Shown here one piece after another: positions 1 to 64,000 of a DNA stretch of 64,000 bases. The notes beneath the pieces are model-generated. The model saw only the letters and a program-made list of their open reading frames with translations, was not told the origin of the DNA and searched no databases. A program made the translations under genes and the position numbers. Source of the stretch: Comamonas testosteroni (lineage in GTDB: Bacteria > Pseudomonadota > Gammaproteobacteria > Burkholderiales > Burkholderiaceae_C); assembly GCF_014076415.1 (NCBI RefSeq), contig NZ_CP043568.1, forward strand, positions 4,464,001-4,528,000, in the 5' to 3' direction. Every line of letters starts with the position of its first letter. The stretch's first letter is position 1.

Positions 1-1265
1 TGCTCCGCCACCTGCGCGGCGGTCACGTCGCCAGGGCGGCCGCCCCAGGTCTGACGCATGTAGTTGACCAGATCGGCCATCTCCTCGTTGCTGAGCTTGT
101 CGGCATAGCCGGGCATGGTCTGCATGCGTTCGCCATGGGCCAGGTCACGCTCGTGCACGCCTTCGCGGATCACGCGGATCAGGTTGATAGGCGTGGGGAA
201 CATGGCCGTGGTGTTGGTGCTCATGGGCACCGACGAATGCGGCTGGCCCTGGCCCTGCGCACCGTGGCAGCCCGCGCACAGGCCCAGGTACATGTTCTCG
301 CCCTTGACGCTGGTCTGCCCCTCGGCAGCCTTGAGCTTGGGCCCGGGCATCTCGCGGTTCTGGGTCAGATAGGCGGCCATGGCGCGCACATCGGCCTCCG
401 CCATGCGCGAGGTGGAATGCTCGAGCACCGAGGACATGCGGAAAGTCATCACTCCTTGCGGCGACAGTCCGGTACGGAAGAACTTGACCAGATCGTCCTT
501 GGTCCAGCCGCGCTCGCTCAGGGCATCGGGGGTCAGCGCCGGAGCGTAGGAACCTTCGATGGTGTTGCCCTCGAGATAGCGCGAGCCATCCATGGCGAAG
601 GTGGCCTTGGTGCGCGGGCTGTGGCATTCGGCACAGTGGCCCAGCACATCCACCAGATACTTGCCGCGCACCAGTTCGTCCACCGACATGTCGAACTCCT
701 TGGCTGCGGGGCGATTGAGCGCATTCCACATGGCAACGGCAGGACGGATGCTGAACGGGAAGCCCATCTCGCTGGGCTTGTTGGCGACCTCCACGGCCGG
801 CTGCTTCATCAGCCACACCCAGAGCGCATCGACATCGGCACGCGTGATCTGGTGGTAGCTGGCATACGGCATGGCCGGATACAGGTTTTTGCGCCCTGGC
901 GCCATGCCGGCAGCCACTGCCCGGTACAGATCATCGGCCGTCCAGCCGCCGATGCCGTGCTTCTTGGAAGGCGAGATATTGCTGCCGTAAAGCGTTCCCA
1001 TGGGAGTGACCATGGGCACACCGCCCGCCAGCTCCGCACCCGTGACCGGAGAGCTGTGACAGGCCGCGCAGTCACCGGCGCGGAACACCTGCTCGCCACG
1101 CTTGTACAGCGCATCGAACTCCTGCGGACCCAGTTTGGCAAAGTCCACCGTGGCCGGCGGGACGTCGCCGCTTGCGCTGCCGTACAGATACATGCACATG
1201 CCCCCGGCCACGAGCACGCCCAGCACGGCGGCTGCGCCCAGGCCCTTGATCCAGGTCTTAGCCAT
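1..1265 (-). CDS. Triheme cytochrome c, electron-accepting subunit of a molybdenum hydroxylase (partial at left edge)
   Basis: The reading frame is open from an ATG at 1265 to the edge of the window, so the C-terminus is missing. An N-terminal hydrophobic segment follows MAKTWIKG, giving a signal anchor. Three c-type heme motifs are readable: CAACH, CAECH and CAGCH, spaced as in the triple-cytochrome subunits of alcohol/aldehyde dehydrogenases and nicotinate-dehydrogenase-type enzymes. In that family the subunit takes electrons from the molybdenum and iron-sulfur subunits and passes them to the respiratory chain in the periplasm. The start overlaps the end of the 2Fe-2S gene by 8 bp, so the genes are translationally coupled in one leftward operon. 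The substrate cannot be read from the sequence. Confidence 0.9.
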   Translation of the reverse strand, partial: MAKTWIKGLGAAAVLGVLVAGGMCMYLYGSASGDVPPATVDFAKLGPQEFDALYKRGEQVFRAGDCAACHSSPVTGAELAGGVPMVTPMGTLYGSNISPSKKHGIGGWTADDLYRAVAAGMAPGRKNLYPAMPYASYHQITRADVDALWVWLMKQPAVEVANKPSEMGFPFSIRPAVAMWNALNRPAAKEFDMSVDELVRGKYLVDVLGHCAECHSPRTKATFAMDGSRYLEGNTIEGSYAPALTPDALSERGWTKDDLVKFFRTGLSPQGVMTFRMSSVLEHSTSRMAEADVRAMAAYLTQNREMPGPKLKAAEGQTSVKGENMYLGLCAGCHGAQGQGQPHSSVPMSTNTTAMFPTPINLIRVIREGVHERDLAHGERMQTMPGYADKLSNEEMADLVNYMRQTWGGRPGDVTAAQVAE

Positions 1266-1827
1266 TGTTCACGACCTCCTTGCTGCGCTTGCCCGTGGTC
1301 AGGCCCGGCGTCTTCAGGATCACGTCGCGCACGGCGTTGTAGTAGCGCACATAGCCGGTGCAACGGCAGATATGGGGCTCCAGTTGCTCCTCGATCGCCT
1401 TTTCCACCTCATCGGCGGGCACGGGGTGCTTCTGGAGCTTTTCCACCAGCACGGTGGCCGAGTTCACGAAACCGGGCGTGCAGTAGCCACACTGGAAGGA
1501 GTAGTGCTCGAGAAAGGCCTTCTGCACCAGCGAGGGATGGACCACGCCCTTGTCGTCCACCGAGGCAATGCCTTCCACGGTACGAATGGTCTTGCCGTTG
1601 AGCCAGGTCACGCCGGTCACGCAGGCGGGCACGGTGATCGAGCCTTTTTCAGGGTCGTCGACGATGATGGTGCAGGCGCGGCACACGCCCTGGCCGCAGC
1701 CCAGGCGCGTGCCGTTCATGCCCGCGTACTCCTGCAGGAACTCGATCATCATCAAGTCCTTGGGAACGTCGACGGGGCCTACCTGTTTGCGATTGATGGT
1801 GGCGGAGAATTGAATACGGTCCTGCAT
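1258..1827 (-). CDS. 2Fe-2S subunit of a xanthine-dehydrogenase-family hydroxylase (IorA-like)
   Basis: This 189-residue protein carries the two expected iron-sulfur domains. An N-terminal plant-type ferredoxin cluster (CGQGVCRAC) is followed by the helical [2Fe-2S]-binding domain with CGYCTPGF and CRCTGY. In xanthine oxidase-family enzymes these clusters relay electrons from the molybdopterin site, here presumably to the adjacent cytochrome c rather than to FAD, because no FAD subunit gene is seen nearby. The ATG at 1827 overlaps the stop of the molybdopterin subunit (TGATG), confirming start and coupling. No signal peptide is visible. In this family the small subunit is usually carried across the membrane with the Tat-signal subunit. 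Confidence 0.93.
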   Translation of the reverse strand: MQDRIQFSATINRKQVGPVDVPKDLMMIEFLQEYAGMNGTRLGCGQGVCRACTIIVDDPEKGSITVPACVTGVTWLNGKTIRTVEGIASVDDKGVVHPSLVQKAFLEHYSFQCGYCTPGFVNSATVLVEKLQKHPVPADEVEKAIEEQLEPHICRCTGYVRYYNAVRDVILKTPGLTTGKRSKEVVNNG

Positions 1828-4634
1828 CACAGTGCCTCTTTGATTTTGTCGGGGGTCACGGGGGTCGCATGAAAGCGCTTGCCCGTGGCATGGGCGATGG
1901 CGTTGACGCAGGCGGCGACCACCGGGATCATCACCACCTCGGCCATGCCCTTGGGCGGATCGGTGCGCGACAGCGGCGGCAGCACCACGCCCTCGGCCTT
2001 CCACACAGCCACTTCGCTGGCGCGCGGCACGTGGTAGCGATTCAGGTTCCACTGGCCGTTGCCGGGGCCGGTCTCGTGGCGCGGCAGGTCTTCGTACAGT
2101 GCATGGCCAATACCCATGGCCACACCGCCCTGGATCTGGCCGGAGACCAGCTCGGGCACGATCTGCGTGCCACATTCCAGCCAGGTCTTGTGCGAGAGGA
2201 GGTTCACCTTGCCCGTGCCCGGGGACACGGACAGCTCCACCATGGTGGCGCAGGGCGCGTAGTACACCGTGCCCGCATTGGTGCGCTGCACCGGCGGGTA
2301 ATAGACCCTGTCGCGTGCGATGAAGGCATAGCCGCCGGATTTCATCGCGGCCTTCCTAGCCTCGCTCGCACCCTTGCCGTACTGCACGGACAGGGCGTCG
2401 ATCATGGCCTGGAACTTCCTGCCCTCGACCGTGAAGTCGGCCTTGGCCCAGGCCCAGCGATTGAAGGCGTGCACGCAGACGCCGGTCACGATGCCCAACT
2501 CGTGTGCGCGGGCAGCCAGGCGCTCCAGGCTCAGCGGCTCCAGGCCCTCGGCCACGAGCATGCGTTCACGCCACTCCAGCATGTCTTCGGTGACGGTGCT
2601 GGGCAGCATCTGCCCCCCACCCTCCTTGCCGGACCAGATTGACTGGGCCGCAGGCCACAGGCAGAGCTTGAGCAGCAGTTGCGCCGCCTGTTGCGTGGCG
2701 TGGCGGAAGTAGTAGGCCGAGTTCGATGCCGATACCGGCGACACCAGGCGCGGTGTCCAGGTCGGATCCCGCGCCAGCTCGTCCTCCTTGGCCTGGGGCG
2801 TGGTGTAAGGCTCGTCCTTGGTATGCAGCGGCAGGTTGTCCCAGTGGTTCACCGCGAAGTCCACGTCGTCCGCCGGGCGCCCCAGGAAGGGCTCGACCGC
2901 CACCAGCTGCGCCGTGGTGCTGCCGGTACCGATCTCGGTGGCGATGTGACGCATCTTGATGCGGCCCTCGGGCGTGATCTCCAGCTGCGCGATCGAGGCC
3001 TCCGCCCCCGTGCCGAAGTCCTTTTGCACGGCACCGAAGCCTATGCCGTAGCGCAGGCCGGGGTTGGCCGCCTCGAAGTCGGCCTTGCGCTTGGCGCGCT
3101 CGATCCACATCGGGTCCTTGGCGGCCATGTCCAGGATCTCGCCTATGCGCAGATGACCCGAGGGCGAGGCACCCTGGGTGTTCTTCATGCTGCTCTTGAG
3201 CACATTGCGCCGGCGCAGCTCGATGGCGTCCAGGCCGATCTCCTGGGCGATCTCATCGACCAGCATCTCGGTATAGGCCATGGATTGCACCGTGCCGTAG
3301 CCGCGCATGGAGCCGGCCGTAACGCCGATGGAGGGGTAGACCTCGGTCGACAGGTCGCTCTCGGGGAAGTAGTAAATGGATTGCGCCGCCGTCACCGCCA
3401 CCGTGCCCACCGAGGGGCTGAAGTTGGTCACGCCGCCGCCATCGCCCACCATGTGGCAGGTCAGCGCGTGGAACTTGCCGTCCTTGTCCACCGAGATCGC
3501 TGTCTCCACGTCGAAGGGATGGCGCTTGAGGGCGAACTGGAAATGCTTCCAGCGGTCCAGCGCCAGCCGCACCGGACGGCCCTGGGCGTACAGCGACGCC
3601 AGTGCCACGTAGAACGGGAAGGGATGGTGCTCCTTCTGGCCGTAGCCCACGGTGTAGGAGCTGATGTAGTCGAGCTGGTTCAGCGGCAGCTTGCTGTCCT
3701 TGAGCATGTGCATCACATGCTCGGCCGTGCCGTAGGGCGCCTGGCTCGCGGCGACCATGTGCAGTGCACCGCTGCCCTGCTCATACCAGGCCAGGCCGTT
3801 TTCCATTTCCATGGCCACATGCTCGATGGACTGGCTGTAGTACTTGCGTGCAAACGCGCGCAAGCCGTCCTTGGGCTGTTTCATCTCGGCCTGGATACGG
3901 GCCGACTCGCCCATCAGCGCACCGAAGGCGGGGTGGCTGCTGTCGGGCCAGTGCACGCCTTTTTCATCGAGCTGAGGCCAGATGACGGTGTTCTTCATGG
4001 GCGAGAACCTGTCCTCGCCATAGCCGTCCTCGCCTTGCACGCGTACATAGCGCGCGGCCACATAGGGTGCGCGCGGCGGCTGGGCAGCCTCGGCTCCGAA
4101 GCGGAAGATCGCGTCATTGAAGCGCAGGCGCTGGTTGGCCACGCGGAACTTCTCGTAGTCGTGCCAGATGGCCACGGCCACCGGGTGGCCCAGCATGGGC
4201 GAAACCTGGCCCTTCCTGACGAAGAACTCGCCGTAGAAGCCCGGCTCGGGCATTCCTACCCCGTCGGCGGCGAGGGACTCGGCGTCGATCAGCACATCGG
4301 GCTGGTAGTCGCTGCCCAGCACCGACAGATCCAGGCCTTCGTAGATGCGGTCGGCGCGCGGGATATGAATGGTCAGCGCGTGCGACTGCTGCGCGGGCCA
4401 GCCCTGCATGTCTCTGGCGCGCAGGTCGATGGCAAAGACCTTCTGCCCGGTGACCTTGGCCATGCCGTCGCGGCGGTAGTTGAGCGTGTTGCCATTGATC
4501 CAGTGGGTCTCCTGACCGCTGGCGGGCGTTATCAATTCCGCAAGCGCGTCTTTGACCGGGCGCACACTCGCAATCACGCCCATGGCGGCGGCAGCCTTCA
4601 GAAAACTGCGCCGATTCAAGTCCAGTTTGGACAC
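1827..4634 (-). CDS. Molybdopterin-binding large subunit, Tat-exported aldehyde/isoquinoline oxidoreductase type (IorB-like)
   Basis: A 935-residue molybdenum hydroxylase large subunit of the xanthine dehydrogenase superfamily. A GTG start at 4634 is preferred over longer frames because AAGGAG lies just upstream and it places a twin-arginine signal (NRRSFLKAAAA) at the N-terminus. The enzyme is therefore probably folded with cofactor and exported to the periplasm. Gly-rich cofactor segments (e.g. MRGYGTVQSMA, GGVAMGIGHALYE) and the typical C-terminal helix (IAHATGKRFHATPVTP) are visible. Family members hydroxylate N-heterocycles or aldehydes using water as oxygen donor. First gene of the operon with the 2Fe-2S and cytochrome genes. 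The precise substrate is unknown. Confidence 0.9.
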   Translation of the reverse strand: MSKLDLNRRSFLKAAAAMGVIASVRPVKDALAELITPASGQETHWINGNTLNYRRDGMAKVTGQKVFAIDLRARDMQGWPAQQSHALTIHIPRADRIYEGLDLSVLGSDYQPDVLIDAESLAADGVGMPEPGFYGEFFVRKGQVSPMLGHPVAVAIWHDYEKFRVANQRLRFNDAIFRFGAEAAQPPRAPYVAARYVRVQGEDGYGEDRFSPMKNTVIWPQLDEKGVHWPDSSHPAFGALMGESARIQAEMKQPKDGLRAFARKYYSQSIEHVAMEMENGLAWYEQGSGALHMVAASQAPYGTAEHVMHMLKDSKLPLNQLDYISSYTVGYGQKEHHPFPFYVALASLYAQGRPVRLALDRWKHFQFALKRHPFDVETAISVDKDGKFHALTCHMVGDGGGVTNFSPSVGTVAVTAAQSIYYFPESDLSTEVYPSIGVTAGSMRGYGTVQSMAYTEMLVDEIAQEIGLDAIELRRRNVLKSSMKNTQGASPSGHLRIGEILDMAAKDPMWIERAKRKADFEAANPGLRYGIGFGAVQKDFGTGAEASIAQLEITPEGRIKMRHIATEIGTGSTTAQLVAVEPFLGRPADDVDFAVNHWDNLPLHTKDEPYTTPQAKEDELARDPTWTPRLVSPVSASNSAYYFRHATQQAAQLLLKLCLWPAAQSIWSGKEGGGQMLPSTVTEDMLEWRERMLVAEGLEPLSLERLAARAHELGIVTGVCVHAFNRWAWAKADFTVEGRKFQAMIDALSVQYGKGASEARKAAMKSGGYAFIARDRVYYPPVQRTNAGTVYYAPCATMVELSVSPGTGKVNLLSHKTWLECGTQIVPELVSGQIQGGVAMGIGHALYEDLPRHETGPGNGQWNLNRYHVPRASEVAVWKAEGVVLPPLSRTDPPKGMAEVVMIPVVAACVNAIAHATGKRFHATPVTPDKIKEAL

Positions 4635-5155
4635 GGTTCCAACTCCTTGCTGCAATGCGCACAGCAACAACAAGGACTGGCGTGGGCACATCGCTAGATG
4701 ACTATGTATTCCCGAACGTTGTATGCGTCCAAGAGTCAAAAAGCAGGTGATAACGGCTGCAGTTGTTGTCGGCATTTCTGCCCACATATCGCCAGCCTTG
4801 GCCGTCCGCCACGCTTTGGTCTTTTAAAAGACTAAGAGGCGCGGAGTATAGAAACAGCGGCTTGCATGATTTTTCGCCGCCTAAATTCACAAGTTAAATA
4901 CTCGGAAAATTGATGTTCATCAATGCCAACTTCCTTCATTGATGCTTGTCGTGCAAAACGGCATGCGCCCACTTCGCTCTGTACAGGATGCTCGAGAACC
5001 TTGTAGAAGCCAGAGCTTTTTGGCTCGGGCATTCAGCTTTTTTGAATCGAGCCCTCAATCCTGCTGAACCTTTTTGCATTCCCCGCTTCATACACTGCAT
5101 ATCAATTTCAGCAGGCCCCAGCGCCCGCAACCCGCACTTTCTGATTGCAGTTTCC
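4635..5155. promoter_or_regulatory. Divergent intergenic region of the hydroxylase operon and cytochrome b561
   Basis: No convincing gene is seen here. It must hold the leftward promoter of the molybdenum hydroxylase operon and the rightward promoter of the b561 gene. A perfect 14-bp palindrome, GTCTTTTAAAAGAC, lies at 4819-4832 and is a plausible operator or -10 region element. The stretch is more AT-rich than its flanks. Longer frames extend into it from both sides but lack ribosome binding sites and family similarity. Confidence 0.5.
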
Positions 5156-5704
5156 ATGAATTCAAGCCCCCGCTATACCGGTACCGCCATCGCCCTGCAC
5201 TGGGTTCTGGCCCTGGCACTGATAGGCATCTTCGCCTTTGGCCTCTATATGACGGGGCTGCCTTTCTCGCCCACACGCCTCAAGTACTTCAACTGGCACA
5301 AATGGGCCGGCATGACGATTCTGATCCTGTCCGTGCTGCGCCTGGTCTGGCGTGTCACCCACCGGCCGCCGGAGCTGCCCGAAGCCGTCACCCGCACCAT
5401 GCCCGCCTGGCAACGCGTAGCCCACCATGGCGTGCATCACCTGATGTATGCGCTGTTTTTTGCCATCCCGCTGGTGGGCTGGATGTACAGCTCGGCAGCA
5501 GGCTTTCCCATCGTGCTGTTCGGTCAATTGCCTCTGCCCGACCTGGTGAGCAAGAGCCCCGAACTGGCCGAAGCGCTCAAGCCCTGGCATGGCTATCTGG
5601 CCTATGCGCTGGCGGCTCTGGTGGTGATGCATATCGCAGCCGTCATCAAGCATCAGATCATTGACCGCGACGGACTGCTGTCACGCATGATTCCGGGGAA
5701 ATAG
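5156..5704 (+). CDS. Cytochrome b561 (CybB-type)
   Basis: A 182-residue four-helix membrane cytochrome b. Hydrophobic spans cover roughly residues 12-32, 48-66, 88-108 and 145-165. Histidines expected to ligate two b hemes sit in ALHWVL, NWHKWAG, HHLMYALF and VVMHIAAVIKHQ. Family members move electrons between quinol and periplasmic partners; E. coli CybB is a superoxide:ubiquinone oxidoreductase. The ATG at 5156 starts the conserved RYTGTAIALHW segment; upstream in-frame residues have no family character. It is followed by two YceI genes, a pairing often seen in proteobacteria, which suggests a shared role in periplasmic quinone or redox chemistry (inference). Confidence 0.92.
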   Translation: MNSSPRYTGTAIALHWVLALALIGIFAFGLYMTGLPFSPTRLKYFNWHKWAGMTILILSVLRLVWRVTHRPPELPEAVTRTMPAWQRVAHHGVHHLMYALFFAIPLVGWMYSSAAGFPIVLFGQLPLPDLVSKSPELAEALKPWHGYLAYALAALVVMHIAAVIKHQIIDRDGLLSRMIPGK

Positions 5705-5837
5705 TCCCCCCTGAGCGGCCCCGCCGCTTCCCCAGGGGACGACAGCTTTGCTGCGCGGCGGCGCTTGCTCGCTGTCTCGCACCTTCAAGGCGCACCGGTT
5801 TTTGAGTTTTTTGTATGTTCATCACAAGGAGTTTTTG
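5705..5837. repeat. GC-rich interspersed intergenic repeat, copy 1
   Basis: The spacer between b561 and yceI contains a CTTCCCC...GGGGACGACAGC...GCTGCGCGGCGG segment that can fold into a hairpin. A second, longer relative lies at about 7910-8035 downstream of the VOC gene. Similar elements are common between genes in Comamonadaceae as I remember them. No coding signal is seen. The yceI RBS (AAGGAG) lies at its right end. Confidence 0.6.
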
Positions 5838-6401
5838 ATGAAAGTCCTTTTTTCCTCCGCACTGATCGCCACCGCCTTCATGGGCACTGCTGCCCAGGCG
5901 GCTCAAGCCCTGGTGCCTGCGCAGAGCGCCGTCAACTTTGAAGCCAAGCAGATGGGCGTGCCGCTCAAGGGGCACTTCAAGAAGTTCGACGCCCAGATTG
6001 CCTTCGACGCCGCCAAGCCTGAGAGCAGCAAGATCCATTTCACCGTCGATACCGGCAGCGCCACCATGGGTGCCAAGGAAACCGATGCCGAACTGCCCAA
6101 GGCAGACTGGTTCAACGTTGCCAGATTCCCTCAGGCCACCTTTGACTCCAGCGCCGTCAAGGCTCTGGGAGGTGGCAAGTTCCAGGTAGACGGCACGCTG
6201 ACCATCAAGGGCAATGCACAGAAGGTGAGCCTGCCCGTGACGCTGACCCAGTCCGGCGCCACCACCACGGCCGCTGGCACGCTGGCGCTCAAGCGCCTGA
6301 ACTTCAAGATCGGCGACGGTGACTGGAAGGACACCTCCATGGTGGCCGACGAGGTCAATGTGCAATTCAAGCTGGCTCTGACCGGCGTCGGTAAGCTCTA
6401 A
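5838..6401 (+). CDS. YceI family periplasmic lipid-binding protein, copy 1
   Basis: This 187-residue protein begins with a clear Sec signal peptide (MKVLFSSALIATAFMGTAAQAA, cleaved after AQA). The mature part has the YceI pattern: LVPAQSAVNFEAKQMGVPLKG near the start, then a central region with WFNVARFPQATFDS, and a final VNVQFKLALTG strand. YceI proteins are eight-stranded antiparallel barrels that bind polyisoprenoid lipids such as ubiquinone precursors in the periplasm. It lies directly after cytochrome b561 and 82 bp before a second YceI gene, with a good Shine-Dalgarno (AAGGAG). The two copies are divergent paralogues. Confidence 0.93.
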   Translation: MKVLFSSALIATAFMGTAAQAAQALVPAQSAVNFEAKQMGVPLKGHFKKFDAQIAFDAAKPESSKIHFTVDTGSATMGAKETDAELPKADWFNVARFPQATFDSSAVKALGGGKFQVDGTLTIKGNAQKVSLPVTLTQSGATTTAAGTLALKRLNFKIGDGDWKDTSMVADEVNVQFKLALTGVGKL

Positions 6402-6483
6402 GCGTTTTTCGGCTCCAGCCCTTGATAGTCAATCGCTGGTAGCTCATGTTTTGATAGTTCCAATCCCTGAAGGAGTATTCACC

Positions 6484-7059
6484 ATGCGTTCCACCCTGTT
6501 CGCCCTGGCCGCTGCGTCCCTGTTTGCCACTGCTGCCCAGGCAGCACCTGCCACTTACGCCATCGACCCCACACACACTTTCGCGACTTTCGAGATCGAT
6601 CACTTTGGCGCCTCGACCAACCGTGCCCGCTTTGACAAGAAGAGCGGCAACGTGCAGTTCGACAAGGCAGGCAAGACCGGCAAGGTCGATGTCGAGCTGG
6701 ACATGACATCGGTGAACTCCGGCACCGCCGCTTTCAACAAGCATCTGCAAAGCGCCGACATCTTTGACGCCGAGAAATTCCCCAGCGCCAAGTTTGTCTC
6801 CGACAAATTTGTCTTCGACGGCGACAAGCTCAAGGAAGTGACCGGCCATCTGACGCTCAAGGGCAAGACCGGCCCCGTCACTCTCAAGGCCAACAAGTTC
6901 ACCTGCTACGAAAGCCCCATGCTGCAAAAGCGTGAAGTCTGCGGCGGCGACTTTGAAGCATCCATCGACCGTACCCAGTGGGGCGTGGACTACGGCATCC
7001 CCTATGGCTTCTCCAAGCAAGTGCGCCTGGTCATGCAGATCGAAGCCGTGAAGCAGTAA
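6484..7059 (+). CDS. YceI family periplasmic lipid-binding protein, copy 2
   Basis: A 191-residue YceI protein with signal peptide MRSTLFALAAASLFATAAQA and the diagnostic TYAIDPTHTFATFEIDHFG opening of the classical E. coli YceI type. The central SADIFDAEKFPSAKFVSDKF and the GVDYGIP segment near the C-terminus match the family. It is a closer match to canonical YceI than copy 1. Shine-Dalgarno GAAGGAG sits upstream of the ATG. GC-rich hairpins followed by a T-run at about 7090-7145 form a terminator after the gene, closing the b561-yceI-yceI unit. Confidence 0.95.
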   Translation: MRSTLFALAAASLFATAAQAAPATYAIDPTHTFATFEIDHFGASTNRARFDKKSGNVQFDKAGKTGKVDVELDMTSVNSGTAAFNKHLQSADIFDAEKFPSAKFVSDKFVFDGDKLKEVTGHLTLKGKTGPVTLKANKFTCYESPMLQKREVCGGDFEASIDRTQWGVDYGIPYGFSKQVRLVMQIEAVKQ

Positions 7060-7093
7060 TCCAGGTCCGTAAAGACTCTCGAGTGAAGCCCTT

Positions 7094-7146
7094 TGCGGGC
7101 TCTCTCTTTGGCCTGGTCCGTGCAAGCGGTCCGGGCTTTTTTGCGT
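7094..7146 (+). terminator. Rho-independent terminator after yceI copy 2
   Basis: GC-rich complementary segments (AGCCC...GGGCT, then a second GGTCCGTG/GCAAGCGGTCC arm) are followed by TTTTTT. Position and T-run suit termination of the rightward b561-yceI transcript. Confidence 0.6.
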
Positions 7147-7253
7147 CTGCGGCCTGCTTCAGACACAAATCCCTTTCATTAAAAAATTTACTTTAGGTTA
7201 ATCAATTACGAATAGTAGAATAAATCCACTCACACAATTGAAGGAGACATCGC

Positions 7254-7904
7254 ATGAGCCAAGCCGCCCCTACTCCGGTTTACTCCCAGCCCCGGCGCGC
7301 GGACATGAGCCAGCTGCCCGCACCTGCCGCCGTGCAGCAGCTGCACCACTACGCCTACAAGGCCAAGGATGCAGAAGAGACTCGTCACTTCTACGAGGAC
7401 ATTCTGGGCCTGCCGCTCTACCACATCATCCAGAGCGACTACGTCCCCTCCACGGGCGAGTACTGCCCTTACACCCATTTCTTCTTCCGCCTCAAGGACG
7501 GCTCCTTCATCGCCTTCTTCGACATCGGCGACGACGAAGCGGCCCTGCCCTCACCCAACACTCCGATCTGGATCAATCACATCTCCTTCCGTGTGGACTC
7601 CGTGCAGGAGCTGGAAAACACCAAGGCCCGCCTGCAGGCCTGCGGCGTGGAAGTGCTGGGCGTGACAGATCACCACATCTTCAAGAGCATCTACTTCTTC
7701 GACCCCAACGGCATTCGCCTGGAGCTGACGGCCCAGTTGGCCGACGAGCTGCAGATGCTCAAGGAAAGCAAGACCGCCCATGCACGCCTGGACGAGTGGA
7801 CGGCCCGCAAGCAGCAGTGGCGCAAGGAACGTGCCGAAGGCAAGTCCAGCGCTCCGCTCAAACCGCAGAACAACGACCGACCGGAGTTTGTTCCCACCAA
7901 GTAA
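7254..7904 (+). CDS. VOC-family (glyoxalase/dioxygenase superfamily) protein
   Basis: This 216-residue protein contains one VOC domain, about residues 22-155. It starts QLHHYAYKAKDAEETRHFYEDILGLPL and ends with the typical FFDPNGIRLELTAQL. Candidate metal ligands are the His in LHHYAY, a His in the middle (WINHISF) and the Glu in IRLELTA. Known members are glyoxalase I, extradiol dioxygenases and fosfomycin-resistance enzymes, so the reaction cannot be deduced. The C-terminal 50 residues are charged and helical. A strong RBS (GAAGGAG) and an AT-rich promoter region (7170-7235) precede it, and it appears to be transcribed alone. Confidence 0.85.
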   Translation: MSQAAPTPVYSQPRRADMSQLPAPAAVQQLHHYAYKAKDAEETRHFYEDILGLPLYHIIQSDYVPSTGEYCPYTHFFFRLKDGSFIAFFDIGDDEAALPSPNTPIWINHISFRVDSVQELENTKARLQACGVEVLGVTDHHIFKSIYFFDPNGIRLELTAQLADELQMLKESKTAHARLDEWTARKQQWRKERAEGKSSAPLKPQNNDRPEFVPTK

Positions 7905-8246
7905 GCTCCCCACTGAGGCGCCATGCCTAAGCGGCCTCGCGTCTTCCCCTCTGTGCTTGGCGGAGGGGGACGACAGCCTCGCTGCGGGGCGGTTGGGGCC
8001 GCCCCCAGGCCTTGCTTGCTGCCCCTTGGCTGGGGCATGCATATTCAAAGTGCAGCTAGCTCAATCGGTATCGGTTTTATAGCTGCAAGCGCCTGATAAA
8101 TAAGCGCAGAAGGGCGAAATAAGGCCTACCGCGCTCATCACTGGATCGGATCGCTAAAATCATTGGCAATCCGTCCTTATCTTTCATGCAGACGGCATCC
8201 CTTTTCAGGATGCCGTTTTCATTTCCAGAGTTCTTGTAACGCAGCC
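7905..8246 (+). repeat. Intergenic region with interspersed repeat copy 2 and a hairpin before valS
   Basis: No gene is seen. The left half (about 7910-8035) is the longer copy of the GC-rich CTTCCCC/GGGGGACGACAGC repeat also found at 5705-5765. The right half is AT-richer and should hold the valS promoter. An 8192-8215 hairpin (ACGGCATCC paired with GGATGCCGT) followed by TTTTC lies about 30 bp before the valS start, so it could be an upstream terminator or an attenuator in the valS leader. Confidence 0.55.
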
Positions 8247-11150
8247 ATGAGCGACACCATTCAACAGCCCGGCCTCGACAGCCTCTCCAAGTCTTTTGAA
8301 CCTGCCTCCATCGAAGCCCATTGGGGGCCAGAGTGGGAAAAGCGCGGCTACGGCAATGCCGGCTATCGCGGCACGGGCAAACCCGGTACCGAAGCTACCG
8401 CTGCAGGCAACAACTTCTCCATCCAGCTGCCCCCACCCAACGTGACAGGTACGCTGCACATGGGCCACGCGTTCAACCAGACCATCATGGACTCGCTGAC
8501 ACGCTACCACCGCATGAAGGGCTACAACACGGCCTGGATTCCCGGAACCGACCACGCTGGCATCGCCACCCAGATCGTGGTGGAGCGCCAGTTGCAGACT
8601 CAAGGCGTGAGCCGCTATGACCTGGGCCGTGACGAGTTCACCAAAAAGGTCTGGGAATGGAAGGAAAAGTCCGGCAACACCATCACCACCCAGATGCGCC
8701 GCATGGGCGATACCGTGGACTGGAGCCGCGAGTACTTCACCATGGACGACAAGCTGTCCAGGGTGGTGACCGAGACTTTTGTGAAGCTGTACCAGCAAGG
8801 CCTGATCTACCGCGGCAAGCGCCTGGTGAACTGGGATCCGGTGCTGCAATCGGCCGTGTCCGACCTGGAAGTCGAGAATCAGGAAAAAGACGGTTCGCTC
8901 TGGCATATCGCCTACCCGCTGACCAGCGGTGAAGGCAATCTGGTGGTCGCCACCACCCGTCCCGAAACCATGCTGGGCGACGTGGCCGTGATGGTCCACC
9001 CCGAGGACGAGCGCTACAAGCATCTGATCGGCCAGACCGTGACCCTGCCGCTGGTAGGCCGCCAGATCCCCATCATTGCCGACGAATACGTGGACCGCGA
9101 GTTCGGCACCGGCGTGGTGAAAGTCACGCCTGCGCACGATCAGAACGACTACCAGGTGGGCCAGCGCCACAAGCTGCCCATGATCTGCGTGCTGACGCTG
9201 ACCGCCAAGATCAATGACGAAGCGCCCGAGAAATACCGCGGCATGGACCGCTTCGTGGCCCGCAAGGCCATCGTGGCCGACCTGGAAGAGCTGGGCCTGA
9301 TGGTCGAGATCAAGAAGCACAAGCTGATGGTGCCGATCTGCGATCGTACCGGCCAGGTGATCGAGCCCATGCTGACCGACCAGTGGTTCATCGCCATGAG
9401 CAAGGTCAGCGACCAGGATCCGACAGGCAAGTCCATTGCCCAGAAGGCCATCGACGCCGTGGCCTCAGGCGAAGTTCAGTTTGTGCCCGAGAACTGGGTC
9501 AACACCTACAACCAGTGGATGAACAACATCCAGGACTGGTGCATCTCGCGCCAGCTGTGGTGGGGCCACCAGATTCCGGCCTGGTATGACGAAGAAGGCA
9601 ATATCTACGTTGCCAAGAACGAAGCCGAAGCCCAGGCCCAGGCTCCCGGCAAGCAGCTGACCCGCGACGCTGACGTGCTGGACACCTGGTACTCCTCCGC
9701 CATGGTGCCTTTCAGCACCATGGGCTGGCCCGAGCAGGGCCATGCGGCCGATGACGACTTCAACCTCTACCTGCCCTCCTCGGTGCTGGTGACGGGCTAC
9801 GACATCATCTTCTTCTGGGTCGCCCGCATGATCATGATGACCACGCACTTCACGGGTCGCGTGCCGTTCAAGCATGTCTACATCCACGGCCTGGTGCGTG
9901 ATGCGCAAGGCAAGAAGATGAGCAAGTCCGAAGGCAATGTGCTGGATCCCGTGGATCTGATCGACGGCATCTCGCTGGAGCCTCTGCTGGACAAGCGCAC
10001 CACAGGCCTGCGCAAGCCCGAGACCGCGCCACAGGTGCGCAAGAACACGCAAAAGGAATTCCCCGAAGGCATCCCCGCCTATGGCGCCGATGCTCTGCGC
10101 TTCACCTTTGCGGCCCTGGCCTCGCTGGGCCGCAGCATCAACTTCGACAGCAAGCGCTGCGAGGGCTACCGCAACTTCTGCAACAAGCTCTGGAACGCCT
10201 CGCGCTTCGTGCTGATGAACTGCGAAGGCCATGACTGCGGCCTGGCATCTCACACCAAGGAGCAATGCCAGCCCGGCGGCGAGTTTGCGGGTTATATGCA
10301 CTTCAGCCAACCCGACCGCTGGATCGCCTCTCAGCTGCAAAAAGTCGAGGCCGAAGTGGCCAAGGGCTTTGCCGAGTTCCGCCTCGACAACGTGGCCAAT
10401 GCCATTTACGACTTCGTCTGGAACGAGTTCTGTGACTGGTATCTGGAAATCGCCAAGGTGCAGATCCAGACCGGCAACGAGGCCCAGCAGCGCGCCACGC
10501 GCCGCACGCTGATCCGTACGCTGGAGGCGATTCTGCGTCTGGCCCACCCCATCATTCCGTTCGTGACGGAAGAGCTGTGGCAGCAGGTCGCCCCCGTGGC
10601 CGGACTCAAGGGCGAGTCCATTGCCGTGGCACGCTACCCCGAAGCACAGCCGGAGAAGATCGACGAAGCCTCTATCGCCTACGTGGGCCGCATCAAGCAG
10701 ATGGTGGATGCCTGCCGCGCGCTGCGTGGCGAGATGGGCGTGTCGCCCGCTCAACGCCTGCCGCTGCTCACCGTGGCCGGCAATGCCGAGGATTCGGCAT
10801 TTCTGCGCGCCAATGCCGACGTGCTCAAGAACCTGGCCAAGCTCAGCGAAGTCAAGGTGTTCGATGACGAAGCAGCATGGGCTACCGCCGCACAGACCGC
10901 TCCGGTCAACGTCCTGGGCGACATCCGCCTGGCTTTGTTTGTCGAGATCGACGTGGCAGCCGAGAAGGCCCGCCTGTCCAAGGAAGCCAAGCGCCTGGAA
11001 GGCGAGATCGTCAAGGCCAACGGCAAGCTGAGCAACGAGGCCTTCTGTGCCAAGGCTCCTGCCGCAGTGCTGGAACAAGAGCGCAAGCGCCTTGCCGACT
11101 TCGGCTCGACCTTGGTCCGCATCAACGAGCAACTGGCTAGACTGGGCTGA
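8247..11150 (+). CDS. valS: Valyl-tRNA synthetase
   Basis: A 967-residue class I aminoacyl-tRNA synthetase that charges tRNA-Val. The start at MSDTIQQ is favoured because upstream residues overlap a terminator-like hairpin. The HIGH signature appears in [15 protein letters not shown], the Val-specific editing insertion is present ([19 protein letters not shown]), and the KMSKS loop reads [14 protein letters not shown]. The C-terminal coiled-coil arm typical of ValRS ([16 protein letters not shown]) closes the protein. Length and domain order are normal. It is followed 71 bp later by galU, with a terminator between them. Confidence 0.98.
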
Positions 11151-11175
11151 TCCCTAGTAAACTTTCGCAACGACA

Positions 11176-11200
11176 AGGCGCAGGCAACTGCGCCTTTTTT
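11176..11200 (+). terminator. Rho-independent terminator after valS
   Basis: AGGCGCAG-GCAA-CTGCGCCT stem-loop followed by a T-run, 25 bp after the valS stop. It separates valS from galU. Confidence 0.85.
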
Positions 11201-11221
11201 CCATCCAGAACAGACAAGCAC

Positions 11222-12109
11222 ATGAGCAATCAAACCCGCGTCCGCAAAGCCGTGTTCCCAGTTGCAGGCCTGGGCACCCGTTTTCTGCCCGCCACCAAGG
11301 CTTCACCCAAGGAAATGCTGCCCGTCGTGGACAAGCCGCTGATCCAGTACGCCGTGGAAGAGGCCTATGAGGCCGGAATCCGCGACATGGTCTTTGTTAC
11401 CGGCCGCAGCAAGCGGGCCATCGAAGACCATTTCGACACTTCGTACGAGCTCGAGAACGAGCTGGAGAATGCCGGCAAGCAAGCCATGCTGGACCTGGTA
11501 CGCAGCGTCAGCCCTGCCGATATGAATTGCCTGTTCGTGCGCCAGCCCCGCTCCCTGGGCCTGGGCCATGCCGTTCTGTGCGCACAACCCCTGGTCGGCA
11601 ATGAGCCCTTTGCCGTCATTCTGGCCGACGACCTGATGACAGGAGAGAATGGCGGCCCCGGCGTGATGGCGCAGATGACGGCCGCCTTCCAGAAACAGGG
11701 CCGCTCACTACTTGCTGTTCAGGAAGTTCCGCTTGAGCACACCAAGCGCTATGGCATCGTCAAGGGCGAGCCTGCAGGCGGACCTCTGATGCGCATCGAC
11801 GAGATCGTGGAGAAGCCCGCTCCCGAGAAAGCGCCATCGCGCATGGGTGTGGCCGGCCGCTACGTGCTGACTCCCGCCATCTTTGACGAGATCCGCAACC
11901 AGCCAAAGGGTGTGGGTGGCGAGATCCAGCTGACCGATGCCATCGAACGGCTGATGGCTCATGAAGCCGTCTATGCCTTCCAGTATGCGGGCAAGCGCTA
12001 TGACTGCGGCAGCAAGGAAGGCTTTTTGGAGGCCACGGTGGAACTGGCTCTGCAGCACCCCGATGTGGGTGACAGCTTTCGCGAATACCTCAAGAGCCTG
12101 AGCCTATAA
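11222..12109 (+). CDS. galU: UTP--glucose-1-phosphate uridylyltransferase
   Basis: A 295-residue GalU. The nucleotide-binding signature ([24 protein letters not shown]) is at the N-terminus, with catalytic Lys in VVDKPLIQY, the VILADDLM metal-binding Asp and IDEIVEKP further on. The enzyme makes UDP-glucose for lipopolysaccharide, capsule and trehalose synthesis. Length is normal. It stands alone between two terminators. Confidence 0.97.
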
Positions 12110-12138
12110 GCGAAATCTACCAAAGCCGCTCTGATGAC

Positions 12139-12164
12139 AAAAGGCCTGCAAACGCAGGCCTTTT
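12139..12164. terminator. Bidirectional terminator between galU and tusA
   Basis: AAAAGGCCTGC paired with GCAGGCCTTTT around a short loop, with A-run on one side and T-run on the other, between convergent galU and tusA. Confidence 0.85.
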
Positions 12165-12179
12165 GTGCGTCTAATGCTC

Positions 12180-12407
12180 TCAGCGCCGACGCAGGATATG
12201 GATGAATTCATCACCAACCGTCTGCTGCTCGACCAGCTCGTTGCCGGTCTGCTTGGCAAAGGCCTGGAAGTCCCGGATGGAGCCGGTATCCGTGGCCACG
12301 ACCTTGAGCAATTGGCCGCTTTGCATGGCAGCCAGCGCTTTCTTGGCCTTGAGAATGGGCAGCGGACAGTTCAGGCCGCGGGTATCAACTTCTTGGTCTA
12401 CGTGCAT
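12180..12407 (-). CDS. TusA/SirA family sulfur carrier protein
   Basis: A 75-residue TusA-like protein with the signature DTRGLNCPLPILKAKKAL; the Cys of the CPxP motif carries the persulfide. E. coli TusA passes sulfur from IscS to the TusBCD relay for tRNA 2-thiouridine synthesis. Paralogues also feed molybdenum cofactor or dissimilatory sulfur pathways, so the exact target here is not fixed. The rest follows the family alpha-beta fold with a conserved ATDTGSIRDFQAFAKQTGNELV. Confidence 0.93.
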   Translation of the reverse strand: MHVDQEVDTRGLNCPLPILKAKKALAAMQSGQLLKVVATDTGSIRDFQAFAKQTGNELVEQQTVGDEFIHILRRR

Positions 12408-12475
12408 GGGGTGGATTCCTCGTCAGCACCGATTGTAGAAAAACCGGGCGCTGGCAGCGCCAGCGCGGTCTTTGC

Positions 12476-13099
12476 TCAAACCAGAGCCGGGGCCACTGTA
12501 AAGCGCGGATCCTCGCCCCAGCGTCGCACAGGCCATTTGGCAGGGTCAGGCTCGGGGTTCTGGCCGGGACGAAAAGCACCAAAACGTGGCTCGAAGCCTT
12601 TTTGCTTGATCCACTCGGCCAGAGCGTAGCCCGTGCCTGCAGGCCAGCACAGCGACTCCTGGGCCGTCTGCCAACGGTATTCCAGCAACTCGGGAGAAAG
12701 CTTCACATCCTCAGGCCGGCCTTGCACGCGCACATGGTAGGCAATCAGCACCTGATTCATGCGCAGAAACTCCGAGCAGCACAGCAGACGCAGTGCCTTC
12801 ACGCGCAGCCCCGTCTCTTCCAGAACCTCGCGGCAGATACCTGCTTCAGGCGATTCACCGGCCTCCATGAAGCCGGTGATCAGACCGAAAACGCCCTCCT
12901 GCCACAGCGCATTGCGCGCCAGCAGCACCCGGCCGTCATCACCCTCCACCACGGCCGCCAGCACCGGCGTGGGATTGCCCCAATGCGTAAACCCGCAGCT
13001 CGGGCAGCGCAGACGCTGTACCTCGCCGCTGTCCTCGCTGGCCACAATCCATTGCAGCTCAGTCGCGCAGTTGGAACAAAAGCGCACTTCATAAGCCAT
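12476..13099 (-). CDS. NUDIX hydrolase with N-terminal zinc ribbon
   Basis: A 207-residue protein. An N-terminal zinc ribbon (CSNC...CPSC) is followed by a NUDIX domain whose box reads GFMEAGESPEAGICREVLEETGL, fitting GX5EX7REUXEEXGU. The architecture resembles NudC NADH pyrophosphatases, but the SQPWPFPxS motif that marks NudC is not seen, so a broader nucleotide-sugar or dinucleotide pyrophosphatase role is possible. The start at MAYEVRF is chosen because the zinc-ribbon begins there. Confidence 0.88.
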   Translation of the reverse strand: MAYEVRFCSNCATELQWIVASEDSGEVQRLRCPSCGFTHWGNPTPVLAAVVEGDDGRVLLARNALWQEGVFGLITGFMEAGESPEAGICREVLEETGLRVKALRLLCCSEFLRMNQVLIAYHVRVQGRPEDVKLSPELLEYRWQTAQESLCWPAGTGYALAEWIKQKGFEPRFGAFRPGQNPEPDPAKWPVRRWGEDPRFTVAPALV

Positions 13100-13120
13100 G
13101 AGGCTCTCCGTATTCTTCAC

Positions 13121-13197
13121 GACTTACGCAAAACGGGTTCAGGCGAGGCGTCTGTCTCAGAAGGCAGGCCGCTGTTGCATTCTTGTTTGCGTAAGTC
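13121..13197. repeat. Small element with 12-bp terminal inverted repeats (MITE-like)
   Basis: GACTTACGCAAA at 13121-13132 is exactly inverted as TTTGCGTAAGTC at 13186-13197, enclosing 53 bp. It lies in the spacer between the NUDIX gene and cysM. The perfect terminal inversion suggests a short non-autonomous mobile element or a REP-like sequence. No coding capacity. No target duplication was recognised with confidence. Confidence 0.5.
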
Positions 13198-13296
13198 CTA
13201 TTCTTGATATTGATAGCAGTCAGCGCTTGATGGATAAGCGCTGACGGTCATTTGGAGCTTTGATTCTCTTTTGCGCTATCACGCAAAAGACATGGC

Positions 13297-14202
13297 TCAT
13301 GCCGGAAACACGCCTGTGGAGAGGTAGCGATCGCCGCGGTCGCACACCACAAACACGATGGTGGCGTTCTGCTCGCGTTTGGCAATTTCCTGAGCCACCC
13401 ACAGTGCACCGGCAGCAGAAATGCCCGCGAAAATGCCCTCTTCGCGCGCCATGCGGCGGGCCATGTCTTCGGCATCGTCCTGGGTTACATAGACCAGCTC
13501 GTCGACCAGAGAAGCGTCATAGATCTTGGGCAGATATTCCTCGGGCCACTTGCGGATGCCAGGAATGCGCGAGCCCTCGGAAGGCTGAGCGCCGATGATC
13601 TTGATATTCGGGTTCTTTTCCTTGAGGAACTTGGCCACGCCGGTAATGGTTCCGGTAGTACCCATGGCACTCACAAAGTGGGTGATCTCACCACCCGTCT
13701 GCTCCCACAGCTCCGGCCCTGTGGTTTCATAGTGGGCCCGAGGATTGTCGGGGTTGGCAAACTGGTCCAGCAGCACCCCCTTGCCCTGCGCCACCATCTG
13801 GTCGGCCAGATCGCGTGCATATTCCATGCCGCCGCTCTTGGGCGTCAGAATCAGTTCGGCACCGTAGGCCTTCATGGTCTGGGCGCGCTCGATGGACAGG
13901 TCCTCGGGCATGATCAGAATCATGCGATAGCCCTTGATGGCTGCTGCCATGGCCAAGGCAATGCCGGTGTTGCCCGACGTTGCCTCGATCAGTGCATCGC
14001 CAGGCTTGATCTCGCCGCGCTCTTCAGCACGCTGGATCATGGACAGCGCAGGCCGGTCCTTGACGGAGCCGGCAGGGTTGTTGCCTTCGAGCTTGCCCAG
14101 TACCACGTTTGCACGTTCACGGTTGGCATCCGCGCCGATGCGTTGCAATGCCACCAGCGGCGTGTGACCGATAGCATGTTCGATGGTCGAATAAGTTTTC
14201 AT
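13297..14202 (-). CDS. cysM: O-acetylserine sulfhydrylase B (cysteine synthase B)
   Basis: A 301-residue PLP enzyme of the CysK/CysM family, making cysteine from O-acetylserine and sulfide or thiosulfate. PLP Lys sits in GNNPAGSVKDRPA, the substrate loop reads EATSGNTGIALAMAA, and the phosphate-binding glycines are in SAMGTTGTITGVAKFL. The arginine-containing SEGSRIPGIRKWP loop is a CysM rather than CysK feature. Translation starts at MKTYSTIE; the upstream open frame is antisense to the tRNA. It lies divergent to tRNA-Leu, so its promoter shares the 40-bp gap. Confidence 0.95.
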   Translation of the reverse strand: MKTYSTIEHAIGHTPLVALQRIGADANRERANVVLGKLEGNNPAGSVKDRPALSMIQRAEERGEIKPGDALIEATSGNTGIALAMAAAIKGYRMILIMPEDLSIERAQTMKAYGAELILTPKSGGMEYARDLADQMVAQGKGVLLDQFANPDNPRAHYETTGPELWEQTGGEITHFVSAMGTTGTITGVAKFLKEKNPNIKIIGAQPSEGSRIPGIRKWPEEYLPKIYDASLVDELVYVTQDDAEDMARRMAREEGIFAGISAAGALWVAQEIAKREQNATIVFVVCDRGDRYLSTGVFPA

Positions 14203-14242
14203 GTCCAATACTGTGCCATAATTCGCGTCTGCGCTAAGCGAA

Positions 14243-14327
14243 GCCCGGGTGGTGAAATTGGTAGACGCAGGGGACTCAAAATCCCCCGCCGCAAGGCGTG
14301 CCGGTTCGATTCCGGCCCCGGGCACCA
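14243..14327 (+). tRNA. tRNA-Leu (anticodon CAA)
   Basis: An 85-nt class II tRNA with a long variable arm. The acceptor arms GCCCGGG and CCCGGGC pair, the anticodon stem GGGGA/TCCCC encloses CTCAAAA (anticodon CAA), the T loop is TTCGATT, and CCA is encoded. It reads UUG codons. The 3' part, from the anticodon stem on, is the prophage attachment core and was supplied by the phage on integration, leaving the tRNA functional. Confidence 0.97.
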
Positions 14328-14329
14328 CA
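14271..14329 (+). repeat. attL: left attachment core within tRNA-Leu
   Basis: These 59 bp, starting GGGACTCAAAATCC and ending GGGCACCACA, are identical to 57409-57467. The identity begins in the anticodon stem and runs through the CCA end. The right copy lacks the 5' half of the tRNA and lies 95 bp after the integrase gene, which fixes this copy as attL of an integrase-type prophage of about 43 kb. Confidence 0.95.
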
Positions 14330-14336
14330 TACTGAA

Positions 14337-14369
14337 AGCCGTTAAGTCTCAAGGACTTAGCGGCTTTTT
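14337..14369 (+). terminator. Terminator after tRNA-Leu (phage side)
   Basis: AGCCGTTAAGTC pairs with GACTTAGCGGCT (one G-U) around TCAAG, followed by TTTTTC. It lies inside attL's phage side, so the phage brings its own tRNA terminator. Confidence 0.85.
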
Positions 14370-14503
14370 CTTTGCCCATTTATTTTTTGATTCCCCCTTG
14401 CGCGTTCGTGGTTGAGTTTTGCTGCGTTCGTGAAAAGATCCGGTTGCAATGACCACTCTGCAAAAAATGGGCACCTAGCCTTAGGCCGCGGCCGATTGAT
14501 ATA

Positions 14504-14519
14504 CTGTATTTATGTACAG
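14504..14519 (+). promoter_or_regulatory. LexA box before umuDC
   Basis: CTGTATTTATGTACAG matches the gamma/beta-proteobacterial LexA consensus CTGT-N8-ACAG exactly. A TATACT -10-like hexamer overlaps it at 14500-14505. The box covers an in-frame ATG at 14512, which argues that umuD translation starts further on, at 14539. SOS induction of umuDC is the expected result. Confidence 0.85.
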
Positions 14520-14538
14520 TCATCGACTCTTGAGCGGC

Positions 14539-14952
14539 ATGCCCGTCCAACTCACTGCCTCCCCAGTTGCTTTGCCTCTGGCAGATTGCAGCGTGCGCGC
14601 AGGCTTTCCCTCACCAGCCGAGGACTTCTCAGGCAAGCGGCTAGATATTGCCGAGCTGTTGGTAGAACATCCACAGGCCACATTCCTGCTGCGCGTGGCC
14701 GGGCCGTCCATGCGCGAGTACGGCATTGATGATGGCGACATCATCGTGGTCGACCGGGCACTGCGCGCACGCCATGGCAGCATCGTCGTGGCCGTGCTTG
14801 ACAATGACTTCACCGTCAAAGTCTTGTACAACGCTGGCGGCAATTTCAGGCTCCGGGCCGGCAACCCCACCTACCCCGACATCGTCCCCAAAGAAAACCA
14901 GGAGCTGGAAATCTGGGGCGTGGTCAAGTCCTGCATCAAGCGCTTTGCATGA
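14539..14952 (+). CDS. umuD: UmuD-like S24 peptidase, DNA polymerase V subunit
   Basis: A 137-residue UmuD. The self-cleavage site is the Ala-Gly pair in VRAGFPSPAEDF, the nucleophile Ser is in AGPSMREYGI and the general base Lys in DNDFTVKVL. RecA filaments trigger cleavage to UmuD', which joins UmuC to form translesion polymerase V. The start at MPVQLTAS is chosen because an earlier ATG lies inside the LexA box. umuC follows after 6 bp. The pair lies just inside attL, so it is phage cargo rather than host. Confidence 0.92.
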   Translation: MPVQLTASPVALPLADCSVRAGFPSPAEDFSGKRLDIAELLVEHPQATFLLRVAGPSMREYGIDDGDIIVVDRALRARHGSIVVAVLDNDFTVKVLYNAGGNFRLRAGNPTYPDIVPKENQELEIWGVVKSCIKRFA

Positions 14953-14958
14953 GCATGT

Positions 14959-16257
14959 ATGTTCGCGCTTATCGATGGAAACAACTTCTACGTCAGCTGC
15001 GAGAGGGCGTTTAGACCCTCTCTGCAGGGCATTCCTGTTGTTGTCCTGAGCAATAACGACGGCTGCGCCATCTCACGCTCCGACGAGGCCAAGGCCTTGG
15101 GCGTGAAGATGGGGCAGCCATTTTTTCAGTTGCGCGACCTGGTCGAGCACAAGGGTCTGGTCTGCCTCTCTCCAAACTTTGAGCTGTACGGCGACATGAG
15201 CGACCGCATGATGTCGCTGGCTGCCGGCCTGGGGCCCACTCAAGAAATCTATAGCATCGATGAATCATTCATTGGGGATCTGGATGGCGTGCGGGATCTG
15301 ACCCGGCGCGCTTTTGCCATTAGGGCGCGCATCCTGAAATGGACCGGCATCCCCACCTGTGTGGGCCTCGCTCCCACCAAGACCCTGGCCAAACTCTGTA
15401 ATCATGTCGCCAAGGATTCGGAGCGCAAACCGGGCAGCTACCCTGCAGAGCTGCAACGGGTCTGCAACTGGGCCGAGCTGTCCGACCAGCAGCGCACCGA
15501 TATCCTCGGCCGCACGCCTGCCGGCGAGATCTGGGGCGTGGGCCGGCGCATCTCGGCCCAACTGGCCGAGCAAGGCGTGTTAACGGCGCTGGACTTGGCC
15601 AGGATGCCGGCACATGCCGCGCGCGATGGCTGGAGCGTCGTGCTCGAGCGCACGGTGCGCGAGCTGCAGGGCGTGAGTTGCATGAGCTTGGAGACAGCTC
15701 CCGCCGCAAAAAAACAGATTGCATGCACCCGCAGCTTCGGCCACCCCATCACCACCCTACCCCCACTGATTGAAGCCGTGAGCGAATTTGCAACCAGGGC
15801 CGCAGAAAAGCTGCGCGCTGGCAGCTTACGCGCAGGCGCTCTGCATGTTTTCGCGCATACCTCGCCATTCAGATCAGGCCGCAGGTTTTACGAAACGGCA
15901 GTGATTCAACTCCAGCCGCCCTCCTCCGACACCAAGGCGCTAGTGAATGCGGCCGTGCGCGGCTTGCGATCGATCTACCAGCCTGGCTACCAACTATCCA
16001 AGGCCGGCGTCATGCTGCAAGACCTGTGCCCTGCAGAAGTACAGCAAGGCGATCTGCTTTTTCAGGAACCCAGCCGCGATCAGAGCAAGCTGATGGAAGC
16101 CATGGACAAGGTCAACAAGCGCTTTGGCAAGGGCACGGTGCATGTCGCCAGCACTGGCATGCCCGAGCAGGACGAGAGCGGCTGGCGCATGCGGCAAGAA
16201 CGCCGCACACCACGCTACACCACCAAGATCGAAGACATCCCCATAGCGAGGGCCTGA
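14959..16257 (+). CDS. umuC: UmuC, Y-family DNA polymerase V catalytic subunit
   Basis: A 432-residue Y-family polymerase. Metal-binding acids are in [15 protein letters not shown] and IYSIDESF, and the finger motif [22 protein letters not shown] is intact. The helix-hairpin-helix ([14 protein letters not shown]) and little-finger domain follow, and the C-terminal DUF4113-like tail is present. It copies past lesions with low fidelity under SOS control. A small gene overlaps its stop by one base. Confidence 0.95.
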
Positions 16258-16469
16258 TGAGACGAGTCGATGCACAACAAGCCATTCTGAGCCACTGGGT
16301 CAACTGGCAAGAAAGACTGGCCGATGCCGACATGCACCCGCACCCAGGCACTGCCATGCACCTTTTTTATGAGTTCCTGCAGGCCCAGCACCCCACCTGT
16401 CTGGACTTCGCCAGCCATTCCCCCTATCTGCAAATGCGGCAGTGGCTTGCAGAAGATTGCGAGCCCTAG
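16257..16469 (+). CDS. Small hypothetical protein coupled to umuC
   Basis: A 70-residue protein starting at ATG 16257, overlapping the umuC stop (TGATG), so it is translationally coupled. It is soluble, with Trp, His and acidic residues (HWVNWQERLADADMHP; LQMRQWLAEDCEP). No family was recognised. Its position implies SOS co-expression. It ends 2 bp before the convergent end of the late operon. Confidence 0.65.
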   Translation: MRRVDAQQAILSHWVNWQERLADADMHPHPGTAMHLFYEFLQAQHPTCLDFASHSPYLQMRQWLAEDCEP

Positions 16470-16471
16470 AA

Positions 16472-16966
16472 CTATTGCAGCTGCTCGATCAGCGCCCTGT
16501 CTACCTGCACCTGCCCTTTCAGGGCGCTGACTTGGGCGTCTCGGCGCTCGACCAGTCCGACAAGCTGGCCAACCATGCCCGCGCCTCCCGCAGCAAGGGC
16601 TGCGAGTCGCTGGTGCTGATCTGCGAGATCTCTGCTGGCAGCGGCGTCACTGGCAAGCTGGGCGTTGCGGGTCGCGGCACTGCGGATGTCGTGCTGCAGG
16701 CTTGCAATGCGGGCAGCATCAGCAGCGCGGCCAGCCTCCAGGCGGGCCATTTCGTGTGTGTAGTCATGGGTGTTTTCCTGTTGGGCAGCGCCGTGCGCCA
16801 CCACGGCAACCGCTTTCGTTTCAGTAGCGACTTGCGATTGCTGGGCGATCTCTACAGCCTGCTTTGCTTGGGAAATCTCAACCTTAGCCAGCCACTGGGT
16901 CTGCACAGCCAGCAGCAGGGCAAGGGCCAGGGCCAGCCACGGCCAGATTCGAGATGCGCCGGTCAT
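16472..16966 (-). CDS. Rz-like inner-membrane spanin (i-spanin)
   Basis: A 164-residue protein with one N-terminal membrane anchor (IWPWLALALALLLAVQ) followed by a long Ala/Gln-rich coiled coil, the plan of lambda Rz. With Rz1 it fuses inner and outer membranes in the last step of lysis. ATG 16966 overlaps the lysozyme stop (ATGA). The last gene of the leftward late operon. Embedded in it in another frame is the Rz1 lipoprotein. Confidence 0.85.
   Translation of the reverse strand: MTGASRIWPWLALALALLLAVQTQWLAKVEISQAKQAVEIAQQSQVATETKAVAVVAHGAAQQENTHDYTHEMARLEAGRAADAARIASLQHDIRSAATRNAQLASDAAASRDLADQHQRLAALAAGGAGMVGQLVGLVERRDAQVSALKGQVQVDRALIEQLQ
16519..16767 (-). CDS. Rz1-like outer-membrane lipoprotein (o-spanin), nested in Rz
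   Basis: An 82-residue protein in a different frame inside the Rz gene. MTTHTKWPAWRLAALLMLP leads to a lipobox (LQAC), and the mature part is proline-rich (AVPRPATPSLPVTPLP), as in lambda Rz1. Nested Rz/Rz1 pairs are well known, so the overlap supports rather than weakens the call. The start at 16767 is chosen because it gives a normal lipoprotein signal. Confidence 0.82.
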   Translation of the reverse strand: MTTHTKWPAWRLAALLMLPALQACSTTSAVPRPATPSLPVTPLPAEISQISTSDSQPLLREARAWLASLSDWSSAETPKSAP

Positions 16967-17433
16967 GCCAGCCCCCGCTCGCACAATTGACGCTCTGCAG
17001 CACGACGCTTGACCAGGCCGGGCAGTTGCTTGCCGCCGGCGAATGTCCAGCGGCTCAGCTCGGCACAGGCGCCGTCAATGTCGCCCGCATTGGCCTTGCG
17101 CACCAAGGTGCTGCGGCAGAAGGCGTCATCGCCCACGTTGAAGGCAAAGCTCACAAAGGCCGCGCGCTGGCCATCGGTCAGCGGCACGCTGATGCAGTTC
17201 AGTGCATTGGCATGCTTGGCCAAGTCCTTGTAAAGCATCTCCTCGCACTGCTCACGAGTGAACGTCTGCCCATCGCGCAGCTCGGGGCCGGTATGCCCAG
17301 TGCAACTGGTCAACACGTTGACCGGGTCGCGGTAGCTGCGCAGCACGGTGCCCTCGTACTTCTGCACCAGGGGCACAGCCAGGGCCACGGCAGCGCCGCC
17401 AATGGCCGCAATAAGTCTTTCTTTCCAGCTCAT
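16963..17433 (-). CDS. Phage lysozyme (endolysin, GH24), probably SAR type
   Basis: A 156-residue lysozyme. The catalytic E-x8-D-x5-T triad of T4/P21-type lysozymes is present in KYEGTVLRSYRDPVNVLTSCTGH. The N-terminus (AAIGGAAVALAVPLV) is a weakly hydrophobic, Ala/Gly-rich helix as in signal-anchor-release endolysins, so export without holin pores is likely. ATG 17433 overlaps the previous stop (ATGA). Confidence 0.92.
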   Translation of the reverse strand: MSWKERLIAAIGGAAVALAVPLVQKYEGTVLRSYRDPVNVLTSCTGHTGPELRDGQTFTREQCEEMLYKDLAKHANALNCISVPLTDGQRAAFVSFAFNVGDDAFCRSTLVRKANAGDIDGACAELSRWTFAGGKQLPGLVKRRAAERQLCERGLA

Positions 17434-17747
17434 CGGCTTGTCACTCCTTTGATTGCGGTCCAAAAGCCCACACAGGCACCGCCCAGCATGACGATGGCCG
17501 CCAGAGGCTTAGCTACCTTGCCAACCCAGTTCAGCACCTTGAATGCACCCTTCATGGCGGTGAAAAACTCCAGCATTTCCGCCAGCTGCTGCTTGAGTTC
17601 CTGCAGCTCCTGACGCTCTTCATAAAGGCCCTGCGCAAGGGCTTTCAGATCGCGCTCGATGGTTGCCATGCGCTCACTCCCTTCGTCCAACCGTTCTTTA
17701 ATCTGCTCATGCTCCAGCACGGGCAGTTCATCGATTAGCTCCTCCAT
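17430..17747 (-). CDS. Phage membrane protein, holin candidate
   Basis: A 105-residue protein. The first two-thirds is a charged, heptad-rich helix (GLYEERQELQELKQQLAEMLEFF) and the C-terminal third has one hydrophobic span (AAIVMLGGACVGFWTAI). It lies between another small membrane protein and the endolysin and overlaps the latter. Position and topology fit a holin or antiholin, but no family was recognised. Confidence 0.65.
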   Translation of the reverse strand: MEELIDELPVLEHEQIKERLDEGSERMATIERDLKALAQGLYEERQELQELKQQLAEMLEFFTAMKGAFKVLNWVGKVAKPLAAIVMLGGACVGFWTAIKGVTSR

Positions 17748-17756
17748 CAGCCCCTC

Positions 17757-18047
17757 CTATGGCTTGGTTGTAATGAACAGCAGCAGGCAAAACAGCGCCG
17801 GTGCCAGCGCATCCAGCCCACTGGCCCAGTTCCATACCCTGGGATCAAACCCTCCCCACCAGGGCATGCCCGTGCGGCGCCCGCCTGCAAACGCCTGAAT
17901 CCAGCGGTATTCGGCTTGGGTGTGCTCGCGCGCCAGCCACCAGCTGCAGGCCAGCGCGCCACCGAGCCACCAATTGCCCGCTACCAGGCCGACCAGAGCC
18001 TGTACCAGCATTGCAATCAGGGCATGAATCAAAGGTGTCCAGTCCAT
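17757..18047 (-). CDS. Small phage membrane protein in the lysis cassette
   Basis: A 96-residue protein with two to three hydrophobic segments (LIHALIAMLVQALVGLVAG; WWLGGALACSWWLA; ALAPALFCLLLFIT). It could be a holin with the next gene as partner. Trp-rich. No family was recognised. It sits 9 bp before the next gene. Confidence 0.65.
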   Translation of the reverse strand: MDWTPLIHALIAMLVQALVGLVAGNWWLGGALACSWWLAREHTQAEYRWIQAFAGGRRTGMPWWGGFDPRVWNWASGLDALAPALFCLLLFITTKP

Positions 18048-18049
18048 GG

Positions 18050-18619
18050 CTACAGCTCCAGCGCGTGCGCGTAGATAAAGCGCTCATCCACCTGTTGAGC
18101 CGTAAGCCCGAGCTGCTCGGCAACCCACAGCACCGTGGGGCTGTAGCGCTTCCAGTTCAAGACCTCATTCATGGCCGCATCGAGCATGGTCTGCTGCTCG
18201 GTATCCGTGAGCGATTCACGCAGCTGCTGCAGGCGATCCCAGAGAGATACGCCTTGCCCATCCACCTGGTGCATCAGGGCCAGCTTGGCTTGCCAGCGAG
18301 CCACCTCGGTCGGTACTCGAGGCGGTTGCGACTCGCTGCTGCCAGCGAAGACGCGGTCTGGGTTCTCGGGCGGCTCGATCTCGAACTGCTGCAGCTCTGG
18401 AATGCGATCGCTCAGGTTGATGTGGAAGCCGGGCACTGGCGCCATCACTGGGACTTCTCCATCCTGTGTCTGAATCAGTTCGCCGGTTGGTCGAAAAATC
18501 ACGCCAACCACATCCACAGCCACAGCACCGATATAGGCGGGCAGGCCGTCATCAACAATCCAGCTGTCCAGCGCGGAACGTGCCGCAGATTCCATTGGGA
18601 AACGTAAATACGCGGTCAT
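18050..18619 (-). CDS. Hypothetical protein after tail fiber, possible fiber assembly or attached protein
   Basis: A 189-residue soluble protein. Position directly after a fiber gene (ATGA overlap) resembles tail-fiber assembly genes, and the conserved-looking part (LWDRLQQLRESLTDTEQQTMLDAAMNEVL) is helical. I did not recognise a family. Confidence 0.6.
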   Translation of the reverse strand: MTAYLRFPMESAARSALDSWIVDDGLPAYIGAVAVDVVGVIFRPTGELIQTQDGEVPVMAPVPGFHINLSDRIPELQQFEIEPPENPDRVFAGSSESQPPRVPTEVARWQAKLALMHQVDGQGVSLWDRLQQLRESLTDTEQQTMLDAAMNEVLNWKRYSPTVLWVAEQLGLTAQQVDERFIYAHALEL

Positions 18620-19845
18620 GCCGTGATCCTTTGCAGTTGGCTATCGGTAATGCGGGCGGCGTAGAGCGCACACCTCTCGATGTGGCCCGAGAAAAATTGG
18701 GTATTCAGCCGGTTCCCGATATCTAGCCTGTTCATGGGAGCCGGCAAGGTTATGGCTCCACTTGGCGCGGCAAGTACACCATTGGTTGCCACCCTTGCTG
18801 AGGCCTGCCCCCAGGTAAGTGCACGAGACAGTCGGCGCAATGGCAGGATGGCGCTTTCCGCTGGCCCATACTGGAAGTTCCCAGCCGCAGTGACCACTGA
18901 AGCGATGGACCCATTGCCATTGGGGCTCAAGTGCAGGGCCACGCAGTTGGCTGTCGTGCCATCTGTCAGCGACACAAAGCGAGCATCAGCACCTGACCAG
19001 CCATTGGGCGTTGCCGCCACAACCAAAGCTCCGGCCGACACTGGAGACGACAGCTGCAACGTGACACTGTCAGCCGCCCGCGTTGCCGCCGCTGAAACAG
19101 TGGGAATATACGAAGAGGCGAAAGCACCGACCTCTGTTTGAACATTCCTGAACCACACACCTGAAACACCGTCGCCAGCGAACACCTCGGCGCCGGCACC
19201 TTCTCCAGATGCAAGAGCCAGCACAGTGCGACCAGCAGAGCCCGATGCTCCAGCCCCCAGATTAAAAGTTGCTGAGCATCGGTAGACGCCACCCCCTAGC
19301 GACCTCATGCTGGCGGATATAGCTCCACGCAGTGATGCCGCCCCCGTAAGGAGGTTAAAGGTTGCGGAAGGGAAGCTGCCCGCCTTGTTAACACAACGCA
19401 GCCAAAAGAAGTTGGCTCCATCTGCCTTCGCCTCAACTGAGATCGTGAGCAGAGTTTCATCGGCAAACCCTATGGACGAGGTAGCCGAATACAGCTCGTG
19501 TGTTCGATTCTCGGTCGTAGCGACCAGTTTCGTCATAAGGTTGGCGTCTGGGGCTCCAATGCCGACCAAGGCCGATTGCACCCAGTCCGCATGCGAAAAC
19601 TCGTTGCTGCGCCTTACCAAATTCGTGCGATCCCCCTCCACCAGCAGACCCAAGCATTTGCCGGTCGCTGGGTCGTAGTCGATACGCGGCACGCCGGCCG
19701 GAACAGTCTCCCGCACGCCAGCTGCATTCCAGCGCGTGGCGGCGGACGCACGCGTGAACGAGATACGCGGATCCACCTGCCCGCTGTTGGCGAAGTCCAG
19801 CAGCACCGCGGGACGCAACTCAGGCATATTCAGAATTGTTGCCAT
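18616..19845 (-). CDS. Tail fiber/spike receptor-binding protein with lectin-like domain
   Basis: A 409-residue protein. The N-terminus (LLDFANSGQVDPRISFTRASAATRWNA) is a recurrent phage spike/fiber opening, and the segment LGLLVEGDRTNLVRRSNEFSHADWVQS begins a jelly-roll or concanavalin-like carbohydrate-binding fold seen in such proteins. A second beta-rich lectin-like part follows after about residue 230. Probably a host-surface binder distal to the J protein. Confidence 0.72.
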   Translation of the reverse strand: MATILNMPELRPAVLLDFANSGQVDPRISFTRASAATRWNAAGVRETVPAGVPRIDYDPATGKCLGLLVEGDRTNLVRRSNEFSHADWVQSALVGIGAPDANLMTKLVATTENRTHELYSATSSIGFADETLLTISVEAKADGANFFWLRCVNKAGSFPSATFNLLTGAASLRGAISASMRSLGGGVYRCSATFNLGAGASGSAGRTVLALASGEGAGAEVFAGDGVSGVWFRNVQTEVGAFASSYIPTVSAAATRAADSVTLQLSSPVSAGALVVAATPNGWSGADARFVSLTDGTTANCVALHLSPNGNGSIASVVTAAGNFQYGPAESAILPLRRLSRALTWGQASARVATNGVLAAPSGAITLPAPMNRLDIGNRLNTQFFSGHIERCALYAARITDSQLQRITA

Positions 19846-19851
19846 ATCAGA

Positions 19852-20625
19852 TCAGCTCAAAGTAAGGGTTGCGGAACGCGCGATGCCATCGTCACCGCGC
19901 AGAAATAGCTTGATGGTTGTGTCGCTGACACGCTCGGTCCAAAAGGATCCGATGGCAGCGGGCTGGTTCTTCGAGACCATGAGCGTGCCCAAGACATCCA
20001 AGAAGGCCAGCCGACCCAGTAACTGGACGGAAGGGACCTGAGCAGGATCGGGGCCCACAGCAGAGGTAGGCACCGATGCCGCGGCAGCTGCATTGATGGC
20101 ATCTTGCTGAGCCGTGCTGACCGGCGCCTTGGTCACTGCATTGCCGGTGGGCGTGCCATCTGCAGCGATCTGCAGATGCGCAACCCCGCCGGTTACCAGC
20201 TGCAGAACATCGGACCCAGGCAAGTTCAGGCCAGTGTTTTCGTCGGCCGCACCACGCACACTGGGAATCAGCTGCAGCGTCTGCCCCGATCCCGTAGTGG
20301 TACCCGCAGGAAACTTGCCGGCCCCAGCGCCATCTCGCACCGCCTGATAGCTGTTGACCAGCGCAGCAGCCTGCGCAGCCAGATCACGCAAATAGCCTTG
20401 GGTGGGCATGATTGCGTAGGCTTGGACCGTGGCCGTGCTGCCTTTGTAGTTAGGGCTGATGCGCAAGCTGGTGCCGCTCACGATGGACGTGATCTCATAG
20501 ACCTGCGCGTCAGGCCCCAGGAAGGTTTCACCAACCGCTGCACCATCCACCCATGAGGTGCCTGTGCCGGTGATGACGTTGCTGTTGTTGGTCACCGCGA
20601 CGGTGCCAGTTCTGTACCATGCCAT
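19852..20625 (-). CDS. Phage tail fiber protein
   Basis: A 257-residue protein with an N-terminal beta-rich tip-attachment-like domain (WYRTGTVAVTNNSNVITGTG...YRISPNYKGST-like order) and an Ala-rich middle with a repeated GTGT/SGTS pattern. Similar proteins follow J in lambda-like phages. Located between J and the lectin-like fiber. Confidence 0.72.
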   Translation of the reverse strand: MAWYRTGTVAVTNNSNVITGTGTSWVDGAAVGETFLGPDAQVYEITSIVSGTSLRISPNYKGSTATVQAYAIMPTQGYLRDLAAQAAALVNSYQAVRDGAGAGKFPAGTTTGSGQTLQLIPSVRGAADENTGLNLPGSDVLQLVTGGVAHLQIAADGTPTGNAVTKAPVSTAQQDAINAAAAASVPTSAVGPDPAQVPSVQLLGRLAFLDVLGTLMVSKNQPAAIGSFWTERVSDTTIKLFLRGDDGIARSATLTLS

Positions 20626-20642
20626 TTAGCAGTCCTTCATGG

Positions 20643-23600
20643 TTATCTCTTGATCGAGATGGTTGTGATCTTGATGTTGTTCAGCGAGCGCTGACCTTCG
20701 GGCGAATTGCGTGAAATCGGCGGCATATTCACGAGCACACCGGTGGCCCCCAAGGGCACCGCGAACATGGGAGTGATGACGTAATTCCCAATGCCCTGAA
20801 AGACCTCTACGGATGCAGTCCCCATATAAGAGCCATTGGCATAAAACTGCAGCTCTACGCGGGCATAAGCGCCCGGATAGAGAACGCCCACAGCCGAACT
20901 GTTTTCCCCGTCACCCCTATAGGCCATGACATACAGGCCGTCGCCACCGATGTTGTTCACCCATTCCAGATAGATGATGTTTTGATACTCTGGAGACACT
21001 GCAAACTCATCGAGCTTCCGACTGACGGACACGAAAAATGCAACATTGCCGCGCCACCGCGGAGTCACGGAAGTAAGAGCTCCGCTCTTGATCTGCAGGG
21101 TGTCAATGATGTTGGCCTGGTGGACGGTCATCACACCACCAACGACATTGAAGCCCGGCGTGTAAATATCACCATCGGCAGTGACTTGCAGATACTTGCC
21201 GTTGTTGGCATTCCCGATCAGCAGGCCGCTTGGCCCAAGATGGAAGCCACTTTGCCCAGCTGCAGGCCAGCCGTAGCCCGTATAGGCACCGCCGTTGATC
21301 TGCCCTCGGATGTTGAGGCCGTTGAAATAGGCCTCTCCGTTGGCCCGAATCGCCCAGCCCGTGCCAGTAGGCCCGTAAACGCCGTTCCAATTGCTGGAAT
21401 GCAGCTCATTGCTTGCAATCGTGACGCCCCCCACCTGCCCCGATGAGGCATACACGGTCCCGCGCACGATCACCCCCGAGAACTCTGCCATGCCGTCTGG
21501 TCGCAGCGTCCAGCCGCTGGAGCCGGCCACGTAGTTGCTGGATTTCAGGGTGCCGCCAATCACGCCATTGCCGGCAGTGAGCTGACTGGCACTGATAGCC
21601 GTGGCCTGCACCTTGTCCGCAAACAGCGAGCCGAAGCGACCTAGCAGCACGTCGACATTGCCAATTCGCGCGGAGTCCATGAAAACCCCAGCAGGTACCA
21701 GTTGGCCGTTAATCACCTGGTCCTGCGGCTGCACGTAAAACGGTACGCTGGACTTGGACCCATCAGGTGCGGCGATCCAAAACGAGTCCGTCGCAAATGC
21801 AACAGCAATCTTGGCACCCTCCTCGCCCTCTGCGGCGCCGGTGATCTGCATGCCACCCACCACCACCTGCCCCCCGCTGGCCACCTGCACGGCCAGTGAG
21901 TATTTGGCAGCCAGATACCCATTGATGCCGGCCTGTGCCGTGAACTGCTGCTGCACTGCTGCATGGTTATCACCCACGATGGCCGCCAGTTGTGCGCGCT
22001 GTGCGGCCTCTGCTGCGATGTCCGTAGCCCTTGTTTGGGACTCGGCGGTGATCTGGGACTGAATCGCCTCCTGATCTGTTTGCACCTTGGCCGCAAGCTG
22101 CTGGCGGGCACCGGCTTCGGCCGCATCTGCGTCTGCGCGTGCTTGCCTCTCCTCCTGAATCTGGGCCTGAGTCTGCTCCTGCCCGCGCTGCACCTGTACC
22201 GCCAAAGCGGCTCGAGTCGCCGACTCTGCTGCATCGTTGTCGGCCCGCACGCGGGACTCCTCCGCCAGCGCCGCCTTTTGCCCATCCACCATGGCCGCCA
22301 ATTGGGTGCGCTGCAGAGCCTCCGCACTCAAGCCTTCCTGGATCTGCGTGGCCAGCTCAGACTTGGCCAGAGCCAGTGTTGCCCTGGCCTCCTCCTTATT
22401 GCGCTCACCAGTCAGGATGTCTTGCAACAGCGCCTGCGCCGTGCGCTCGCTCTCTTTTTGGCTCAATGCCCGAGATGCCGAGATCTGGCTTTCGCGCGAG
22501 GCGGTCTCTGCACGGTCACCCTCAACACGGGCGGTGGCTTCATCCGTGATCTGGGCCTGCAGTAAGGACTGTGCCTGCTCCACTACTGCCGCCAACTGCT
22601 GGCGGGCCTGCGCTTCAGCCGCGTCGCCAGCGGATCGAGCGCTTTGTTCGTTGGTGATTTGCGACGAGAGCGAGGCATCCACACCATCGAGCCGGGTGGC
22701 CAGCTGCTGGCGGGCCAGGGCTTCGGCCTGATCACCCGCCACGCGGGCAGACTGCTCTGCCGTGACTTGTGCAGCCAGATCGCTGTCCTTGCCATCCAAG
22801 CGGGCGGCCAGAGCGCTGCGGGCAGCTGCCTCGGCTTCATCGGCGGCAATGCGGGCATTGCGCTCGTCTGTCACTTGCGCGCCCAGGGCGCTTTCCGCCT
22901 GCTGCAGCTGTGCGGCCAGTTGCTGCCGGGCCGTGGCTTCGGCACTGTCCGCCGTGGCGCGGGTCAAGGCCTCCTCCTCCAGCAACGCCGCCAGCGTGTC
23001 GGTCTCGCCCTGCATTTGCGCGCGCAGGGCTTCACGCTGTGCCGCTTCGGCCGCATCGCCATTGGCTCGGGCCGTTTCCTCGGCCTCAATCGCGGCAGCC
23101 GTTTGCTGCTGGTGGCCCTGCACCGTGGCCGCCAGGGCTTGGCGTTGGCTGGCCTCGGCTGCATCCGCCGTTGCGCGCGTCAGCGATTCCTGCTCCAGTG
23201 CTGCCGCTTGCTGGCCCACGGTTGCCGCCAGCTGAGTGCGTGCCGCCGCCTCTGCTGACAGCCCTTCCTGTATCGAAGCGCTCAGTTGGTTGCGCGCAAA
23301 CGCCAGGGCATCCTGGGCCTGCACCCGGTTGTATTCACCGTTCAGGATGTCCTGCAGCAGAGCTTGTGCGGTCTTGTCTGATTCACGCTGCAACTTGCTC
23401 ACAGCAGTTACCGTAGCCGTGATAGCTGGCACATCCAACGCCGACAAGGTCAACTCGGCACTGCCAAGCCTGGTTTGCAGAGCGTCTTGGGCGGCCTCAT
23501 ACTCGGCCCGCGTCACGCGCAAAGCGATCTGCGCGCCCAGGGCATCGAGATTGCTTTCTGCGGTGGTCAGCCGGGCAACCGCATTCTGCAACTCAAGTGC

Positions 23601-26600
23601 CTCGGCCTTACTGCTGAGCGTGCCGTTGATGCTGTCGAGCTGCTGCACCACATTGATGAGGCGTGCATCCAGCCCCTCATACAGCAGCAGATCTGCCGGC
23701 GAAAGCACTGCCTCGGCAATCCTTCCGTCCACGTATGCCGTGGAAGCCTTGAGCTGCAACTGACCAGACAGCGCATCCAGCAGCACCTCCAGATTGGTGA
23801 CCTGGGTTTTGGTGGTCTCTAGCCCATAGATCTTGACCTGGCCAGTAGCTGGATCGACATACACACCAGCATCGGTGATGCGCTCGAGCGCAGCGTCGGC
23901 AGCCAGCGCAGCTTCCAGCAAGCCTGTGGCCATATCCTCCATATTGCCGCGCACCTGCTGGTTCAGCGCATCTTGCTGAGCTGCTGCGGTCACCAGGCTT
24001 TTGCCCAGCGGACCGCCCTCAATGTCAATCAGATCAAGGCGCTTGAGATCTACCTGCGCCACAGACTCCAACTGCTCTAGGCTGAAATCGTTGAGCGCGT
24101 CAATGCGATCAAAGTCGATCAGATCAATCTGGTCGATCTTGTCCACCACTATCGGCGTGAGCTGCTCTGGCCCAACCTTTCCAGCCAACACCTCCAGCAG
24201 GCCGGCCACATCCTCGCCCGTAACTGCGGCTACGGGGCCAACCCAGCTCCCCGGCACACCATCGACACTGACGTTGCGAGCCCAGATATTCCAGCTTTGT
24301 GCCGGCTTGGCACTGAAGCTGATAGGCCCTGCATAGCCCTCGCCCACCTGGGCGGCTTGCTGCAGATCAGCACCCTGCCCGGCCCAGATCTCCGTGCGGG
24401 CATGACCATGACCCACGGTATAGAGTGGGACATCCCATGCCACCTGCACCGAAGTGAGCATGCCTGTCGCCATCAAGCCTGTTACCAAGGGTGGAGGCGT
24501 CAGATCCGGCTGCTGGATCTGGTCAAAGCTCTGATCCAGATTGATGGAAAAGCGCACGATACCGTTGGCCAGCTGCCCGGCTGTATCGATCGCGCGCAGG
24601 CCGAAGGTCCACACTCCCGCCTGGGGCTTGCTCGCCTCAAACTGAGCGGTATAGATGTCGTCAGCCTCACCCAGAGGCTGCATGGCATCCCACATGTCCA
24701 CGCTCAGCGGGATATCGCCCGGCAGGTAGCGGATCTGCACACCGGCCAATGCGGCAGGCTTGTCGCCGGCGTACATCCAGGCAAAGCGGCGCAGACCGCC
24801 GGTGACCTGTTGGACCACAAAGGTGCCAGGATTGCGAGGCGGCACCTGCGTCATTGTGGTGATGTAGAGCTTCTCGGCAGACTGTCCGGCCTTGCCGCTG
24901 GCATTGAACGGCCGCACGACAATCAACCACTCCCCCGCCCCATCGATGCGGAAGGTGCTGCGGGCGCCCTGGGCGTTGCCGTCCACCAGGCGCAGCTCGG
25001 AGCCGTCACGGCCGGCCCACACCTGGGCATGGTCGCAATCGCCCTCTACGTCCCAGACGCAGGACAGCTCATACCACTCAGTATCGCCCTGCAGATTGAC
25101 CTTTTCGGACACGCGCAAGTTCTTGACCACGGGGCGGCCCAGCTGGGGAATGCTGCTCTGGTTGGGCGCGGGCACATAGGTGCCGTTGAGCACGTAGTCC
25201 CAGAACTCGGGCCCTTCGGGCACGGCCGTGATGCGCGCGCCCTTCAGATCCGACTCGGGATCGATGCCAGTCACGCGCACGCGATAGCCTGGCGTGGCCT
25301 TGAAGTCATAGCACCACAGGGTGTCGTGCGCGGGGTTGCCGACGCCTTCGCCGGGGAAGTCCAGATCTGCGGGCCATTCGCCCACCAGGGTGACAACATC
25401 CGACTCAGACGCCAGCGGCTGCACGGGCCACACACGGTAGTCACGCGCGCCAGGCACACGCAGGCCGATGTAGGCAGAGGCCAGGGCCGGCACCGGCTCA
25501 TCCAGGGTCAATTGCACCTGGGCGCCGATGCGCTTGGCAGCCATCACCCTGCCGCCAAAGCCCCATTGCGTCAGGTCATGGGAGACCGACAGCACCGACA
25601 GTCGGCGATAGTCCAGATGCTCAATGTCTGCCGTGTAGTGCACGGTCTTGTACTGGTACAGGCTCTGGGCCAGGTGGTAACGAGCCATGACGGCGGCGTG
25701 CTGCTCGCTGGTGATGCCCTCACCTGTCACGCGGGCCGGGCTCAGCATGGTGGTCACGCCGGGGGCCATCACGCGCAGGGTCGTCATCTCCCATGTGTCG
25801 CGATTCAGCCATTGGTACTCGATGCCGTCAGCGGCGTTGCTCAGCGCGTAATCCACGCTGAAACCGCCCTTGAGCATATTGGCCATGTTGACCACAGCGC
25901 TGTTGGGCTGGCCGTTGGTCACAAAGACGGCCGTGGGCCGGCTGCCATCGGTCCAGGCAAATTCGCCCATACCGGCCAGGGCGACCTCTTCGCAGAAGGC
26001 GCCCAGAGACACGTTGGAAGTAATCCACTTGTCGTAGGTGTAGCCACGCGCCTCGCAGTGCAGCATGAAAGCCTTCAGGCCCTCGATGTCGATTTGCTCG
26101 TCAGACAGGCCAAAGCCAAACTGCAGGATGCGCTTCCCTTGGAAGTCCGTCACCCACACGCCGCGCAGTGTCTGCAGCAGGATGGCTCCAGGGTTGGACA
26201 GACCATCAGCGCGGGTGGTGGCCGTGGCCCAGCCGGTACCCGTCCAGATCGGCATAGGCTTGGCGCGATAGGTGGCACGCACTTGATCCAGGCTGCCGCT
26301 GAGCTGGCCGGAGGCACGGATCTTGATGCCGATGCGCCCCCACTGGCTGTAATCGGTGGTGTCGGCCTGCACACTCTTGAGAGACACCCAGGAAAACTTG
26401 CAGGCGTCGCCAGAGCCGCCATCGTTCCAGCGCGGCAGGCCCAGCTTGGCACGCACCTCATACTGGCCGGGCGCCACATCAAACGATAAGGTGCGGCGCA
26501 GCACATCGGTGCTGGCATTGCTCAGCGTGCTGCTGCTCAGCGTAGTCCAGGCAGGGGCACCGACTAAACGAGCCTGAATCGTCAGATCGACCCAGTTGGC

Positions 26601-27539
26601 ATTGATGTTGCCTTTGCCGCCTACGTCATACAACTGCCCCTCAATGTCCAGCTGCAGCACGCCTGCCCCCGCAGATCCCGTGCGCGTGATCCAGTCACCG
26701 CCATTCACAAACTCGGCGCCGGCGACAGCATCCACATTGCTGTATAGCGGCACGCTCTGGCTTGCCATGCCGGAAAATCCGTTGTAGTAGACGCTCACAT
26801 CGGAGTAGTTACCGATGGGCGTATCACCGATGGCGAGATCTGCAGCGCTGTGCACATTGATGCCGCCGAGCAAGATGGTGCTCAGGTACTGGTCGTCGCC
26901 CTCGTACCATGCATAGGCCTTGCTGGCCAGGTCGGGCGTCACACGCATCTCACCCCAAAGCACGGGGATAGGCTCATACGGCCGTGCGGTGTTTCGCTGA
27001 TCGCTCAGACTGTAGATCTGCTTCTGGGCCAGAGACTGTACCGACGGGATCTTGGGGCCCAGAACCTTGTTGATCAGCACCGAGCCCGCAATGAAGACAC
27101 CGGCCTGAATGGCAGAGATCCAAGTGCCCGCTGCCGCTGCCACATAGGTGCCGCCTGCAGCGCCATAGATTGCAGAGGCTATCCCGCCGGAAAAGTAGGT
27201 CAGTGCGGCAAGAGCCACCAGCTGCAGGGCGGAGCGGCGCAGCACAGCGCGGCATGCGATCAACTGCCCATGCTTGGGGAAGGTCCGCGCCCACATGGCC
27301 TGAGGCACCACGGCCCCACCAATCATGACGGTCCAGGCGCCCGAGCGAATTCCCGGCACATGGCGATCGAGGAAAGAATCCAGGCTCTCACCAGGCTGCA
27401 GGTCTGCCGGCACGTTGCGCTGACCGTCCAACGTCAGCGCATTGGGCGAGACGACCAGACGCCCCGCCATGTCCAGCACATCGGCGGAGACTCCGCCAAC
27501 GGCAGCCACAGCAGCAGATTCAGCGCGATTCAGTTCCAT
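20643..27539 (-). CDS. Tail tip host-specificity protein (lambda J-like) with long coiled-coil repeats
   Basis: A 2298-residue protein, about twice lambda J. The N-terminal part has the J order: hub domains, Trp-rich GDTPIGNYSDVSVYYNGF, and FNIII-like modules. Between about residues 1350 and 1880 there are two copies of an ~80-residue module (TAQALLQDIL...IQEGLSAEA) and ten Ala-rich repeats of 36 residues, a likely trimeric coiled-coil shaft. The C-terminal 400 residues hold a DUF1983-like region and a receptor-facing tip. It determines adsorption. It overlaps the upstream NlpC/P60 gene by 10 bp. Confidence 0.9.
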   Translation of the reverse strand: MELNRAESAAVAAVGGVSADVLDMAGRLVVSPNALTLDGQRNVPADLQPGESLDSFLDRHVPGIRSGAWTVMIGGAVVPQAMWARTFPKHGQLIACRAVLRRSALQLVALAALTYFSGGIASAIYGAAGGTYVAAAAGTWISAIQAGVFIAGSVLINKVLGPKIPSVQSLAQKQIYSLSDQRNTARPYEPIPVLWGEMRVTPDLASKAYAWYEGDDQYLSTILLGGINVHSAADLAIGDTPIGNYSDVSVYYNGFSGMASQSVPLYSNVDAVAGAEFVNGGDWITRTGSAGAGVLQLDIEGQLYDVGGKGNINANWVDLTIQARLVGAPAWTTLSSSTLSNASTDVLRRTLSFDVAPGQYEVRAKLGLPRWNDGGSGDACKFSWVSLKSVQADTTDYSQWGRIGIKIRASGQLSGSLDQVRATYRAKPMPIWTGTGWATATTRADGLSNPGAILLQTLRGVWVTDFQGKRILQFGFGLSDEQIDIEGLKAFMLHCEARGYTYDKWITSNVSLGAFCEEVALAGMGEFAWTDGSRPTAVFVTNGQPNSAVVNMANMLKGGFSVDYALSNAADGIEYQWLNRDTWEMTTLRVMAPGVTTMLSPARVTGEGITSEQHAAVMARYHLAQSLYQYKTVHYTADIEHLDYRRLSVLSVSHDLTQWGFGGRVMAAKRIGAQVQLTLDEPVPALASAYIGLRVPGARDYRVWPVQPLASESDVVTLVGEWPADLDFPGEGVGNPAHDTLWCYDFKATPGYRVRVTGIDPESDLKGARITAVPEGPEFWDYVLNGTYVPAPNQSSIPQLGRPVVKNLRVSEKVNLQGDTEWYELSCVWDVEGDCDHAQVWAGRDGSELRLVDGNAQGARSTFRIDGAGEWLIVVRPFNASGKAGQSAEKLYITTMTQVPPRNPGTFVVQQVTGGLRRFAWMYAGDKPAALAGVQIRYLPGDIPLSVDMWDAMQPLGEADDIYTAQFEASKPQAGVWTFGLRAIDTAGQLANGIVRFSINLDQSFDQIQQPDLTPPPLVTGLMATGMLTSVQVAWDVPLYTVGHGHARTEIWAGQGADLQQAAQVGEGYAGPISFSAKPAQSWNIWARNVSVDGVPGSWVGPVAAVTGEDVAGLLEVLAGKVGPEQLTPIVVDKIDQIDLIDFDRIDALNDFSLEQLESVAQVDLKRLDLIDIEGGPLGKSLVTAAAQQDALNQQVRGNMEDMATGLLEAALAADAALERITDAGVYVDPATGQVKIYGLETTKTQVTNLEVLLDALSGQLQLKASTAYVDGRIAEAVLSPADLLLYEGLDARLINVVQQLDSINGTLSSKAEALELQNAVARLTTAESNLDALGAQIALRVTRAEYEAAQDALQTRLGSAELTLSALDVPAITATVTAVSKLQRESDKTAQALLQDILNGEYNRVQAQDALAFARNQLSASIQEGLSAEAAARTQLAATVGQQAAALEQESLTRATADAAEASQRQALAATVQGHQQQTAAAIEAEETARANGDAAEAAQREALRAQMQGETDTLAALLEEEALTRATADSAEATARQQLAAQLQQAESALGAQVTDERNARIAADEAEAAARSALAARLDGKDSDLAAQVTAEQSARVAGDQAEALARQQLATRLDGVDASLSSQITNEQSARSAGDAAEAQARQQLAAVVEQAQSLLQAQITDEATARVEGDRAETASRESQISASRALSQKESERTAQALLQDILTGERNKEEARATLALAKSELATQIQEGLSAEALQRTQLAAMVDGQKAALAEESRVRADNDAAESATRAALAVQVQRGQEQTQAQIQEERQARADADAAEAGARQQLAAKVQTDQEAIQSQITAESQTRATDIAAEAAQRAQLAAIVGDNHAAVQQQFTAQAGINGYLAAKYSLAVQVASGGQVVVGGMQITGAAEGEEGAKIAVAFATDSFWIAAPDGSKSSVPFYVQPQDQVINGQLVPAGVFMDSARIGNVDVLLGRFGSLFADKVQATAISASQLTAGNGVIGGTLKSSNYVAGSSGWTLRPDGMAEFSGVIVRGTVYASSGQVGGVTIASNELHSSNWNGVYGPTGTGWAIRANGEAYFNGLNIRGQINGGAYTGYGWPAAGQSGFHLGPSGLLIGNANNGKYLQVTADGDIYTPGFNVVGGVMTVHQANIIDTLQIKSGALTSVTPRWRGNVAFFVSVSRKLDEFAVSPEYQNIIYLEWVNNIGGDGLYVMAYRGDGENSSAVGVLYPGAYARVELQFYANGSYMGTASVEVFQGIGNYVITPMFAVPLGATGVLVNMPPISRNSPEGQRSLNNIKITTISIKR

Positions 27540-27934
27540 CGGTAAAAGCCCTCAACGACCAGGCCGTAGCCCTGCAAGTCCTGCACGCGGTGCAGCACAG
27601 ACGCCCCCAACTTGTGAGAGGTGTGCAGCACATGCGGTGCGTAATTGGTAAACACGTAAATGCCGATGTGGCCGGCCTGCGCGGCATCAAAGTCGCGCAT
27701 CAGCACGGCATCACCGTCCTGGGGCTGCCCCACGGCCGTACCCAGCTCATCGCAGTAGCTGGCAATGGCGGCTGCCTGATCGACTGCCCCCAGTGGACGC
27801 GCGCGCTTTCCGGCCAGCACCACCTGACGGCCAAACAGATCGCGCTGCACCAGCAGGGCCAGGTCTGCGCAGTCCATGTGGCGCGGGCAATAGGGGATGC
27901 CGACAAATCGGTCGAGTTGCAGGGCGTCCAGCAT
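27530..27934 (-). CDS. Tail tip NlpC/P60 (C40) peptidase, lambda K-like
   Basis: A 134-residue C40 peptidase domain. The catalytic Cys is in HMDCADLALLVQRDLFG and His in AGHIGIYVF. In lambda-like tails this protein sits at the tip and may clip peptidoglycan. The ATG at 27934 overlaps the previous stop (TGATG). Confidence 0.85.
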   Translation of the reverse strand: MLDALQLDRFVGIPYCPRHMDCADLALLVQRDLFGRQVVLAGKRARPLGAVDQAAAIASYCDELGTAVGQPQDGDAVLMRDFDAAQAGHIGIYVFTNYAPHVLHTSHKLGASVLHRVQDLQGYGLVVEGFYRWN

Positions 27935-28395
27935 CAGAAGATCCCCGGCAAGGTGTGAGGGTTGACGATCTGCTGACATGCGGCACGCCGCACGATCTCA
28001 TCGACGCTGCAAGAGGCCTGGGCAGCAGCGCCGCTGATACTCACGCTGGAAATGGGCAGCCAGTAAACGTGCTGATGCACATCGGCCTTATCGCGCGGAA
28101 CGATGATCAGCTTGGCCATCGTGGTCGTACCTGGCTGCAGGCGTTCCAGTTCGTCGCTGACGCCTCGACCCACGTTATCGATGCTCAGGCGCATGCGCGG
28201 TGCCTGGCCGGAAACGTCATCAGGCAAAGTGAAGCTAAAGGGCAGGCCTATATAGCTGACACCCTGGCTCACAAAGTCCTGCACGTCATTGCAGATGCAC
28301 ATGGACTCTGAAAAGCTCCGATTTGTGATCTCCAGCAACTCGATATGCCCGACATCGTTGGTAAGGCGCTGATTGCGCGTGCGGAAGTCGGTCAT
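27934..28395 (-). CDS. DUF1833-family phage tail protein (lambda L position)
   Basis: A 153-residue tail protein. The pattern CNDVQDFVSQGVSYIGLPFSFTLPDD...PRMRLSIDNVGRGVSDELERL fits the DUF1833 family, found in the tail-tip cluster of siphoviruses in front of the C40 peptidase. It has a Cys-containing segment near the C-terminus (AAQASCSVDEIVRRAACQQ), reminiscent of iron-sulfur lambda gpL, but I cannot show cluster binding. Confidence 0.78.
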   Translation of the reverse strand: MTDFRTRNQRLTNDVGHIELLEITNRSFSESMCICNDVQDFVSQGVSYIGLPFSFTLPDDVSGQAPRMRLSIDNVGRGVSDELERLQPGTTTMAKLIIVPRDKADVHQHVYWLPISSVSISGAAAQASCSVDEIVRRAACQQIVNPHTLPGIF

Positions 28396-28748
28396 CGCAG
28401 GTACTCCAATGTGGCGCTTCGGCGGCTCAGCCCAAACCCGCCAGACATAGGCTGGAGCTGACCCAGCGCACCATCCTTGAAGCGAACGGAGCGCAGCGCA
28501 TTCGTGCGAGGGTCTTGAAAGTCAAACCAGCCAATACGCTTGATGTCATTGAAGTACCACGCCTCAAAGCGATTGACATCGTCCGCCGACTCGAAAGCGA
28601 GATTCACCGCCACAGTCGTCACTACCCTGCTCTGACCAACCCGGTACTTGCTCAAACCGCGCTCCATATCGCTCTTGATGACACCCGCGTCAAACTCTTC
28701 GGAATAGCCATCGAGAAGGACAACGACATATGAAGGAAGTGCTGCCAT
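28392..28748 (-). CDS. Minor tail protein (lambda M position)
   Basis: A 118-residue protein of the tail-tip cluster; the WYFNDIKRIGWFDFQDPRT and FGLSRRSATLEYL segments are typical of phage minor tail proteins. Its order (tape measure, M-like, L-like, K-like, J) matches lambda. It overlaps the next gene by 4 bp. Confidence 0.75.
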   Translation of the reverse strand: MAALPSYVVVLLDGYSEEFDAGVIKSDMERGLSKYRVGQSRVVTTVAVNLAFESADDVNRFEAWYFNDIKRIGWFDFQDPRTNALRSVRFKDGALGQLQPMSGGFGLSRRSATLEYLR

Positions 28749-28751
28749 GTC

Positions 28752-31550
28752 TTAGCCCCCCAGCCCAAAACGCCGCTTGGCGCTCGTGTAAGGCGCTCCA
28801 CTGCCAGAATCAAAGCTCTCTCCCACCACATCAAGAATGAAGCGTTTAAACACAGAGCCATCGGGCATGGCGCTGGTTTCTTCACGCTGGCGAACCTCCG
28901 CGCCCGAGTAGTTATTGACCTCGAACTGAACATTCACCAATGGACCACCAGACCGACCAGGTCCGCCCGAGGCACGCACGCCAAGGTTTCCATCCGGGCC
29001 GCGCGTCAGCGGCATGATTGCCTCCTCACCAGCCTCTGCAAACACACCCATACGAGGCGCACCCCCCTTGGCGAAGGCAAAGAACTTTGGCGAGCTGTGG
29101 ATCTGATTTCGATACTGGCTCAGGCTCGGGCTGTTGCTGAAGACATCACCCTTAGCGAACACGCCGAGGTCTTGCAAAGCAGACATGACACCCGAGCCGG
29201 TTGCAGAGCCTGTGGCCTTGCTCTTGGCACCAACCATGCCGCCAAGGAAGCCCAACAGACCACCGCCACCACCACCCAAGGCGCTTTCCATCATCAAGCG
29301 CCCTTTCATCACGACGTATTCGGAAACGATGGTGCCGAACAAGTCCTTGACTTCGACCTTCCCTGTTTTGACAAAGCTGCGCAGCATGTCCTCGGCCCCC
29401 TGATATGCGGTCATCCAGAGGTTTTGCGTTTGGCCTGCCACATCGCGCGTGGAGTCGAGATAGTTCTCGGTTGCACGCATCGCGCCCGTGATCCAGTTGG
29501 ATTGGCTCTCAGAAATACGGTCGTAGGTTTCGTCGTAGATGCGCTCTTCATCAGCCAGCTGCCTCACGAGAGTGGCGCGCTTGGCCTTGTAGAACTCCTC
29601 GTTTTCAGGCGTCCAGACGGCAGCCATGCCCTTGTGATCATCGAGCTGGGTCAGTTGGGCCTGATAGTTCTCACGAATACTGCTCAAGCCTTGAACATGA
29701 CCACGGCGACGGTCACCCATGCTCTGCCCAGCCACCTCCAGATCAGCGCGGCGCTGCAATTGAGTCACATAGGCTTCATAGGCCGTGCCCAGCTGCTGAA
29801 TGGATGCAGCATGCTGACGCGCAGCCTGTGCGGCCTGCTGATCTACTGCAGCCAGTTCGTTCTGTGTCTGAATCTGGCGCACAGCCAGCTTGCCGCGCAG
29901 ATCCACAATCTGCTTTTGCACATTGAGCGCATCAGCACCCTTGGTCTTTTCCTGCTCCAGGCGATCGATCTGCTGCTGCGTGCCAGCCTCATCAAGGCCG
30001 GCATTCTTCTGAATCAGCCCACGCTTTTGCCGGTAGTAATCCTCCAGAGAGATCAAACCTGCACTGCGCGCCAGCTCCAATTGCTGCTGTTGCTGGCCAA
30101 GCATGGCCTGCTCTTGCCGCATTGCATTCTGGAGTTCACTCAGATCCAGGCGACGATCTGCAGACTGCACCGAAGCGCCACCCTTACCCTTGTCCGCGTA
30201 CTGCTTTCGCAGAGCATCTTCAGCGGCCGCAATTCTCTTTGGATCGAGGCGTTTCTCAAGTTCGGCTCGATCTTTCGATGTTGTAAGCGGATCATCTAAG
30301 GCTGCACGTATCGCCTTGATGCTGAGCCTGAATTTTTGTATCGCATCATCAGCTTTTTCCGCATTGGTGCGAGCCTTATCAAAGACAGAGTCCGCATCCT
30401 TCAAGGCAGAATTGCCTGCATTTTGGATAGCCCGGCTGGCTGCAGTTTGTGTTGCATTGCCGTTCTTTGACGCCAACGTCTTTTCCAGATTCGCAATCTG
30501 CGCTTCCAGCTTGGTATTGCCAGCCTGCCAAGCTGCATCGTTGCCAACCGTGGGAGACTGCGCCTTTCGAGTCTCCAGCTGCTTGCGCAGCCGTGCAAGC
30601 ACATCATCCTCAGTCTCAGGACGGCCGACATTGAGCATGGCATTCCATGCACTCGATGCCGCACCCTTGATGCCTTCCCAGGCACGCTGGATATAGCCAA
30701 GATTGGAAGTGAGCTCTTTGGTTCGCCCCGCCATGGCATCTGCATAGGCCTGCTGAGCCTTGGCGGCAGCCTCAGAGCTGCGACCCTCATCCTCCAGAGC
30801 CTTGATCTGGGCCAGGGTTGCAGTGGTCAGATATCCATACTGCTCATTGAGCCGCATCGAAGCCTGCACGGGCTCCTTGCCCAGCGCGGCCATGCTTTCA
30901 ACGGTCTTGGCGATTGGAATGCCGGCGCGCTTTTCCAGATCCATGGCCACGGCCGCAAAGCGCTCCAGCTGCTGCTCGCCAACCTTGCCTGTAGCCACCA
31001 GCTGAGACAAGACATCTGCCGCGCCTGATTGGCTGTAGCCCTTGGAAGACAAGGACTTAGCCATTTCCGCCAACTTGGACGCAGTCACCCCCGCCAAGTT
31101 GCCGCTAATGACGATGGATTGATTGAACTTGTCTTGTTCCTGGCTGCCTTGGTAGTACGCCACGCCAAGTGCGGCGACCGCACCGGCGATCAAGGTCAGC
31201 GGGGTTAGCAAACCTGCGACATACGATGCCAAGGCTCTTGCAGCAAGCCCAGCACCGCCAAACATATCCTTGAGCTGCCCGCCCTGCTGCAGAAGCACCG
31301 TCAAGGGCTGCTGACCAGCCTGCAGCGACACCACAATGTCGGTGAACTGTGCAGGCACCTGGCGCAACGCGGCAGCGGTCTGGGCGGCAGAAACCTGCAT
31401 GGTGCCCAGTTGTTGCGTGGCAGCTCGTGCGCCGGCCTGGCTGGCCGGGCCCAGGGCATTAAGCCCCGAACCCACGGCCTTGAGGTCAGTCTGAGCCTTG
31501 CCGGCGCCGAACAGATCGAGGTAAATGCCAATGCGCTGCCCTTCACTCAT
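28752..31550 (-). CDS. Tail length tape measure protein (lambda H-like)
   Basis: A 932-residue protein. It starts with an Ala/Gln-rich helix (AGARAATQQLGTMQVSAAQTA), a lambda-family tape-measure opening (DIVVSLQAGQQPLTVLLQQGGQLKDMFGG), a hydrophobic segment (ASYVAGLLTPLTLIAGAVAALG) and long coiled-coil stretches. The C-terminus has Gly-rich and FAKGG motifs. It sets tail length and is injected with DNA. It directly follows the G/GT frameshift pair. Confidence 0.93.
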   Translation of the reverse strand: MSEGQRIGIYLDLFGAGKAQTDLKAVGSGLNALGPASQAGARAATQQLGTMQVSAAQTAAALRQVPAQFTDIVVSLQAGQQPLTVLLQQGGQLKDMFGGAGLAARALASYVAGLLTPLTLIAGAVAALGVAYYQGSQEQDKFNQSIVISGNLAGVTASKLAEMAKSLSSKGYSQSGAADVLSQLVATGKVGEQQLERFAAVAMDLEKRAGIPIAKTVESMAALGKEPVQASMRLNEQYGYLTTATLAQIKALEDEGRSSEAAAKAQQAYADAMAGRTKELTSNLGYIQRAWEGIKGAASSAWNAMLNVGRPETEDDVLARLRKQLETRKAQSPTVGNDAAWQAGNTKLEAQIANLEKTLASKNGNATQTAASRAIQNAGNSALKDADSVFDKARTNAEKADDAIQKFRLSIKAIRAALDDPLTTSKDRAELEKRLDPKRIAAAEDALRKQYADKGKGGASVQSADRRLDLSELQNAMRQEQAMLGQQQQQLELARSAGLISLEDYYRQKRGLIQKNAGLDEAGTQQQIDRLEQEKTKGADALNVQKQIVDLRGKLAVRQIQTQNELAAVDQQAAQAARQHAASIQQLGTAYEAYVTQLQRRADLEVAGQSMGDRRRGHVQGLSSIRENYQAQLTQLDDHKGMAAVWTPENEEFYKAKRATLVRQLADEERIYDETYDRISESQSNWITGAMRATENYLDSTRDVAGQTQNLWMTAYQGAEDMLRSFVKTGKVEVKDLFGTIVSEYVVMKGRLMMESALGGGGGGLLGFLGGMVGAKSKATGSATGSGVMSALQDLGVFAKGDVFSNSPSLSQYRNQIHSSPKFFAFAKGGAPRMGVFAEAGEEAIMPLTRGPDGNLGVRASGGPGRSGGPLVNVQFEVNNYSGAEVRQREETSAMPDGSVFKRFILDVVGESFDSGSGAPYTSAKRRFGLGG

Positions 31551-31568
31551 CAGGCGACTCCTCGGCTA

Positions 31569-32033
31569 TTACTTGCGCAGCTTGTCTCGCTGCTTTTCGC
31601 GCTCACGCTCAAGCGCACGCTCTTGCTCATCAGCCTGCCAATGCTCGGCATAGACAGTGAGCGCTTCGAGTTCGCACTCTTGCAAAAGTGCATAAAGGGC
31701 TTCGCGCTCGCCATCCGCAACACCAGATAGCTCCATGTAGGCCTGCACATCAGCCACCCGGAGGCCGCACCGCCACCCGCCATCTGTGGCCCACATGGTT
31801 TGCACATTGAGCCAATGCCGCCAGGGCTGCACATTGCAGCTCCAGAGCGCAAAGCGCTGTGGAACTGCTGCAGACTCAGCCTGATCGCTGCTGGGCGGAA
31901 CCAGGCGCGCAAGCTTTGCCAGTGCATGACTGGCATCAACCGGCGCAGCAGCAGGCTGCTGTTTTTTGGCATGGGCTTTGGACTCACGGCGTTGCTGCTC
32001 AAGACTCAGACGGACGAGCGCTCGAAGTTTTTT
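31569..32033 (-). CDS. T-domain of the frameshifted tail assembly chaperone (GT-like, DUF1799)
   Basis: This frame stays open from the slippery heptamer at 32033-32027 down to 31569 and adds about 155 residues to the upstream gene by a -1 shift. The C-terminal part (WATDGGWRCGLRVADVQAYMELSG) is DUF1799-like, the family of lambda GT tails. An internal GTG at 31832 could also start it, but the upstream open frame without a start and the position between G-like and tape measure genes favour frameshift expression. Confidence 0.8.
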   Translation of the reverse strand, partial: KKLRALVRLSLEQQRRESKAHAKKQQPAAAPVDASHALAKLARLVPPSSDQAESAAVPQRFALWSCNVQPWRHWLNVQTMWATDGGWRCGLRVADVQAYMELSGVADGEREALYALLQECELEALTVYAEHWQADEQERALEREREKQRDKLRK

Positions 32034-32356
32034 GCCTGTACCCCGGCATGGTTGGCATAGGCCACCCAGACCATGTTTGTCATGCCGGGAATGCGCAGAA
32101 AGCGCTGCAGTGCCTCTGGGCTATAGGGAACGGAGACGCCTTCACGGGTGAGCACTTCATCCCAGCCGCGGGCCTCGCGGGTCACCAGGGTCTTGGTGTC
32201 GATGCCGGGGTTCGACAATTCCTTATCGAACTCATCCTGATCCATGCGGTGCATGTCGATCTTGAAACTGAAATCAACACGCTGGCCTGCCTTGTCGACC
32301 AGTTGGCCTTCCACAGGCACACGCACCACGTCATCTACTTCAATGAGCACACTCAT
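32006..32356 (-). CDS. Tail assembly chaperone (lambda G-like)
   Basis: A 116-residue protein starting at MSVLIEVDDV. It lies between major tail and tape measure genes, as lambda G. Near its end, the codons GCA AAA AAC place an A-AAA-AAC slippery heptamer at 32033-32027 (minus strand). A -1 shift there makes a fusion of about 262 residues with the following T-like frame. G and GT chaperone tail tube polymerisation around the tape measure. Longer upstream frames lack an RBS. Confidence 0.85.
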   Translation of the reverse strand: MSVLIEVDDVVRVPVEGQLVDKAGQRVDFSFKIDMHRMDQDEFDKELSNPGIDTKTLVTREARGWDEVLTREGVSVPYSPEALQRFLRIPGMTNMVWVAYANHAGVQAKNFERSSV

Positions 32357-32369
32357 TCTTGGTCTCCGA

Positions 32370-33026
32370 TCACGATTCGAGAGTGGTGGGCACGCCCTGG
32401 CATTCGATATCCACAGGGGTTTGCACGACGCCCTGGGCTTGTCCGGTAGGCACGCCCGTTGCTGCAGGAGCGCCCACCAGCAGAATCTTTGGGCCGGTAC
32501 CGAAACCAAGCTGAATCACGCGCGTGGTCTTGCTACGGTGAGCCTTCACGCATTCCTTGAAGCCAGGGTCACCCATGTCAAACAGATTGGTGAAGGCGAA
32601 GGTGACAGGGTTCTGCACCGTAGAGCGACGGCGGCGCAGCATGCCGTGCACCGTTGTGATATCGGCCTTTTCAAAGTCGCCGCCCGAGGCATTGACCTCC
32701 TGCACAGAGCGGAAGTCAGCTCCAAGCGTGACCACGACAGCCGAACCGCCCGTGAAATTGCCGTAGTCGGTGGTGTCCTCACCTTCCAGAACGAAAGTCT
32801 TAGCGGCACCGTCGAAAGACTTGACGCGGAATGCACGGTCATTCACTGCAACCATGCCGTTCACATCAGTCAAGCGCACGATGGCACCAGATTTGAGCTC
32901 AGCGGGGGCAACTCCCGCGAACTTCACCAAGCCTTCGACTGCTTTGCTGATGCTTTCAATGGAAAAGGCGTCAGACACTGCGGTCTGCACGCTGATACTC
33001 ACATTGGTCCAGAAAATCGGTTCCAT
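32370..33026 (-). CDS. Major tail (tube) protein
   Basis: A 218-residue protein beginning MEPIFWTNVSISVQTA. It has a tube-like beta-sandwich composition with no membrane or nucleic-acid motif, and comes directly before the G/GT chaperone gene. Its VKSFDGAAKTFVLEGEDTTDYG strand pattern and C-terminal GTG-rich tail suit a siphovirus major tail protein. The GT chaperone position is the main evidence. Confidence 0.8.
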   Translation of the reverse strand: MEPIFWTNVSISVQTAVSDAFSIESISKAVEGLVKFAGVAPAELKSGAIVRLTDVNGMVAVNDRAFRVKSFDGAAKTFVLEGEDTTDYGNFTGGSAVVVTLGADFRSVQEVNASGGDFEKADITTVHGMLRRRRSTVQNPVTFAFTNLFDMGDPGFKECVKAHRSKTTRVIQLGFGTGPKILLVGAPAATGVPTGQAQGVVQTPVDIECQGVPTTLES

Positions 33027-33044
33027 AACGGCCCCTTTCAAAAA

Positions 33045-33488
33045 TCAAACACGCACGCCGCCGCCACGGGGGCCGGCATGACGCAATTGGTAAGAAATCG
33101 AGATGCAGACAGACGATTCGCCGTCGTAGTCGTCATCCCAGTCAATTTGCGAAAGTGACAGACCTGCACTCGGCGTTTCCTTCACTGCGTCCGGCCTCAG
33201 TGCCTCAATCACCGATGCCATCAAGGCATCAGCTTCGGCATCAACATCACCACCCGCGCGCACCAGGCAATCCACCTGCAAATGCGTTCCCCACAGGCCA
33301 GGAGCAGCAGCCCCCACACCAGCCGTTGACCGTGCCTGCGCGACACGAACGACCACGCATTTCTTGACGGACTGAGAGAGCCCCCTTGCCCGACGCTCAA
33401 ACACCCTCACCGATGGACCGAGCACATCCGCAAGACGCGCAGACATATCGGAGGCAACTCGCCAAAAGATGGTTTGCTCATTTGCCAT
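33045..33488 (-). CDS. Tail completion/terminator-like protein
   Basis: A 147-residue protein; WRVASDMSARLADVLGPSVRVFERRARGLSQSVKKCVVV and the later ISISYQLRH are typical of lambda U-like tail terminators or head-tail completion proteins. It lies before the major tail gene, where U is expected. Confidence 0.65.
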   Translation of the reverse strand: MANEQTIFWRVASDMSARLADVLGPSVRVFERRARGLSQSVKKCVVVRVAQARSTAGVGAAAPGLWGTHLQVDCLVRAGGDVDAEADALMASVIEALRPDAVKETPSAGLSLSQIDWDDDYDGESSVCISISYQLRHAGPRGGGVRV

Positions 33489-33490
33489 AG

Positions 33491-33811
33491 CTACGCCTCC
33501 ACCACTTCCAACTTGACCCAGCCACTGGCATCAGGAACAACAGGCGAAGCGATGCAGTAGGCAATGCCGTCAACAGAAAGGCCCAGAGCACCGTCGTCAA
33601 TCCCAGGACACAAATGAACCGACAGCGATACAGAGCAGCGCACTGCAGAAACAGGTGCGCCAGGAACCCATTCACTCCCATTTCTGCGGGAGAAGACCAC
33701 GCCGAACGGCTCCCCTCCCTGCCAGGTGGCACTCGCGTTTGCCAGATGGCGCGTGACTGCACCGCGAACACGCGATGCGCGATCTGCACCAGGACTCATC
33801 ACGCCATCCAT
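33491..33811 (-). CDS. Head-tail joining protein
   Basis: A 106-residue protein between the capsid-decoration and tail-terminator genes. HLANASATWQGGEPFGVVFSRRNG and the short all-beta composition fit lambda FII-like or related head-tail joining proteins. Assignment mainly by position. Confidence 0.6.
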   Translation of the reverse strand: MDGVMSPGADRASRVRGAVTRHLANASATWQGGEPFGVVFSRRNGSEWVPGAPVSAVRCSVSLSVHLCPGIDDGALGLSVDGIAYCIASPVVPDASGWVKLEVVEA

Positions 33812-33814
33812 TGC

Positions 33815-34174
33815 TTAGGCCGCCACAGTGCCGAGCAGACCAGGCAGCAACACCAGGGCACTGGTGGCGGCAGAGGCGGCAGCTTCCCAAGCCACAGCAG
33901 CACCAGTGACATCGCCTGAGGCCGGCGCGCCGGAGCCGGCGAAAGCGCCCGCCGAGGCATCCCAGTACAGGGGCTGACCCTGTGTGAACGCGGCACCACC
34001 CACTTTGGGCACCTCAAACACGCCGCCGCGCGTGGCGTTGTAGGACTCACCAGCAGCGGCGGAACCATTGGCAATCGCCAGAATCGCGCCGATCACCACG
34101 ACCTGGCCGGGCGCCACGGCCGCAGCTGCTGCGGGCACTTCAATGACGTTGCCAGGCTGAACATAATTTCGCAT
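33815..34174 (-). CDS. DUF2190-family protein, possible capsid decoration
   Basis: A 119-residue Ala/Gly/Val-rich protein (NVIEVPAAAAAVAPGQVVVIGAILAIANG...PLYWDASAGAF) of the DUF2190 family. Such proteins lie next to the major capsid gene and often serve as cement/decoration trimers. Confidence 0.8.
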   Translation of the reverse strand: MRNYVQPGNVIEVPAAAAAVAPGQVVVIGAILAIANGSAAAGESYNATRGGVFEVPKVGGAAFTQGQPLYWDASAGAFAGSGAPASGDVTGAAVAWEAAASAATSALVLLPGLLGTVAA

Positions 34175-34210
34175 TGATTTCTCCTTGAGTTTCAGGACGC
34201 GAGCAGCTGC

Positions 34211-36292
34211 TTACTTGCCTGCAGCCATGGTCAAACCACGGTGCTCCATGGCTTTGGCGGCAAAGTCCAGCGAGGCGCGCAGCTTCACGCCGTCAATGTC
34301 TTCACTGGCGAAGGTCTCGGTGCGCAGACCTTCATAGCCATCGACGTAGGCGAATTCCACGGTGTCGATGCGTTGATTGGCAGCAGCCAGGAACCAGCGA
34401 GTGGGCTCGGTGTCCAGCAGTGGCTCAACAATGGGCTCCAGTGCGGTACGACCGCCCGCACGGAATTCGTTGACATCACCAGGCTTAGCCGGCATGTAGT
34501 TCGAGCTGGTGAGCTGGTAAGCCTTGGTTTCCAGGTCAGAGGGAACCAGCAGGAACGAGGGAGCAATGTTCAGGCTCTCCTTGTCAGGCCCCACTTGCTT
34601 GCGCATCAGGGCACGCGCATCAGACAAGGCCTCCAGCGACAGCTCGGAACCCGCACCTGTCAGCGTGTTTTTGTGCACAGCATCAAACAACGCCTTGCCG
34701 TCAGACAGGATCGGATTGCCCAGCAACTGCTCATACACCAGACGGTTTTCCAGACGCTTGGCAGCGTCAGCAAAGCGCGGCCCCACGCGAGAGAGAGAGT
34801 CCAAGTCATCATTGACAATCATCACGCGAGTGATAGCCAAAGAGCGGCCAAAGGTGAATGCGCGGTAGCCTGCGGCGTCTTCGGAAAGCTTTCCGTAGGT
34901 GTACTCGCCGTGCTCGTTAAGCTTTTTCAGCTCAACATCACCCGAGACGCCAATAGCTTGGCGAATGCGGAAGTCGGGCAGGTTGGCTGCACGACGCGCC
35001 CACAGGGCATAGGTGCTTTCCGCTTGATCGTAGGCCGCACGCAAAATGCGCTGACCAACACCACCAAGCAGAGCCGGGAAGTCACCCGAGCCCATGTAAC
35101 CCGAACGCATGCGCAGAGCGGCGTCCACAATCTGGGCGCGGCTCATATTGCGGGTTTCAACGCCCAGACCTTGAACCACTGCGCGAGCCATCTCCACCAG
35201 GGTCATGGCTCGATACTGGCGACCGTTGTCATCCAGGGCATTGCCAGGATTCACGCGGTTCATCAGCGCGTTTTCGATGCCTCGCACACGGGTTTCATGC
35301 TCATCACCCGTGGTGCGAATACTGGTCGTAGGGCCGGTCGTGCTGCCGGCGGAGCGCTGGTCCAATGCATCGAGGACAGCCGCGCGGGCCTCATCCATCG
35401 TGGCCTGACGGCGCAGCAGATCCACCTGCAGATCATTCAGGCCGTGACGCTGGCACAGACCAACAATCTCAGCAGCGCGCTGACCGTCGAATGCAGCTGC
35501 AGGTGCTACGGCAGGAGCCGCAGGCGCCGAAGGAGCTGCGGGAGCCTGGCGGTTGACAGGCTCTGATTGGTTTTGAGGCGCTGCGGGGGCTGTGTTGCCG
35601 CCGTCAGGGGCGCTGTTTACTTGGGGCATGCGTTGTTGCTCCTGTGTAGATGGTTGGGCGGCTGCCCGTTGGATGAATTCGCAAGGAGAGCCACCGCGAG
35701 TGGCGCCACCTGGCGAAGCTTGAGAACCCGGTTGATTGCGAGTGCCCGCACCGGCATCGGCCGGCACAGTCACGAAAGAGATTTCTTGAGGCGTCCAGCG
35801 AGCTGCGCGATAGAGATCGACATTGACGCCGTCCGTGCGATCCTGGGCGCGGGTGATTTCGTAGCGCTCGACGCTGTAGCCAAAGCTGATGGCACGAATC
35901 ACACCAGCGCGGATATCGGCCACAACGCCCGCCAGCTCGGGGCGCTGGCTCAGTCGAATAACGGCACGCCCTTCACCGTTTTCGATCCAGCCACGTTGAG
36001 CGATGCCGAGAATTGAGCTCACGCCGCCCCAGGTGCGATGACCGTCCAGCACCTGCACGGTGCCAGCCTCGAATCGCGCCATGTCCACCGCTTCGGGCGT
36101 AACGTCAAGGGCCTCGTCGTAGGGCCGTTCATTCCACCAGTCGTAACGGCGAACCGTGGCCCCCTGGGTCCACACGATCTCTACGGTGTTGTCGGCTTCG
36201 CTGAAAGTGCTGGGCACCAGCGTTGCATCGCGCGTTTGCACCGGCAGATCGTGAACCTGGGATGCTTGGGATTGAGCGTTGGCTTGTGGCAT
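34211..36292 (-). CDS. Prohead protease-major capsid protein fusion
   Basis: A 693-residue fusion. Residues about 1-190 form a HK97/S78-type prohead protease (catalytic His in VLDGHRTWGG, Ser in IRAISFGYSV). A proline/alanine linker (about 190-270) leads to the HK97-fold major capsid protein (from about 330; RAANLPDFRIRQAIGV, SFLLVPSDLETKAYQLTSSNYM, NEFRAGGRTALEPIVEP). In related phages the protease is usually separate or removed by self-cleavage. The gene starts just after the palindromic repeat at 36297-36341. Confidence 0.88.
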   Translation of the reverse strand: MPQANAQSQASQVHDLPVQTRDATLVPSTFSEADNTVEIVWTQGATVRRYDWWNERPYDEALDVTPEAVDMARFEAGTVQVLDGHRTWGGVSSILGIAQRGWIENGEGRAVIRLSQRPELAGVVADIRAGVIRAISFGYSVERYEITRAQDRTDGVNVDLYRAARWTPQEISFVTVPADAGAGTRNQPGSQASPGGATRGGSPCEFIQRAAAQPSTQEQQRMPQVNSAPDGGNTAPAAPQNQSEPVNRQAPAAPSAPAAPAVAPAAAFDGQRAAEIVGLCQRHGLNDLQVDLLRRQATMDEARAAVLDALDQRSAGSTTGPTTSIRTTGDEHETRVRGIENALMNRVNPGNALDDNGRQYRAMTLVEMARAVVQGLGVETRNMSRAQIVDAALRMRSGYMGSGDFPALLGGVGQRILRAAYDQAESTYALWARRAANLPDFRIRQAIGVSGDVELKKLNEHGEYTYGKLSEDAAGYRAFTFGRSLAITRVMIVNDDLDSLSRVGPRFADAAKRLENRLVYEQLLGNPILSDGKALFDAVHKNTLTGAGSELSLEALSDARALMRKQVGPDKESLNIAPSFLLVPSDLETKAYQLTSSNYMPAKPGDVNEFRAGGRTALEPIVEPLLDTEPTRWFLAAANQRIDTVEFAYVDGYEGLRTETFASEDIDGVKLRASLDFAAKAMEHRGLTMAAGK

Positions 36293-36296
36293 GGCG

Positions 36297-36341
36297 CTCA
36301 GTTTTCCGGGAATGCTGTCTCATTTCCCGGAAAACTGAGAC
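36297..36341. repeat. Long palindrome with 25-bp repeat, copy A (before capsid gene)
   Basis: CTCAGTTTTCCGGGAA (36297-36312) is exactly inverted at 36324-36339. Within it, 36317-36341 (GTCTCATTTCCCGG...) is identical over 25 bp to 38107-38131. There is no T-run. It lies in the 54-bp gap between portal and capsid genes and could be a regulator site, a phage packaging/recombination site or an RNA processing hairpin. Confidence 0.75.
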
Positions 36342-36346
36342 GATCT

Positions 36347-37849
36347 TTATGACGGCTCTTTGCTCCCCACCTGTGCCGCGAGTTCAAGGGGGTCCTTTGC
36401 ACCCCACAGAGATGCCAGCAAGGGCAGGATTCCCTCGCTCTGCAGCCATTTCAAATCGCTTGCCAGTTCTTCGCGGACTTGCTCAGGGTCGTAGCCACGT
36501 CGACGGATGGTTTCGCTAAGGCTTTGCAGGCCGCCCTTGATGGCACTCAGATCGCTGACTACATCCTGCACAGGGTTCGGGCTTGCCCATTTAGGGGTGC
36601 TCCAGTCTGGCGGCTCCACATTGACCGGCAAAGCAGCCACCAGCTCGCAGGCAGACAGCCACCACGCCGCGATTGGCTCACACATCCGGGGCACAGTGAT
36701 GGTCCATTGCTCGGACTCAACCTCGGCACGGAACTGATTCATGCGCACGCGTGAGCTGCTGAAGTTCACTTCAGTCAAATCGCCTGTCATGAGTTCATAT
36801 GGGCATCCGTAGCCTGCCGCAACCTCTTTCCAACCGAACTTCATGTAAGCCTCATAGCCAGGCACAGGCTTGGGCTCAATGAATGTCGGGTTGGTCATAC
36901 CCGGCGGGAGCCCGACAATGGCGCCGCCCGCCAAATCCCCCAAATCCATCAGACCCGGCTCACCCTCTTTTCCTTGCTCATCAGGCAATTTGGGAAGCTG
37001 GCTAGACCCATCCATCTCAGCCAGCACCCCCATGCGCGACTCCAGCTGCTTGCGCTGCAGCTCGGAATCACCATAGGTATGCAGATCCCGCACCTTGGCA
37101 ATGATTGGTGCCAGGCGGGTGATGCCGTCCTGCTGCCCCGGCCGTTCTGGGTTGAAATAGTGAATGACCTCATCTGCAGGCACCCGCTTGCTGGAGCCGC
37201 TGCGCCCCATAGTCCAATTGCCCGCATCGCCGGGATGACGGTCAAACAGGTAGTAAGCCACGCGCCGCCCGCGCTTGTCATACTCGATGCCACCGATGAT
37301 CTCGGCACCGCCAGACAGCACCGCGCTCCTCTGCTCGTCCAGATAATCAATCTCCAGAACCTGCAGACGCAAAGGCACGACAGACCCCATCTTCTGGATG
37401 TGCTTGCGAATGATGACCGCACCGTCCACATCCCGCGTGCGCTCGATCTTCGCCTCCAGCCCATAGAAGTTCAGCAGGCCGTCATAGTCGGCAAGAGGCA
37501 CCCACTCTTTCCAGCGCTTGGCGAGGCCAGGATCTGTCCATACCGGAACAATGCCTTGCCCAACTCGACATGCCAGCACCGCCGCGACGGCGCGCGTGAT
37601 GTTGGGCACGTTCTGCACCAGTGAGCGAGCACGCACCCGCAATTCACGAGCATCAGCCAGATGGTCAGCCCTTGCGCTGGCCCCCGTCCTCTTGACGAAC
37701 CAGCCATCTTTGCGGTCCGCACCTTCATAGGCCCGCACCAACATTTCCCGAGCAGCCTGGCGGCGCAAACCCTGCAGAGGCGAGAAATAGCCCACCAAGC
37801 GATCAAACGCAGTTGGAGACGCTTTTCTTGAAAGTGGCTTCTTCTGCAT
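36347..37849 (-). CDS. Portal protein (lambda family)
   Basis: A 500-residue lambda-type portal: N-terminal YFSPLQGLRRQAAREMLVRAYEGADRKDGW, a GTRLAPIIAKV-like core (GITRLAPIIAKVRDLHTYGDSELQRKQL) and a C-terminal YGCPYELMTGDLTEVNFSSSR. It forms the dodecameric vertex for DNA packaging. It starts 2 bp after gpW. No protease fused here. Confidence 0.92.
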   Translation of the reverse strand: MQKKPLSRKASPTAFDRLVGYFSPLQGLRRQAAREMLVRAYEGADRKDGWFVKRTGASARADHLADARELRVRARSLVQNVPNITRAVAAVLACRVGQGIVPVWTDPGLAKRWKEWVPLADYDGLLNFYGLEAKIERTRDVDGAVIIRKHIQKMGSVVPLRLQVLEIDYLDEQRSAVLSGGAEIIGGIEYDKRGRRVAYYLFDRHPGDAGNWTMGRSGSSKRVPADEVIHYFNPERPGQQDGITRLAPIIAKVRDLHTYGDSELQRKQLESRMGVLAEMDGSSQLPKLPDEQGKEGEPGLMDLGDLAGGAIVGLPPGMTNPTFIEPKPVPGYEAYMKFGWKEVAAGYGCPYELMTGDLTEVNFSSSRVRMNQFRAEVESEQWTITVPRMCEPIAAWWLSACELVAALPVNVEPPDWSTPKWASPNPVQDVVSDLSAIKGGLQSLSETIRRRGYDPEQVREELASDLKWLQSEGILPLLASLWGAKDPLELAAQVGSKEPS

Positions 37850-37851
37850 GC

Positions 37852-38082
37852 TTAACCTCGGCGCAAGGTTGCGTTGCGAAAGCGGGCCACGACCGCCGTC
37901 GGGCGCCGAGAAGAGACAGCCGCTGCAATCTGGATCTCCAGATCGCGGCGAGCTGCCAGCATCTCCTTGTAGTCCCGATAGGTGACGGAGGCACCGTCCT
38001 CGGTAGTAATGGAGCGCTCACCACTATGGATGGCGGCATTGAGGCGTGCTAGACGCGCTTGAAGTTCTTGGGGCGTGCTCAT
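37852..38082 (-). CDS. gpW-like head-tail joining protein
   Basis: A 76-residue protein starting MSTPQELQARLARLNAAIHSGERSITTEDGASVTYRDYKEMLAARRDLE, a clear gpW-family sequence (gpW fold: two helices and a beta hairpin). It attaches beneath the portal before tail joining. Normally located between terminase and portal, as here. Confidence 0.88.
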   Translation of the reverse strand: MSTPQELQARLARLNAAIHSGERSITTEDGASVTYRDYKEMLAARRDLEIQIAAAVSSRRPTAVVARFRNATLRRG

Positions 38083-38106
38083 AAGGCGCACGCTACCGAG
38101 GCGCGC

Positions 38107-38131
38107 GTCTCATTTCCCGGAAAACTGAGAC
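38107..38131. repeat. 25-bp repeat, copy B (before gpW/portal)
   Basis: Identical over 25 bp to 36317-36341 (GTCTCATTTCCCGG...AACTGAGAC). It is an imperfect palindrome by itself. It lies directly between the gpW gene and the Mor-like HTH regulator gene, in a 53-bp gap. Confidence 0.8.
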
Positions 38132-38135
38132 AGTT

Positions 38136-38480
38136 TTAGCCAGGCTGCTTGAGGTATCGGTACACCGTCGCCCTGCTGATACCCAGTGAGCGGGCAATCG
38201 TGGTGGCATTGCGCCCGTTCCAAAGCTTGAGCACCGCCCTGCGCTCCTCTGCTTTGCTCACTGAGGACCGAGCGGGGATATAGACCTCCTGCCCTGCGAA
38301 CTCTTTGCGCAAAGCCGCCTGCACCCTCTCCAGTCCCGTCTCGCTGCGCTGGATCTCGGGCACCAACTCCACCAGATACTCAAACATGCGGTCTACAAGA
38401 TCAGGCACAAAGTCTGGGTCCGGCTCTCCACTCTTGGCGGTATCAATGACAGCTTTGGACTGTGGCTCGTTTTTATTCAT
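38136..38480 (-). CDS. HTH transcriptional regulator, Mor-like
   Basis: A 114-residue protein. The C-terminal half is a helix-turn-helix (SKAEERRAVLKLWNGRNATTIARSLGISRATVYRYLK) after an AGQEVYIP segment, as in Mor-family activators of phage Mu. In this position, between terminase and gpW, it may regulate the late operon. Its gene abuts one copy of the 25-bp palindromic repeat, a possible binding site (inference). ATG 38480 is chosen over a TTG at 38492. Confidence 0.72.
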   Translation of the reverse strand: MNKNEPQSKAVIDTAKSGEPDPDFVPDLVDRMFEYLVELVPEIQRSETGLERVQAALRKEFAGQEVYIPARSSVSKAEERRAVLKLWNGRNATTIARSLGISRATVYRYLKQPG

Positions 38481-38485
38481 AGACT

Positions 38486-40690
38486 TCACCAAGAGCGAGA
38501 AAAGCCACCAGGGCGGCGCGCGGTAGCATGACGGCGGGCCGGTGCGGGACGCACCGATGGCACGGCCGCAGCGGGCTGAGCAGGAGGCTGAACCACATGA
38601 ACTACTTGAGGCAGCGGATCTGCAGCCTCTATGGCTTCGGCTGGCGTGGATTCAACCTCAGCATCACCGTCAGCAGCAACGGCAGGCACCGCAGCAAGCA
38701 GCGCTGATGCGTCGGGCTCTGAATCAGGCCCAACCGAAACAGGCAGCTCTGGCGGACTGAATAGATCCCGTGGCGGCTGCACCATCTGCTCAACCTGCGC
38801 CCAGCGAACGTCTGTGTACTTGTGCAGGCCCAGAGTCATCGCCGCATGGATGGCATAGTTTCGGCAATCGAGATCCTCATTTCGAGGACGCTTTTTGACC
38901 CACTTGTAGCCATCCTTTGCAGTGGATTTAGACAAAACCCGCTGCTCGGCAGTCAACTGCTCGTAGTATTCGCGCGGCAAGTCCTGACTGAAGTGGACAT
39001 AGCCAGGACCAGGCTTCGGGATGGCCAACTGCCCGAGCAACAAATCCTTGGCGTTATCCACACCAACAAGCCAGAGCTTGACGCCGTGCTTGACCTTCGA
39101 GCCCCGCCAGTCAATATCCTTCATGCTGGCCGGCCCGAGGATGGGCCGGTTGTCGTTGGTATCACCCTTGATTGCACGCAGATTGGGCAGCAAGTGCTGA
39201 TGGGTCCGCACGTAGTTATAGACGGCGTGCGTCTGGTCAGATGAGTCAATGCTGATGGCACTAGTGCCCAGCGAGCCGCCATGCCATGCCTGTTTGTAGC
39301 GGCGCCTCAGGAAAGCAGTGACAGGCGCCCAATCAGCATCAACAGCTGGATTGCCTTCAATGAGGATGCGATCAACGAGCCAGCTCTCCATGCCTCGCGC
39401 CCACGCCCACACATTGATCTGCCACCATGTACGCTGCACGTCGACACCCGTACTAAGGACCAGGCCACCCACGGGCACAGTGCCCAAGGAGTATTTCTCT
39501 GCACGCGCTTGCAACACATGATCGTCTGCACCCTCACCACGGAGTTCCCAGGCCTCGCCCAAAGTCTCATTGGTGAAGGTGGTCATAGGCCCTGCATCAC
39601 CTTCTTCCAGGGCACGGCACGCCTTCAGGAATTCATCAACAATGTCTGACCACGCACGCTGCGGGCTGTAGGCTGCCCAGATATGTACGCCGAGCGTGCT
39701 GGGCGGGCGGCATACCTCACCCGCTGCATCACGCCAGACACAATCCGCGCCGTAACGCTTGCCTGACCTTCGGCACACCCAGGCACCGACCAGCGGCCAG
39801 CCCCCAGGCAAGTAATCAGCCTGTGATATCGATTCGAGGCAGTGCGGGCACACATGGCGGACCGTCTCGGGCTTCCCCTCATCCCACTTGAAGCCGTGAC
39901 GCACATCCTTGCCGCCCCAGCGCAGCGGGTGCTCAAGACTGCAATGCGGGCACTCGATGAGGTAATCCACCTCATCCTCGGAATCCTCACAAGCACGGCT
40001 GACGTGGCACAAGCCTTTGATGCCAGGGGTGCTGCCCCCCACAAACTTCGGGTAAGCGGCCCCCTCAAGACGCCCCTTTGCAAGAGATCCGGGAGAGCCC
40101 GAGTTCTTGTCCTTGGTGCCGCCTACGGTCTGGTCGAATGCCGTCCACTCATCGAGGATTGCCACGGCCACAGTGATACGACGATAGGCACGAGCCGCCT
40201 TGCCACCCAGAAGGTGCAAAACGCTGTCTCGAAACGGCTTGTACTTGATGGTTTCTTCAACTCGGGTATCACGCTTGCGAGCTGCAAGAACGGAGGGGAC
40301 ACCTGTTTTTGGGTCTAGCAGCGGCTCAATTTCTGATTTGACAAAGCTGTCCCGGTCATCGTCCGTGGGCTGCCACAACGCCTGCTTACGCCGACGGTGA
40401 GCAATGTTGTAACAAATGAACGCGGTAATCATCTTCGAATAGCCTACGCGCTTACTTTTCTTCACCGCCAGATCTTTGATCCGGTCATCGCTCATGAAAT
40501 CCAGCACGCCGATCTGAAAAGGCCAAGCAAACCATCCGCCCTTCTGGTGGCTTGACTCGCCTGCCAGCTTGAAGTGCTCGGCTGCCCATTCGCTCAGGGA
40601 CTGGGGAGGCTCAGCCCTGAGACTCGATAGGCCGAGCTCAACCGCCTTTTTCATGGCCTCTACGGCCTCCACGCTCAGAGGTGCACTCAT
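38486..40690 (-). CDS. Terminase large subunit (lambda GpA family)
   Basis: A 734-residue GpA-type terminase. The ATPase centre is recognisable from VAILDEWTAFDQTVGGTKDKN (Walker B) and the lambda-family LAVKKSKRVGYSKMI adaptor. A nuclease part contains IDSSDQTHAVYNYVRTHQ. Cys pairs (CPHC and CPHC) give a zinc-binding insertion. It cuts and packages concatemeric DNA, so this is a cos-type phage. The C-terminus is Pro/Ala-rich. It overlaps terS (ATGA). Confidence 0.93.
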   Translation of the reverse strand: MSAPLSVEAVEAMKKAVELGLSSLRAEPPQSLSEWAAEHFKLAGESSHQKGGWFAWPFQIGVLDFMSDDRIKDLAVKKSKRVGYSKMITAFICYNIAHRRRKQALWQPTDDDRDSFVKSEIEPLLDPKTGVPSVLAARKRDTRVEETIKYKPFRDSVLHLLGGKAARAYRRITVAVAILDEWTAFDQTVGGTKDKNSGSPGSLAKGRLEGAAYPKFVGGSTPGIKGLCHVSRACEDSEDEVDYLIECPHCSLEHPLRWGGKDVRHGFKWDEGKPETVRHVCPHCLESISQADYLPGGWPLVGAWVCRRSGKRYGADCVWRDAAGEVCRPPSTLGVHIWAAYSPQRAWSDIVDEFLKACRALEEGDAGPMTTFTNETLGEAWELRGEGADDHVLQARAEKYSLGTVPVGGLVLSTGVDVQRTWWQINVWAWARGMESWLVDRILIEGNPAVDADWAPVTAFLRRRYKQAWHGGSLGTSAISIDSSDQTHAVYNYVRTHQHLLPNLRAIKGDTNDNRPILGPASMKDIDWRGSKVKHGVKLWLVGVDNAKDLLLGQLAIPKPGPGYVHFSQDLPREYYEQLTAEQRVLSKSTAKDGYKWVKKRPRNEDLDCRNYAIHAAMTLGLHKYTDVRWAQVEQMVQPPRDLFSPPELPVSVGPDSEPDASALLAAVPAVAADGDAEVESTPAEAIEAADPLPQVVHVVQPPAQPAAAVPSVRPAPARRHATARRPGGFSRSW

Positions 40691-41241
40691 CCCTGCCCCT
40701 CCTCATCTCTGATATCAGGTAGGTCGCCCTCGTCTTCTTCATCCTGCGCCATCGCGTCCACAGCAACGGCAACCAGGCGAGCGGTCGACTTGATCCACTC
40801 ATTGCGTGCGCCGGCCATCACGCTCATCACGACCTTGCGCACATCCTCGGGCAGATCTGGGCAGGACTTGCTCAGCAGGCTATCGAACTGGTCCATACGG
40901 TCCACCACTGCAGAGGATGCGAGGCCGAGCACATCAGCCAGCAGGCCAATCGGCGCGTACTCGCCGCGCGCAACTTGGTTCTTCAGCTCTTGTGCCTCGC
41001 GCTGGGCCTTTGCCAGCCCCGCCCGTTCCTGCACGATATCGAGACCCTGGCTTTCACCGAGCCGGCCTGCGGCTTGGTCCCGCAGATGCTCGCAGTAACC
41101 CACCAGCCATGCATGCGCGTTGTCACCGCGAGAGATCACGCCCTCGCTGACTCGCTTGCTTATGCTGGCTTCGCTCACCCCAACCATCTGCGCAAACTCT
41201 GCTTGCGAAACGATAGCATCCAAGTAAGGCAGCACCTTCAC
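40687..41241 (-). CDS. Terminase small subunit (Nu1-like)
   Basis: A 184-residue protein. The N-terminal winged HTH (VSQAEFAQMVGVSEASISKRVSEGVI) is a Nu1-type DNA-binding domain for the cos site, followed by a coiled coil (AKAQREAQELKNQVARGEYAPI). Overlaps terL by 4 bp. Confidence 0.85.
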   Translation of the reverse strand: MKVLPYLDAIVSQAEFAQMVGVSEASISKRVSEGVISRGDNAHAWLVGYCEHLRDQAAGRLGESQGLDIVQERAGLAKAQREAQELKNQVARGEYAPIGLLADVLGLASSAVVDRMDQFDSLLSKSCPDLPEDVRKVVMSVMAGARNEWIKSTARLVAVAVDAMAQDEEDEGDLPDIRDEEGQG

Positions 41242-41353
41242 TTAACCCCCCTAGCAAGGTTGCGCAACAGTCCGAAAGGGCGGCCCGAATTACCCGCTCC
41301 TGAGGTGCCCCAGGAGGACCCACGACCTGCCACTTTTTTAAGCACACCCGCCC
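41242..41353. other. Gap before terminase genes, candidate cos region
   Basis: 112 bp with no gene between the replication ATPase and terS. In lambda-type phages the cohesive end site lies in this position. A CTCCTG/CAGGAG inverted pair lies at 41297-41316. No canonical cosN can be recognised by eye. Confidence 0.3.
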
Positions 41354-42184
41354 TCATGCCGCCAGCACTCCCATACCTGGGCGACCGCTGTCCCAAGAGA
41401 ACTTGAGCACGGCACCACCATCCTCACGCAGGCGATCCACCACGCGCTCCCCCAGGTACTTGCTGCTCAGATCCTCGACCGTGTGATTGGTCAGCAGCAG
41501 CGAGGGCTTGCGCTGCTCATAGCGATCATTGAGAACGTCGAACATCACATTGCGCTCGAACTCCGTACCCTGCTGCACGCCTACCTCGTCCACGATCAGC
41601 AGATCCGGGAACACCATCTGCGCTACCACATCGCTCTCGGTCACGCCTGAGTTGCGGGCCCAGCTGTCCTTGACCATGCGCACCATGCGGCCCGCCGTCG
41701 CAAACAGCACACTGGCCTTGTGCTCGCGCATCACCTGCAGGCCAATGCCTACGGCCAGGTGCGTCTTGCCAGTGCCGAAATTGCCCATGAAGATCGCGCT
41801 GCGTCCCGTCTTGCGCACCCTGACAAAGTCATCGGCGTACGCCTGGGCGAAGTCCAACGCCATCTGCTGACCCTGATGGCTCACCACGTACGACTCCAAC
41901 GTGCGATCACGAAAGCGCTCAGGGATACCGGCGCGGCCCATCCTGGCCTCCCACTCCTGCACCCTCACCGCGCGGCGCTGCTGCTCATCACGCAGCCTCT
42001 CTGCCTCACGCTCAGCCGCTGCGCATGCTGGGCAGCCCAGCCAGATGTCGCCCAGATGGCACAGCGACTGGAAGGGGCCATGCCTATCGCATTCGGCCTG
42101 CTTCACCAGCGGGGGACGATGCACACCCGACTGGATGGCAGCAGACAGCGAGCGGATACCGGGTTGGCGATTCATTTCATTCAT
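41354..42184 (-). CDS. DnaC/IstB-like replicative ATPase (helicase loader)
   Basis: A 276-residue AAA+ protein. Walker A is GNFGTGKTHLAVG and Walker B is LLIVDEVGVQ. The N-terminus has a zinc-like CPACAAAE segment. DnaC-type proteins load the host helicase at the phage origin. ATG 42184 (TGATG overlap) is preferred to a GTG three bases upstream. Confidence 0.9.
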   Translation of the reverse strand: MNEMNRQPGIRSLSAAIQSGVHRPPLVKQAECDRHGPFQSLCHLGDIWLGCPACAAAEREAERLRDEQQRRAVRVQEWEARMGRAGIPERFRDRTLESYVVSHQGQQMALDFAQAYADDFVRVRKTGRSAIFMGNFGTGKTHLAVGIGLQVMREHKASVLFATAGRMVRMVKDSWARNSGVTESDVVAQMVFPDLLIVDEVGVQQGTEFERNVMFDVLNDRYEQRKPSLLLTNHTVEDLSSKYLGERVVDRLREDGGAVLKFSWDSGRPGMGVLAA

Positions 42185-42999
42185 CACAGCGCATGCACTC
42201 CTATGCCTTGGTGGAGGGTTTTGATGGGTGGCTCACTACGGCCAGGACGAGGCTTGATCGGTGCCGAGGCAGTCGCCAACACGCGATCAACGTAGGACGG
42301 CAGGTACGAGATCGGCTCACGCGCCTCGGCGCGGGCACGGGCCACAGCCACCCGCATCTGCCCCACCGTCACGCGACTGGTGCACCAGCTGTTGGCCAGC
42401 GGCCAGAACTTCTTGCGGTCGTGGATGCTGGTGTGGTCGACCTGCACGCCAAACTCTTCAAACACCGCTGCCCATTCGGCTTCACGAGCAGGCACCACGG
42501 CATCCGTGCGCGCCCTTTCTTCATCATCGATATGGTTCTGGTTCTGGTTCTGGTTGGTTGTACGTTCGTTCAACGTCCGTTCAACGTCCGTTGCACCGGG
42601 TTCACCGTCACCAACTTGGCCCGGTTGACCAGTAGCAGCACCACCAGCCAGAGGTGGCGCAGGCTTCTTGCCGCCCTTGCGTTTAGCCGCAGACGCTTTA
42701 CCAGCAAGCGATTGCTGCTCCTGTTTTTTCAGGTACGCGGCCAACTCGATATCACAGCGGTCGTTATGCCAGCCGTCATCCTGCAGGGTGAAGAACTCAT
42801 CAAGCAGCCCTTGCAGAGCCTTGCGCAGCTCATCAGACGTTGCCAGCACACGGCGCGCCAGCTTGTCAAAGTCCGGGTTCAGCGGCTGCTCGGTGTCGTA
42901 ATACAAATCCAGCAGTTCCCGGTACAACGCCCGTTCAACGAACGTTAAATGCCGGGTTGCATTGTTGAAGTCACCAATGTGGTGCGGGTAGTGATTCAT
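42184..42999 (-). CDS. DUF1376 replication initiation protein (YdaU-like)
   Basis: A 271-residue protein. The first 100 residues are DUF1376 (MNHYPHHIGDFNNATRHLTFVERALYRELLDLYY), a phage replication module. A Gln/Asn repeat (NQNQNQN, coded by TGGTTC-type repeats at about 42533-42560) and an acidic linker follow. The C-terminal part (FWPLANSWCTSRVTVGQMRVAVARARAE...ISYLPSYVDRVL) is like the partner-binding domain of phage replication proteins next to DnaC. Confidence 0.85.
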   Translation of the reverse strand: MNHYPHHIGDFNNATRHLTFVERALYRELLDLYYDTEQPLNPDFDKLARRVLATSDELRKALQGLLDEFFTLQDDGWHNDRCDIELAAYLKKQEQQSLAGKASAAKRKGGKKPAPPLAGGAATGQPGQVGDGEPGATDVERTLNERTTNQNQNQNHIDDEERARTDAVVPAREAEWAAVFEEFGVQVDHTSIHDRKKFWPLANSWCTSRVTVGQMRVAVARARAEAREPISYLPSYVDRVLATASAPIKPRPGRSEPPIKTLHQGIGVHAL

Positions 43000-43019
43000 T
43001 GCCCTAGGCCCAACTGATA

Positions 43020-43430
43020 TCAGGCAATCGCTTGCTGCTGCGCCTTGCACTTCACAGGCACCACATCCCGCTGACGCGGGGACATGCTGCAGCGGCGTGC
43101 AGCCCCCTCCTCCAGTCGTCCGGCAGCCACCAAGGCATTCACCGTGCTGGCCACACTGGAAAGCTCCAGCCACTCGCCGGTCTGCTGGTTGTGGTACTCG
43201 CGCAGCTCACGTCGGCTCATATCGCGCACGCCGTGCTGATGGGCATGGCGCAGCGTCTGGTAAAGCTTCTCGCTCAAACGGCGGCGCGATTCGTTGCCCA
43301 GCTCGGCAAAAGCCTCGGCGCTGGTGTCTTTGCCGGTCACAACGGCTTGGGGTTGCTGCATGGTTGAAGCTCCTGATATCTGTGTTTGGGTCTGCGGCTG
43401 CTGCGCCGCGTTGAATGTCTTGTTGGTCAC
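43020..43430 (-). CDS. Hypothetical phage protein with winged-helix-like region
   Basis: A 136-residue protein. Gln/Thr-rich N-terminus, then HGVRDMSRRELREYHNQQTGEWLELSSVASTVNALVAAGRLEE, which has winged-helix character. The family is unknown. It is coupled (ATGA) to the gene before it. Confidence 0.6.
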   Translation of the reverse strand: MTNKTFNAAQQPQTQTQISGASTMQQPQAVVTGKDTSAEAFAELGNESRRRLSEKLYQTLRHAHQHGVRDMSRRELREYHNQQTGEWLELSSVASTVNALVAAGRLEEGAARRCSMSPRQRDVVPVKCKAQQQAIA

Positions 43431-44269
43431 ACGCCTGCCGCCTGCCTGATGCGGTAGCGCATGCGCCGCGCCAGCTGCTCATCCAGCTGGGCACGCGAGG
43501 CCACCTTGTCCATGTCGAATCGGGGCGTGTAGCGGCCAGCCTTCACGAACATCACCACGGGCCGAATATCTGCGCCCGTTCGGCCCACCACCGCCCAGAT
43601 GCCTGGGGCCAGGTTGGATGCACGCGCATCGTTCTCACCCTTGGCCGTCCAACGGGCGCCGCCGCGCAGCTTTCCGTAGGCCACGATGTAGCGCCGGCCA
43701 ATCGAAGGGCCGACCAGCCTGCGCTTGGCGCCGCCGTTCTTCTCGATGGCCTGCTTGCGCTTGTCTTTCATGTTGATGTGATGGCCCCGGCCCTGCTCGC
43801 CAAACGCCTGCAGATAGCTCAGCACCTGCACCAAGAACGCGCCACGCAAATTGCCGTGGCCGTCCTCGCTGCCGGGGAACGGCACGTCAGGAATGGCCGT
43901 CTGATAGCCCGCAGGCAAGATGCCAGCACGCTTCAAGGCCACCTCGGAGCGCTTGTCTCCACGGCGCCCGCCCCACACCTGGGCGTCCAAAATCTTTTGG
44001 GGGTCAACCCCGCCACCTCGGGTGTCCCTCGGGGCCACCAGCGCATAAAGGCGGGCATCCGTCGCCGGCTGCACCCAAGGGCTGCGCAAGATGTAGGCCG
44101 TAGGCCGGTCAAACACCGAGCGCATCTCCTCGGCCATGGCTGGGCGCAGGTTCTGGTAGGCCACATCGTTCACGGCCTTCACCTGTGCCTGCTGCAGACC
44201 ACCTGCAGACAGCGCATCAATGCGCCGCTGCACTGCCTGCAGGCCCTTGGTGTTGATGTCAAGCCTCAT
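43427..44269 (-). CDS. Minor tail protein Z-like protein in the early region
   Basis: A 280-residue protein whose opening (LDINTKGLQAVQRRIDALSAGGLQQAQVKAVNDVAYQNLRPAM) resembles lambda gpZ and HK97 gp10-type tail-completion proteins. It is surrounded by replication and regulator genes, far from the tail cluster. The rest is basic (GGRRGDKRSEVALKRAG), so a DNA- or virion-associated role is possible. Confidence in the exact family is moderate. Confidence 0.6.
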   Translation of the reverse strand: MRLDINTKGLQAVQRRIDALSAGGLQQAQVKAVNDVAYQNLRPAMAEEMRSVFDRPTAYILRSPWVQPATDARLYALVAPRDTRGGGVDPQKILDAQVWGGRRGDKRSEVALKRAGILPAGYQTAIPDVPFPGSEDGHGNLRGAFLVQVLSYLQAFGEQGRGHHINMKDKRKQAIEKNGGAKRRLVGPSIGRRYIVAYGKLRGGARWTAKGENDARASNLAPGIWAVVGRTGADIRPVVMFVKAGRYTPRFDMDKVASRAQLDEQLARRMRYRIRQAAGV

Positions 44270-44789
44270 CGCGCACCTCCGGCACCCGCTGAGCCACCAC
44301 CGCCACCATGTAGCCCACCAGGGCCATCAGGTCGCCGGCACGGGCCTGCACGCGCCTGAACTCGTTGCGGCTGGTCGCATCACCATCCAGCAGCGAATCG
44401 GCCACGGCCGCAGTGAACTCGCCCAGGCCCTGCTGAAAGCGCATGAACGCCTCCACCGCGTTGCCGCCCGACTGGTCCGGCACCTCTGGCATGCAGCTGT
44501 GCGCCATCGCAGCCGCCATCGCATGCAGCACAAAGGGCATCCCCGATACCTGCTGCATCGCCAACGCCTCATCCAGCGTCAGCTTGTGCGTCTTGTTATT
44601 CGGGTTCAGCTTGTGCTGCAGCGTGTTGGCAGATACGCCCATGGCCTCGGCCAGTGCCGGCACCCCGCCCTTGAAGCGATCGGAAATCAGTCGTGCCGCA
44701 TCCTGCAGGCACATGCCGCGTGCAATGTCGGAATCAGCCGCTGAAACGCCATAGCCAAAACCTGCCCCGATTGCGAAAGTAGAGCCCAT
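44259..44789 (-). CDS. Phage regulatory protein CII (CP76-like)
   Basis: A 176-residue protein with the CII-family pattern CLQDAARLISDRFKGGVPALAEAMGVSANTLQHKLNPNNKTHKLTLDEALAMQQVSG, a helix-turn-helix with a characteristic LNP. CII-type activators drive the lysogenic promoter and integrase. A strong RBS (GAGGAGG) precedes ATG 44789. The gene overlaps the next by 11 bp. Confidence 0.85.
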   Translation of the reverse strand: MGSTFAIGAGFGYGVSAADSDIARGMCLQDAARLISDRFKGGVPALAEAMGVSANTLQHKLNPNNKTHKLTLDEALAMQQVSGMPFVLHAMAAAMAHSCMPEVPDQSGGNAVEAFMRFQQGLGEFTAAVADSLLDGDATSRNEFRRVQARAGDLMALVGYMVAVVAQRVPEVRDEA

Positions 44790-44816
44790 AGCAGACCTCC
44801 TCAAACAAAGGCAGCC

Positions 44817-45239
44817 ATGAGCACACAACCCACAGCCACACCAGCCAAAGAAAAAACCAGCCCCGCGCCATTGGCTACCATGGCGAAAACCGCCCCGATA
44901 TCAGAGCTGATCAAGACGAAAAAAATGGACAAGCAACCAGACAGACCAGCCACGCCCGACGAACGCATCGACGCCATCGAGGCCATGCTCGGCCACTTGA
45001 TATTCATGCTGGAGGTAGAGCCCAACTTCACAGCAGAGGCCCTGGTGAAGTGGATTGCGACCTGCCGCCAGGCTGAGCGCGACAAGGGCATTGCAGACCC
45101 TCGCCAGCAGGTGGTGTTTGCGCAGCTGTGCGAAAAGCTTGGTCTTGTGGAGACCGATCCTCAGGAATCAGATCCAGCAGCAAAGCAAGCCGCGCACTCT
45201 GCTCTTCAGAGAGCGAAACGCCAGCCTGCTGCAGACTGA
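44817..45239 (+). CDS. Hypothetical protein, antisense to the cro-cII operon
   Basis: A 140-residue protein. Basic N-terminus with Ala/Thr/Pro, then a predicted helical region (DERIDAIEAMLGHLIFMLEVEPNFTAEALVKWIATC) that looks protein-like. It reads rightward opposite to flanking early genes and its 3' part overlaps the leftward gene at 45028-45378. Either or both may be expressed. The family is unknown. Confidence 0.5.
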   Translation: MSTQPTATPAKEKTSPAPLATMAKTAPISELIKTKKMDKQPDRPATPDERIDAIEAMLGHLIFMLEVEPNFTAEALVKWIATCRQAERDKGIADPRQQVVFAQLCEKLGLVETDPQESDPAAKQAAHSALQRAKRQPAAD

Positions 45240-45378
45240 GCAGCCAGTTGCGCTCAGCCAGCAGCATCAGAATGGCCAAATAGACGCACTGACGCGGTAT
45301 CCCAAACTGGGCTGCCAGCTGAGCATGATTGCGACCATTCCAGGCGCGTGCGATATCAGCTGCAAGTGCGTCAAGCAT
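45028..45378 (-). CDS. Possible small HTH protein after cro
   Basis: A 116-residue frame starting 8 bp inside the end of cro. Its N-terminal half (IARAWNGRNHAQLAAQFGIPRQCVYLAILMLLAERNW) has a Mor-like HTH. Its C-terminal half, where it overlaps the rightward gene, is low in protein-like character. It may be a short N-terminal gene with an extended tail. Confidence 0.5.
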   Translation of the reverse strand: MLDALAADIARAWNGRNHAQLAAQFGIPRQCVYLAILMLLAERNWLLSLQQAGVSLSEEQSARLALLLDLIPEDRSPQDQAFRTAAQTPPAGEGLQCPCRAQPGGRSQSTSPGPLL

Positions 45379-45634
45379 TGGCGACCTCAGCCATCGCAGT
45401 CGACTGGCCCTGCTGTCCCAGCTCAGGCCAATACATTTGCCAGTCGTTAGGACGGCAGTCTTGACGACCTACCATACCGCCAGTCTCGCGTTCGATCACG
45501 AGGCAAAAGCGCACTGGTATCGGTCTTGCGCCCTTCATCCAGTCCGAGAGATCTGATGCGTGCGCACCAATCTTTCGGGCAAAAGCAGACTTGCCACCAC
45601 GTTCGAGCTGATTGAGGTAATCCGATAGCTTCAT
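45371..45634 (-). CDS. Cro/YdaS-like repressor
   Basis: An 87-residue YdaS/Cro-like protein (MKLSDYLNQLERGGKSAFARKIGAHASDLSDWMKGARPIPVRFCLVIE), with a HTH at about residues 17-40. It lies divergent to cI across the operators. In such switches it represses lysogenic transcription. The start at 45634 is preceded by GGAGGGATG-like RBS and by a promoter with TTGACT and TAAAAA. Confidence 0.82.
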   Translation of the reverse strand: MKLSDYLNQLERGGKSAFARKIGAHASDLSDWMKGARPIPVRFCLVIERETGGMVGRQDCRPNDWQMYWPELGQQGQSTAMAEVANA

Positions 45635-45641
45635 CCCTCCA

Positions 45642-45712
45642 TTTTTAGCCAAGGGCTAATGCAAGTCAATAGCTCATGGCTCATTGCTCTTATTAGCCTT
45701 TAGCTAAATACT
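45642..45712. promoter_or_regulatory. CI/Cro operators and divergent promoters of cro and cI
   Basis: Three related 15-bp palindromic sites: TTAGCCAAGGGCTAA (45645-45659), ATAGCTCATGGCTCA (45669-45683, weaker) and TTAGCCTTTAGCTAA (45693-45707). The cro promoter reads leftward with -35 TTGACT (complement 45664-45669) and -10 TAAAAA (complement 45642-45647), 16 bp apart; the first operator overlaps its -10. The cI promoter candidate has a TAAATA at 45705-45710, overlapping the third operator, and there is no Shine-Dalgarno before cI, so its mRNA may be leaderless as lambda cI. Confidence 0.8.
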
Positions 45713-45718
45713 CAAACA

Positions 45719-46417
45719 ATGCAATCTGTAGACGTCACCCGCCGAGAAAATCTGAGCCTTCTCATCAAGGAAGCCGGCAGCCAGGCCGCACTTTCAGAAG
45801 TAATCGGGAAGGCACCAGCTCAGATCAGCCAATGGCTGAATGCCTCTGCCAACTCCCGCACCGGCAAGCCCAGAGTGATGAGCAACGCTATTGCCCGCGA
45901 GATAGAAGAGAAAACTGGAAAGCCCACAGGCTGGATGGATCAGCCCGCATCAAGCACAGACCTATCAATCCCTGGCGGCTCGAATGTTGAGCTTGAGCTA
46001 CCGCAAGGGGTGCGACGGGTTCCAGTCATCTCCTGGATACAGGCCGGCATCTGGACGGAAATCGTTAACACCTTTGCACCAGGCGATGCGGACGATTGGC
46101 TGATAACCAGCGACAGAGTTTCGGACAAGTCTTTCGTCCTGAAGATTCGCGGCAACTCCATGGAGCCAGACTTCAAAGAAGGCGACACGGTAGTCATTGA
46201 CCCGAGCGTTACACCCCGCCCCGGTTCGTTCGTAGCCGCAAGAAATGGCCGCGAAGAGGCAACCTTTAAAAAGTACCGCCCTCGATCAATCGACATAGTC
46301 GGAAATGAGATCTTTGAACTCGTCCCTCTCAACGAAGACTACCCAACCATGCGATCAGACGAAACACCAATCTCGATCATCGGGACCATGGTCGAGCACC
46401 GCAGGTACTTTAGATAG
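45719..46417 (+). CDS. CI-like phage repressor with S24 peptidase domain
   Basis: A 232-residue LexA-like repressor. The N-terminal HTH (SQAALSEVIGKAPAQISQWLNASANS) is followed by a peptidase with Ser in RGNSMEPDFKEGDTVVID and Lys in EATFKKYRPRS. RecA-stimulated self-cleavage would release the prophage from repression. The gene begins without an evident RBS, at the edge of the operator. A hairpin (GGCCTCTTCAAGAGGCC + TTTTTTT) follows at about 46442-46467. Confidence 0.9.
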   Translation: MQSVDVTRRENLSLLIKEAGSQAALSEVIGKAPAQISQWLNASANSRTGKPRVMSNAIAREIEEKTGKPTGWMDQPASSTDLSIPGGSNVELELPQGVRRVPVISWIQAGIWTEIVNTFAPGDADDWLITSDRVSDKSFVLKIRGNSMEPDFKEGDTVVIDPSVTPRPGSFVAARNGREEATFKKYRPRSIDIVGNEIFELVPLNEDYPTMRSDETPISIIGTMVEHRRYFR

Positions 46418-46441
46418 TTTGATAGCACCAACCATACGCAC

Positions 46442-46467
46442 GGCCTCTTCAAGAGGCCATTTTTTTA
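46442..46467 (+). terminator. Terminator after cI
   Basis: GGCCTCTT-CAAGAGGCC stem-loop followed by a run of T, 25 bp after the cI stop. Confidence 0.8.
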
Positions 46468-46496
46468 GCCCCTGCATATCGATTAGCACCAATAAA

Positions 46497-46540
46497 TTAG
46501 CCCATGGCTATTGACATGAATATTAGCCCTTGGCTAAAGT
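46497..46540 (+). promoter_or_regulatory. Rightward early promoter with two further CI operators
   Basis: TTAGCCCATGGCTAT (46497-46511) and TTAGCCCTTGGCTAA (46523-46537) are close copies of the operators between cro and cI. A promoter fits between and across them: -35 TTGACA at 46511-46516 and -10 TAAAGT at 46535-46540 (18 bp). It would drive the whole rightward arm to the integrase and be silenced by CI in the lysogen (inference from the sites). Confidence 0.75.
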
Positions 46541-46547
46541 GCACCCT

Positions 46548-46900
46548 ATTGCAGCAATGTGATGGGCGCCACGGCATCGACCGGGTTACGCCCGGTCTTT
46601 CAAAATTTCGCGCCCAAAAAGTTCGCATCACCAATGCGGTGCGCACCGGGCAAATAGCACCAGCGGGCACGGCCGCTGCTCTGCGCGGCATCCCTGCCGT
46701 AACCAGCCGCCTAAGTGCGTAAACGGTCAAAAGGGTGAGGCGAAGGCGGCCAAGAGCAACAACGGTCATGCCGGTTGGAATCCCGGCGACGCCCGCCCCG
46801 TGCGCCACGGGGCAAACCAGAGCACCCTGCTGCAGGGTGCTGCGGTTTAGGTCAGATTGCTTCATGTGCTAAAAACCCTTGTAGATCAGGGAGGAAACAC
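46548..46900 (+). ncRNA. Untranslated structured leader of the rightward transcript, candidate antiterminator RNA
   Basis: No gene is convincing here. Several perfect hairpins can be seen: GACCGGG-TTACG-CCCGGTC (46579-46597, weak T-run), GCCCCGTG-CGC-CACGGGGC (46795-46813) and AGCACCCTG-CTG-CAGGGTGCT (46821-46841). Two paired hairpins near the 5' end of an early transcript recall put RNA of HK022 and would fit a need for antitermination through the many hairpins further down. Function is inferred. Confidence 0.4.
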
Positions 46901-47455
46901 ATGAAGACACGCCAGCAAACACTGGCTGCAGCTGCCTTGGCATTCAGCGCAATCACCCCCGCTTCGGCGCAGGTGAAGTGCACGATGCCAAATCAGAAAG
47001 TCATTACGCTACAGACAGCCACCAGATGCCCGCCCGATGCATTGAAAGCGGAAACGCTGGACGGCAAGGACATCACACCACCAGCAAGCCAGCGCCCGCC
47101 GCCACCTCGCACAAGTGCGCCACCAAAGATTGAAGCACCGAAGCCAATCGAAAACCACATCGTCCAACCTCGACGCGTAGAGCGCGTAGAGCCTTTCGAT
47201 GCGGCCCGCACTATATGCACCGTCATTCATGACAAAAAAGCAGGTCGATGCAATATTGATCAAGAATCCGGCCCCACCAGATCGCCAGTCATTCGCGTCA
47301 CCACAGACGGCACAGTCGACGAATTGCGCAGGCTATGCCAAATGCTTGCAACAACATCGAAGGACTTGAGCAAAGGCAGCATGGAAGGCATCTGGTCAAT
47401 CAAAATATTCTCCAGACACGACATCTTTACCCCGGTGGCCACCTGCAGGGTGTGA
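46901..47455 (+). CDS. Secreted hypothetical protein
   Basis: A 184-residue protein with a clear signal peptide (MKTRQQTLAAAALAFSAITPASA-Q) followed by a Cys-containing and Pro-rich region (PPASQRPPPPRTSAPPK) and a C-terminal domain with four Cys. An RBS (GGGAGG) precedes it. It is the first gene of the right arm and may be a cargo gene (moron) affecting the lysogen's envelope. No family recognised. Confidence 0.75.
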   Translation: MKTRQQTLAAAALAFSAITPASAQVKCTMPNQKVITLQTATRCPPDALKAETLDGKDITPPASQRPPPPRTSAPPKIEAPKPIENHIVQPRRVERVEPFDAARTICTVIHDKKAGRCNIDQESGPTRSPVIRVTTDGTVDELRRLCQMLATTSKDLSKGSMEGIWSIKIFSRHDIFTPVATCRV

Positions 47456-47475
47456 CCCACAACAAACTCAACACC

Positions 47476-47509
47476 AGCCCGCACGGCACGCGCCCTGCGG
47501 GCTTTTTTT
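47476..47509 (+). terminator. Hairpin/T-run module 1
   Basis: AGCCCGCA paired with the CTGCGGGCT arm, then TTTTTTT, right before the RBS of the next gene. Confidence 0.8.
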
Positions 47510-47533
47510 CGCCCTCATCACAGGAGATACCGC

Positions 47534-47800
47534 ATGTGCAATTGCCGCGCAGACATTGAAAAGAGGCTTACCGATCACTACGCAGCCAGGCTGACATGTT
47601 CGCGAGACGTAGATGCCAAGCTGATGGGGTTCGCACTTCGGCTGGGTAAACACATTGGCCTCCACCCATACATGCCTGTCGAGATCCGCCACACCGTCGT
47701 CGTCAAAGCAACGGGAGCCGACAAGCGCAAGACGGTGAATATCAACATGTATTTCAGCCATTGCCCTTTCTGCGGCGAGAAGCTGCAAAGGGATGACTAA
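47534..47800 (+). CDS. Small Cys-rich protein, zinc-ribbon-like
   Basis: An 88-residue protein with CNC near the start (MCNCRADIEKRL) and CPFC near the end (SHCPFCGEKLQRDD), likely a zinc ribbon. RBS AGGAGATACCGC. Function unknown. Confidence 0.7.
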   Translation: MCNCRADIEKRLTDHYAARLTCSRDVDAKLMGFALRLGKHIGLHPYMPVEIRHTVVVKATGADKRKTVNINMYFSHCPFCGEKLQRDD

Positions 47801-48109
47801 AGGAGATTCAAAAATGTGAGCAAGTAGCCAGCATGCGGCGTGCATGTGCCTATCCCCGCAGGGCAATAGCGGGGCCATTTGGTGTGACCACTCAAGCAGG
47901 TGCGGCAGCTCAGGAATTCGCCTGGGCTGGCGTCAGTTGAGAGCTTGGCAAGAGTGGTCACACCAGATGGTTTCAGTTTTCGCCGGGCCTGGGAGATCTC
48001 CGCCTCCCTCATAACCACTTCCCCCAGGCATGCCCAACAGGGCACCGGCACTTTTCACCACGCCCGCAAGCAACCGCTGAGCGGGCTTTTCTCTGTCCAA
48101 GGAGCCACC
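47801..48109 (+). other. Non-coding stretch with a 13-bp inverted repeat
   Basis: No gene is seen in these 309 bp. GGTGTGACCACTC (47881-47893) and GAGTGGTCACACC (47952-47964) form a perfect inverted pair 58 bp apart. A small CCCGC/GCGGG hairpin lies at about 47852-47877. A terminator module (GCCCGC...GCGGGC TTTT) lies at 48062-48090 before the next gene. The inverted pair could be a replication, transposon-relic or protein-binding site. Confidence 0.5.
48062..48090 (+). terminator. Hairpin/T-run module 2
   Basis: GCCCGC-N13-GCGGGC followed by TTTT, then the next RBS (AAGGAG) and ATG about 20 bp on. Confidence 0.65.
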
Positions 48110-48514
48110 ATGATTGATAGCAACATCACCTACCCCGCGCTCACCTACACCGAGCACGACCCTCTCCGAGTTTTGGCCTATTTCTTCATCCTGGCCGACG
48201 GTCACAGCCATGGCGCCGCAAGGGCAGCAGCAGGCATGCTGCTGAGCTTCTACAACGGCCACCGCTTCCAGTTTGATCTGACGGATCTGCGCGTACTTGA
48301 CGAGAGGCACCTGCAGATGGCCTTGGTGCTCATGAAGTTCGACGCTCACATACGGCGAGAGGTGCACGAACACCTCAACCTAATGTATGGCCGCACCGAC
48401 TTTGGCACGCGCTTTGAGCACATCGCTCACAAGTGGCGCATGAAGGGCAAATGCAAACGCGATCACCTCACCCCTATCGAACGCATCGTCCTGGCAGACC
48501 CATTTAAGGACTGA
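48110..48514 (+). CDS. DUF7673-like phage protein
   Basis: A 134-residue protein (ALTYTEHDPLRVLAYFFILADGHSHGAARAAAGMLLSFYNGHRFQFDLTDL...), a sequence I associate with small phage proteins of Comamonadaceae. No catalytic motif is clear; it is helix-rich. The start at MIDSNITYP follows AAGGAGCCACC. Confidence 0.7.
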   Translation: MIDSNITYPALTYTEHDPLRVLAYFFILADGHSHGAARAAAGMLLSFYNGHRFQFDLTDLRVLDERHLQMALVLMKFDAHIRREVHEHLNLMYGRTDFGTRFEHIAHKWRMKGKCKRDHLTPIERIVLADPFKD

Positions 48515-48531
48515 CCACCCCATCCCCCACC

Positions 48532-48560
48532 AAGCCCGCCACTGAGCGGGCTTTTCTTTT
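48532..48560 (+). terminator. Hairpin/T-run module 3
   Basis: AAGCCCGC-CACTGA-GCGGGCTT with TTTTCTTTT after it. The same sequence (CCCGCCACTGAGCGGG) occurs at the spot split by the IS element and in a relative at 55343. Confidence 0.8.
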
Positions 48561-48579
48561 GCCCTCAACCGGAGAACCC

Positions 48580-48819
48580 ATGCAAGCAACACGCACCACC
48601 TGGCCCAGCATGCGATGCACAAACCCGGCATTCGAGTACCGCGATGCCTTGCGCACCAACATTGCTGACACCTTTGCCAAGGCCCGCGAGCGCATCGCAG
48701 CCGAGCAGGCAGCCCAGGCCAAGAAGGCGCGCCGCCGCACCCAGCATGCCCCGGCGCTGATGACGATCAACCGCGTGCGCGCCGGCACAACCAACCACCT
48801 GAATTTGCAGCTGTTCTAG
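48580..48819 (+). CDS. Small basic phage protein
   Basis: A 79-residue protein (FEYRDALRTNIADTFAKARERIAAEQAAQAKKARRRTQHAP), a helical, Arg/Lys/Ala-rich stretch that might bind nucleic acid. RBS CCGGAGAAC. Unknown. Confidence 0.6.
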   Translation: MQATRTTWPSMRCTNPAFEYRDALRTNIADTFAKARERIAAEQAAQAKKARRRTQHAPALMTINRVRAGTTNHLNLQLF

Positions 48820-48829
48820 GAGCCCCGCC

Positions 48830-48964
48830 ATGCGACTTTTCGTCCTGACATGCGGCGGCGTCTCCATCCAGCACATCGCCCGCAACACCACCGAAGCGTT
48901 TGAGCACGGCTTCAACGAGCTGGGCCAGCTGGGCATGGGGATCTCTTGCCGATGCATCCGATAG
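48830..48964 (+). CDS. Small phage protein (44 residues)
   Basis: MRLFVLTCGGVSIQHIARN followed by TTEAFEHGFNELGQLGMGISCRCIR. RBS CTAGGAGCCCCGCC precedes it. It overlaps the next gene. Such small proteins occur in the right arms of similar prophages. Function unknown. Confidence 0.55.
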   Translation: MRLFVLTCGGVSIQHIARNTTEAFEHGFNELGQLGMGISCRCIR

Positions 48965-49182
48965 ACACCGTGCTGCACGAGCTGCAGCACCGCGACCGAC
49001 AGCGCAGCCGCCTGCTGCGCCTCATGCAGAGCCAGGCGGCAACCGCCGCCACGCCTGCGCCCTCTCTCAATACCTACTTTCAAACCGAGCTGCAGCAAGC
49101 GCTGCGCGCCATGAAGCATGCAAAGGAGCAACGCCATGTCCACCCGTTCTATCGTGATCTTCGGCCCTCGCGGCTGCGGTAA
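48952..49182 (+). CDS. Small phage protein, helical
   Basis: A 76-residue protein from MHPIDTVLHELQHRDRQRSRLLRLMQ; predicted helical and basic. Overlaps both neighbours. Unknown. Confidence 0.5.
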   Translation: MHPIDTVLHELQHRDRQRSRLLRLMQSQAATAATPAPSLNTYFQTELQQALRAMKHAKEQRHVHPFYRDLRPSRLR

Positions 49183-49393
49183 AGCCAGCCAGGCAGCGCG
49201 CCTGCAGCAGCATTTCGGCCTCAGCAAGGTTTATGACACCGACTGCGAAGGCCTGACCAGCGCCCGCCAGCTGCCGCGCCATGACACCTTGATCCTGGCA
49301 AACACCCAGCCGCAGCATTGCCCCGTGCGCAGCATGAGTTTTGAGCAGGCTGTGCGCCAGATGGCCCAGGCACCCAATCAAGTCCATGGCTGA
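49136..49393 (+). CDS. P-loop nucleotide-binding phage protein
   Basis: An 85-residue protein with a Walker A (IVIFGPRGCGKASQAARLQQHF) at the N-terminus and DTDCEGLTS further on. It looks like a small or truncated P-loop kinase-type protein without an obvious Walker B. Overlaps the next gene. Confidence 0.62.
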   Translation: MSTRSIVIFGPRGCGKASQAARLQQHFGLSKVYDTDCEGLTSARQLPRHDTLILANTQPQHCPVRSMSFEQAVRQMAQAPNQVHG

Positions 49394-49583
49394 AACCTTC
49401 AAGTCCACCTGGGCCGGTGGCGAGGTGCTGATCCCCAAGGCCCAGGTGGAGGCCGAAGCCCGCGAGGCCTATCACGCAGGCCGCACACCCAACGAGGCCT
49501 GCCCCTACCCCTTCCACACCGACGCCGGCCTGCAGTGGCTGGCGACCTTCAACCTCTGCATCCCGCTACCCGTCAACAGGTAG
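49386..49583 (+). CDS. Small phage protein
   Basis: A 65-residue protein (AETFKSTWAGGEVLIPKAQVEAEAREAYHAGRTPNEACPYPF) coupled to the P-loop gene by an 8-bp overlap. Unknown. Confidence 0.58.
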   Translation: MAETFKSTWAGGEVLIPKAQVEAEAREAYHAGRTPNEACPYPFHTDAGLQWLATFNLCIPLPVNR

Positions 49584-49592
49584 CCATACCCC

Positions 49593-49826
49593 ATGACCAC
49601 CACCCACATCCCCAAAGGCGGCATGTGCACAACCTGCACCAATGGCTCCAAAGCCTGCGCAGATCTGCAGTTTGCAAGCATGCAGCCAATCCAGCGCTAC
49701 CCCGACGGCATCACCGCCGTGAAGTGCAGCAGCCACTGCGCCCCAGCAGCGGCGCCGCCCCTGTGCATCAGCTGCGGCGCCCGCAACCACCCGCTGCCCG
49801 ACGGCAGCCTGCCCTGCGGTCACTGA
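49593..49826 (+). CDS. Cys-rich small phage protein (zinc-binding candidate)
   Basis: A 77-residue protein with eight Cys (CTTCTNGSKAC, CSSHC, CISCGARN, LPCGH), so probably one or two zinc sites. It is the last gene before the IS element. Confidence 0.62.
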   Translation: MTTTHIPKGGMCTTCTNGSKACADLQFASMQPIQRYPDGITAVKCSSHCAPAAAPPLCISCGARNHPLPDGSLPCGH

Positions 49827-49885
49827 CTGCGCTACCCATCACAGCCCGCCACTGTGAACTGACCCCTTAAAGTTGGACAGTTAAA

Positions 49886-50722
49886 TTACGGGCACATGGC
49901 CTGAGTTCGGTATTGCACCGGGCTCAGGCCTTTTAACTTCATCTTGATTCGATGATGGTTGTAGTAACGGATGTAGTTCACCAACTCACCGCGCAGATGC
50001 TCGGCGCTTGTGAACTTCTGCATGTAAAACAACTCCGTCTTCACTGTCGCAAAGAAGCTCTCCATCGCAGCGTTGTCCAGGCAATTGCCCTTGCGTGACA
50101 TGCTTTGGACCACACCTTTGGTGGCCAGGTGGCGGCGATAGGCCGGCATCTGGTATTGCCATCCCTGATCGGAATGCAGCACAGGCGCAGTCTGGCCTTT
50201 GAGTTTGCCAAGCGCCTTTTTCAGCATGTTGCCCACCAGTTGGAAGTCTGGCTTGTCACGCATCTCATAGGCCACGATCTCGCCGTTGTACAGGTCCATG
50301 ACCGGCGACAGGTAAAGCTTGCTGCCACGAACATTGAACTCCGTCACATCCGTCACCCACTTCTGCTGCGGCGCATCCGCCTGGAATTGGCGCTGCAGCA
50401 GATGAGGCGCCTGAGCATTGACTGGGCCTCGGTAGGCACGGTACTTCTTGGGTCTGACCAGAGACTTCAAACCTTGCACCTGCATCAAGCGCTGGACGGC
50501 TTTGTGATTGATGACGCATCCCGCTTGGCGCAGATGCGCTGTGATGCGGCGATAGCCATACCGCCCCTTGTGCTTGTCGAAGATGCCTTGGATCTGGGCC
50601 TTTAGGCCCGCACAGGAGTCACCGCAGCGAAGCACCTGGCACTGGTAATAGAACGTGCTGCGAGCCAGCCTTGCAGCCTTGAGCAATTGCGCCACAGAGT
50701 ATTCATGCCTCAGTTCAGTCAC
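49886..50722 (-). CDS. IS3-family transposase OrfB (integrase core)
   Basis: A 278-residue DDE transposase: HTH-like N-terminus then rve core with Asp in WVTDVTEFNV, Asp in VLHSDQGWQYQ and Glu in NAAMESFFATVK (DDE triad). The GTG at 50722 overlaps the orfA stop, but the natural product is likely the OrfAB fusion made by -1 frameshifting at 50776-50782. Confidence 0.93.
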   Translation of the reverse strand: MTELRHEYSVAQLLKAARLARSTFYYQCQVLRCGDSCAGLKAQIQGIFDKHKGRYGYRRITAHLRQAGCVINHKAVQRLMQVQGLKSLVRPKKYRAYRGPVNAQAPHLLQRQFQADAPQQKWVTDVTEFNVRGSKLYLSPVMDLYNGEIVAYEMRDKPDFQLVGNMLKKALGKLKGQTAPVLHSDQGWQYQMPAYRRHLATKGVVQSMSRKGNCLDNAAMESFFATVKTELFYMQKFTSAEHLRGELVNYIRYYNHHRIKMKLKGLSPVQYRTQAMCP

Positions 50723-51264
50723 GGCTTGCGCTTTGTCAGCATTGCCTGTTGCTTTGCCCGAACCAAGGCATCCAATTTTTTTAGGTACGCCACCTCCGCG
50801 CGCAGGTATTCGTTTTCTTTGCGCAGTGCTTGCAGCGCTTTGGACTCGTCTACGGATGTGGACGAAGACTTGAGTGGCTTGGGAGGTTTGGGGGCGGGCA
50901 TCTTCTTGGGGCGGCCACGGCGCTGGGGTTCAAGCGCCTCTGGGCCGCCCTCATGATACTGACGCTCCCACCTGGCAAGGATGCCTGTGCCGCCGCGCAG
51001 ATTGAGTAAAGCGACTACCTGTCGGTACGTCAGGGCCTCACGCCACATGCGCTTGAGTGCTTGGAGCTTGAATTGAGCGCTGTAGTGCGCGCCCTGTCCT
51101 TTGCGGCACAGACCATCATCTCCATGCCACCGATAGACATCTACCCATTGGCGCACGGTGGAGCGGTCTATCCCATGCTTGGTTGCAAGCACTCTGAATC
51201 CACCAGTGCCATCCAAATATTCCCGGACTACGGTCCTTTTGAAATCTAAATCATGCCTCGCCAT
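50719..51264 (-). CDS. IS3-family transposase OrfA (HTH)
   Basis: A 181-residue OrfA: two HTH regions (VLATKHGIDRSTVRQWVDVYRWHG; ALTYRQVVALLNLRGGTGILARWERQY) then a coiled coil (ALQALRKENEYLRAEVAYLKKLDALV). Near its end the codons CTA AAA AAA TTG provide a -1 slippery run, and the -1 frame continues without stop into OrfB. Confidence 0.9.
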   Translation of the reverse strand: MARHDLDFKRTVVREYLDGTGGFRVLATKHGIDRSTVRQWVDVYRWHGDDGLCRKGQGAHYSAQFKLQALKRMWREALTYRQVVALLNLRGGTGILARWERQYHEGGPEALEPQRRGRPKKMPAPKPPKPLKSSSTSVDESKALQALRKENEYLRAEVAYLKKLDALVRAKQQAMLTKRKP

Positions 51265-51352
51265 GAACAACACCTCTTCGGTTGGATCAGTGTCCAACTT
51301 TTGGGGTGCAGTTCAACTGAGCGGGCTTTTTGTTTTCAACCGAGGAGCATCC

Positions 51353-51946
51353 ATGCATATCGCACACGCCGAGAACATTCACATCCACCTGCCCACAGGC
51401 CTCACCCTGGGATCGCCTCTGTCGACATTTCTGGACACCGCAAGCGCAGTCTCGCCCATCGCGATCAGCGAAGCATTGGCCATTCACTCCGTGGGCCACG
51501 GCGAGTACTGGGCCGGCCAGGGCGGTCACTTCATCTGCACGCTGCCCGCAATGCACGGACTTCCAGCCCGCCACCTGATCGCGGCAGCAGAGGAGAACGA
51601 ATGCACTTGGGGCAAGGGCGGCGAGGACGTGCCCGGCGCCGCCAGCCAATACGACGGCAAGGCCAACACCGCAGCCCTTGTCGCGCACGGCGGTCACCCT
51701 GCCGCCGAATGGGCTGCCAGCTATGAGGCGAACGGACTCAAGGACTACTACCTGCCCAGTCGCCTCGAGCTGCTGATGTGCTACCTGGCCGCCCCCCAGC
51801 TCTTCAAGAAAGAAGGCTACTACTGGAGCAGCTCGCAGTCCTCGCGCTTCAACGCCTGGTGCCAGGACTTCGAGGACGGCGGCAGCGACTACGACGACAA
51901 GGTCAACGAGCTTCGCGCTCGCCCCGTCCGCACGATTCAACTTTAA
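51353..51946 (+). CDS. DGR target protein 1, C-type-lectin-like (DUF1566) variable protein
   Basis: A 197-residue protein with a C-terminal lectin-like domain of the DUF1566/Lcl type (YYLPSRLELLMCYL...YYWSSSQ). Its last 35 codons are variable repeat VR1 (51834-51932), aligned to the template at 53661-53760. Ten differences to the template are seen and all lie at template adenines. The N-terminal part differs from the other two targets. RBS CGAGGAGCATCC. A hairpin CCGGCGC-GCA-GCGCCGG and T-run follow 36 bp after VR1. Confidence 0.93.
   Translation: MHIAHAENIHIHLPTGLTLGSPLSTFLDTASAVSPIAISEALAIHSVGHGEYWAGQGGHFICTLPAMHGLPARHLIAAAEENECTWGKGGEDVPGAASQYDGKANTAALVAHGGHPAAEWAASYEANGLKDYYLPSRLELLMCYLAAPQLFKKEGYYWSSSQSSRFNAWCQDFEDGGSDYDDKVNELRARPVRTIQL
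51834..51932 (+). repeat. VR1: variable repeat of target 1
   Basis: About 99 bp. Versus the template: TAC to TCC; AAC to TTC, GAC, GGC, GAC, TAC, GAC; GAC to GTC. Ten substitutions, all at template A. Invariant segments such as TGGTGCCAGGACTTCGAG and the GC-rich end (GCTTCGCGCTCGCCCCGTCC, candidate IMH) are identical to the template. Confidence 0.93.
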
Positions 51947-51967
51947 GCCTTCATCCCTTCATCACTT

Positions 51968-51994
51968 CCGGCGCGCAGCGCCGGTTCTTTTTTT
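51968..51994 (+). terminator. Hairpin/T-run after VR1
   Basis: CCGGCGC-GCA-GCGCCGG, then TTCTTTTTTT. It begins 36 bp after VR1. It may be a terminator and also the DGR hairpin that in BPP-1 aids retrohoming. Confidence 0.8.
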
Positions 51995-52009
51995 CTGCAG
52001 GACATTTTC

Positions 52010-52513
52010 ATGAACACCATCCAACTGCCAGCCATCGGCTGCTTCATCGTCAGCCAAGGCGGCTACCTGGGCGCCATCATGCGCGGCCCTGCCGCTGACG
52101 GCAGCCAGGACTACGCACTGATCGTGCCGGCTGCTACAGGCGCTGAAATCGAGGCTATCGCCTGGACTCCCGAGTACGTGAAGATCGAAGGCGCCGATAG
52201 CAAGACTGACGGCGTTGCCAACACAGCCGCCATGACTGCAGCTGGTCTGGAGCTGGCAAAGCGCATCACTGAGCTGGATCTGCACGGCTTTAAGGACTGG
52301 CATCTGCCCGCCACCCATGAACTGCGCGCCCTCTACCTCAATGTGCCGGAGCTTTTCTCCAAGGATGGCTGGTACTGGAGCAGCACGCAGTACTCGCGCA
52401 GCCTCGCCTGGTGCCAGGACTTCGAGTGCGGCCTCAGCAGCTTCAGCGGCAAGGACCTCGAGCTTCGCGCTCGCCCCGTCCGCCAGATTCCACTTTCCCA
52501 CTTCAACTCTTGA
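52010..52513 (+). CDS. DGR target protein 2, C-type-lectin-like (DUF1566)
   Basis: A 167-residue protein; central DWHLPATHELRALYLNVPELF and WYWSSTQYSR are DUF1566-like. The C-terminus from 52386 is VR2, with 14 differences from the template, all at adenines. It is a paralogue of target 3 (same length, similar N-terminus with GYLGAIM and GADSKTDGVANTAAMTAAGLELAK). RBS CAGGACATTTTC. Same hairpin module after it. Confidence 0.93.
   Translation: MNTIQLPAIGCFIVSQGGYLGAIMRGPAADGSQDYALIVPAATGAEIEAIAWTPEYVKIEGADSKTDGVANTAAMTAAGLELAKRITELDLHGFKDWHLPATHELRALYLNVPELFSKDGWYWSSTQYSRSLAWCQDFECGLSSFSGKDLELRARPVRQIPLSHFNS
52386..52483 (+). repeat. VR2: variable repeat of target 2
   Basis: Against the template: AAC to AGC, CTC, TGC, CTC, AGC, TTC, AGC and CTC, and GAC to GGC. 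Fourteen substitutions, all at template adenines. No change at G, C or T of the template within the core. Confidence 0.93.
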
Positions 52514-52519
52514 TTACTT

Positions 52520-52547
52520 CCGGCGCGCAGCGCCGGTTCTTTTTTTC
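52520..52547 (+). terminator. Hairpin/T-run after VR2
   Basis: CCGGCGC-GCA-GCGCCGG and TTCTTTTTTT, 37 bp after VR2; identical in sequence to the one after VR1. Confidence 0.8.
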
Positions 52548-52560
52548 CACAGGAGCATTC

Positions 52561-53064
52561 ATGCGCACTATCACATTGCCCGCACTGGGCAGCTTTATCA
52601 CTGGTCAAGGCGGCTATCTGGGCGCCATCATCCGTGGCGCAGCCGCCGACGGAAGCCTGGACTATGCAGTCATCGTCCCCGAGGAGGAAGGCGCAGAACT
52701 CAAGGATGTCGCCTGGTCTGAGGAGTACACCACCATTGAGGGCGCCAGCAGCAAGATTGATGGCGCAGCCAACACTGCCGCCATGGCTGCCGCTGGCCTG
52801 GAGCTTGCCAAGCACATCACCTCGCTGGAGCTGCACGGGCACAAGGATTGGTATCTGCCATCTGCAGGCGAGCTGCGCGCACTCAGTGCCAACGTCTCAG
52901 ACCTGTTTCACTTCGATGACTACTACTGGAGCAGCACGCAGTACTCGCGCACCAGCGCCTGGTGCCAGGACTTCGAGCTCGGCAGCAGCTACGACCTCGG
53001 CAAGGTCAACGAGCTTCGCGCTCGCCCCGTCCGCCAGATTCCACTTTCGCACTTCAATGCTTAA
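52561..53064 (+). CDS. DGR target protein 3, C-type-lectin-like (DUF1566)
   Basis: A 167-residue paralogue of target 2 (RTITLPALGSFITGQGGYLGAI, SLELHGHKDWYLPSAGELRAL, YYWSSTQYSRTS). Its end is VR3, with 11 differences from the template, all at adenines. RBS CAGGAGCATTC. A 9-bp-stem hairpin GACCGGCGC-TT-GCGCCGGTC follows. The last target before Avd. Confidence 0.93.
   Translation: MRTITLPALGSFITGQGGYLGAIIRGAAADGSLDYAVIVPEEEGAELKDVAWSEEYTTIEGASSKIDGAANTAAMAAAGLELAKHITSLELHGHKDWYLPSAGELRALSANVSDLFHFDDYYWSSTQYSRTSAWCQDFELGSSYDLGKVNELRARPVRQIPLSHFNA
52937..53034 (+). repeat. VR3: variable repeat of target 3
   Basis: Against the template: AAC to ACC, AGC, CTC, AGC, TAC, GAC and CTC; GAC to GGC and GAC to GTC. 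Eleven substitutions, all at template adenines. The last AAC is unchanged. Confidence 0.93.
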
Positions 53065-53071
53065 CCACTTC

Positions 53072-53091
53072 GACCGGCGCTTGCGCCGGTC
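53072..53091 (+). other. Hairpin after VR3
   Basis: GACCGGCGC-TT-GCGCCGGTC, a 9-bp stem with a 2-nt loop, 38 bp after VR3. Only a short T-run (TAATTTTT) comes after it, so a DGR-related role (cruciform) is plausible beside termination. Confidence 0.65.
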
Positions 53092-53103
53092 GCGTAATTT
53101 TTC

Positions 53104-53469
53104 ATGGCACTGACCACTGATCTTGATATCTACAAGCAAGCCAGCGGACTGCTTTCGCTGGCCATCGACGTGCAGGCACAAATCCCCCGAGCCTTTCGAG
53201 CCTCGATGGGATGCCGAATCGCTGATGAATGTGTTGAACTGCTGGTTCTCATTGGCCGAGCCAATGCCGCACGCACGGGCCCCGCCCGTGCCGCACACAT
53301 CGACGCATTGCTTGAGCGGCTGGAAGTCGCCCGCTTTCTGCTGCGTGCTGCACATGACCACAAGCAACGGCTGATCAGCACGTCGCTATGGACTCGCAGC
53401 ATCGCCATCAGCGACAGCATCAGCAAGCAGGCTCACGGATGGCTAAAGTCAGCGCGCCAGCGCCCATGA
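53104..53469 (+). CDS. avd: Avd-like DGR accessory protein (four-helix bundle)
   Basis: A 121-residue protein of the Avd/four-helix-bundle type. LDIYKQASGLLSLAIDVQAQIPRAFRASMGCRIADECVELLVLIGRANAAR and the later LEVARFLLRAAHDHKQRLIS match the pattern of bacterial Avd proteins (basic, helical, no metals). Avd binds the reverse transcriptase and template RNA as a pentamer. It lies between the last target and the template repeat, as in the BPP-1 mtd-avd-TR-brt order. Confidence 0.88.
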   Translation: MALTTDLDIYKQASGLLSLAIDVQAQIPRAFRASMGCRIADECVELLVLIGRANAARTGPARAAHIDALLERLEVARFLLRAAHDHKQRLISTSLWTRSIAISDSISKQAHGWLKSARQRP

Positions 53470-53660
53470 AAACCGCAGCGCCTGCTGCATGACGGTCAAG
53501 GCCTTCATGCCCGTGCGTTTTTGAATCTGGTCGGGCCGCTGGACCACAAACCCACCGCCAGGTGCACCAAGGGAACGATCCGGCAAGCCGGACACGCCCT
53601 GCACAGTGGCCGCACTGATCGGCAATGCCTTCGGCGCAGCCATGTAGATAGCCCGACACG

Positions 53661-53760
53661 TCGCAGTACTCGCGCAACAACGCCTGGTGCCAGGACTTCG
53701 AGAACGGCAACAGCAACAACAACGACAAGGACAACGAGCTTCGCGCTCGCCCCGTCCGCA
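53661..53760 (+). repeat. TR: template repeat of the DGR
   Basis: About 100 bp containing 28 adenines, including eight AAC codons (frame: Q Y S R N N A W C Q D F E N G N S N N N D K D N E). It is homologous to VR1-VR3 with all 35 differences at A positions. It is not within a real gene. The GC-rich 3' part (GAGCTTCGCGCTCGCCCCG) is identical in all four copies (IMH/IMH*). A hairpin GGCCGGC-CTCGC-GCCGGCC (53772-53790) follows 12 bp later, before the RT gene. Confidence 0.94.
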
Positions 53761-53771
53761 GATTCAATCCC

Positions 53772-53790
53772 GGCCGGCCTCGCGCCGGCC
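53772..53790 (+). other. Hairpin after TR
   Basis: GGCCGGC-CTCGC-GCCGGCC, a perfect 7-bp stem in the short 40-bp spacer between TR and the RT start. It may shape the template RNA or limit transcription into the RT gene. No T-run. Confidence 0.7.
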
Positions 53791-53800
53791 ACCTCTCACC

Positions 53801-54907
53801 ATGAATACACCTGCCACCTTCGAGGAACTCACTCAAGCCTATCTGGACTGCCGCCGCAACAAACGCAACAGCGCAAGCGCGTTGGCCTTCGAGTTGCATC
53901 TGGAGCGCGGCCTGTGCGAACTGTACGAGCAGTTGTTGGCTGGAACCTACCGGCCCGGCCACAGCATCTGCTTTGTCATCACCCGCCCCAAGCCCCGAGA
54001 GGTCTGGGCTGCCGATTTCCGCGATCGCATCGTGCACCACCTGCTTTACAACCGAATCGCCCCACGATTCCATGCGGCGTTCACCGCAGACTCATGCGCC
54101 TGCATACCTGGGCGCGGAACACTGTACGGAGCCAAGAGACTGGAGCAGCAGGCGCGCAGCGTCACACGAAACTGGAGCAGGCCAGCGCATTACCTCAAAT
54201 GCGATTGCGCCAACTTCTTTGTATCCATAGACAAGCTGGTCTTGCGTGAGCGCATCGCGCGGCGAGTGCATGAGCCATGGTGGCTTGAACTGGCCGACAC
54301 CATCCTGTTTCACGATCCACGCGAGAACGTGGAGGTACGCGGCAACGCCCACGACCTGCGCAAGGTGCCGCCACACAAGAGCCTGTTCAATGCACCGCCA
54401 GATACCGGCCTGCCGATTGGCAACCTATCCAGCCAGTTCTTTGCCAACATCCTGCTGGACGGGCTGGATCAGCATGTCAAGCACCGACTGCGCGCACCCC
54501 ACTACGTGCGCTATGTCGACGACTTCGTGCTACTGCATCACTCTGCACAATGGCTGAGCAGCGCACTCAAGCACATCGAGGAATGGCTGCCACAAAACCT
54601 GCGTCTCCAGCTCAATCCACGCAAGACCATCATCCAGCCCGCCGAGCGCGGCATCGACTTCGTGGGCCAGGTCATCAAGCCTTGGCGGCGCACCACACGC
54701 CCGCGCACCCTCCATTCGGCGCTAAAGCGACTGGAGCACATGCCCACAGCAGAAGTCTACGCAGCAGGCAACAGCTATCTCGGCCTGGCGCGTCAGGCCA
54801 GTCACAGCCACAAAGAACAAGCGCAGATCTGCAGAGCCTTGCTCAAGCGAGGCCATGCCATCGAAGGTCTGCACCTATCCAAAGCCTTCAGGAACCACCA
54901 ATCATGA
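53801..54907 (+). CDS. DGR reverse transcriptase
   Basis: A 368-residue reverse transcriptase. The catalytic YVDD (HYVRYVDDFVLLH, about residue 235) is present; the motif after GLP is IGNLSSQFFANILLDGLD, the IGxxxSQ that distinguishes DGR RTs from group II intron and retron enzymes. Palm-1 (YLKCDCANFFVSI) and FADDSCACIPGRG-like segments are normal. It copies TR RNA with A-specific errors, and the cDNA replaces VR. Start at ATG 53801 (upstream frame is TR). Overlaps the next gene (ATGA). Confidence 0.95.
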   Translation: MNTPATFEELTQAYLDCRRNKRNSASALAFELHLERGLCELYEQLLAGTYRPGHSICFVITRPKPREVWAADFRDRIVHHLLYNRIAPRFHAAFTADSCACIPGRGTLYGAKRLEQQARSVTRNWSRPAHYLKCDCANFFVSIDKLVLRERIARRVHEPWWLELADTILFHDPRENVEVRGNAHDLRKVPPHKSLFNAPPDTGLPIGNLSSQFFANILLDGLDQHVKHRLRAPHYVRYVDDFVLLHHSAQWLSSALKHIEEWLPQNLRLQLNPRKTIIQPAERGIDFVGQVIKPWRRTTRPRTLHSALKRLEHMPTAEVYAAGNSYLGLARQASHSHKEQAQICRALLKRGHAIEGLHLSKAFRNHQS

Positions 54908-55320
54908 AGTTTCAACCGATCCACCGCGCACGCATCGTTGCAGCCCTGCAAGAGTCAGGTCCGATGACATCAGCAGAGGTTGCCGAGTATCTGGATTTAC
55001 CCCATAAGGTCGTGCGCGCCTGCATCGCATCGACGCGATGGCTGTTACCGCACCAGGTGTTTCGCATAGTTCGTTATCAGCCCGTCACAGGCTACCGTGG
55101 GCGCGATCTTCCTGTCTACGCTGCAGAAACAGGACCCGATGCAGCCCACATCGTCAACCCCGCAAAACGCCGCAAGCAGGCCGAGGCACGCTACCGAGAA
55201 AAGCACCGCGCATCGATCAACGCGCGCGGCCGCACCACGGTCACGGCACCAGCCAACCCTTGGCTGCAACTGGCTCCGCCGGAAATCAGGGGTGCCATGT
55301 CCCTTCAAGGCCGAATCTAA
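54904..55320 (+). CDS. Winged-helix DNA-binding phage protein coupled to the RT gene
   Basis: A 138-residue protein. An N-terminal winged helix (RIVAALQESGPMTSAEVAEYLDLPHKVVRACIASTRWLL) is followed by a basic region (NPAKRRKQAEARYREKHRASINARGRTT). It overlaps the RT stop by 4 bp, so it is co-translated with the DGR. It may regulate the element or be an ordinary phage protein. Confidence 0.72.
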   Translation: MKFQPIHRARIVAALQESGPMTSAEVAEYLDLPHKVVRACIASTRWLLPHQVFRIVRYQPVTGYRGRDLPVYAAETGPDAAHIVNPAKRRKQAEARYREKHRASINARGRTTVTAPANPWLQLAPPEIRGAMSLQGRI

Positions 55321-55339
55321 AGGCCACGCACCACCAATC

Positions 55340-55370
55340 ACAGCCCGCCACTGAGCAGGGTTCATTTTTG
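55340..55370 (+). terminator. Degenerate hairpin after the DGR
   Basis: AGCCCGCC-ACTGA-GCAGGGTT, a diverged copy of the CCCGCC-ACTGA-GCGGGC module; no long T-run, so termination is doubtful. Confidence 0.4.
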
Positions 55371-55418
55371 GTGTGACACCGGCAAGCGCTTTGTGCTCGC
55401 CATGCTGCGCAAATATAA

Positions 55419-55434
55419 CTGTATATATAATCAG
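55419..55434 (+). promoter_or_regulatory. LexA-like box upstream of hypothetical gene
   Basis: CTGTATATATAATCAG differs from the CTGTATATATATACAG ideal at two positions. It lies 23 bp before the GTG of the next gene, in a promoter-like AT stretch. SOS control is likely but not certain. Confidence 0.6.
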
Positions 55435-55456
55435 TATCGATTAAAAGGAGTCAACC

Positions 55457-55999
55457 GTGAGCGAAGCACAGCACACTACGGCACTGGCGAACCTACGCCA
55501 TCTGTATAGAAACCTAGCTACTGGTGGAGTTCAAGATGCTGAGGCAGCCAAGCGCATTGCAGAGGGTCTGCTTGCACCTGCAATTTCCGCTCTAGAAAGT
55601 GGACAAGCGCCCAAGCGCTCGCCACTCACACTTGAGCAGATAAGCAAGGTTCTGGGCGGTGATGTGCAAGAAGGGTCGTTTCCTTTCGCATGCACACGAT
55701 TGATTGAGAGAGCACACGGAATTCTTGAACCGGGCACGGACGCCAGCACCGAAGGATCTGCAACGGGATGCAAACCCAATCTGAATGGATTGGGCATTCT
55801 TCCCGCTGAACTCCAAGACTTGGTTACCGCACTCCGCTTAGGTGACGCTACTGCATTGAAAGCAGCGGAAGTGATTGAAAAGCTCAGCCAGATCAAGACA
55901 TCCAGCCTGCGCCGCATCCCGGTGCTGGGCGAGATCGAGGACGAGGCGGTATTTATCAAGCGACTTGAAACGCCACCTGGCACAACCTGGGCCGAATAG
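55457..55999 (+). CDS. Hypothetical phage protein, possibly SOS-regulated
   Basis: A 180-residue protein beginning at GTG after AAAAGGAG. Mainly helical (LANLRHLYRNLATGGVQDAEAAKRIAEGLLAPAISALESG). The GVQDAEAAKRIAEGLLAPAI region and the C-terminal EIEDEAVFIKRLETPPG show no recognised domain. A LexA-like box lies upstream. Confidence 0.7.
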   Translation: MSEAQHTTALANLRHLYRNLATGGVQDAEAAKRIAEGLLAPAISALESGQAPKRSPLTLEQISKVLGGDVQEGSFPFACTRLIERAHGILEPGTDASTEGSATGCKPNLNGLGILPAELQDLVTALRLGDATALKAAEVIEKLSQIKTSSLRRIPVLGEIEDEAVFIKRLETPPGTTWAE

Positions 56000-56021
56000 C
56001 AGCCCTTCCCACAAACACCAA

Positions 56022-56046
56022 GCCCCGCCTAGTGCGGGGCTTTTTC
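56022..56046 (+). terminator. Hairpin/T-run before DUF4224 gene
   Basis: AGCCCCGC-CTA-GTGCGGGGCT then TTTTTC. Same hairpin-RBS-ATG order as elsewhere in this arm. Confidence 0.75.
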
Positions 56047-56061
56047 GTTAATGGAGCTTTT

Positions 56062-56268
56062 ATGACCGGATTTCTCACGAAAGAAGAACGACGCGAGCTG
56101 ACCGGCTATCGCAACAAGAACCCGCAAATCGCCTGGCTCAAATCGAAAGGCCTGCCATTCCAGATTGATGAAGATCGATTGATTGTGATGCGCAGCCATG
56201 TGCAGCAGTGGATCGAGGGCAAGCCCCTAGTCAAGTCTAAAGGCGTGAATTTCTCAGCAGTGAAGTAG
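56062..56268 (+). CDS. DUF4224 protein, candidate excisionase
   Basis: A 68-residue protein (FLTKEERRELTGYRNKNPQIAWLKSKGLPFQIDEDRLIVMRSHVQQWIEG). DUF4224 proteins lie next to tyrosine integrases in prophages and resemble small directionality factors. Ten bp before the integrase. Confidence 0.8.
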   Translation: MTGFLTKEERRELTGYRNKNPQIAWLKSKGLPFQIDEDRLIVMRSHVQQWIEGKPLVKSKGVNFSAVK

Positions 56269-56278
56269 GGAGCGTCCG

Positions 56279-57313
56279 ATGCCCAAAAGAACAAAATATC
56301 CTCGACTCACCGCCCTGTCGCGCAAGAACAAGAACGGCAAAGTTCGGGTCTATTACTACTACTACCGGCGCGATCTTGGGCACAAAGACATCCCCCTGGG
56401 CAAAGACTTTGAAACTGCCGTCAAAAAATGGGAGGAGCTGTCAGAAACCGGAACCATGCGCTCCGGCACTATTGGTGAGGCCTTGGATCGCTGGGAAGAA
56501 AAGGAGCTCATTAAGTACGAGAGCACAGAGACCAAGAACGGCTACATCAAGCATTTGCAGAAGCTCAAACCAGTGTTTGCCAATGCCACTTGGGATGACG
56601 TTGACCTTCCCACCTTGCGCCAGTATTTAGATCTGCGCACCGGCAAGACCCAAGGAAACCGCGAAATGTCTTTGCTTTCGATAATCTGGCACAAAGCACT
56701 GGTTTGGGGGATGACAAAAAAACCGTGGCCCGCCCAAGGCGTCAAGAACTGGAAAAATGCTGAGCAGGCACGCGAGTTCGAGGTGACTGCCGAGCTATTT
56801 GCCGCAGTCTACGCCCAGGGCGACCAAGTCTTACGCGATGGCATGGACATCGCAACAGCGACGGCCATGCGGCTCAAAGACGTCGCAGACGTGGATCTGC
56901 CCGTCAACGGCAGACTCAAGCGCCTGGCCAACAAAACCAAGCGACTCAAGGGCGCAATTGAATTCATCGTCGCTGATTCGCCAGTACTGACCCGAATCCT
57001 TGCGCGTCGATTAAGCATAGAAACGGACTGCACCAAACTGCTATGCACGCCTGAGGGAAAAGCTGTCTCACAGCGCATGCTTTCCGACCGCTGGACCGAG
57101 GCCCGCGATGCAGCGGCATACCGCGCCGAAGTCATGGGAAACAAAGAGCTTGGAACAACCATTCGCGCCATGTACTTGCGCGACATGCGCAGCTTTGCCG
57201 CCGACCTTGCCGAAGACCTTGACGCCGCCTCCAAGCTGCTCGATCACAACAGCAAAGTCACGACGCGCAAGCACTACCGCACGAAGGCGCAACTGCTCAA
57301 AACCACCCGCTAA
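56279..57313 (+). CDS. int: Tyrosine recombinase (phage integrase)
   Basis: A 344-residue integrase. N-terminal arm-binding part (basic, PRLTALSRKNKNGKVRVYYYYYRRD), core-binding SAM-like domain, then the catalytic domain with Arg (TATAMRLKDVADV), DMR motif (YLRDMRSFAADL), His (KLLDHNSKV) and Tyr (TTRKHYRTK). In motif II the usual His-x-x-Arg appears as LRDMR. It integrates into tRNA-Leu. attR lies 95 bp downstream. Confidence 0.93.
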   Translation: MPKRTKYPRLTALSRKNKNGKVRVYYYYYRRDLGHKDIPLGKDFETAVKKWEELSETGTMRSGTIGEALDRWEEKELIKYESTETKNGYIKHLQKLKPVFANATWDDVDLPTLRQYLDLRTGKTQGNREMSLLSIIWHKALVWGMTKKPWPAQGVKNWKNAEQAREFEVTAELFAAVYAQGDQVLRDGMDIATATAMRLKDVADVDLPVNGRLKRLANKTKRLKGAIEFIVADSPVLTRILARRLSIETDCTKLLCTPEGKAVSQRMLSDRWTEARDAAAYRAEVMGNKELGTTIRAMYLRDMRSFAADLAEDLDAASKLLDHNSKVTTRKHYRTKAQLLKTTR

Positions 57314-57373
57314 TTCCGTTCGTGTTTAAGCCCTCTCCATAGCGAGAAAGCACCAAACAACCACGAACGGAAT
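57313..57373. repeat. 12-bp inverted repeat between int and attR
   Basis: ATTCCGTTCGTG (57313-57324) and CACGAACGGAAT (57362-57373) are perfect inverted arms 37 bp apart. They lie directly after int and before attR, where integrase arm-type sites or an int terminator hairpin are expected. Confidence 0.6.
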
Positions 57374-57408
57374 GCAGCGCTAAGCCGCTAAAACACTGGA
57401 ATCTACAC

Positions 57409-57467
57409 GGGACTCAAAATCCCCCGCCGCAAGGCGTGCCGGTTCGATTCCGGCCCCGGGCACCACA
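57409..57467 (+). repeat. attR: right attachment core (partial tRNA-Leu)
   Basis: 59 bp identical to 14271-14329, from the anticodon stem to CCA. The tRNA 5' half is missing upstream, so this is not a functional tRNA. It marks the right end of the prophage. Confidence 0.95.
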
Positions 57468-57537
57468 GATGTAATGCTATAACTCTTGAAGACGCTCCGG
57501 AAAACTTTCCGGAATGTGTTCCGGTTTGGCAGAAAGA

Positions 57538-57575
57538 ATGCCTGCACGATGACCCATCTTGCAGGCATTTTTTTT
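57538..57575 (+). terminator. Terminator after attR (host tRNA terminator)
   Basis: ATGCCTGCA and TGCAGGCAT arms around 13 nt, then eight T. Probably the original tRNA-Leu terminator, displaced by integration. Confidence 0.75.
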
Positions 57576-57706
57576 ACAGCACCCAAGTTCAAGACTGTAG
57601 ATATCCAGGCACCATTGATCGCGCTTTGGTAAGCCACTGATCTATGTGTCGGCGCGGCTTTTTTGAGACTCTCAAAAGTCGCACCGACACGAAACCTATC
57701 CCTTAC

Positions 57707-57853
57707 CTACTTGCGTTCAACCAGCGCCTCAGAGTTCAGGACTGGCGCAGCTGTTTCGGACTCAGCAGCTTTGCGCTGAGCCTTCTCAGCCTTCTTTTTC
57801 TTCTTCTCCAGCTCCCGCTGCCTTTTCTCGAATTGGTAGTTAGGTTTTGGCAT
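57707..57853 (-). CDS. Small Lys/Glu/Ala-rich protein (48 residues)
   Basis: A 48-residue protein: MPKPNYQFEKRQRELEKKKK, then KAEKAQRKAAESETAAPVLN SEALVERK. Highly charged single helix. Proteins of this kind (PKPNYQFEKRQRELEKK) are widely conserved in Burkholderiales as I recall. A rightward frame on the other strand looks like its shadow. Function unknown. Confidence 0.7.
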   Translation of the reverse strand: MPKPNYQFEKRQRELEKKKKKAEKAQRKAAESETAAPVLNSEALVERK

Positions 57854-58175
57854 CAGGCGATTCCTTAGTGGTTTAAGTTACCCACCATAACCGATGAACC
57901 GTTCTGCGAAGCCCTAGTTCGTCTGAACTGCTTTGTGTTTTGTTTCCTGCAGGCTAGCGACCTGCATGCTGATGCCAAGGATGAGGCCACAAGCATGGAC
58001 GTTTCGAGCTTGCCATCAGCCAATGCAACCACAGGCTAGACCTGACAGGCTGCCTTCCTCAAAACCCGTACCTCATAGAAGGCCCGCCAGTGGCCTGCAA
58101 GTCGTAGCAATCGGCCCACTCACTAGAACAAAAACGCCCTCGAACTGAGGCCGTTTTCTTGAGTTCGCAACTAGA
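57854..58175. other. Intergenic, no gene seen
   Basis: 322 bp without a convincing gene. The right end holds the terminator of the RRM gene: complement CGGCCTC-AGTTC-GAGGGCG with a T-run, about 58128-58155. Confidence 0.5.
58128..58155 (-). terminator. Terminator after RRM gene
   Basis: On the minus strand CGGCCTC-AGTTC-GAGGGCG followed by TTTTTG. Confidence 0.75.
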
Positions 58176-58514
58176 TCACCAGCCCCCATAGCCATCGATG
58201 CCATAGCCAACATTTGGACGAGAGCTGGCACGGAATTCGCGGTTGCCACCGAACCCACGACCTTCTTCACGAGGCTTCGCAAGATTGACAACGATCGAAC
58301 GTCCATCGACGGACATGCCATGCAAACCAGAAATAGCTGCTTGGCATTCGTCCGCAGAGGTCATTTTTACGAACGCAAAGCCCTTAGAGCGTCCAGTCTC
58401 ACGATCCATCATGACTTTGGCAGAGGTTACGGCTCCGAACTCTGCAAAGTTGCTTCGCAGGCTGGAGTCGGTCACGGAGTAAGGCAGGTTGCCAACGTAA
58501 ATTTTTGTGCTCAT
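58176..58514 (-). CDS. RNA-binding protein with one RRM
   Basis: A 112-residue RRM protein. RNP2 is KIYVGNLPYSV, RNP1 is KGFAFVKM; a Gly/Arg-rich tail (REEGRGFGGNREFRASSRPNVGYGIDGYGGW) follows. Such short bacterial RRM proteins (cyanobacterial Rbp-like) are abundant and cold-responsive. The long untranslated region upstream is consistent. Confidence 0.92.
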   Translation of the reverse strand: MSTKIYVGNLPYSVTDSSLRSNFAEFGAVTSAKVMMDRETGRSKGFAFVKMTSADECQAAISGLHGMSVDGRSIVVNLAKPREEGRGFGGNREFRASSRPNVGYGIDGYGGW

Positions 58515-58870
58515 GGGAGCCTTTTCTAGTGGTGACGCATCAAGGATTGACGCATCGTTTGAATGTGGCGGCGCGAGTGAGAGTCCACAGCAACCGAATC
58601 AAGTGGAGAGCTCGTTAGCGGCTCAGCACGTCGATGGCTGCATGGTGGTATGCAGCCAGCCATCAGGGAACCTATAGCTAGGCTGCCCCACCTCCCGCAC
58701 TGTCCCCGCCAGCCGCTGATCAATGTCATGCATCTCGGTCAGGATCACGCTGCGCTTGTCCTGCTGGTCCACAGGCAGCTTGGGAGTCTGGCCTGTGCAT
58801 GCGACTCATCAAGGGATGAGAGTCGGTATTGAGACTAGATAGCAAATGACGCATGTATGGAGTGATCTAG
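58515..58870. other. Intergenic, leader of the RRM gene and a possible gene relic
   Basis: No full gene. The left part is the probable leader of the RRM gene. On the minus strand between about 58805 and 58630 an open frame without a good start reads LPVDQQDKRSVILTEMHDI and ends in a stop, and could be a C-terminal relic of an old gene. No family was recognised. Confidence 0.4.
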
Positions 58871-60241
58871 TCAACGAAACTCGAAGTGCTCCCTGTGCAA
58901 TTGCCAGCTAGCAGCTGGCAACGATTGCTCCAGTGCTTGCTCCAGCTGCTTGCCCATGGAAGCTGGGCCACAGAACCACACCTGCAATGGCTTGTCGGCT
59001 TGATAACGTTGAAGCACCTCTTTGGGCGTCCAGCGATGGCCATCGGAAAAGATATCGAGATGCACATCGGGATGAAGCGCCGAAGCCTCTTCCAGAGCTC
59101 GAGCAAGAGGATCGGCAGCATGCTGACAGGCGTATTGGAGCCAGGCTTGGGGAGCATGGCCGTCATGATGAAGCTGGCCCAACCAGGATAAAAAAGGAGT
59201 CGCGCCAACGCCAGCACCGACCCAAACATGCACAGCACCATCGTCGTGGTCCGGAGGCACAAAGCGGCCATAAGGACCATCTAGCTCCACAACGGCTCCG
59301 GGCTGAAGACGCTCGGGCAAGCTGCGTGTCCAGTCGCCTAGTTGCTTGATGTGAAAGCGCACGACGTGATTTTGCTGGCCCGCATCGGACAGCGTGAAAG
59401 GGTGAGCCTCTTGCTCCCCTGACAGGCGCAAAAAGGCGAATTGCCCCGCAGCATGGCCCGGCCAGGAATCATCCATGCGGCATTGCATCTCCAGCACATC
59501 ACCGAGCTGCGTGAATGACAGTACGGTGCCCACATGGGGATAGCGCGGCCGCAGGTCACGTTTCAGTTGAATCACTGCAGCCACGATGCCGAAAACCATC
59601 GTCAACGCCAGCAGCCAGCCGCCCACACCGCTCCAATAGCCAGGGGGAGTCAGCACAAGGCCATGAAACACCAGTAGCAGATATGCCAGGGGCATGAATC
59701 GATGAAACCAGTACCAGCGCTTGTATGGCACCGCGCGACGAGCAAGCGTAATGACCAACATCAAGATCAATGCATAGAAGGTCCATTCGCCCAAGGTTTT
59801 CGCATAGGGCTTTAGGAGGCTGACCCACTCGGGCACGGGTACCTTGGCCAGCCTGCCAGTGCTACCAATAGCCGTCGCGATGAGGGGCTTGGACTGCTTG
59901 GCCAGCCAATGCGCCAAGCTCAACACAATGGCAATGATGCCCAGCCATTTGTGCAAACGGTATGCCTTATCCATGCCACCCAAAGGCGACTCTACCCACC
60001 GAGGGCGCAAGGCCAAAACCATGATGGCCGTCATGGCCCCCAAAGCCAAGATACCAGTGAGCAGCATGCCTTCTTGCCGCATCACCCACAGCAGATCGCC
60101 TGGCGGCGACGGTGACAGCCAAAAAGCCTCCACTGCCCAGATCAAAAAGAAAGAAGCAAAGACAAGAAGAATGGAACGGCGCAAGACAACACTCCTGTTT
60201 GCTCGATTGCCGACAAAACCAGAGTGCGGAAACAGACACAC
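58871..60241 (-). CDS. Ferric-reductase-like flavocytochrome (membrane oxidoreductase)
   Basis: A 456-residue protein. Residues about 20-220 hold five to six membrane helices with paired His for heme (RLHKWLGII, LAHWLA, RFMPLAYLLLVFHGLV). A FAD domain follows (HPFTLSDAGQQ in the usual RxYS place) and a NAD-binding domain (VWVGAGVGATPFLSWL; VWFCGPASMG). It belongs to the ferric reductase/NADPH oxidase superfamily that moves electrons across the membrane. Start at 60241 gives MCLFPHSGF; later starts are possible. Confidence 0.88.
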   Translation of the reverse strand: MCLFPHSGFVGNRANRSVVLRRSILLVFASFFLIWAVEAFWLSPSPPGDLLWVMRQEGMLLTGILALGAMTAIMVLALRPRWVESPLGGMDKAYRLHKWLGIIAIVLSLAHWLAKQSKPLIATAIGSTGRLAKVPVPEWVSLLKPYAKTLGEWTFYALILMLVITLARRAVPYKRWYWFHRFMPLAYLLLVFHGLVLTPPGYWSGVGGWLLALTMVFGIVAAVIQLKRDLRPRYPHVGTVLSFTQLGDVLEMQCRMDDSWPGHAAGQFAFLRLSGEQEAHPFTLSDAGQQNHVVRFHIKQLGDWTRSLPERLQPGAVVELDGPYGRFVPPDHDDGAVHVWVGAGVGATPFLSWLGQLHHDGHAPQAWLQYACQHAADPLARALEEASALHPDVHLDIFSDGHRWTPKEVLQRYQADKPLQVWFCGPASMGKQLEQALEQSLPAASWQLHREHFEFR

Positions 60242-60467
60242 GCAGTAGCGCTGGATCGTTCACCGCAGGCAGCTTCAACACATTCGAGGCTTGTTCAAGG
60301 CTGATCCAGTTAAGGCTAACATGGCGCTCGATAGACGCTTTCCATGCCTAGCCGCTTTGCTGAGAAATATTGCTGTTTGTCAGAAAGCGTAGAGTCCGCC
60401 CCTGGCTGTGGATTCAACTGGTCAATGCAACACAATGACTGCCTCTGGTGGATGGAGTGTGGGCATG

Positions 60468-61190
60468 AAGCAAAGACTGCGGATTTACTTCACCGAAGCT
60501 CAGAAGGCAGTGATGTGGGATCGCTGGAAAGCTGGCGATACCTTGCGCGAGATCGGCAAGCTGTTTGAGCGACCGTACACCTCGATTCACAACATCCTGA
60601 GTTCGACAGGAGGTATCCGGCCACCAGCAAGGCATCGGCAGCGTTTGTCCCTGTCTCTGGCCGAGCGCGAGGAGATCTCTTGCAGCTTGGTCGCAGGTGA
60701 ATCCATCCGCTGCGTTGCCAGGCGCTTGAAGCGAGCAGCATCCACCATCAGTCGAGAACTCATGCGCAATGGCGACAAGACTTGCTACCGAGCGACAAAG
60801 GCAGATGAGGCAGCCTGGCAGCGAGCGCACCGCCCAAAGACGTGCAAGTTGGCCTGCAATCCTGCGTTGGAGCAGATCGTGGCGGGTAAATTGCAGAGTC
60901 GATGCTCACCTGAGCAAATAGCAGGACGGCTCAAACGAACTTACCCGGGCGCATATCTTGCAGCTCAATCGGGATACTGCAATACAAAAACCACCCAGAT
61001 ACCGTGCATCCCGTGCATTAGCGCGGGTTCGAGATATCCCGACCAGCTCGTAATTCGCTCCTCACGAAGCAAAAAGGCGCTACGGAAACGTCATGGCGCT
61101 CCGAAGGGTGAAAGGAAATCAAAAGACTCATGGAATACAAATCGTTCGTATTCGACAACAATGTCAGTGCCAATCCTACATTGGATATAG
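60468..61190 (+). pseudogene. IS30-family transposase fragment
   Basis: The first about 162 residues follow IS30 transposases (WKAGDTLREIGKLFERPYTSIHNIL, LSLAEREEISCSLVAGESIR, RAASTISRELMRNG, SPEQIAGRLKRTYPG). After that (about 60953) the sequence loses all similarity, with no DDE core, so the gene is truncated. It may be one end of an old element next to the AlpA-type gene. Confidence 0.8.
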
Positions 61191-61263
61191 CTATCAGAAA
61201 TCAATACTTATCGCATTAATTAACACTAGCTCATCCACCAAACACCCGAGCTCAAGAAACCAC

Positions 61264-62115
61264 ATGTCTACGGATAGCACGTCACGTTTCACTAAGAATG
61301 TCATCTCTATGGATGAGGTTCTGACACGGACTGGGTTATCAAGATCCATGCTCTACAAGCTGCTGCGCAAGGACAAGTTTCCTCATCCCACCCCAATGAG
61401 CAACAGAGCAGTTGGCTGGTTCGAAACGGATGTCGAAAGCTGGCTGCAGGCGAGCAAGGCAATTCACCAAGCAAGCCAGGTTCTACCTATCGTCTACATG
61501 GCGGGAAAAATGGGGGCAGCTTCAGACAATGGGAAGCCGGGCGGGGAGTTTTCATGTTGGCGAATCTTCGACGTATCCAAGTCCAAGGCGCTTGGTGATC
61601 TGGGGATCGAGAGTTCAGATACCGATGTACTGATCGCACCGCCGGAAGAAATGCTATTTCACGGAACTTGTACAAGGTTCATGTATTCAGGTCCGTGGAA
61701 AGCGAGAAATGGCAACCATGGACACATGCATGGCGCGAATTCTTACTCTCCCACCAACCCACAAAGCGCCGCCTATCGCGGAGCTCTTCAAGGCATCTCA
61801 CGGGCCGACGTTGTTGTTGCCTATCTCGAAGACCTGGAGGCTTTTGGAACGCTGGTTGAGATCGGCTATGCAAGAGCGGGCAATAAGAGAGTGATCGTTA
61901 TTACTGCACCTGCCCTCAAGAAGCAGCGACGAGGCAAAGACTGGGACCATGGCATTTGGTTCGCTATTCGAGCTGCTGATAGACACATCGAACTACCAGA
62001 CCTTCCTGGCTCCAGCCAGAACGACCTCTGGCGATCAGCACATGCACATGCTGCCTCGGTCATTTCGGAGTGGTATCCCCATTCATTGACTCCCCCTCCT
62101 AGCGCCGCCGAATAG
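61264..62115 (+). CDS. AlpA-like HTH fused to a nucleoside 2-deoxyribosyltransferase-like domain
   Basis: A 283-residue protein. Residues about 10-65 are an AlpA-type HTH (VISMDEVLTRTGLSRSMLYKLLRKDKFPHPTPM, then GWFETDVESWLQAS). From about residue 75 a nucleoside 2-deoxyribosyltransferase-like fold starts with VYMAGKMG and ends with the conserved ISRADVVVAYLEDLEAFGTLVEIGYARAGNKRVIVI. The Asp/Glu pair (YLED, VEIGYA) is the expected catalytic set. Such domains belong to the broader TIR/SLOG-like group with nucleotide-cleaving immune effectors. Flanked by mobile relics. Confidence 0.8.
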   Translation: MSTDSTSRFTKNVISMDEVLTRTGLSRSMLYKLLRKDKFPHPTPMSNRAVGWFETDVESWLQASKAIHQASQVLPIVYMAGKMGAASDNGKPGGEFSCWRIFDVSKSKALGDLGIESSDTDVLIAPPEEMLFHGTCTRFMYSGPWKARNGNHGHMHGANSYSPTNPQSAAYRGALQGISRADVVVAYLEDLEAFGTLVEIGYARAGNKRVIVITAPALKKQRRGKDWDHGIWFAIRAADRHIELPDLPGSSQNDLWRSAHAHAASVISEWYPHSLTPPPSAAE

Positions 62116-62139
62116 GGTGTAGTGGCCAGCTCGGGCCTG

Positions 62140-62391
62140 CCTCATAAGGAAGAAGCCTCACAACCTTCCGTCCCGCCCACTTGTTGAACATCTCGAACAG
62201 CTCTTGCAACGGGGCAACCTCATTCTTGTCACCGGCAATGAAGAGGCCGGCAAACGAATCCGCACCATGCCTATGTGCGACATGCGCAACTTCACGGCCG
62301 CCCCATCCATGACTTTGATGAAGCGTCAAAGCTGCTGGATCGCAGCCATGTGAAAGCAGCGCGCAAGCTTTGCCCAAGAAGGACCACATGA
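62140..62391 (+). pseudogene. Frameshifted relic of a tyrosine integrase C-terminus
   Basis: In one frame PLVEHLEQLLQRGNLILVTG leads to RIRTMPMCDMRNFTA; a +1 frame then reads HDFDEASKLLDRSHVKAARK, ending at 62391. These match the two parts of the intact prophage integrase (RAMYLRDMRSFAA and DLDAASKLLDHNSKVTTRK). So an integrase gene lost its N-terminus and Tyr end and gained a frameshift. Confidence 0.7.
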
Positions 62392-62548
62392 TCGAAATCA
62401 GTCAGGTACAACTCCTTCCACCTCATGAAAGAAATTTCCCTATCAAGAAACCTTCAAACAAATACTTCAAATTCAAATATCATTTCAATTTCCAATGTCA
62501 GACAAAGTATTCTTACGTATAAGAATCGAACGCAGCCAATAACAGCAT

Positions 62549-63316
62549 TCAAATAATTCCTATCAGGATTGCACATCTGACGGCTTGCGCTCTGGTTCTT
62601 ACTTGCATTTTTCCGTAAATATTTTTTATATGCGTTGACACAGTCAAAGGGCTTATTTGCAAGGAGGAAGCAACCTCGAGAGAGCTCTTCCCTTGAGCTA
62701 TCAACTTCAATATTTCCACCTCTCTTTCAGTCAGCGACTCAAAGCTCTTGTTTTTGAAGGTACTTTCCTCATGCAAATTGGCTTTGAATATTTTCGGAAT
62801 GATTTTCTTCGCCACTACTGGAGATATAGCCGCTCCACCATTGGCCACTTCCAGCACCGCTTGCGAGTAACTTCCAAACCATGAGTTTTTCACCAGGTAT
62901 CCAACAGCGCCTCTTTTAAGAGCATTCATTGCCGCATCATCGTTTTCACTTGCAGAAATTGCAATGCTCAGCACGTCGGGCCTCTTTAGTTGGATCGATT
63001 CCAGTAACTCTGTTCCTTGGCCTTCACCAATAGATAGGTCAATGAGGAGCACATCGAACTCTTGCAAAAAGACGTTCTTACGAGCCTCTCTGTAGCTGCA
63101 GGCCTGCCCGACCAGAAGAGTGCGCGGGTCACGCATGAGCTCCTGCGAGATCACATTGCTGACATGGCTGTCTTCGTCAACCAGAAAGACCTGCACGGGC
63201 TGGTTCTGCTGCCCCTTCATGTCGGACGGCCACATGCGCCCAGAGACTGTAGATGTGACTTCTGCACTTGCTGCATCATCAAACCGTGAGTTCATAAATG
63301 CGTCGGATAGATACAT
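62549..63316 (-). CDS. NarL/LuxR-type response regulator
   Basis: A 255-residue two-component response regulator. The receiver has VQVFLVDEDSHV, phosphoacceptor Asp in VLLIDLSIGEG, AISASEND and Lys in GYLVKNSW. The C-terminal LuxR HTH reads SLTEREVEILKLIAQGKSSLEVASSLQISPLTVSTHIKNIYGKMQVRTRAQAV. ATG 63316 follows GGAG at a good distance. About 45 extra residues lie before the receiver. No kinase gene is adjacent. It is divergent to the secreted gene at 63835. Confidence 0.9.
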   Translation of the reverse strand: MYLSDAFMNSRFDDAASAEVTSTVSGRMWPSDMKGQQNQPVQVFLVDEDSHVSNVISQELMRDPRTLLVGQACSYREARKNVFLQEFDVLLIDLSIGEGQGTELLESIQLKRPDVLSIAISASENDDAAMNALKRGAVGYLVKNSWFGSYSQAVLEVANGGAAISPVVAKKIIPKIFKANLHEESTFKNKSFESLTEREVEILKLIAQGKSSLEVASSLQISPLTVSTHIKNIYGKMQVRTRAQAVRCAILIGII

Positions 63317-63834
63317 GTGACACTCCATTTGATGAGTCGATTGCCTAGGAATCTCGCGAAAAATAGAATTCGTCTCATTGAAAATCCACAAAAAACAAAT
63401 AAAGAAAAATAAGGTTCAGATTTTTACAAATTAATACTGGAATACAAGGTATTAAGCTGTTTTCATCAGAAAATAGATGTAAACCCTTTATTTTTGAAAC
63501 AATGGATAGATGAAATAAAAAGAAATATAGATTACATTTTTTAGCATTGTAAGAATTTTCCAACAAGCACTATTATTTCAATAGCACATCACCCACAAAC
63601 CACAACAAATCAATCATTTTTTTCATCATTTTTAATTCTTCAAAAAACATCTTTGAATGGGGGATTACTGTTTCCCCGTCGTTTTCTGAAACTGCCTTCA
63701 CCGAAAGCAGTTTTGGAACGTAACAAAGCACTCCAGAACTTGTTGACGGTTAACACTGGCCTTTGCGAAATTGCATAGGTCTCTCGCTCACACACTCTCA
63801 GTTTTCTGAGAACTCGCTATTCAAAGGAATGATC
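63317..63834. promoter_or_regulatory. Long AT-rich divergent regulatory region
   Basis: 518 bp without a gene and much more AT-rich than the rest. It separates the response regulator from the divergent secreted-protein gene, so promoters for both must lie here. Inverted pairs are seen, e.g. CTCAG-TTTT-CTGAG at about 63797-63810 and AAACTGC/GCAGTTT at about 63689-63714. Good target for nucleoid proteins and the regulator itself (inference). Confidence 0.5.
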
Positions 63835-64000
63835 ATGAAAAAGTCTCTGATTGCCATGGCGGTTATTGCGTTGGCTGGTGTTGCATCTGCTGCCGTGAGC
63901 AGCTCAAGCATTGCAGCCACAAACACGACGTCGAGCGCATCGTCTGCCACGCTGTCGGGAGCTGCCAGCTCGGGCAACGGAAGTGCGCTGAGCATGAATA
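63835..64000 (+). CDS. Secreted Ser/Ala-rich protein (N-terminus only)
   Basis: MKKSLIAMAVIALAGVASAA is a Sec signal peptide. The mature start (VSSSSIAATNTTSSASSATL SGAASSGNG) is a low-complexity Ser/Ala/Thr stretch. The gene runs off the right edge. RBS AAGGAATGATC. Probably a surface or matrix protein under control of the adjacent regulator (inference). Confidence 0.75.
   Translation, partial: MKKSLIAMAVIALAGVASAAVSSSSIAATNTTSSASSATLSGAASSGNGSALSMN

What the first reader, a model, noticed from the sequence alone, without database searches (positions are those of the whole stretch)
51353..54907. Complete diversity-generating retroelement in the prophage
Target genes with C-type-lectin-like ends, an Avd protein, an adenine-rich template and an RT with IGxxxSQ plus YVDD sit in order. 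Aligning the three variable repeats to the template by eye gives 10, 14 and 11 differences (35 in total), every one at a template A and none at G, C or T in the core. This is the A-to-N hallmark of DGR retrohoming. The element is in the rightward small-gene arm on the strand opposite to the tail genes.
Basis: partly seen in the sequence, partly recalled or inferred. Interest (0 to 1): 0.95.

Follow-up and report, generated by a model that had tools for sequence, protein, structure and literature searches.

The report
Prophage mutation machine with flipped RNA
A dormant virus in this bacterium carries three binding-protein genes whose tips differ from one template only at adenines, so a copying enzyme likely keeps rewriting them, and the template is predicted to be clamped by an RNA lying on the opposite side from the textbook version.

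Summary
Three variable repeats differ from a 98-nt template at 10, 14 and 11 places, all 35 at template A. RT, Avd and three lectin-like targets are present: a complete diversity-generating retroelement (DGR).

Evidence of past activity: in a close relative (RT 95%) the template differs by one non-A base, and all three repeats of each phage carry their own template's base. Over 30 disjoint pairs of relatives, 335 of 337 repeat alleles follow their own template.

Two features set this clade apart. (1) The structured RNA (Rfam RT-15) lies 5' of the template; BPP-1's conserved RNA lies 3'. RT-15's unpaired conserved motif is complementary to the template's 3' edge, with 31 compensated changes on the RT tree against 0-9 when the partner is slid. 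An invariant GG sits at the helix's inner end. This is the plan of a retron msr-msd RNA. (2) The cassette lies on the strand opposite the late genes in 31 of 31 informative phage genomes or contigs; in 7 annotated DGR phages outside the clade it lies with structural genes.

So this is a real DGR of a known kind with an RNA architecture I found in no searched paper. Priming site, present activity and target function are untested.

The parts
51353..51946 (+). Target gene 1 (197 aa), Lcl_C/DUF1566 C-type-lectin-like domain, VR1 at its 3' end
   Evidence: Pfam Lcl_C 5e-7, below cut-off; PHROG 4245 1.7e-28
51834..51931 (+). VR1
   Evidence: 10 differences from TR, all at A
51968..51984 (+). 7-bp GC hairpin 37 nt after VR1, followed by a T run; putative homing element and/or terminator
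   Evidence: identical in relative L085
52010..52513 (+). Target gene 2 (167 aa), Lcl_C
   Evidence: Pfam 1.2e-10
52386..52483 (+). VR2
   Evidence: 14 differences, all at A
52520..52536 (+). Hairpin after VR2, same sequence as after VR1
52561..53064 (+). Target gene 3 (167 aa); predicted Lcl-type C-type-lectin fold
   Evidence: PHROG 4245 5e-28; AF2 mean pLDDT 95.2; best PDB fold match 8q4e, Legionella Lcl C-terminal domain, E 3.9e-5
52937..53034 (+). VR3
   Evidence: 11 differences, all at A
53071..53092 (+). 9-bp hairpin after VR3
53104..53469 (+). avd, accessory variability determinant (121 aa)
   Evidence: PHROG 3206 'Avd protein of DGR' 1.8e-24; identical protein in L085
53476..53663 (+). 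RT-15 RNA (Rfam RF03018), structured RNA directly 5' of TR
   Evidence: 164.9 bits, gathering 82, full model
53521..53529 (+). 5' strand of helix P0 (UUGAAUCUG), unpaired in the Rfam consensus
53529..53530 (+). GG, the same in all 133 rows of the alignment, at the inner end of P0; candidate priming site (inferred)
53662..53759 (+). Template repeat TR
53759..53767 (+). 3' strand of helix P0 (CAGAUUCAA), starting on the last base of TR
53801..54907 (+). DGR reverse transcriptase (368 aa)
   Evidence: Pfam RVT_1 9e-15; PHROG 1423 1.3e-113; IGNLSSQ, YVDD

Best explanation
This prophage carries a diversity-generating retroelement in which three lectin-gene repeats differ from one template only at adenines, so its reverse transcriptase likely copies the template RNA with errors at A and writes the copy into the three genes, and that template RNA is predicted to be held by a conserved RNA lying 5' of it that base-pairs with its 3' edge. 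Shown by sequence: the parts, the A-only differences, the template alleles shared by all repeats of each phage, and compensated changes between the RT-15 motif and the template's 3' flank. Inferred: RT and Avd bind the RT-15 domain; helix P0 puts the start of copying at the last bases of TR; copying starts from the RNA strand that ends in the invariant GG, as in retrons; the cDNA then homes into the VRs, helped by their identical 3' block and the hairpin 37 nt downstream. Also inferred: the targets are made with the repressor-integrase arm, hence early or in the lysogen, rather than with the tail genes.
For: A-only differences, 35 of 35. In 272 VR segments of the clade A is changed at 3330 of 7412, C 10 of 7628, G 14 of 5282, T 13 of 2934. 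TR marker at 53741 (T here, C in L085): all three VRs of each phage carry their own TR's base, while the target genes upstream of the VRs differ at 145 of 1233 sites and the other 210 non-A VR sites do not differ. 30 disjoint pairs of relatives, 79 marker sites: 335 own, 1 other, 1 neither. RT-15 directly 5' of TR in the window and in 11 of 12 relatives tested. P0: 125 of 133 loci anchored, 84.6% standard pairs; pair 7 occurs as G-C 57, U-A 52, C-G 5, A-U 2 and U-G 2, 118 of 125; 31 double standard-to-standard changes on the RT tree against 0, 9, 4 and 3 with partners slid by -2, -1, +1, +2. The TR flank pairs better than the VR flank, 0.848 against 0.715. The minimum-energy fold of the window holds P0. 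In L089 319 nt part TR from RT, but the P0 strand stays with TR.
Against: No expression, cDNA or population data exist here. The whole RNA folds only slightly better than shuffles (z -1.3), and in the window alone a 9-pair match to the upstream stretch has a chance of about 0.02, so the helix rests on the comparison. Pairs 1-5 hardly vary and say little (0.917 against 0.903 shuffled); pair 6 is standard in only 61 of 125. The tree also has 70 changes from a standard to a non-standard pair. 8 of 133 loci could not be anchored and were dropped. The VR searches penalise non-A mismatches, so non-A rates and 'own' counts are favourable by design; the window's own 35 of 35 is on a fixed block. Shuffles of partners do not keep relatedness. 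An IS3 copy upstream of target 1 may have changed expression.
Confidence: 0.82

Rival explanations
1. A DGR that works just as BPP-1: a 3' spacer and the start of the RT gene carry the primer, and RT-15 is only a regulator of RT or avd expression.
For: The RT resembles BPP-1 brt (28.7% identity over residues 1-314); Avd is present. A short hairpin lies between TR and RT in the window.
Against: The TR-RT gap is 44 nt or less in 131 of 132 loci, often about 0. The first codons of RT show no more synonymous constraint than the rest (0.83-0.90 over codons 1-48, mean 0.89). Rfam finds the Phage_DGR RNA 3' of TR in BPP-1 but not here. RT-15 covaries with the TR edge.
Confidence: 0.12
2. The complementarity of RT-15 and the TR flank serves target choice: the RNA pairs with the VR flank DNA, not with TR.
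For: The VR flanks resemble the TR flank (VR2 and VR3 have CAGATT).
Against: Pairing is lower for VR flanks, 0.715 against 0.848 for TR flanks; in VR1 the register is broken.
Confidence: 0.08
3. The targets are virion receptor-binding proteins, as in BPP-1, only encoded away from the tail genes.
For: Long phage proteins, one of them named tail fiber protein, contain a stretch that matches the target's fold; many phage DGR targets are predicted tail proteins (PMC8144416, passages and one section read).
Against: Late genes lie on the other strand in 31 of 31 informative genomes or contigs. Targets 1-3 are 197, 167 and 167 aa, about the size of the lectin domain alone.
Confidence: 0.4
4. A decaying element: the repeats are relics and the IS has silenced it.
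For: An IS3 element lies just upstream of target 1; Comamonas terrae (L006) keeps a copy that has lost the stretch from target 2 to the RT 5' end.
Against: The frames of all five genes are open. The probably derived TR base at 53741 is in all three VRs (L085, L086 and L087 have C in TR), so homing happened in this lineage.
Confidence: 0.15

Closest known systems
Bordetella phage BPP-1 DGR (mtd-avd-TR-brt)
   Same: Gene order target-avd-TR-RT, A-directed changes, hairpin after VR; lectin-fold target (recalled for Mtd).
   Different: BPP-1: avd touches TR, TR-RT gap 144 by the record's annotation or 159 by my TR ends, Phage_DGR RNA 3' of TR, same strand as tail genes. Here: 192 and 41, RT-15 5' of TR, opposite strand. 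Hairpin loops GCA or CTTG, not GRNA.
Rfam RT-15 (RF03018)
   Same: Full-length match directly upstream of TR; annotated as misc_RNA in phage Cruim01.
   Different: The Rfam table calls it only 'RT-15 RNA', and its consensus leaves the P0 motif unpaired; the partner lies beyond the template, outside the model.
Retron msr-msd RNA
   Same: A helix joins the RNA 5' of the template to the template's 3' end, and its inner end abuts a conserved G (description from passages of PMC6868368).
   Different: The RT is not a retron RT by model (St85 model 43 bits, cut-off 235); there is a VR target; no 2'-5' link is shown.
DGRs of Burkholderia phage Magia, Pseudomonas phages Haboob, Cruim01 and phPA-G, Shewanella phage QDWS
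   Same: Same RT clade (58-62% identity), same arm between repressor and integrase; Magia's lectin-fold proteins were annotated as possible DGR targets.
   Different: Other gene neighbours; their TR and VR were not aligned here.
Legionella Lcl C-terminal domain
   Same: Best solved fold for the target.
   Different: NCBIfam's Lcl model is a collagen-like adhesin of 431 positions; the targets match only its end, far below its cut-off.

Membership tests
Diversity-generating retroelement | TR-VR pairs that differ at template A | tested here: met
   35 of 35
   IGNLSSQ and YVDD; best solved relative 8ub7
Diversity-generating retroelement | Accessory protein Avd | tested here: met
   PHROG 3206 1.8e-24; Pfam bAvd 36.7 bits against cut-off 40; NCBIfam 26 against 80
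Diversity-generating retroelement | Target with C-type lectin fold, VR at its C-terminus | tested here: met
   VR codons with template A at position 1 or 2 1.81 bits against 0.35 for other VR codons, 84 sequences
Diversity-generating retroelement | Retrohoming of cDNA into VR | tested here: inconclusive
   Past homing seen as shared TR alleles; not observed in the act
BPP-1-type DGR RNA | Structured spacer RNA of over 100 nt between TR and RT (Rfam RF03022) | tested here: not met
   Gap 41; only RT-15 found
BPP-1-type DGR target site | Hairpin after VR, 7-10 bp stem, 4-nt GRNA loop, 4-34 bp away (PMC3240598, passages) | tested here: not met
   Hairpins at 37 nt with GCA (VR1, VR2) or CTTG (VR3) loops; in the clade 84 of 257 VRs have a hairpin, 6 with shuffled flanks
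Retron | Retron-type RT | tested here: not met
   Retron St85 43 bits, cut-off 235; no other model named retron was reported at the limit used
Retron | Helix between the 5' part and the template 3' end, with a conserved G at its inner end | tested here: met
   the helix is a prediction from covariation
Retron | 2'-5' RNA-cDNA link | not testable with these tools
   needs biochemistry
Rfam RT-15 | Score over gathering | tested here: met
   164.9 against 82

The most novel reading that the evidence does not exclude
This DGR clade has a circularly permuted, retron-like template RNA: a 5' scaffold (RT-15) pairs across the template with its 3' edge and primes mutagenic copying from an invariant internal G, which makes it a living link between retrons and DGRs, and it diversifies lectins made in the early or lysogenic programme instead of tail fibres.
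Probability: 0.4. Interest if true: 0.85.

Novelty: new variant of a known kind. Interest (0 to 1): 0.68.

Why it matters
It gives Rfam's RT-15 RNA a likely job: template scaffold of a DGR clade that turns up in many beta- and gammaproteobacterial genomes and in viral contigs (113 and 333 stretches encoding relatives of the RT in two collections, the best 80 of each kept). It makes the question of how a DGR starts copying testable in a second, mirrored RNA, and suggests that DGR and retron priming are variants of one plan. The constant position opposite the late genes raises the open question of what a temperate phage gains from hypervariable lectins that are not in the tail operon.

Tried and rejected
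A single fused triple-lectin target in L085, suggested by an open frame of 582 aa, was rejected: the ORF list shows three separate genes. An RNA element inside the RT coding start was rejected for lack of synonymous constraint. A fixed orientation against the integrase was rejected: I count 18 same, 14 opposite and 2 with both, of the 34 of 46 records with a match. The hairpin after VR is not universal (84 of 257). Defence-system models gave only RT matches for the RT (best 25 of 65 shown) and none for the seven other proteins. In one search target 3 was given one base out of frame and scored nothing; in frame it was tested with PHROGs, NCBIfam and the fold. Complementary stretches in 9 control phages were mostly at chance; VP58.5 had a 10-pair stretch 5' of its TR (p about 0.01), which I did not follow up. 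Papers: searched the library; the titles and abstract starts listed (capped lists) do not tell of RT-15 as a DGR RNA, and 'RT-15 RNA' and 'RF03018' occur in no held paper. Three papers asked for by DOI (the candidate-RNA survey and two on BPP-1 RNA, titles recalled) are not held, so prior mention there is possible.
Full report
WHAT IS THERE. The cassette runs 51353-54907 on the + strand: three target genes, each ending in a variable repeat, then avd, a 192-nt stretch, the template repeat, 41 nt, and the RT. On a fixed 98-nt block the three repeats differ from the template at 10, 14 and 11 positions, 35 of 35 at A (chance 10^-22.5). The template's four places are the only ones found in the 5.9-Mb genome. 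In the frame of target 3 TR encodes QYSRNNAWCQDFENGNSNNNDKDNELRARPVR. In 84 target sequences (82 homologues, targets 2 and 3), codons with a template A at position 1 or 2 have a mean entropy of 1.81 bits, other VR codons 0.35, and the part before the VR 0.83. The predicted fold of target 3 is confident (mean pLDDT 95.2) and its best solved match is the Legionella Lcl C-terminal domain (E 3.9e-5).

HOMING HAS HAPPENED. The nearest relative found, IMG/VR contig L085 (RT 95% identical), has the same three targets. Its TR differs from the window's at one base of 98: C for T at 53741. All three VRs of the window have T, all three of L085 have C. Upstream of the VRs the target genes differ at 63 of 481, 49 of 376 and 33 of 376 sites, yet the other 210 non-A VR sites do not differ at all (VR3 allowing for a 3-nt insertion in L085); at 11.8% divergence the chance of this is 4e-12 if sites were free to change, which they may not all be. 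At A sites VR1 and VR2 differ between the phages at 14 and 12 of 27. L086 and L087 also have C in TR, so T is probably the derived state and has reached all three VRs of this prophage. The same test on the relatives: 109 pairs with similar TRs, own allele 1378, the other's 3, neither 3; in 30 disjoint pairs, 335, 1 and 1. Caveat: VRs were found with a penalty on non-A mismatches.

THE CLADE. 172 loci had the RT; after removing copies of the window and duplicates 144 were distinct, 132 of them with TR and VR, 277 VRs in all, most often two per locus (84 loci) or three (29); some loci end early, so VR numbers are lower bounds. Changes in 272 VR segments: A 44.9%, C 0.13%, G 0.27%, T 0.44%; A goes to G 1713, T 1085, C 532 times. 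Length changes are rare: 250 of 257 anchored VRs keep the length; 4 gained 3 nt inside an AAC run, one each +1, -1 and -23. Slippage in AAC repeats has been proposed before (PMC12875486, passages).

THE RNA. Rfam finds RT-15 at 53476-53663, ending on the second base of TR, and in 11 of 12 relatives tested; the miss is L172, RT 47%. In BPP-1 the Rfam DGR RNA lies between TR and brt, and in BalMu-1 RT-14 starts at the end of TR. Nine DGR phages outside the clade were compared. Of the 8 with an annotated avd, 7 have 0-34 nt between avd and TR; 8 of 9 have at least 103 nt between TR and RT (for three of these the RT start was estimated from homology). The exception in both is Bacuni_F1 with 128 and 38, like the window's 192 and 41. 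In the clade the TR-RT gap is 44 nt or less in 131 of 132, and the start of the RT gene shows no extra synonymous constraint. So the structured part has changed sides.

THE P0 HELIX. Rfam leaves a 14-nt stretch of RT-15 unpaired that holds the conserved UGAAUCUGG. In the window UUGAAUCUG (53521-53529) is the exact complement of CAGAUUCAA (53759-53767), which starts on the last base of TR. Both ends were then anchored on neighbouring conserved letters without looking at pairing: 125 of 133 loci (chosen by distinct upstream sequence), 84.6% standard pairs; on the 94 distinct pairs of ends 84.0%, and sliding drops this to 18-43%. Pair 7 is standard in 118 of 125 and occurs as G-C, U-A, C-G, A-U and U-G; pair 2 as U-A (119) and C-G (5). 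For pairs 6-9 the 94 distinct end pairs give 0.745; 2000 reshufflings of partners give 0.521, sd 0.019, at most 0.582. On an RT tree (FastTree) of 122 loci, parsimony gives 31 double changes from one standard pair to another, against 0, 9, 4 and 3 for partners slid by -2, -1, +1 and +2, and at most 15 in 100 reshufflings. Against it: 70 changes break a pair, and pair 6 is often A opposite C. The minimum-energy fold of the window holds P0 around the RT-15 domain and TR, though the total energy is not unusual (z -1.3), and in the window alone such a match has a chance of about 0.02.

HOW IT LIKELY WORKS. The 5' strand of P0 is antiparallel to the template and ends where copying must start. Its last base and the next (G53529, G53530) are the same in all 133 aligned rows (the row of L172, without RT-15, is doubtful). 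A review of retrons describes this plan: the 5' end of msr pairs with the 3' end of msd, and the stem contains or ends at a conserved guanosine that primes through a 2'-5' bond (PMC6868368, passages). In BPP-1 the primer is an adenine of the 3' spacer (PMC12875486, passages). I infer that here the RNA 5' of TR does both jobs, scaffold and primer. The priming nucleotide is the least certain step.

WHERE IT SITS. In the window the late genes (tail fibre, J protein, tape measure, head, portal, terminase) and CII-like and replication genes are on -, while a CI-like repressor (45719-46417), the DGR, excisionase and integrase are on +. I searched 49 relatives' records: 46 of the 80 viral contigs, mostly the longer ones, and 3 phages. 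19 have a J-type tail protein and 12 a large terminase by profile; in the 27 with either, it is on the strand opposite the RT in all 27 (the match in G063 is weak); the other 22 are not informative by profile. Annotation adds Magia, phPA-G and QDWS; with the window, 31 of 31. In the five named phages Cruim01, Magia, Haboob, phPA-G and QDWS the RT lies between repressor and integrase on their strand; among the contigs the integrase strand is mixed. Outside the clade, BPP-1, ACA1, VHML, phiARM81mr, BalMu-1, Lagaffe and Bacuni_F1 have the DGR on the strand of adjoining genes annotated as structural; Bise and VP58.5 carry no telling annotation. Targets in the clade are short (median about 170 aa over 264 ORFs picked by script, some in a wrong frame), and 4 of 140 that passed a filter had a strongly hydrophobic start. 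I lean slightly to a role in the lysogen or early infection, such as blocking other phages, but a virion role is open.

COMPARED WITH THE KNOWN. As a DGR it is a member of a known kind; DUF1566 targets and several VRs per DGR are known (PMC6642488, passages), and a large survey found viral targets of three DGR clades mostly annotated as tail proteins (PMC8144416, one section and passages). The trailing, 3' structured RNA is the model in print (PMC8867640 and PMC12875486, passages). The mirrored RNA, the P0 helix and the opposite-strand rule I found in none of the papers searched; two papers on BPP-1 RNA were not available.

Noticed in passing
49855-51315: IS3-family element, 1461 bp with a 4-bp ACTG duplication, inserted in a terminator-like hairpin just before target 1; absent at this place in L085.
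   Followed up: partly
54904-55320: Winged-helix-like gene overlapping the RT stop; among 175 other loci found only in L085 and in L006/L091/L166 (one Comamonas terrae locus).
   Followed up: partly
L006 (Comamonas terrae), 5331-7259: Decayed relative: target 1 kept, the stretch from target 2 to the RT 5' end missing.
   Followed up: partly
49838-49854 and 55337-55353: The 17-mer ATCACAGCCCGCCACTG brackets the IS plus the whole DGR cassette; possibly a repeated terminator, possibly a cassette boundary.
   Followed up: no
L187 (Bacteroides phage Bacuni_F1), 3225-3495: Another DGR with TR close to RT and far from avd (38 and 128 nt) but no Rfam match: the mirrored layout may be older than this clade.
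   Followed up: no
L193 (Vibrio phage VP58.5): 10-nt complement of the TR 3' flank upstream of TR.
   Followed up: no
L085:5132-5232: VR3 gained one codon inside the AAC run of the template, one of four such gains in 257 VRs.
   Followed up: partly
53524: The A at P0 pair 6 is kept in 116 of 133 rows although its partner varies between U, C, A and G: it may be constrained by something other than pairing.
   Followed up: no
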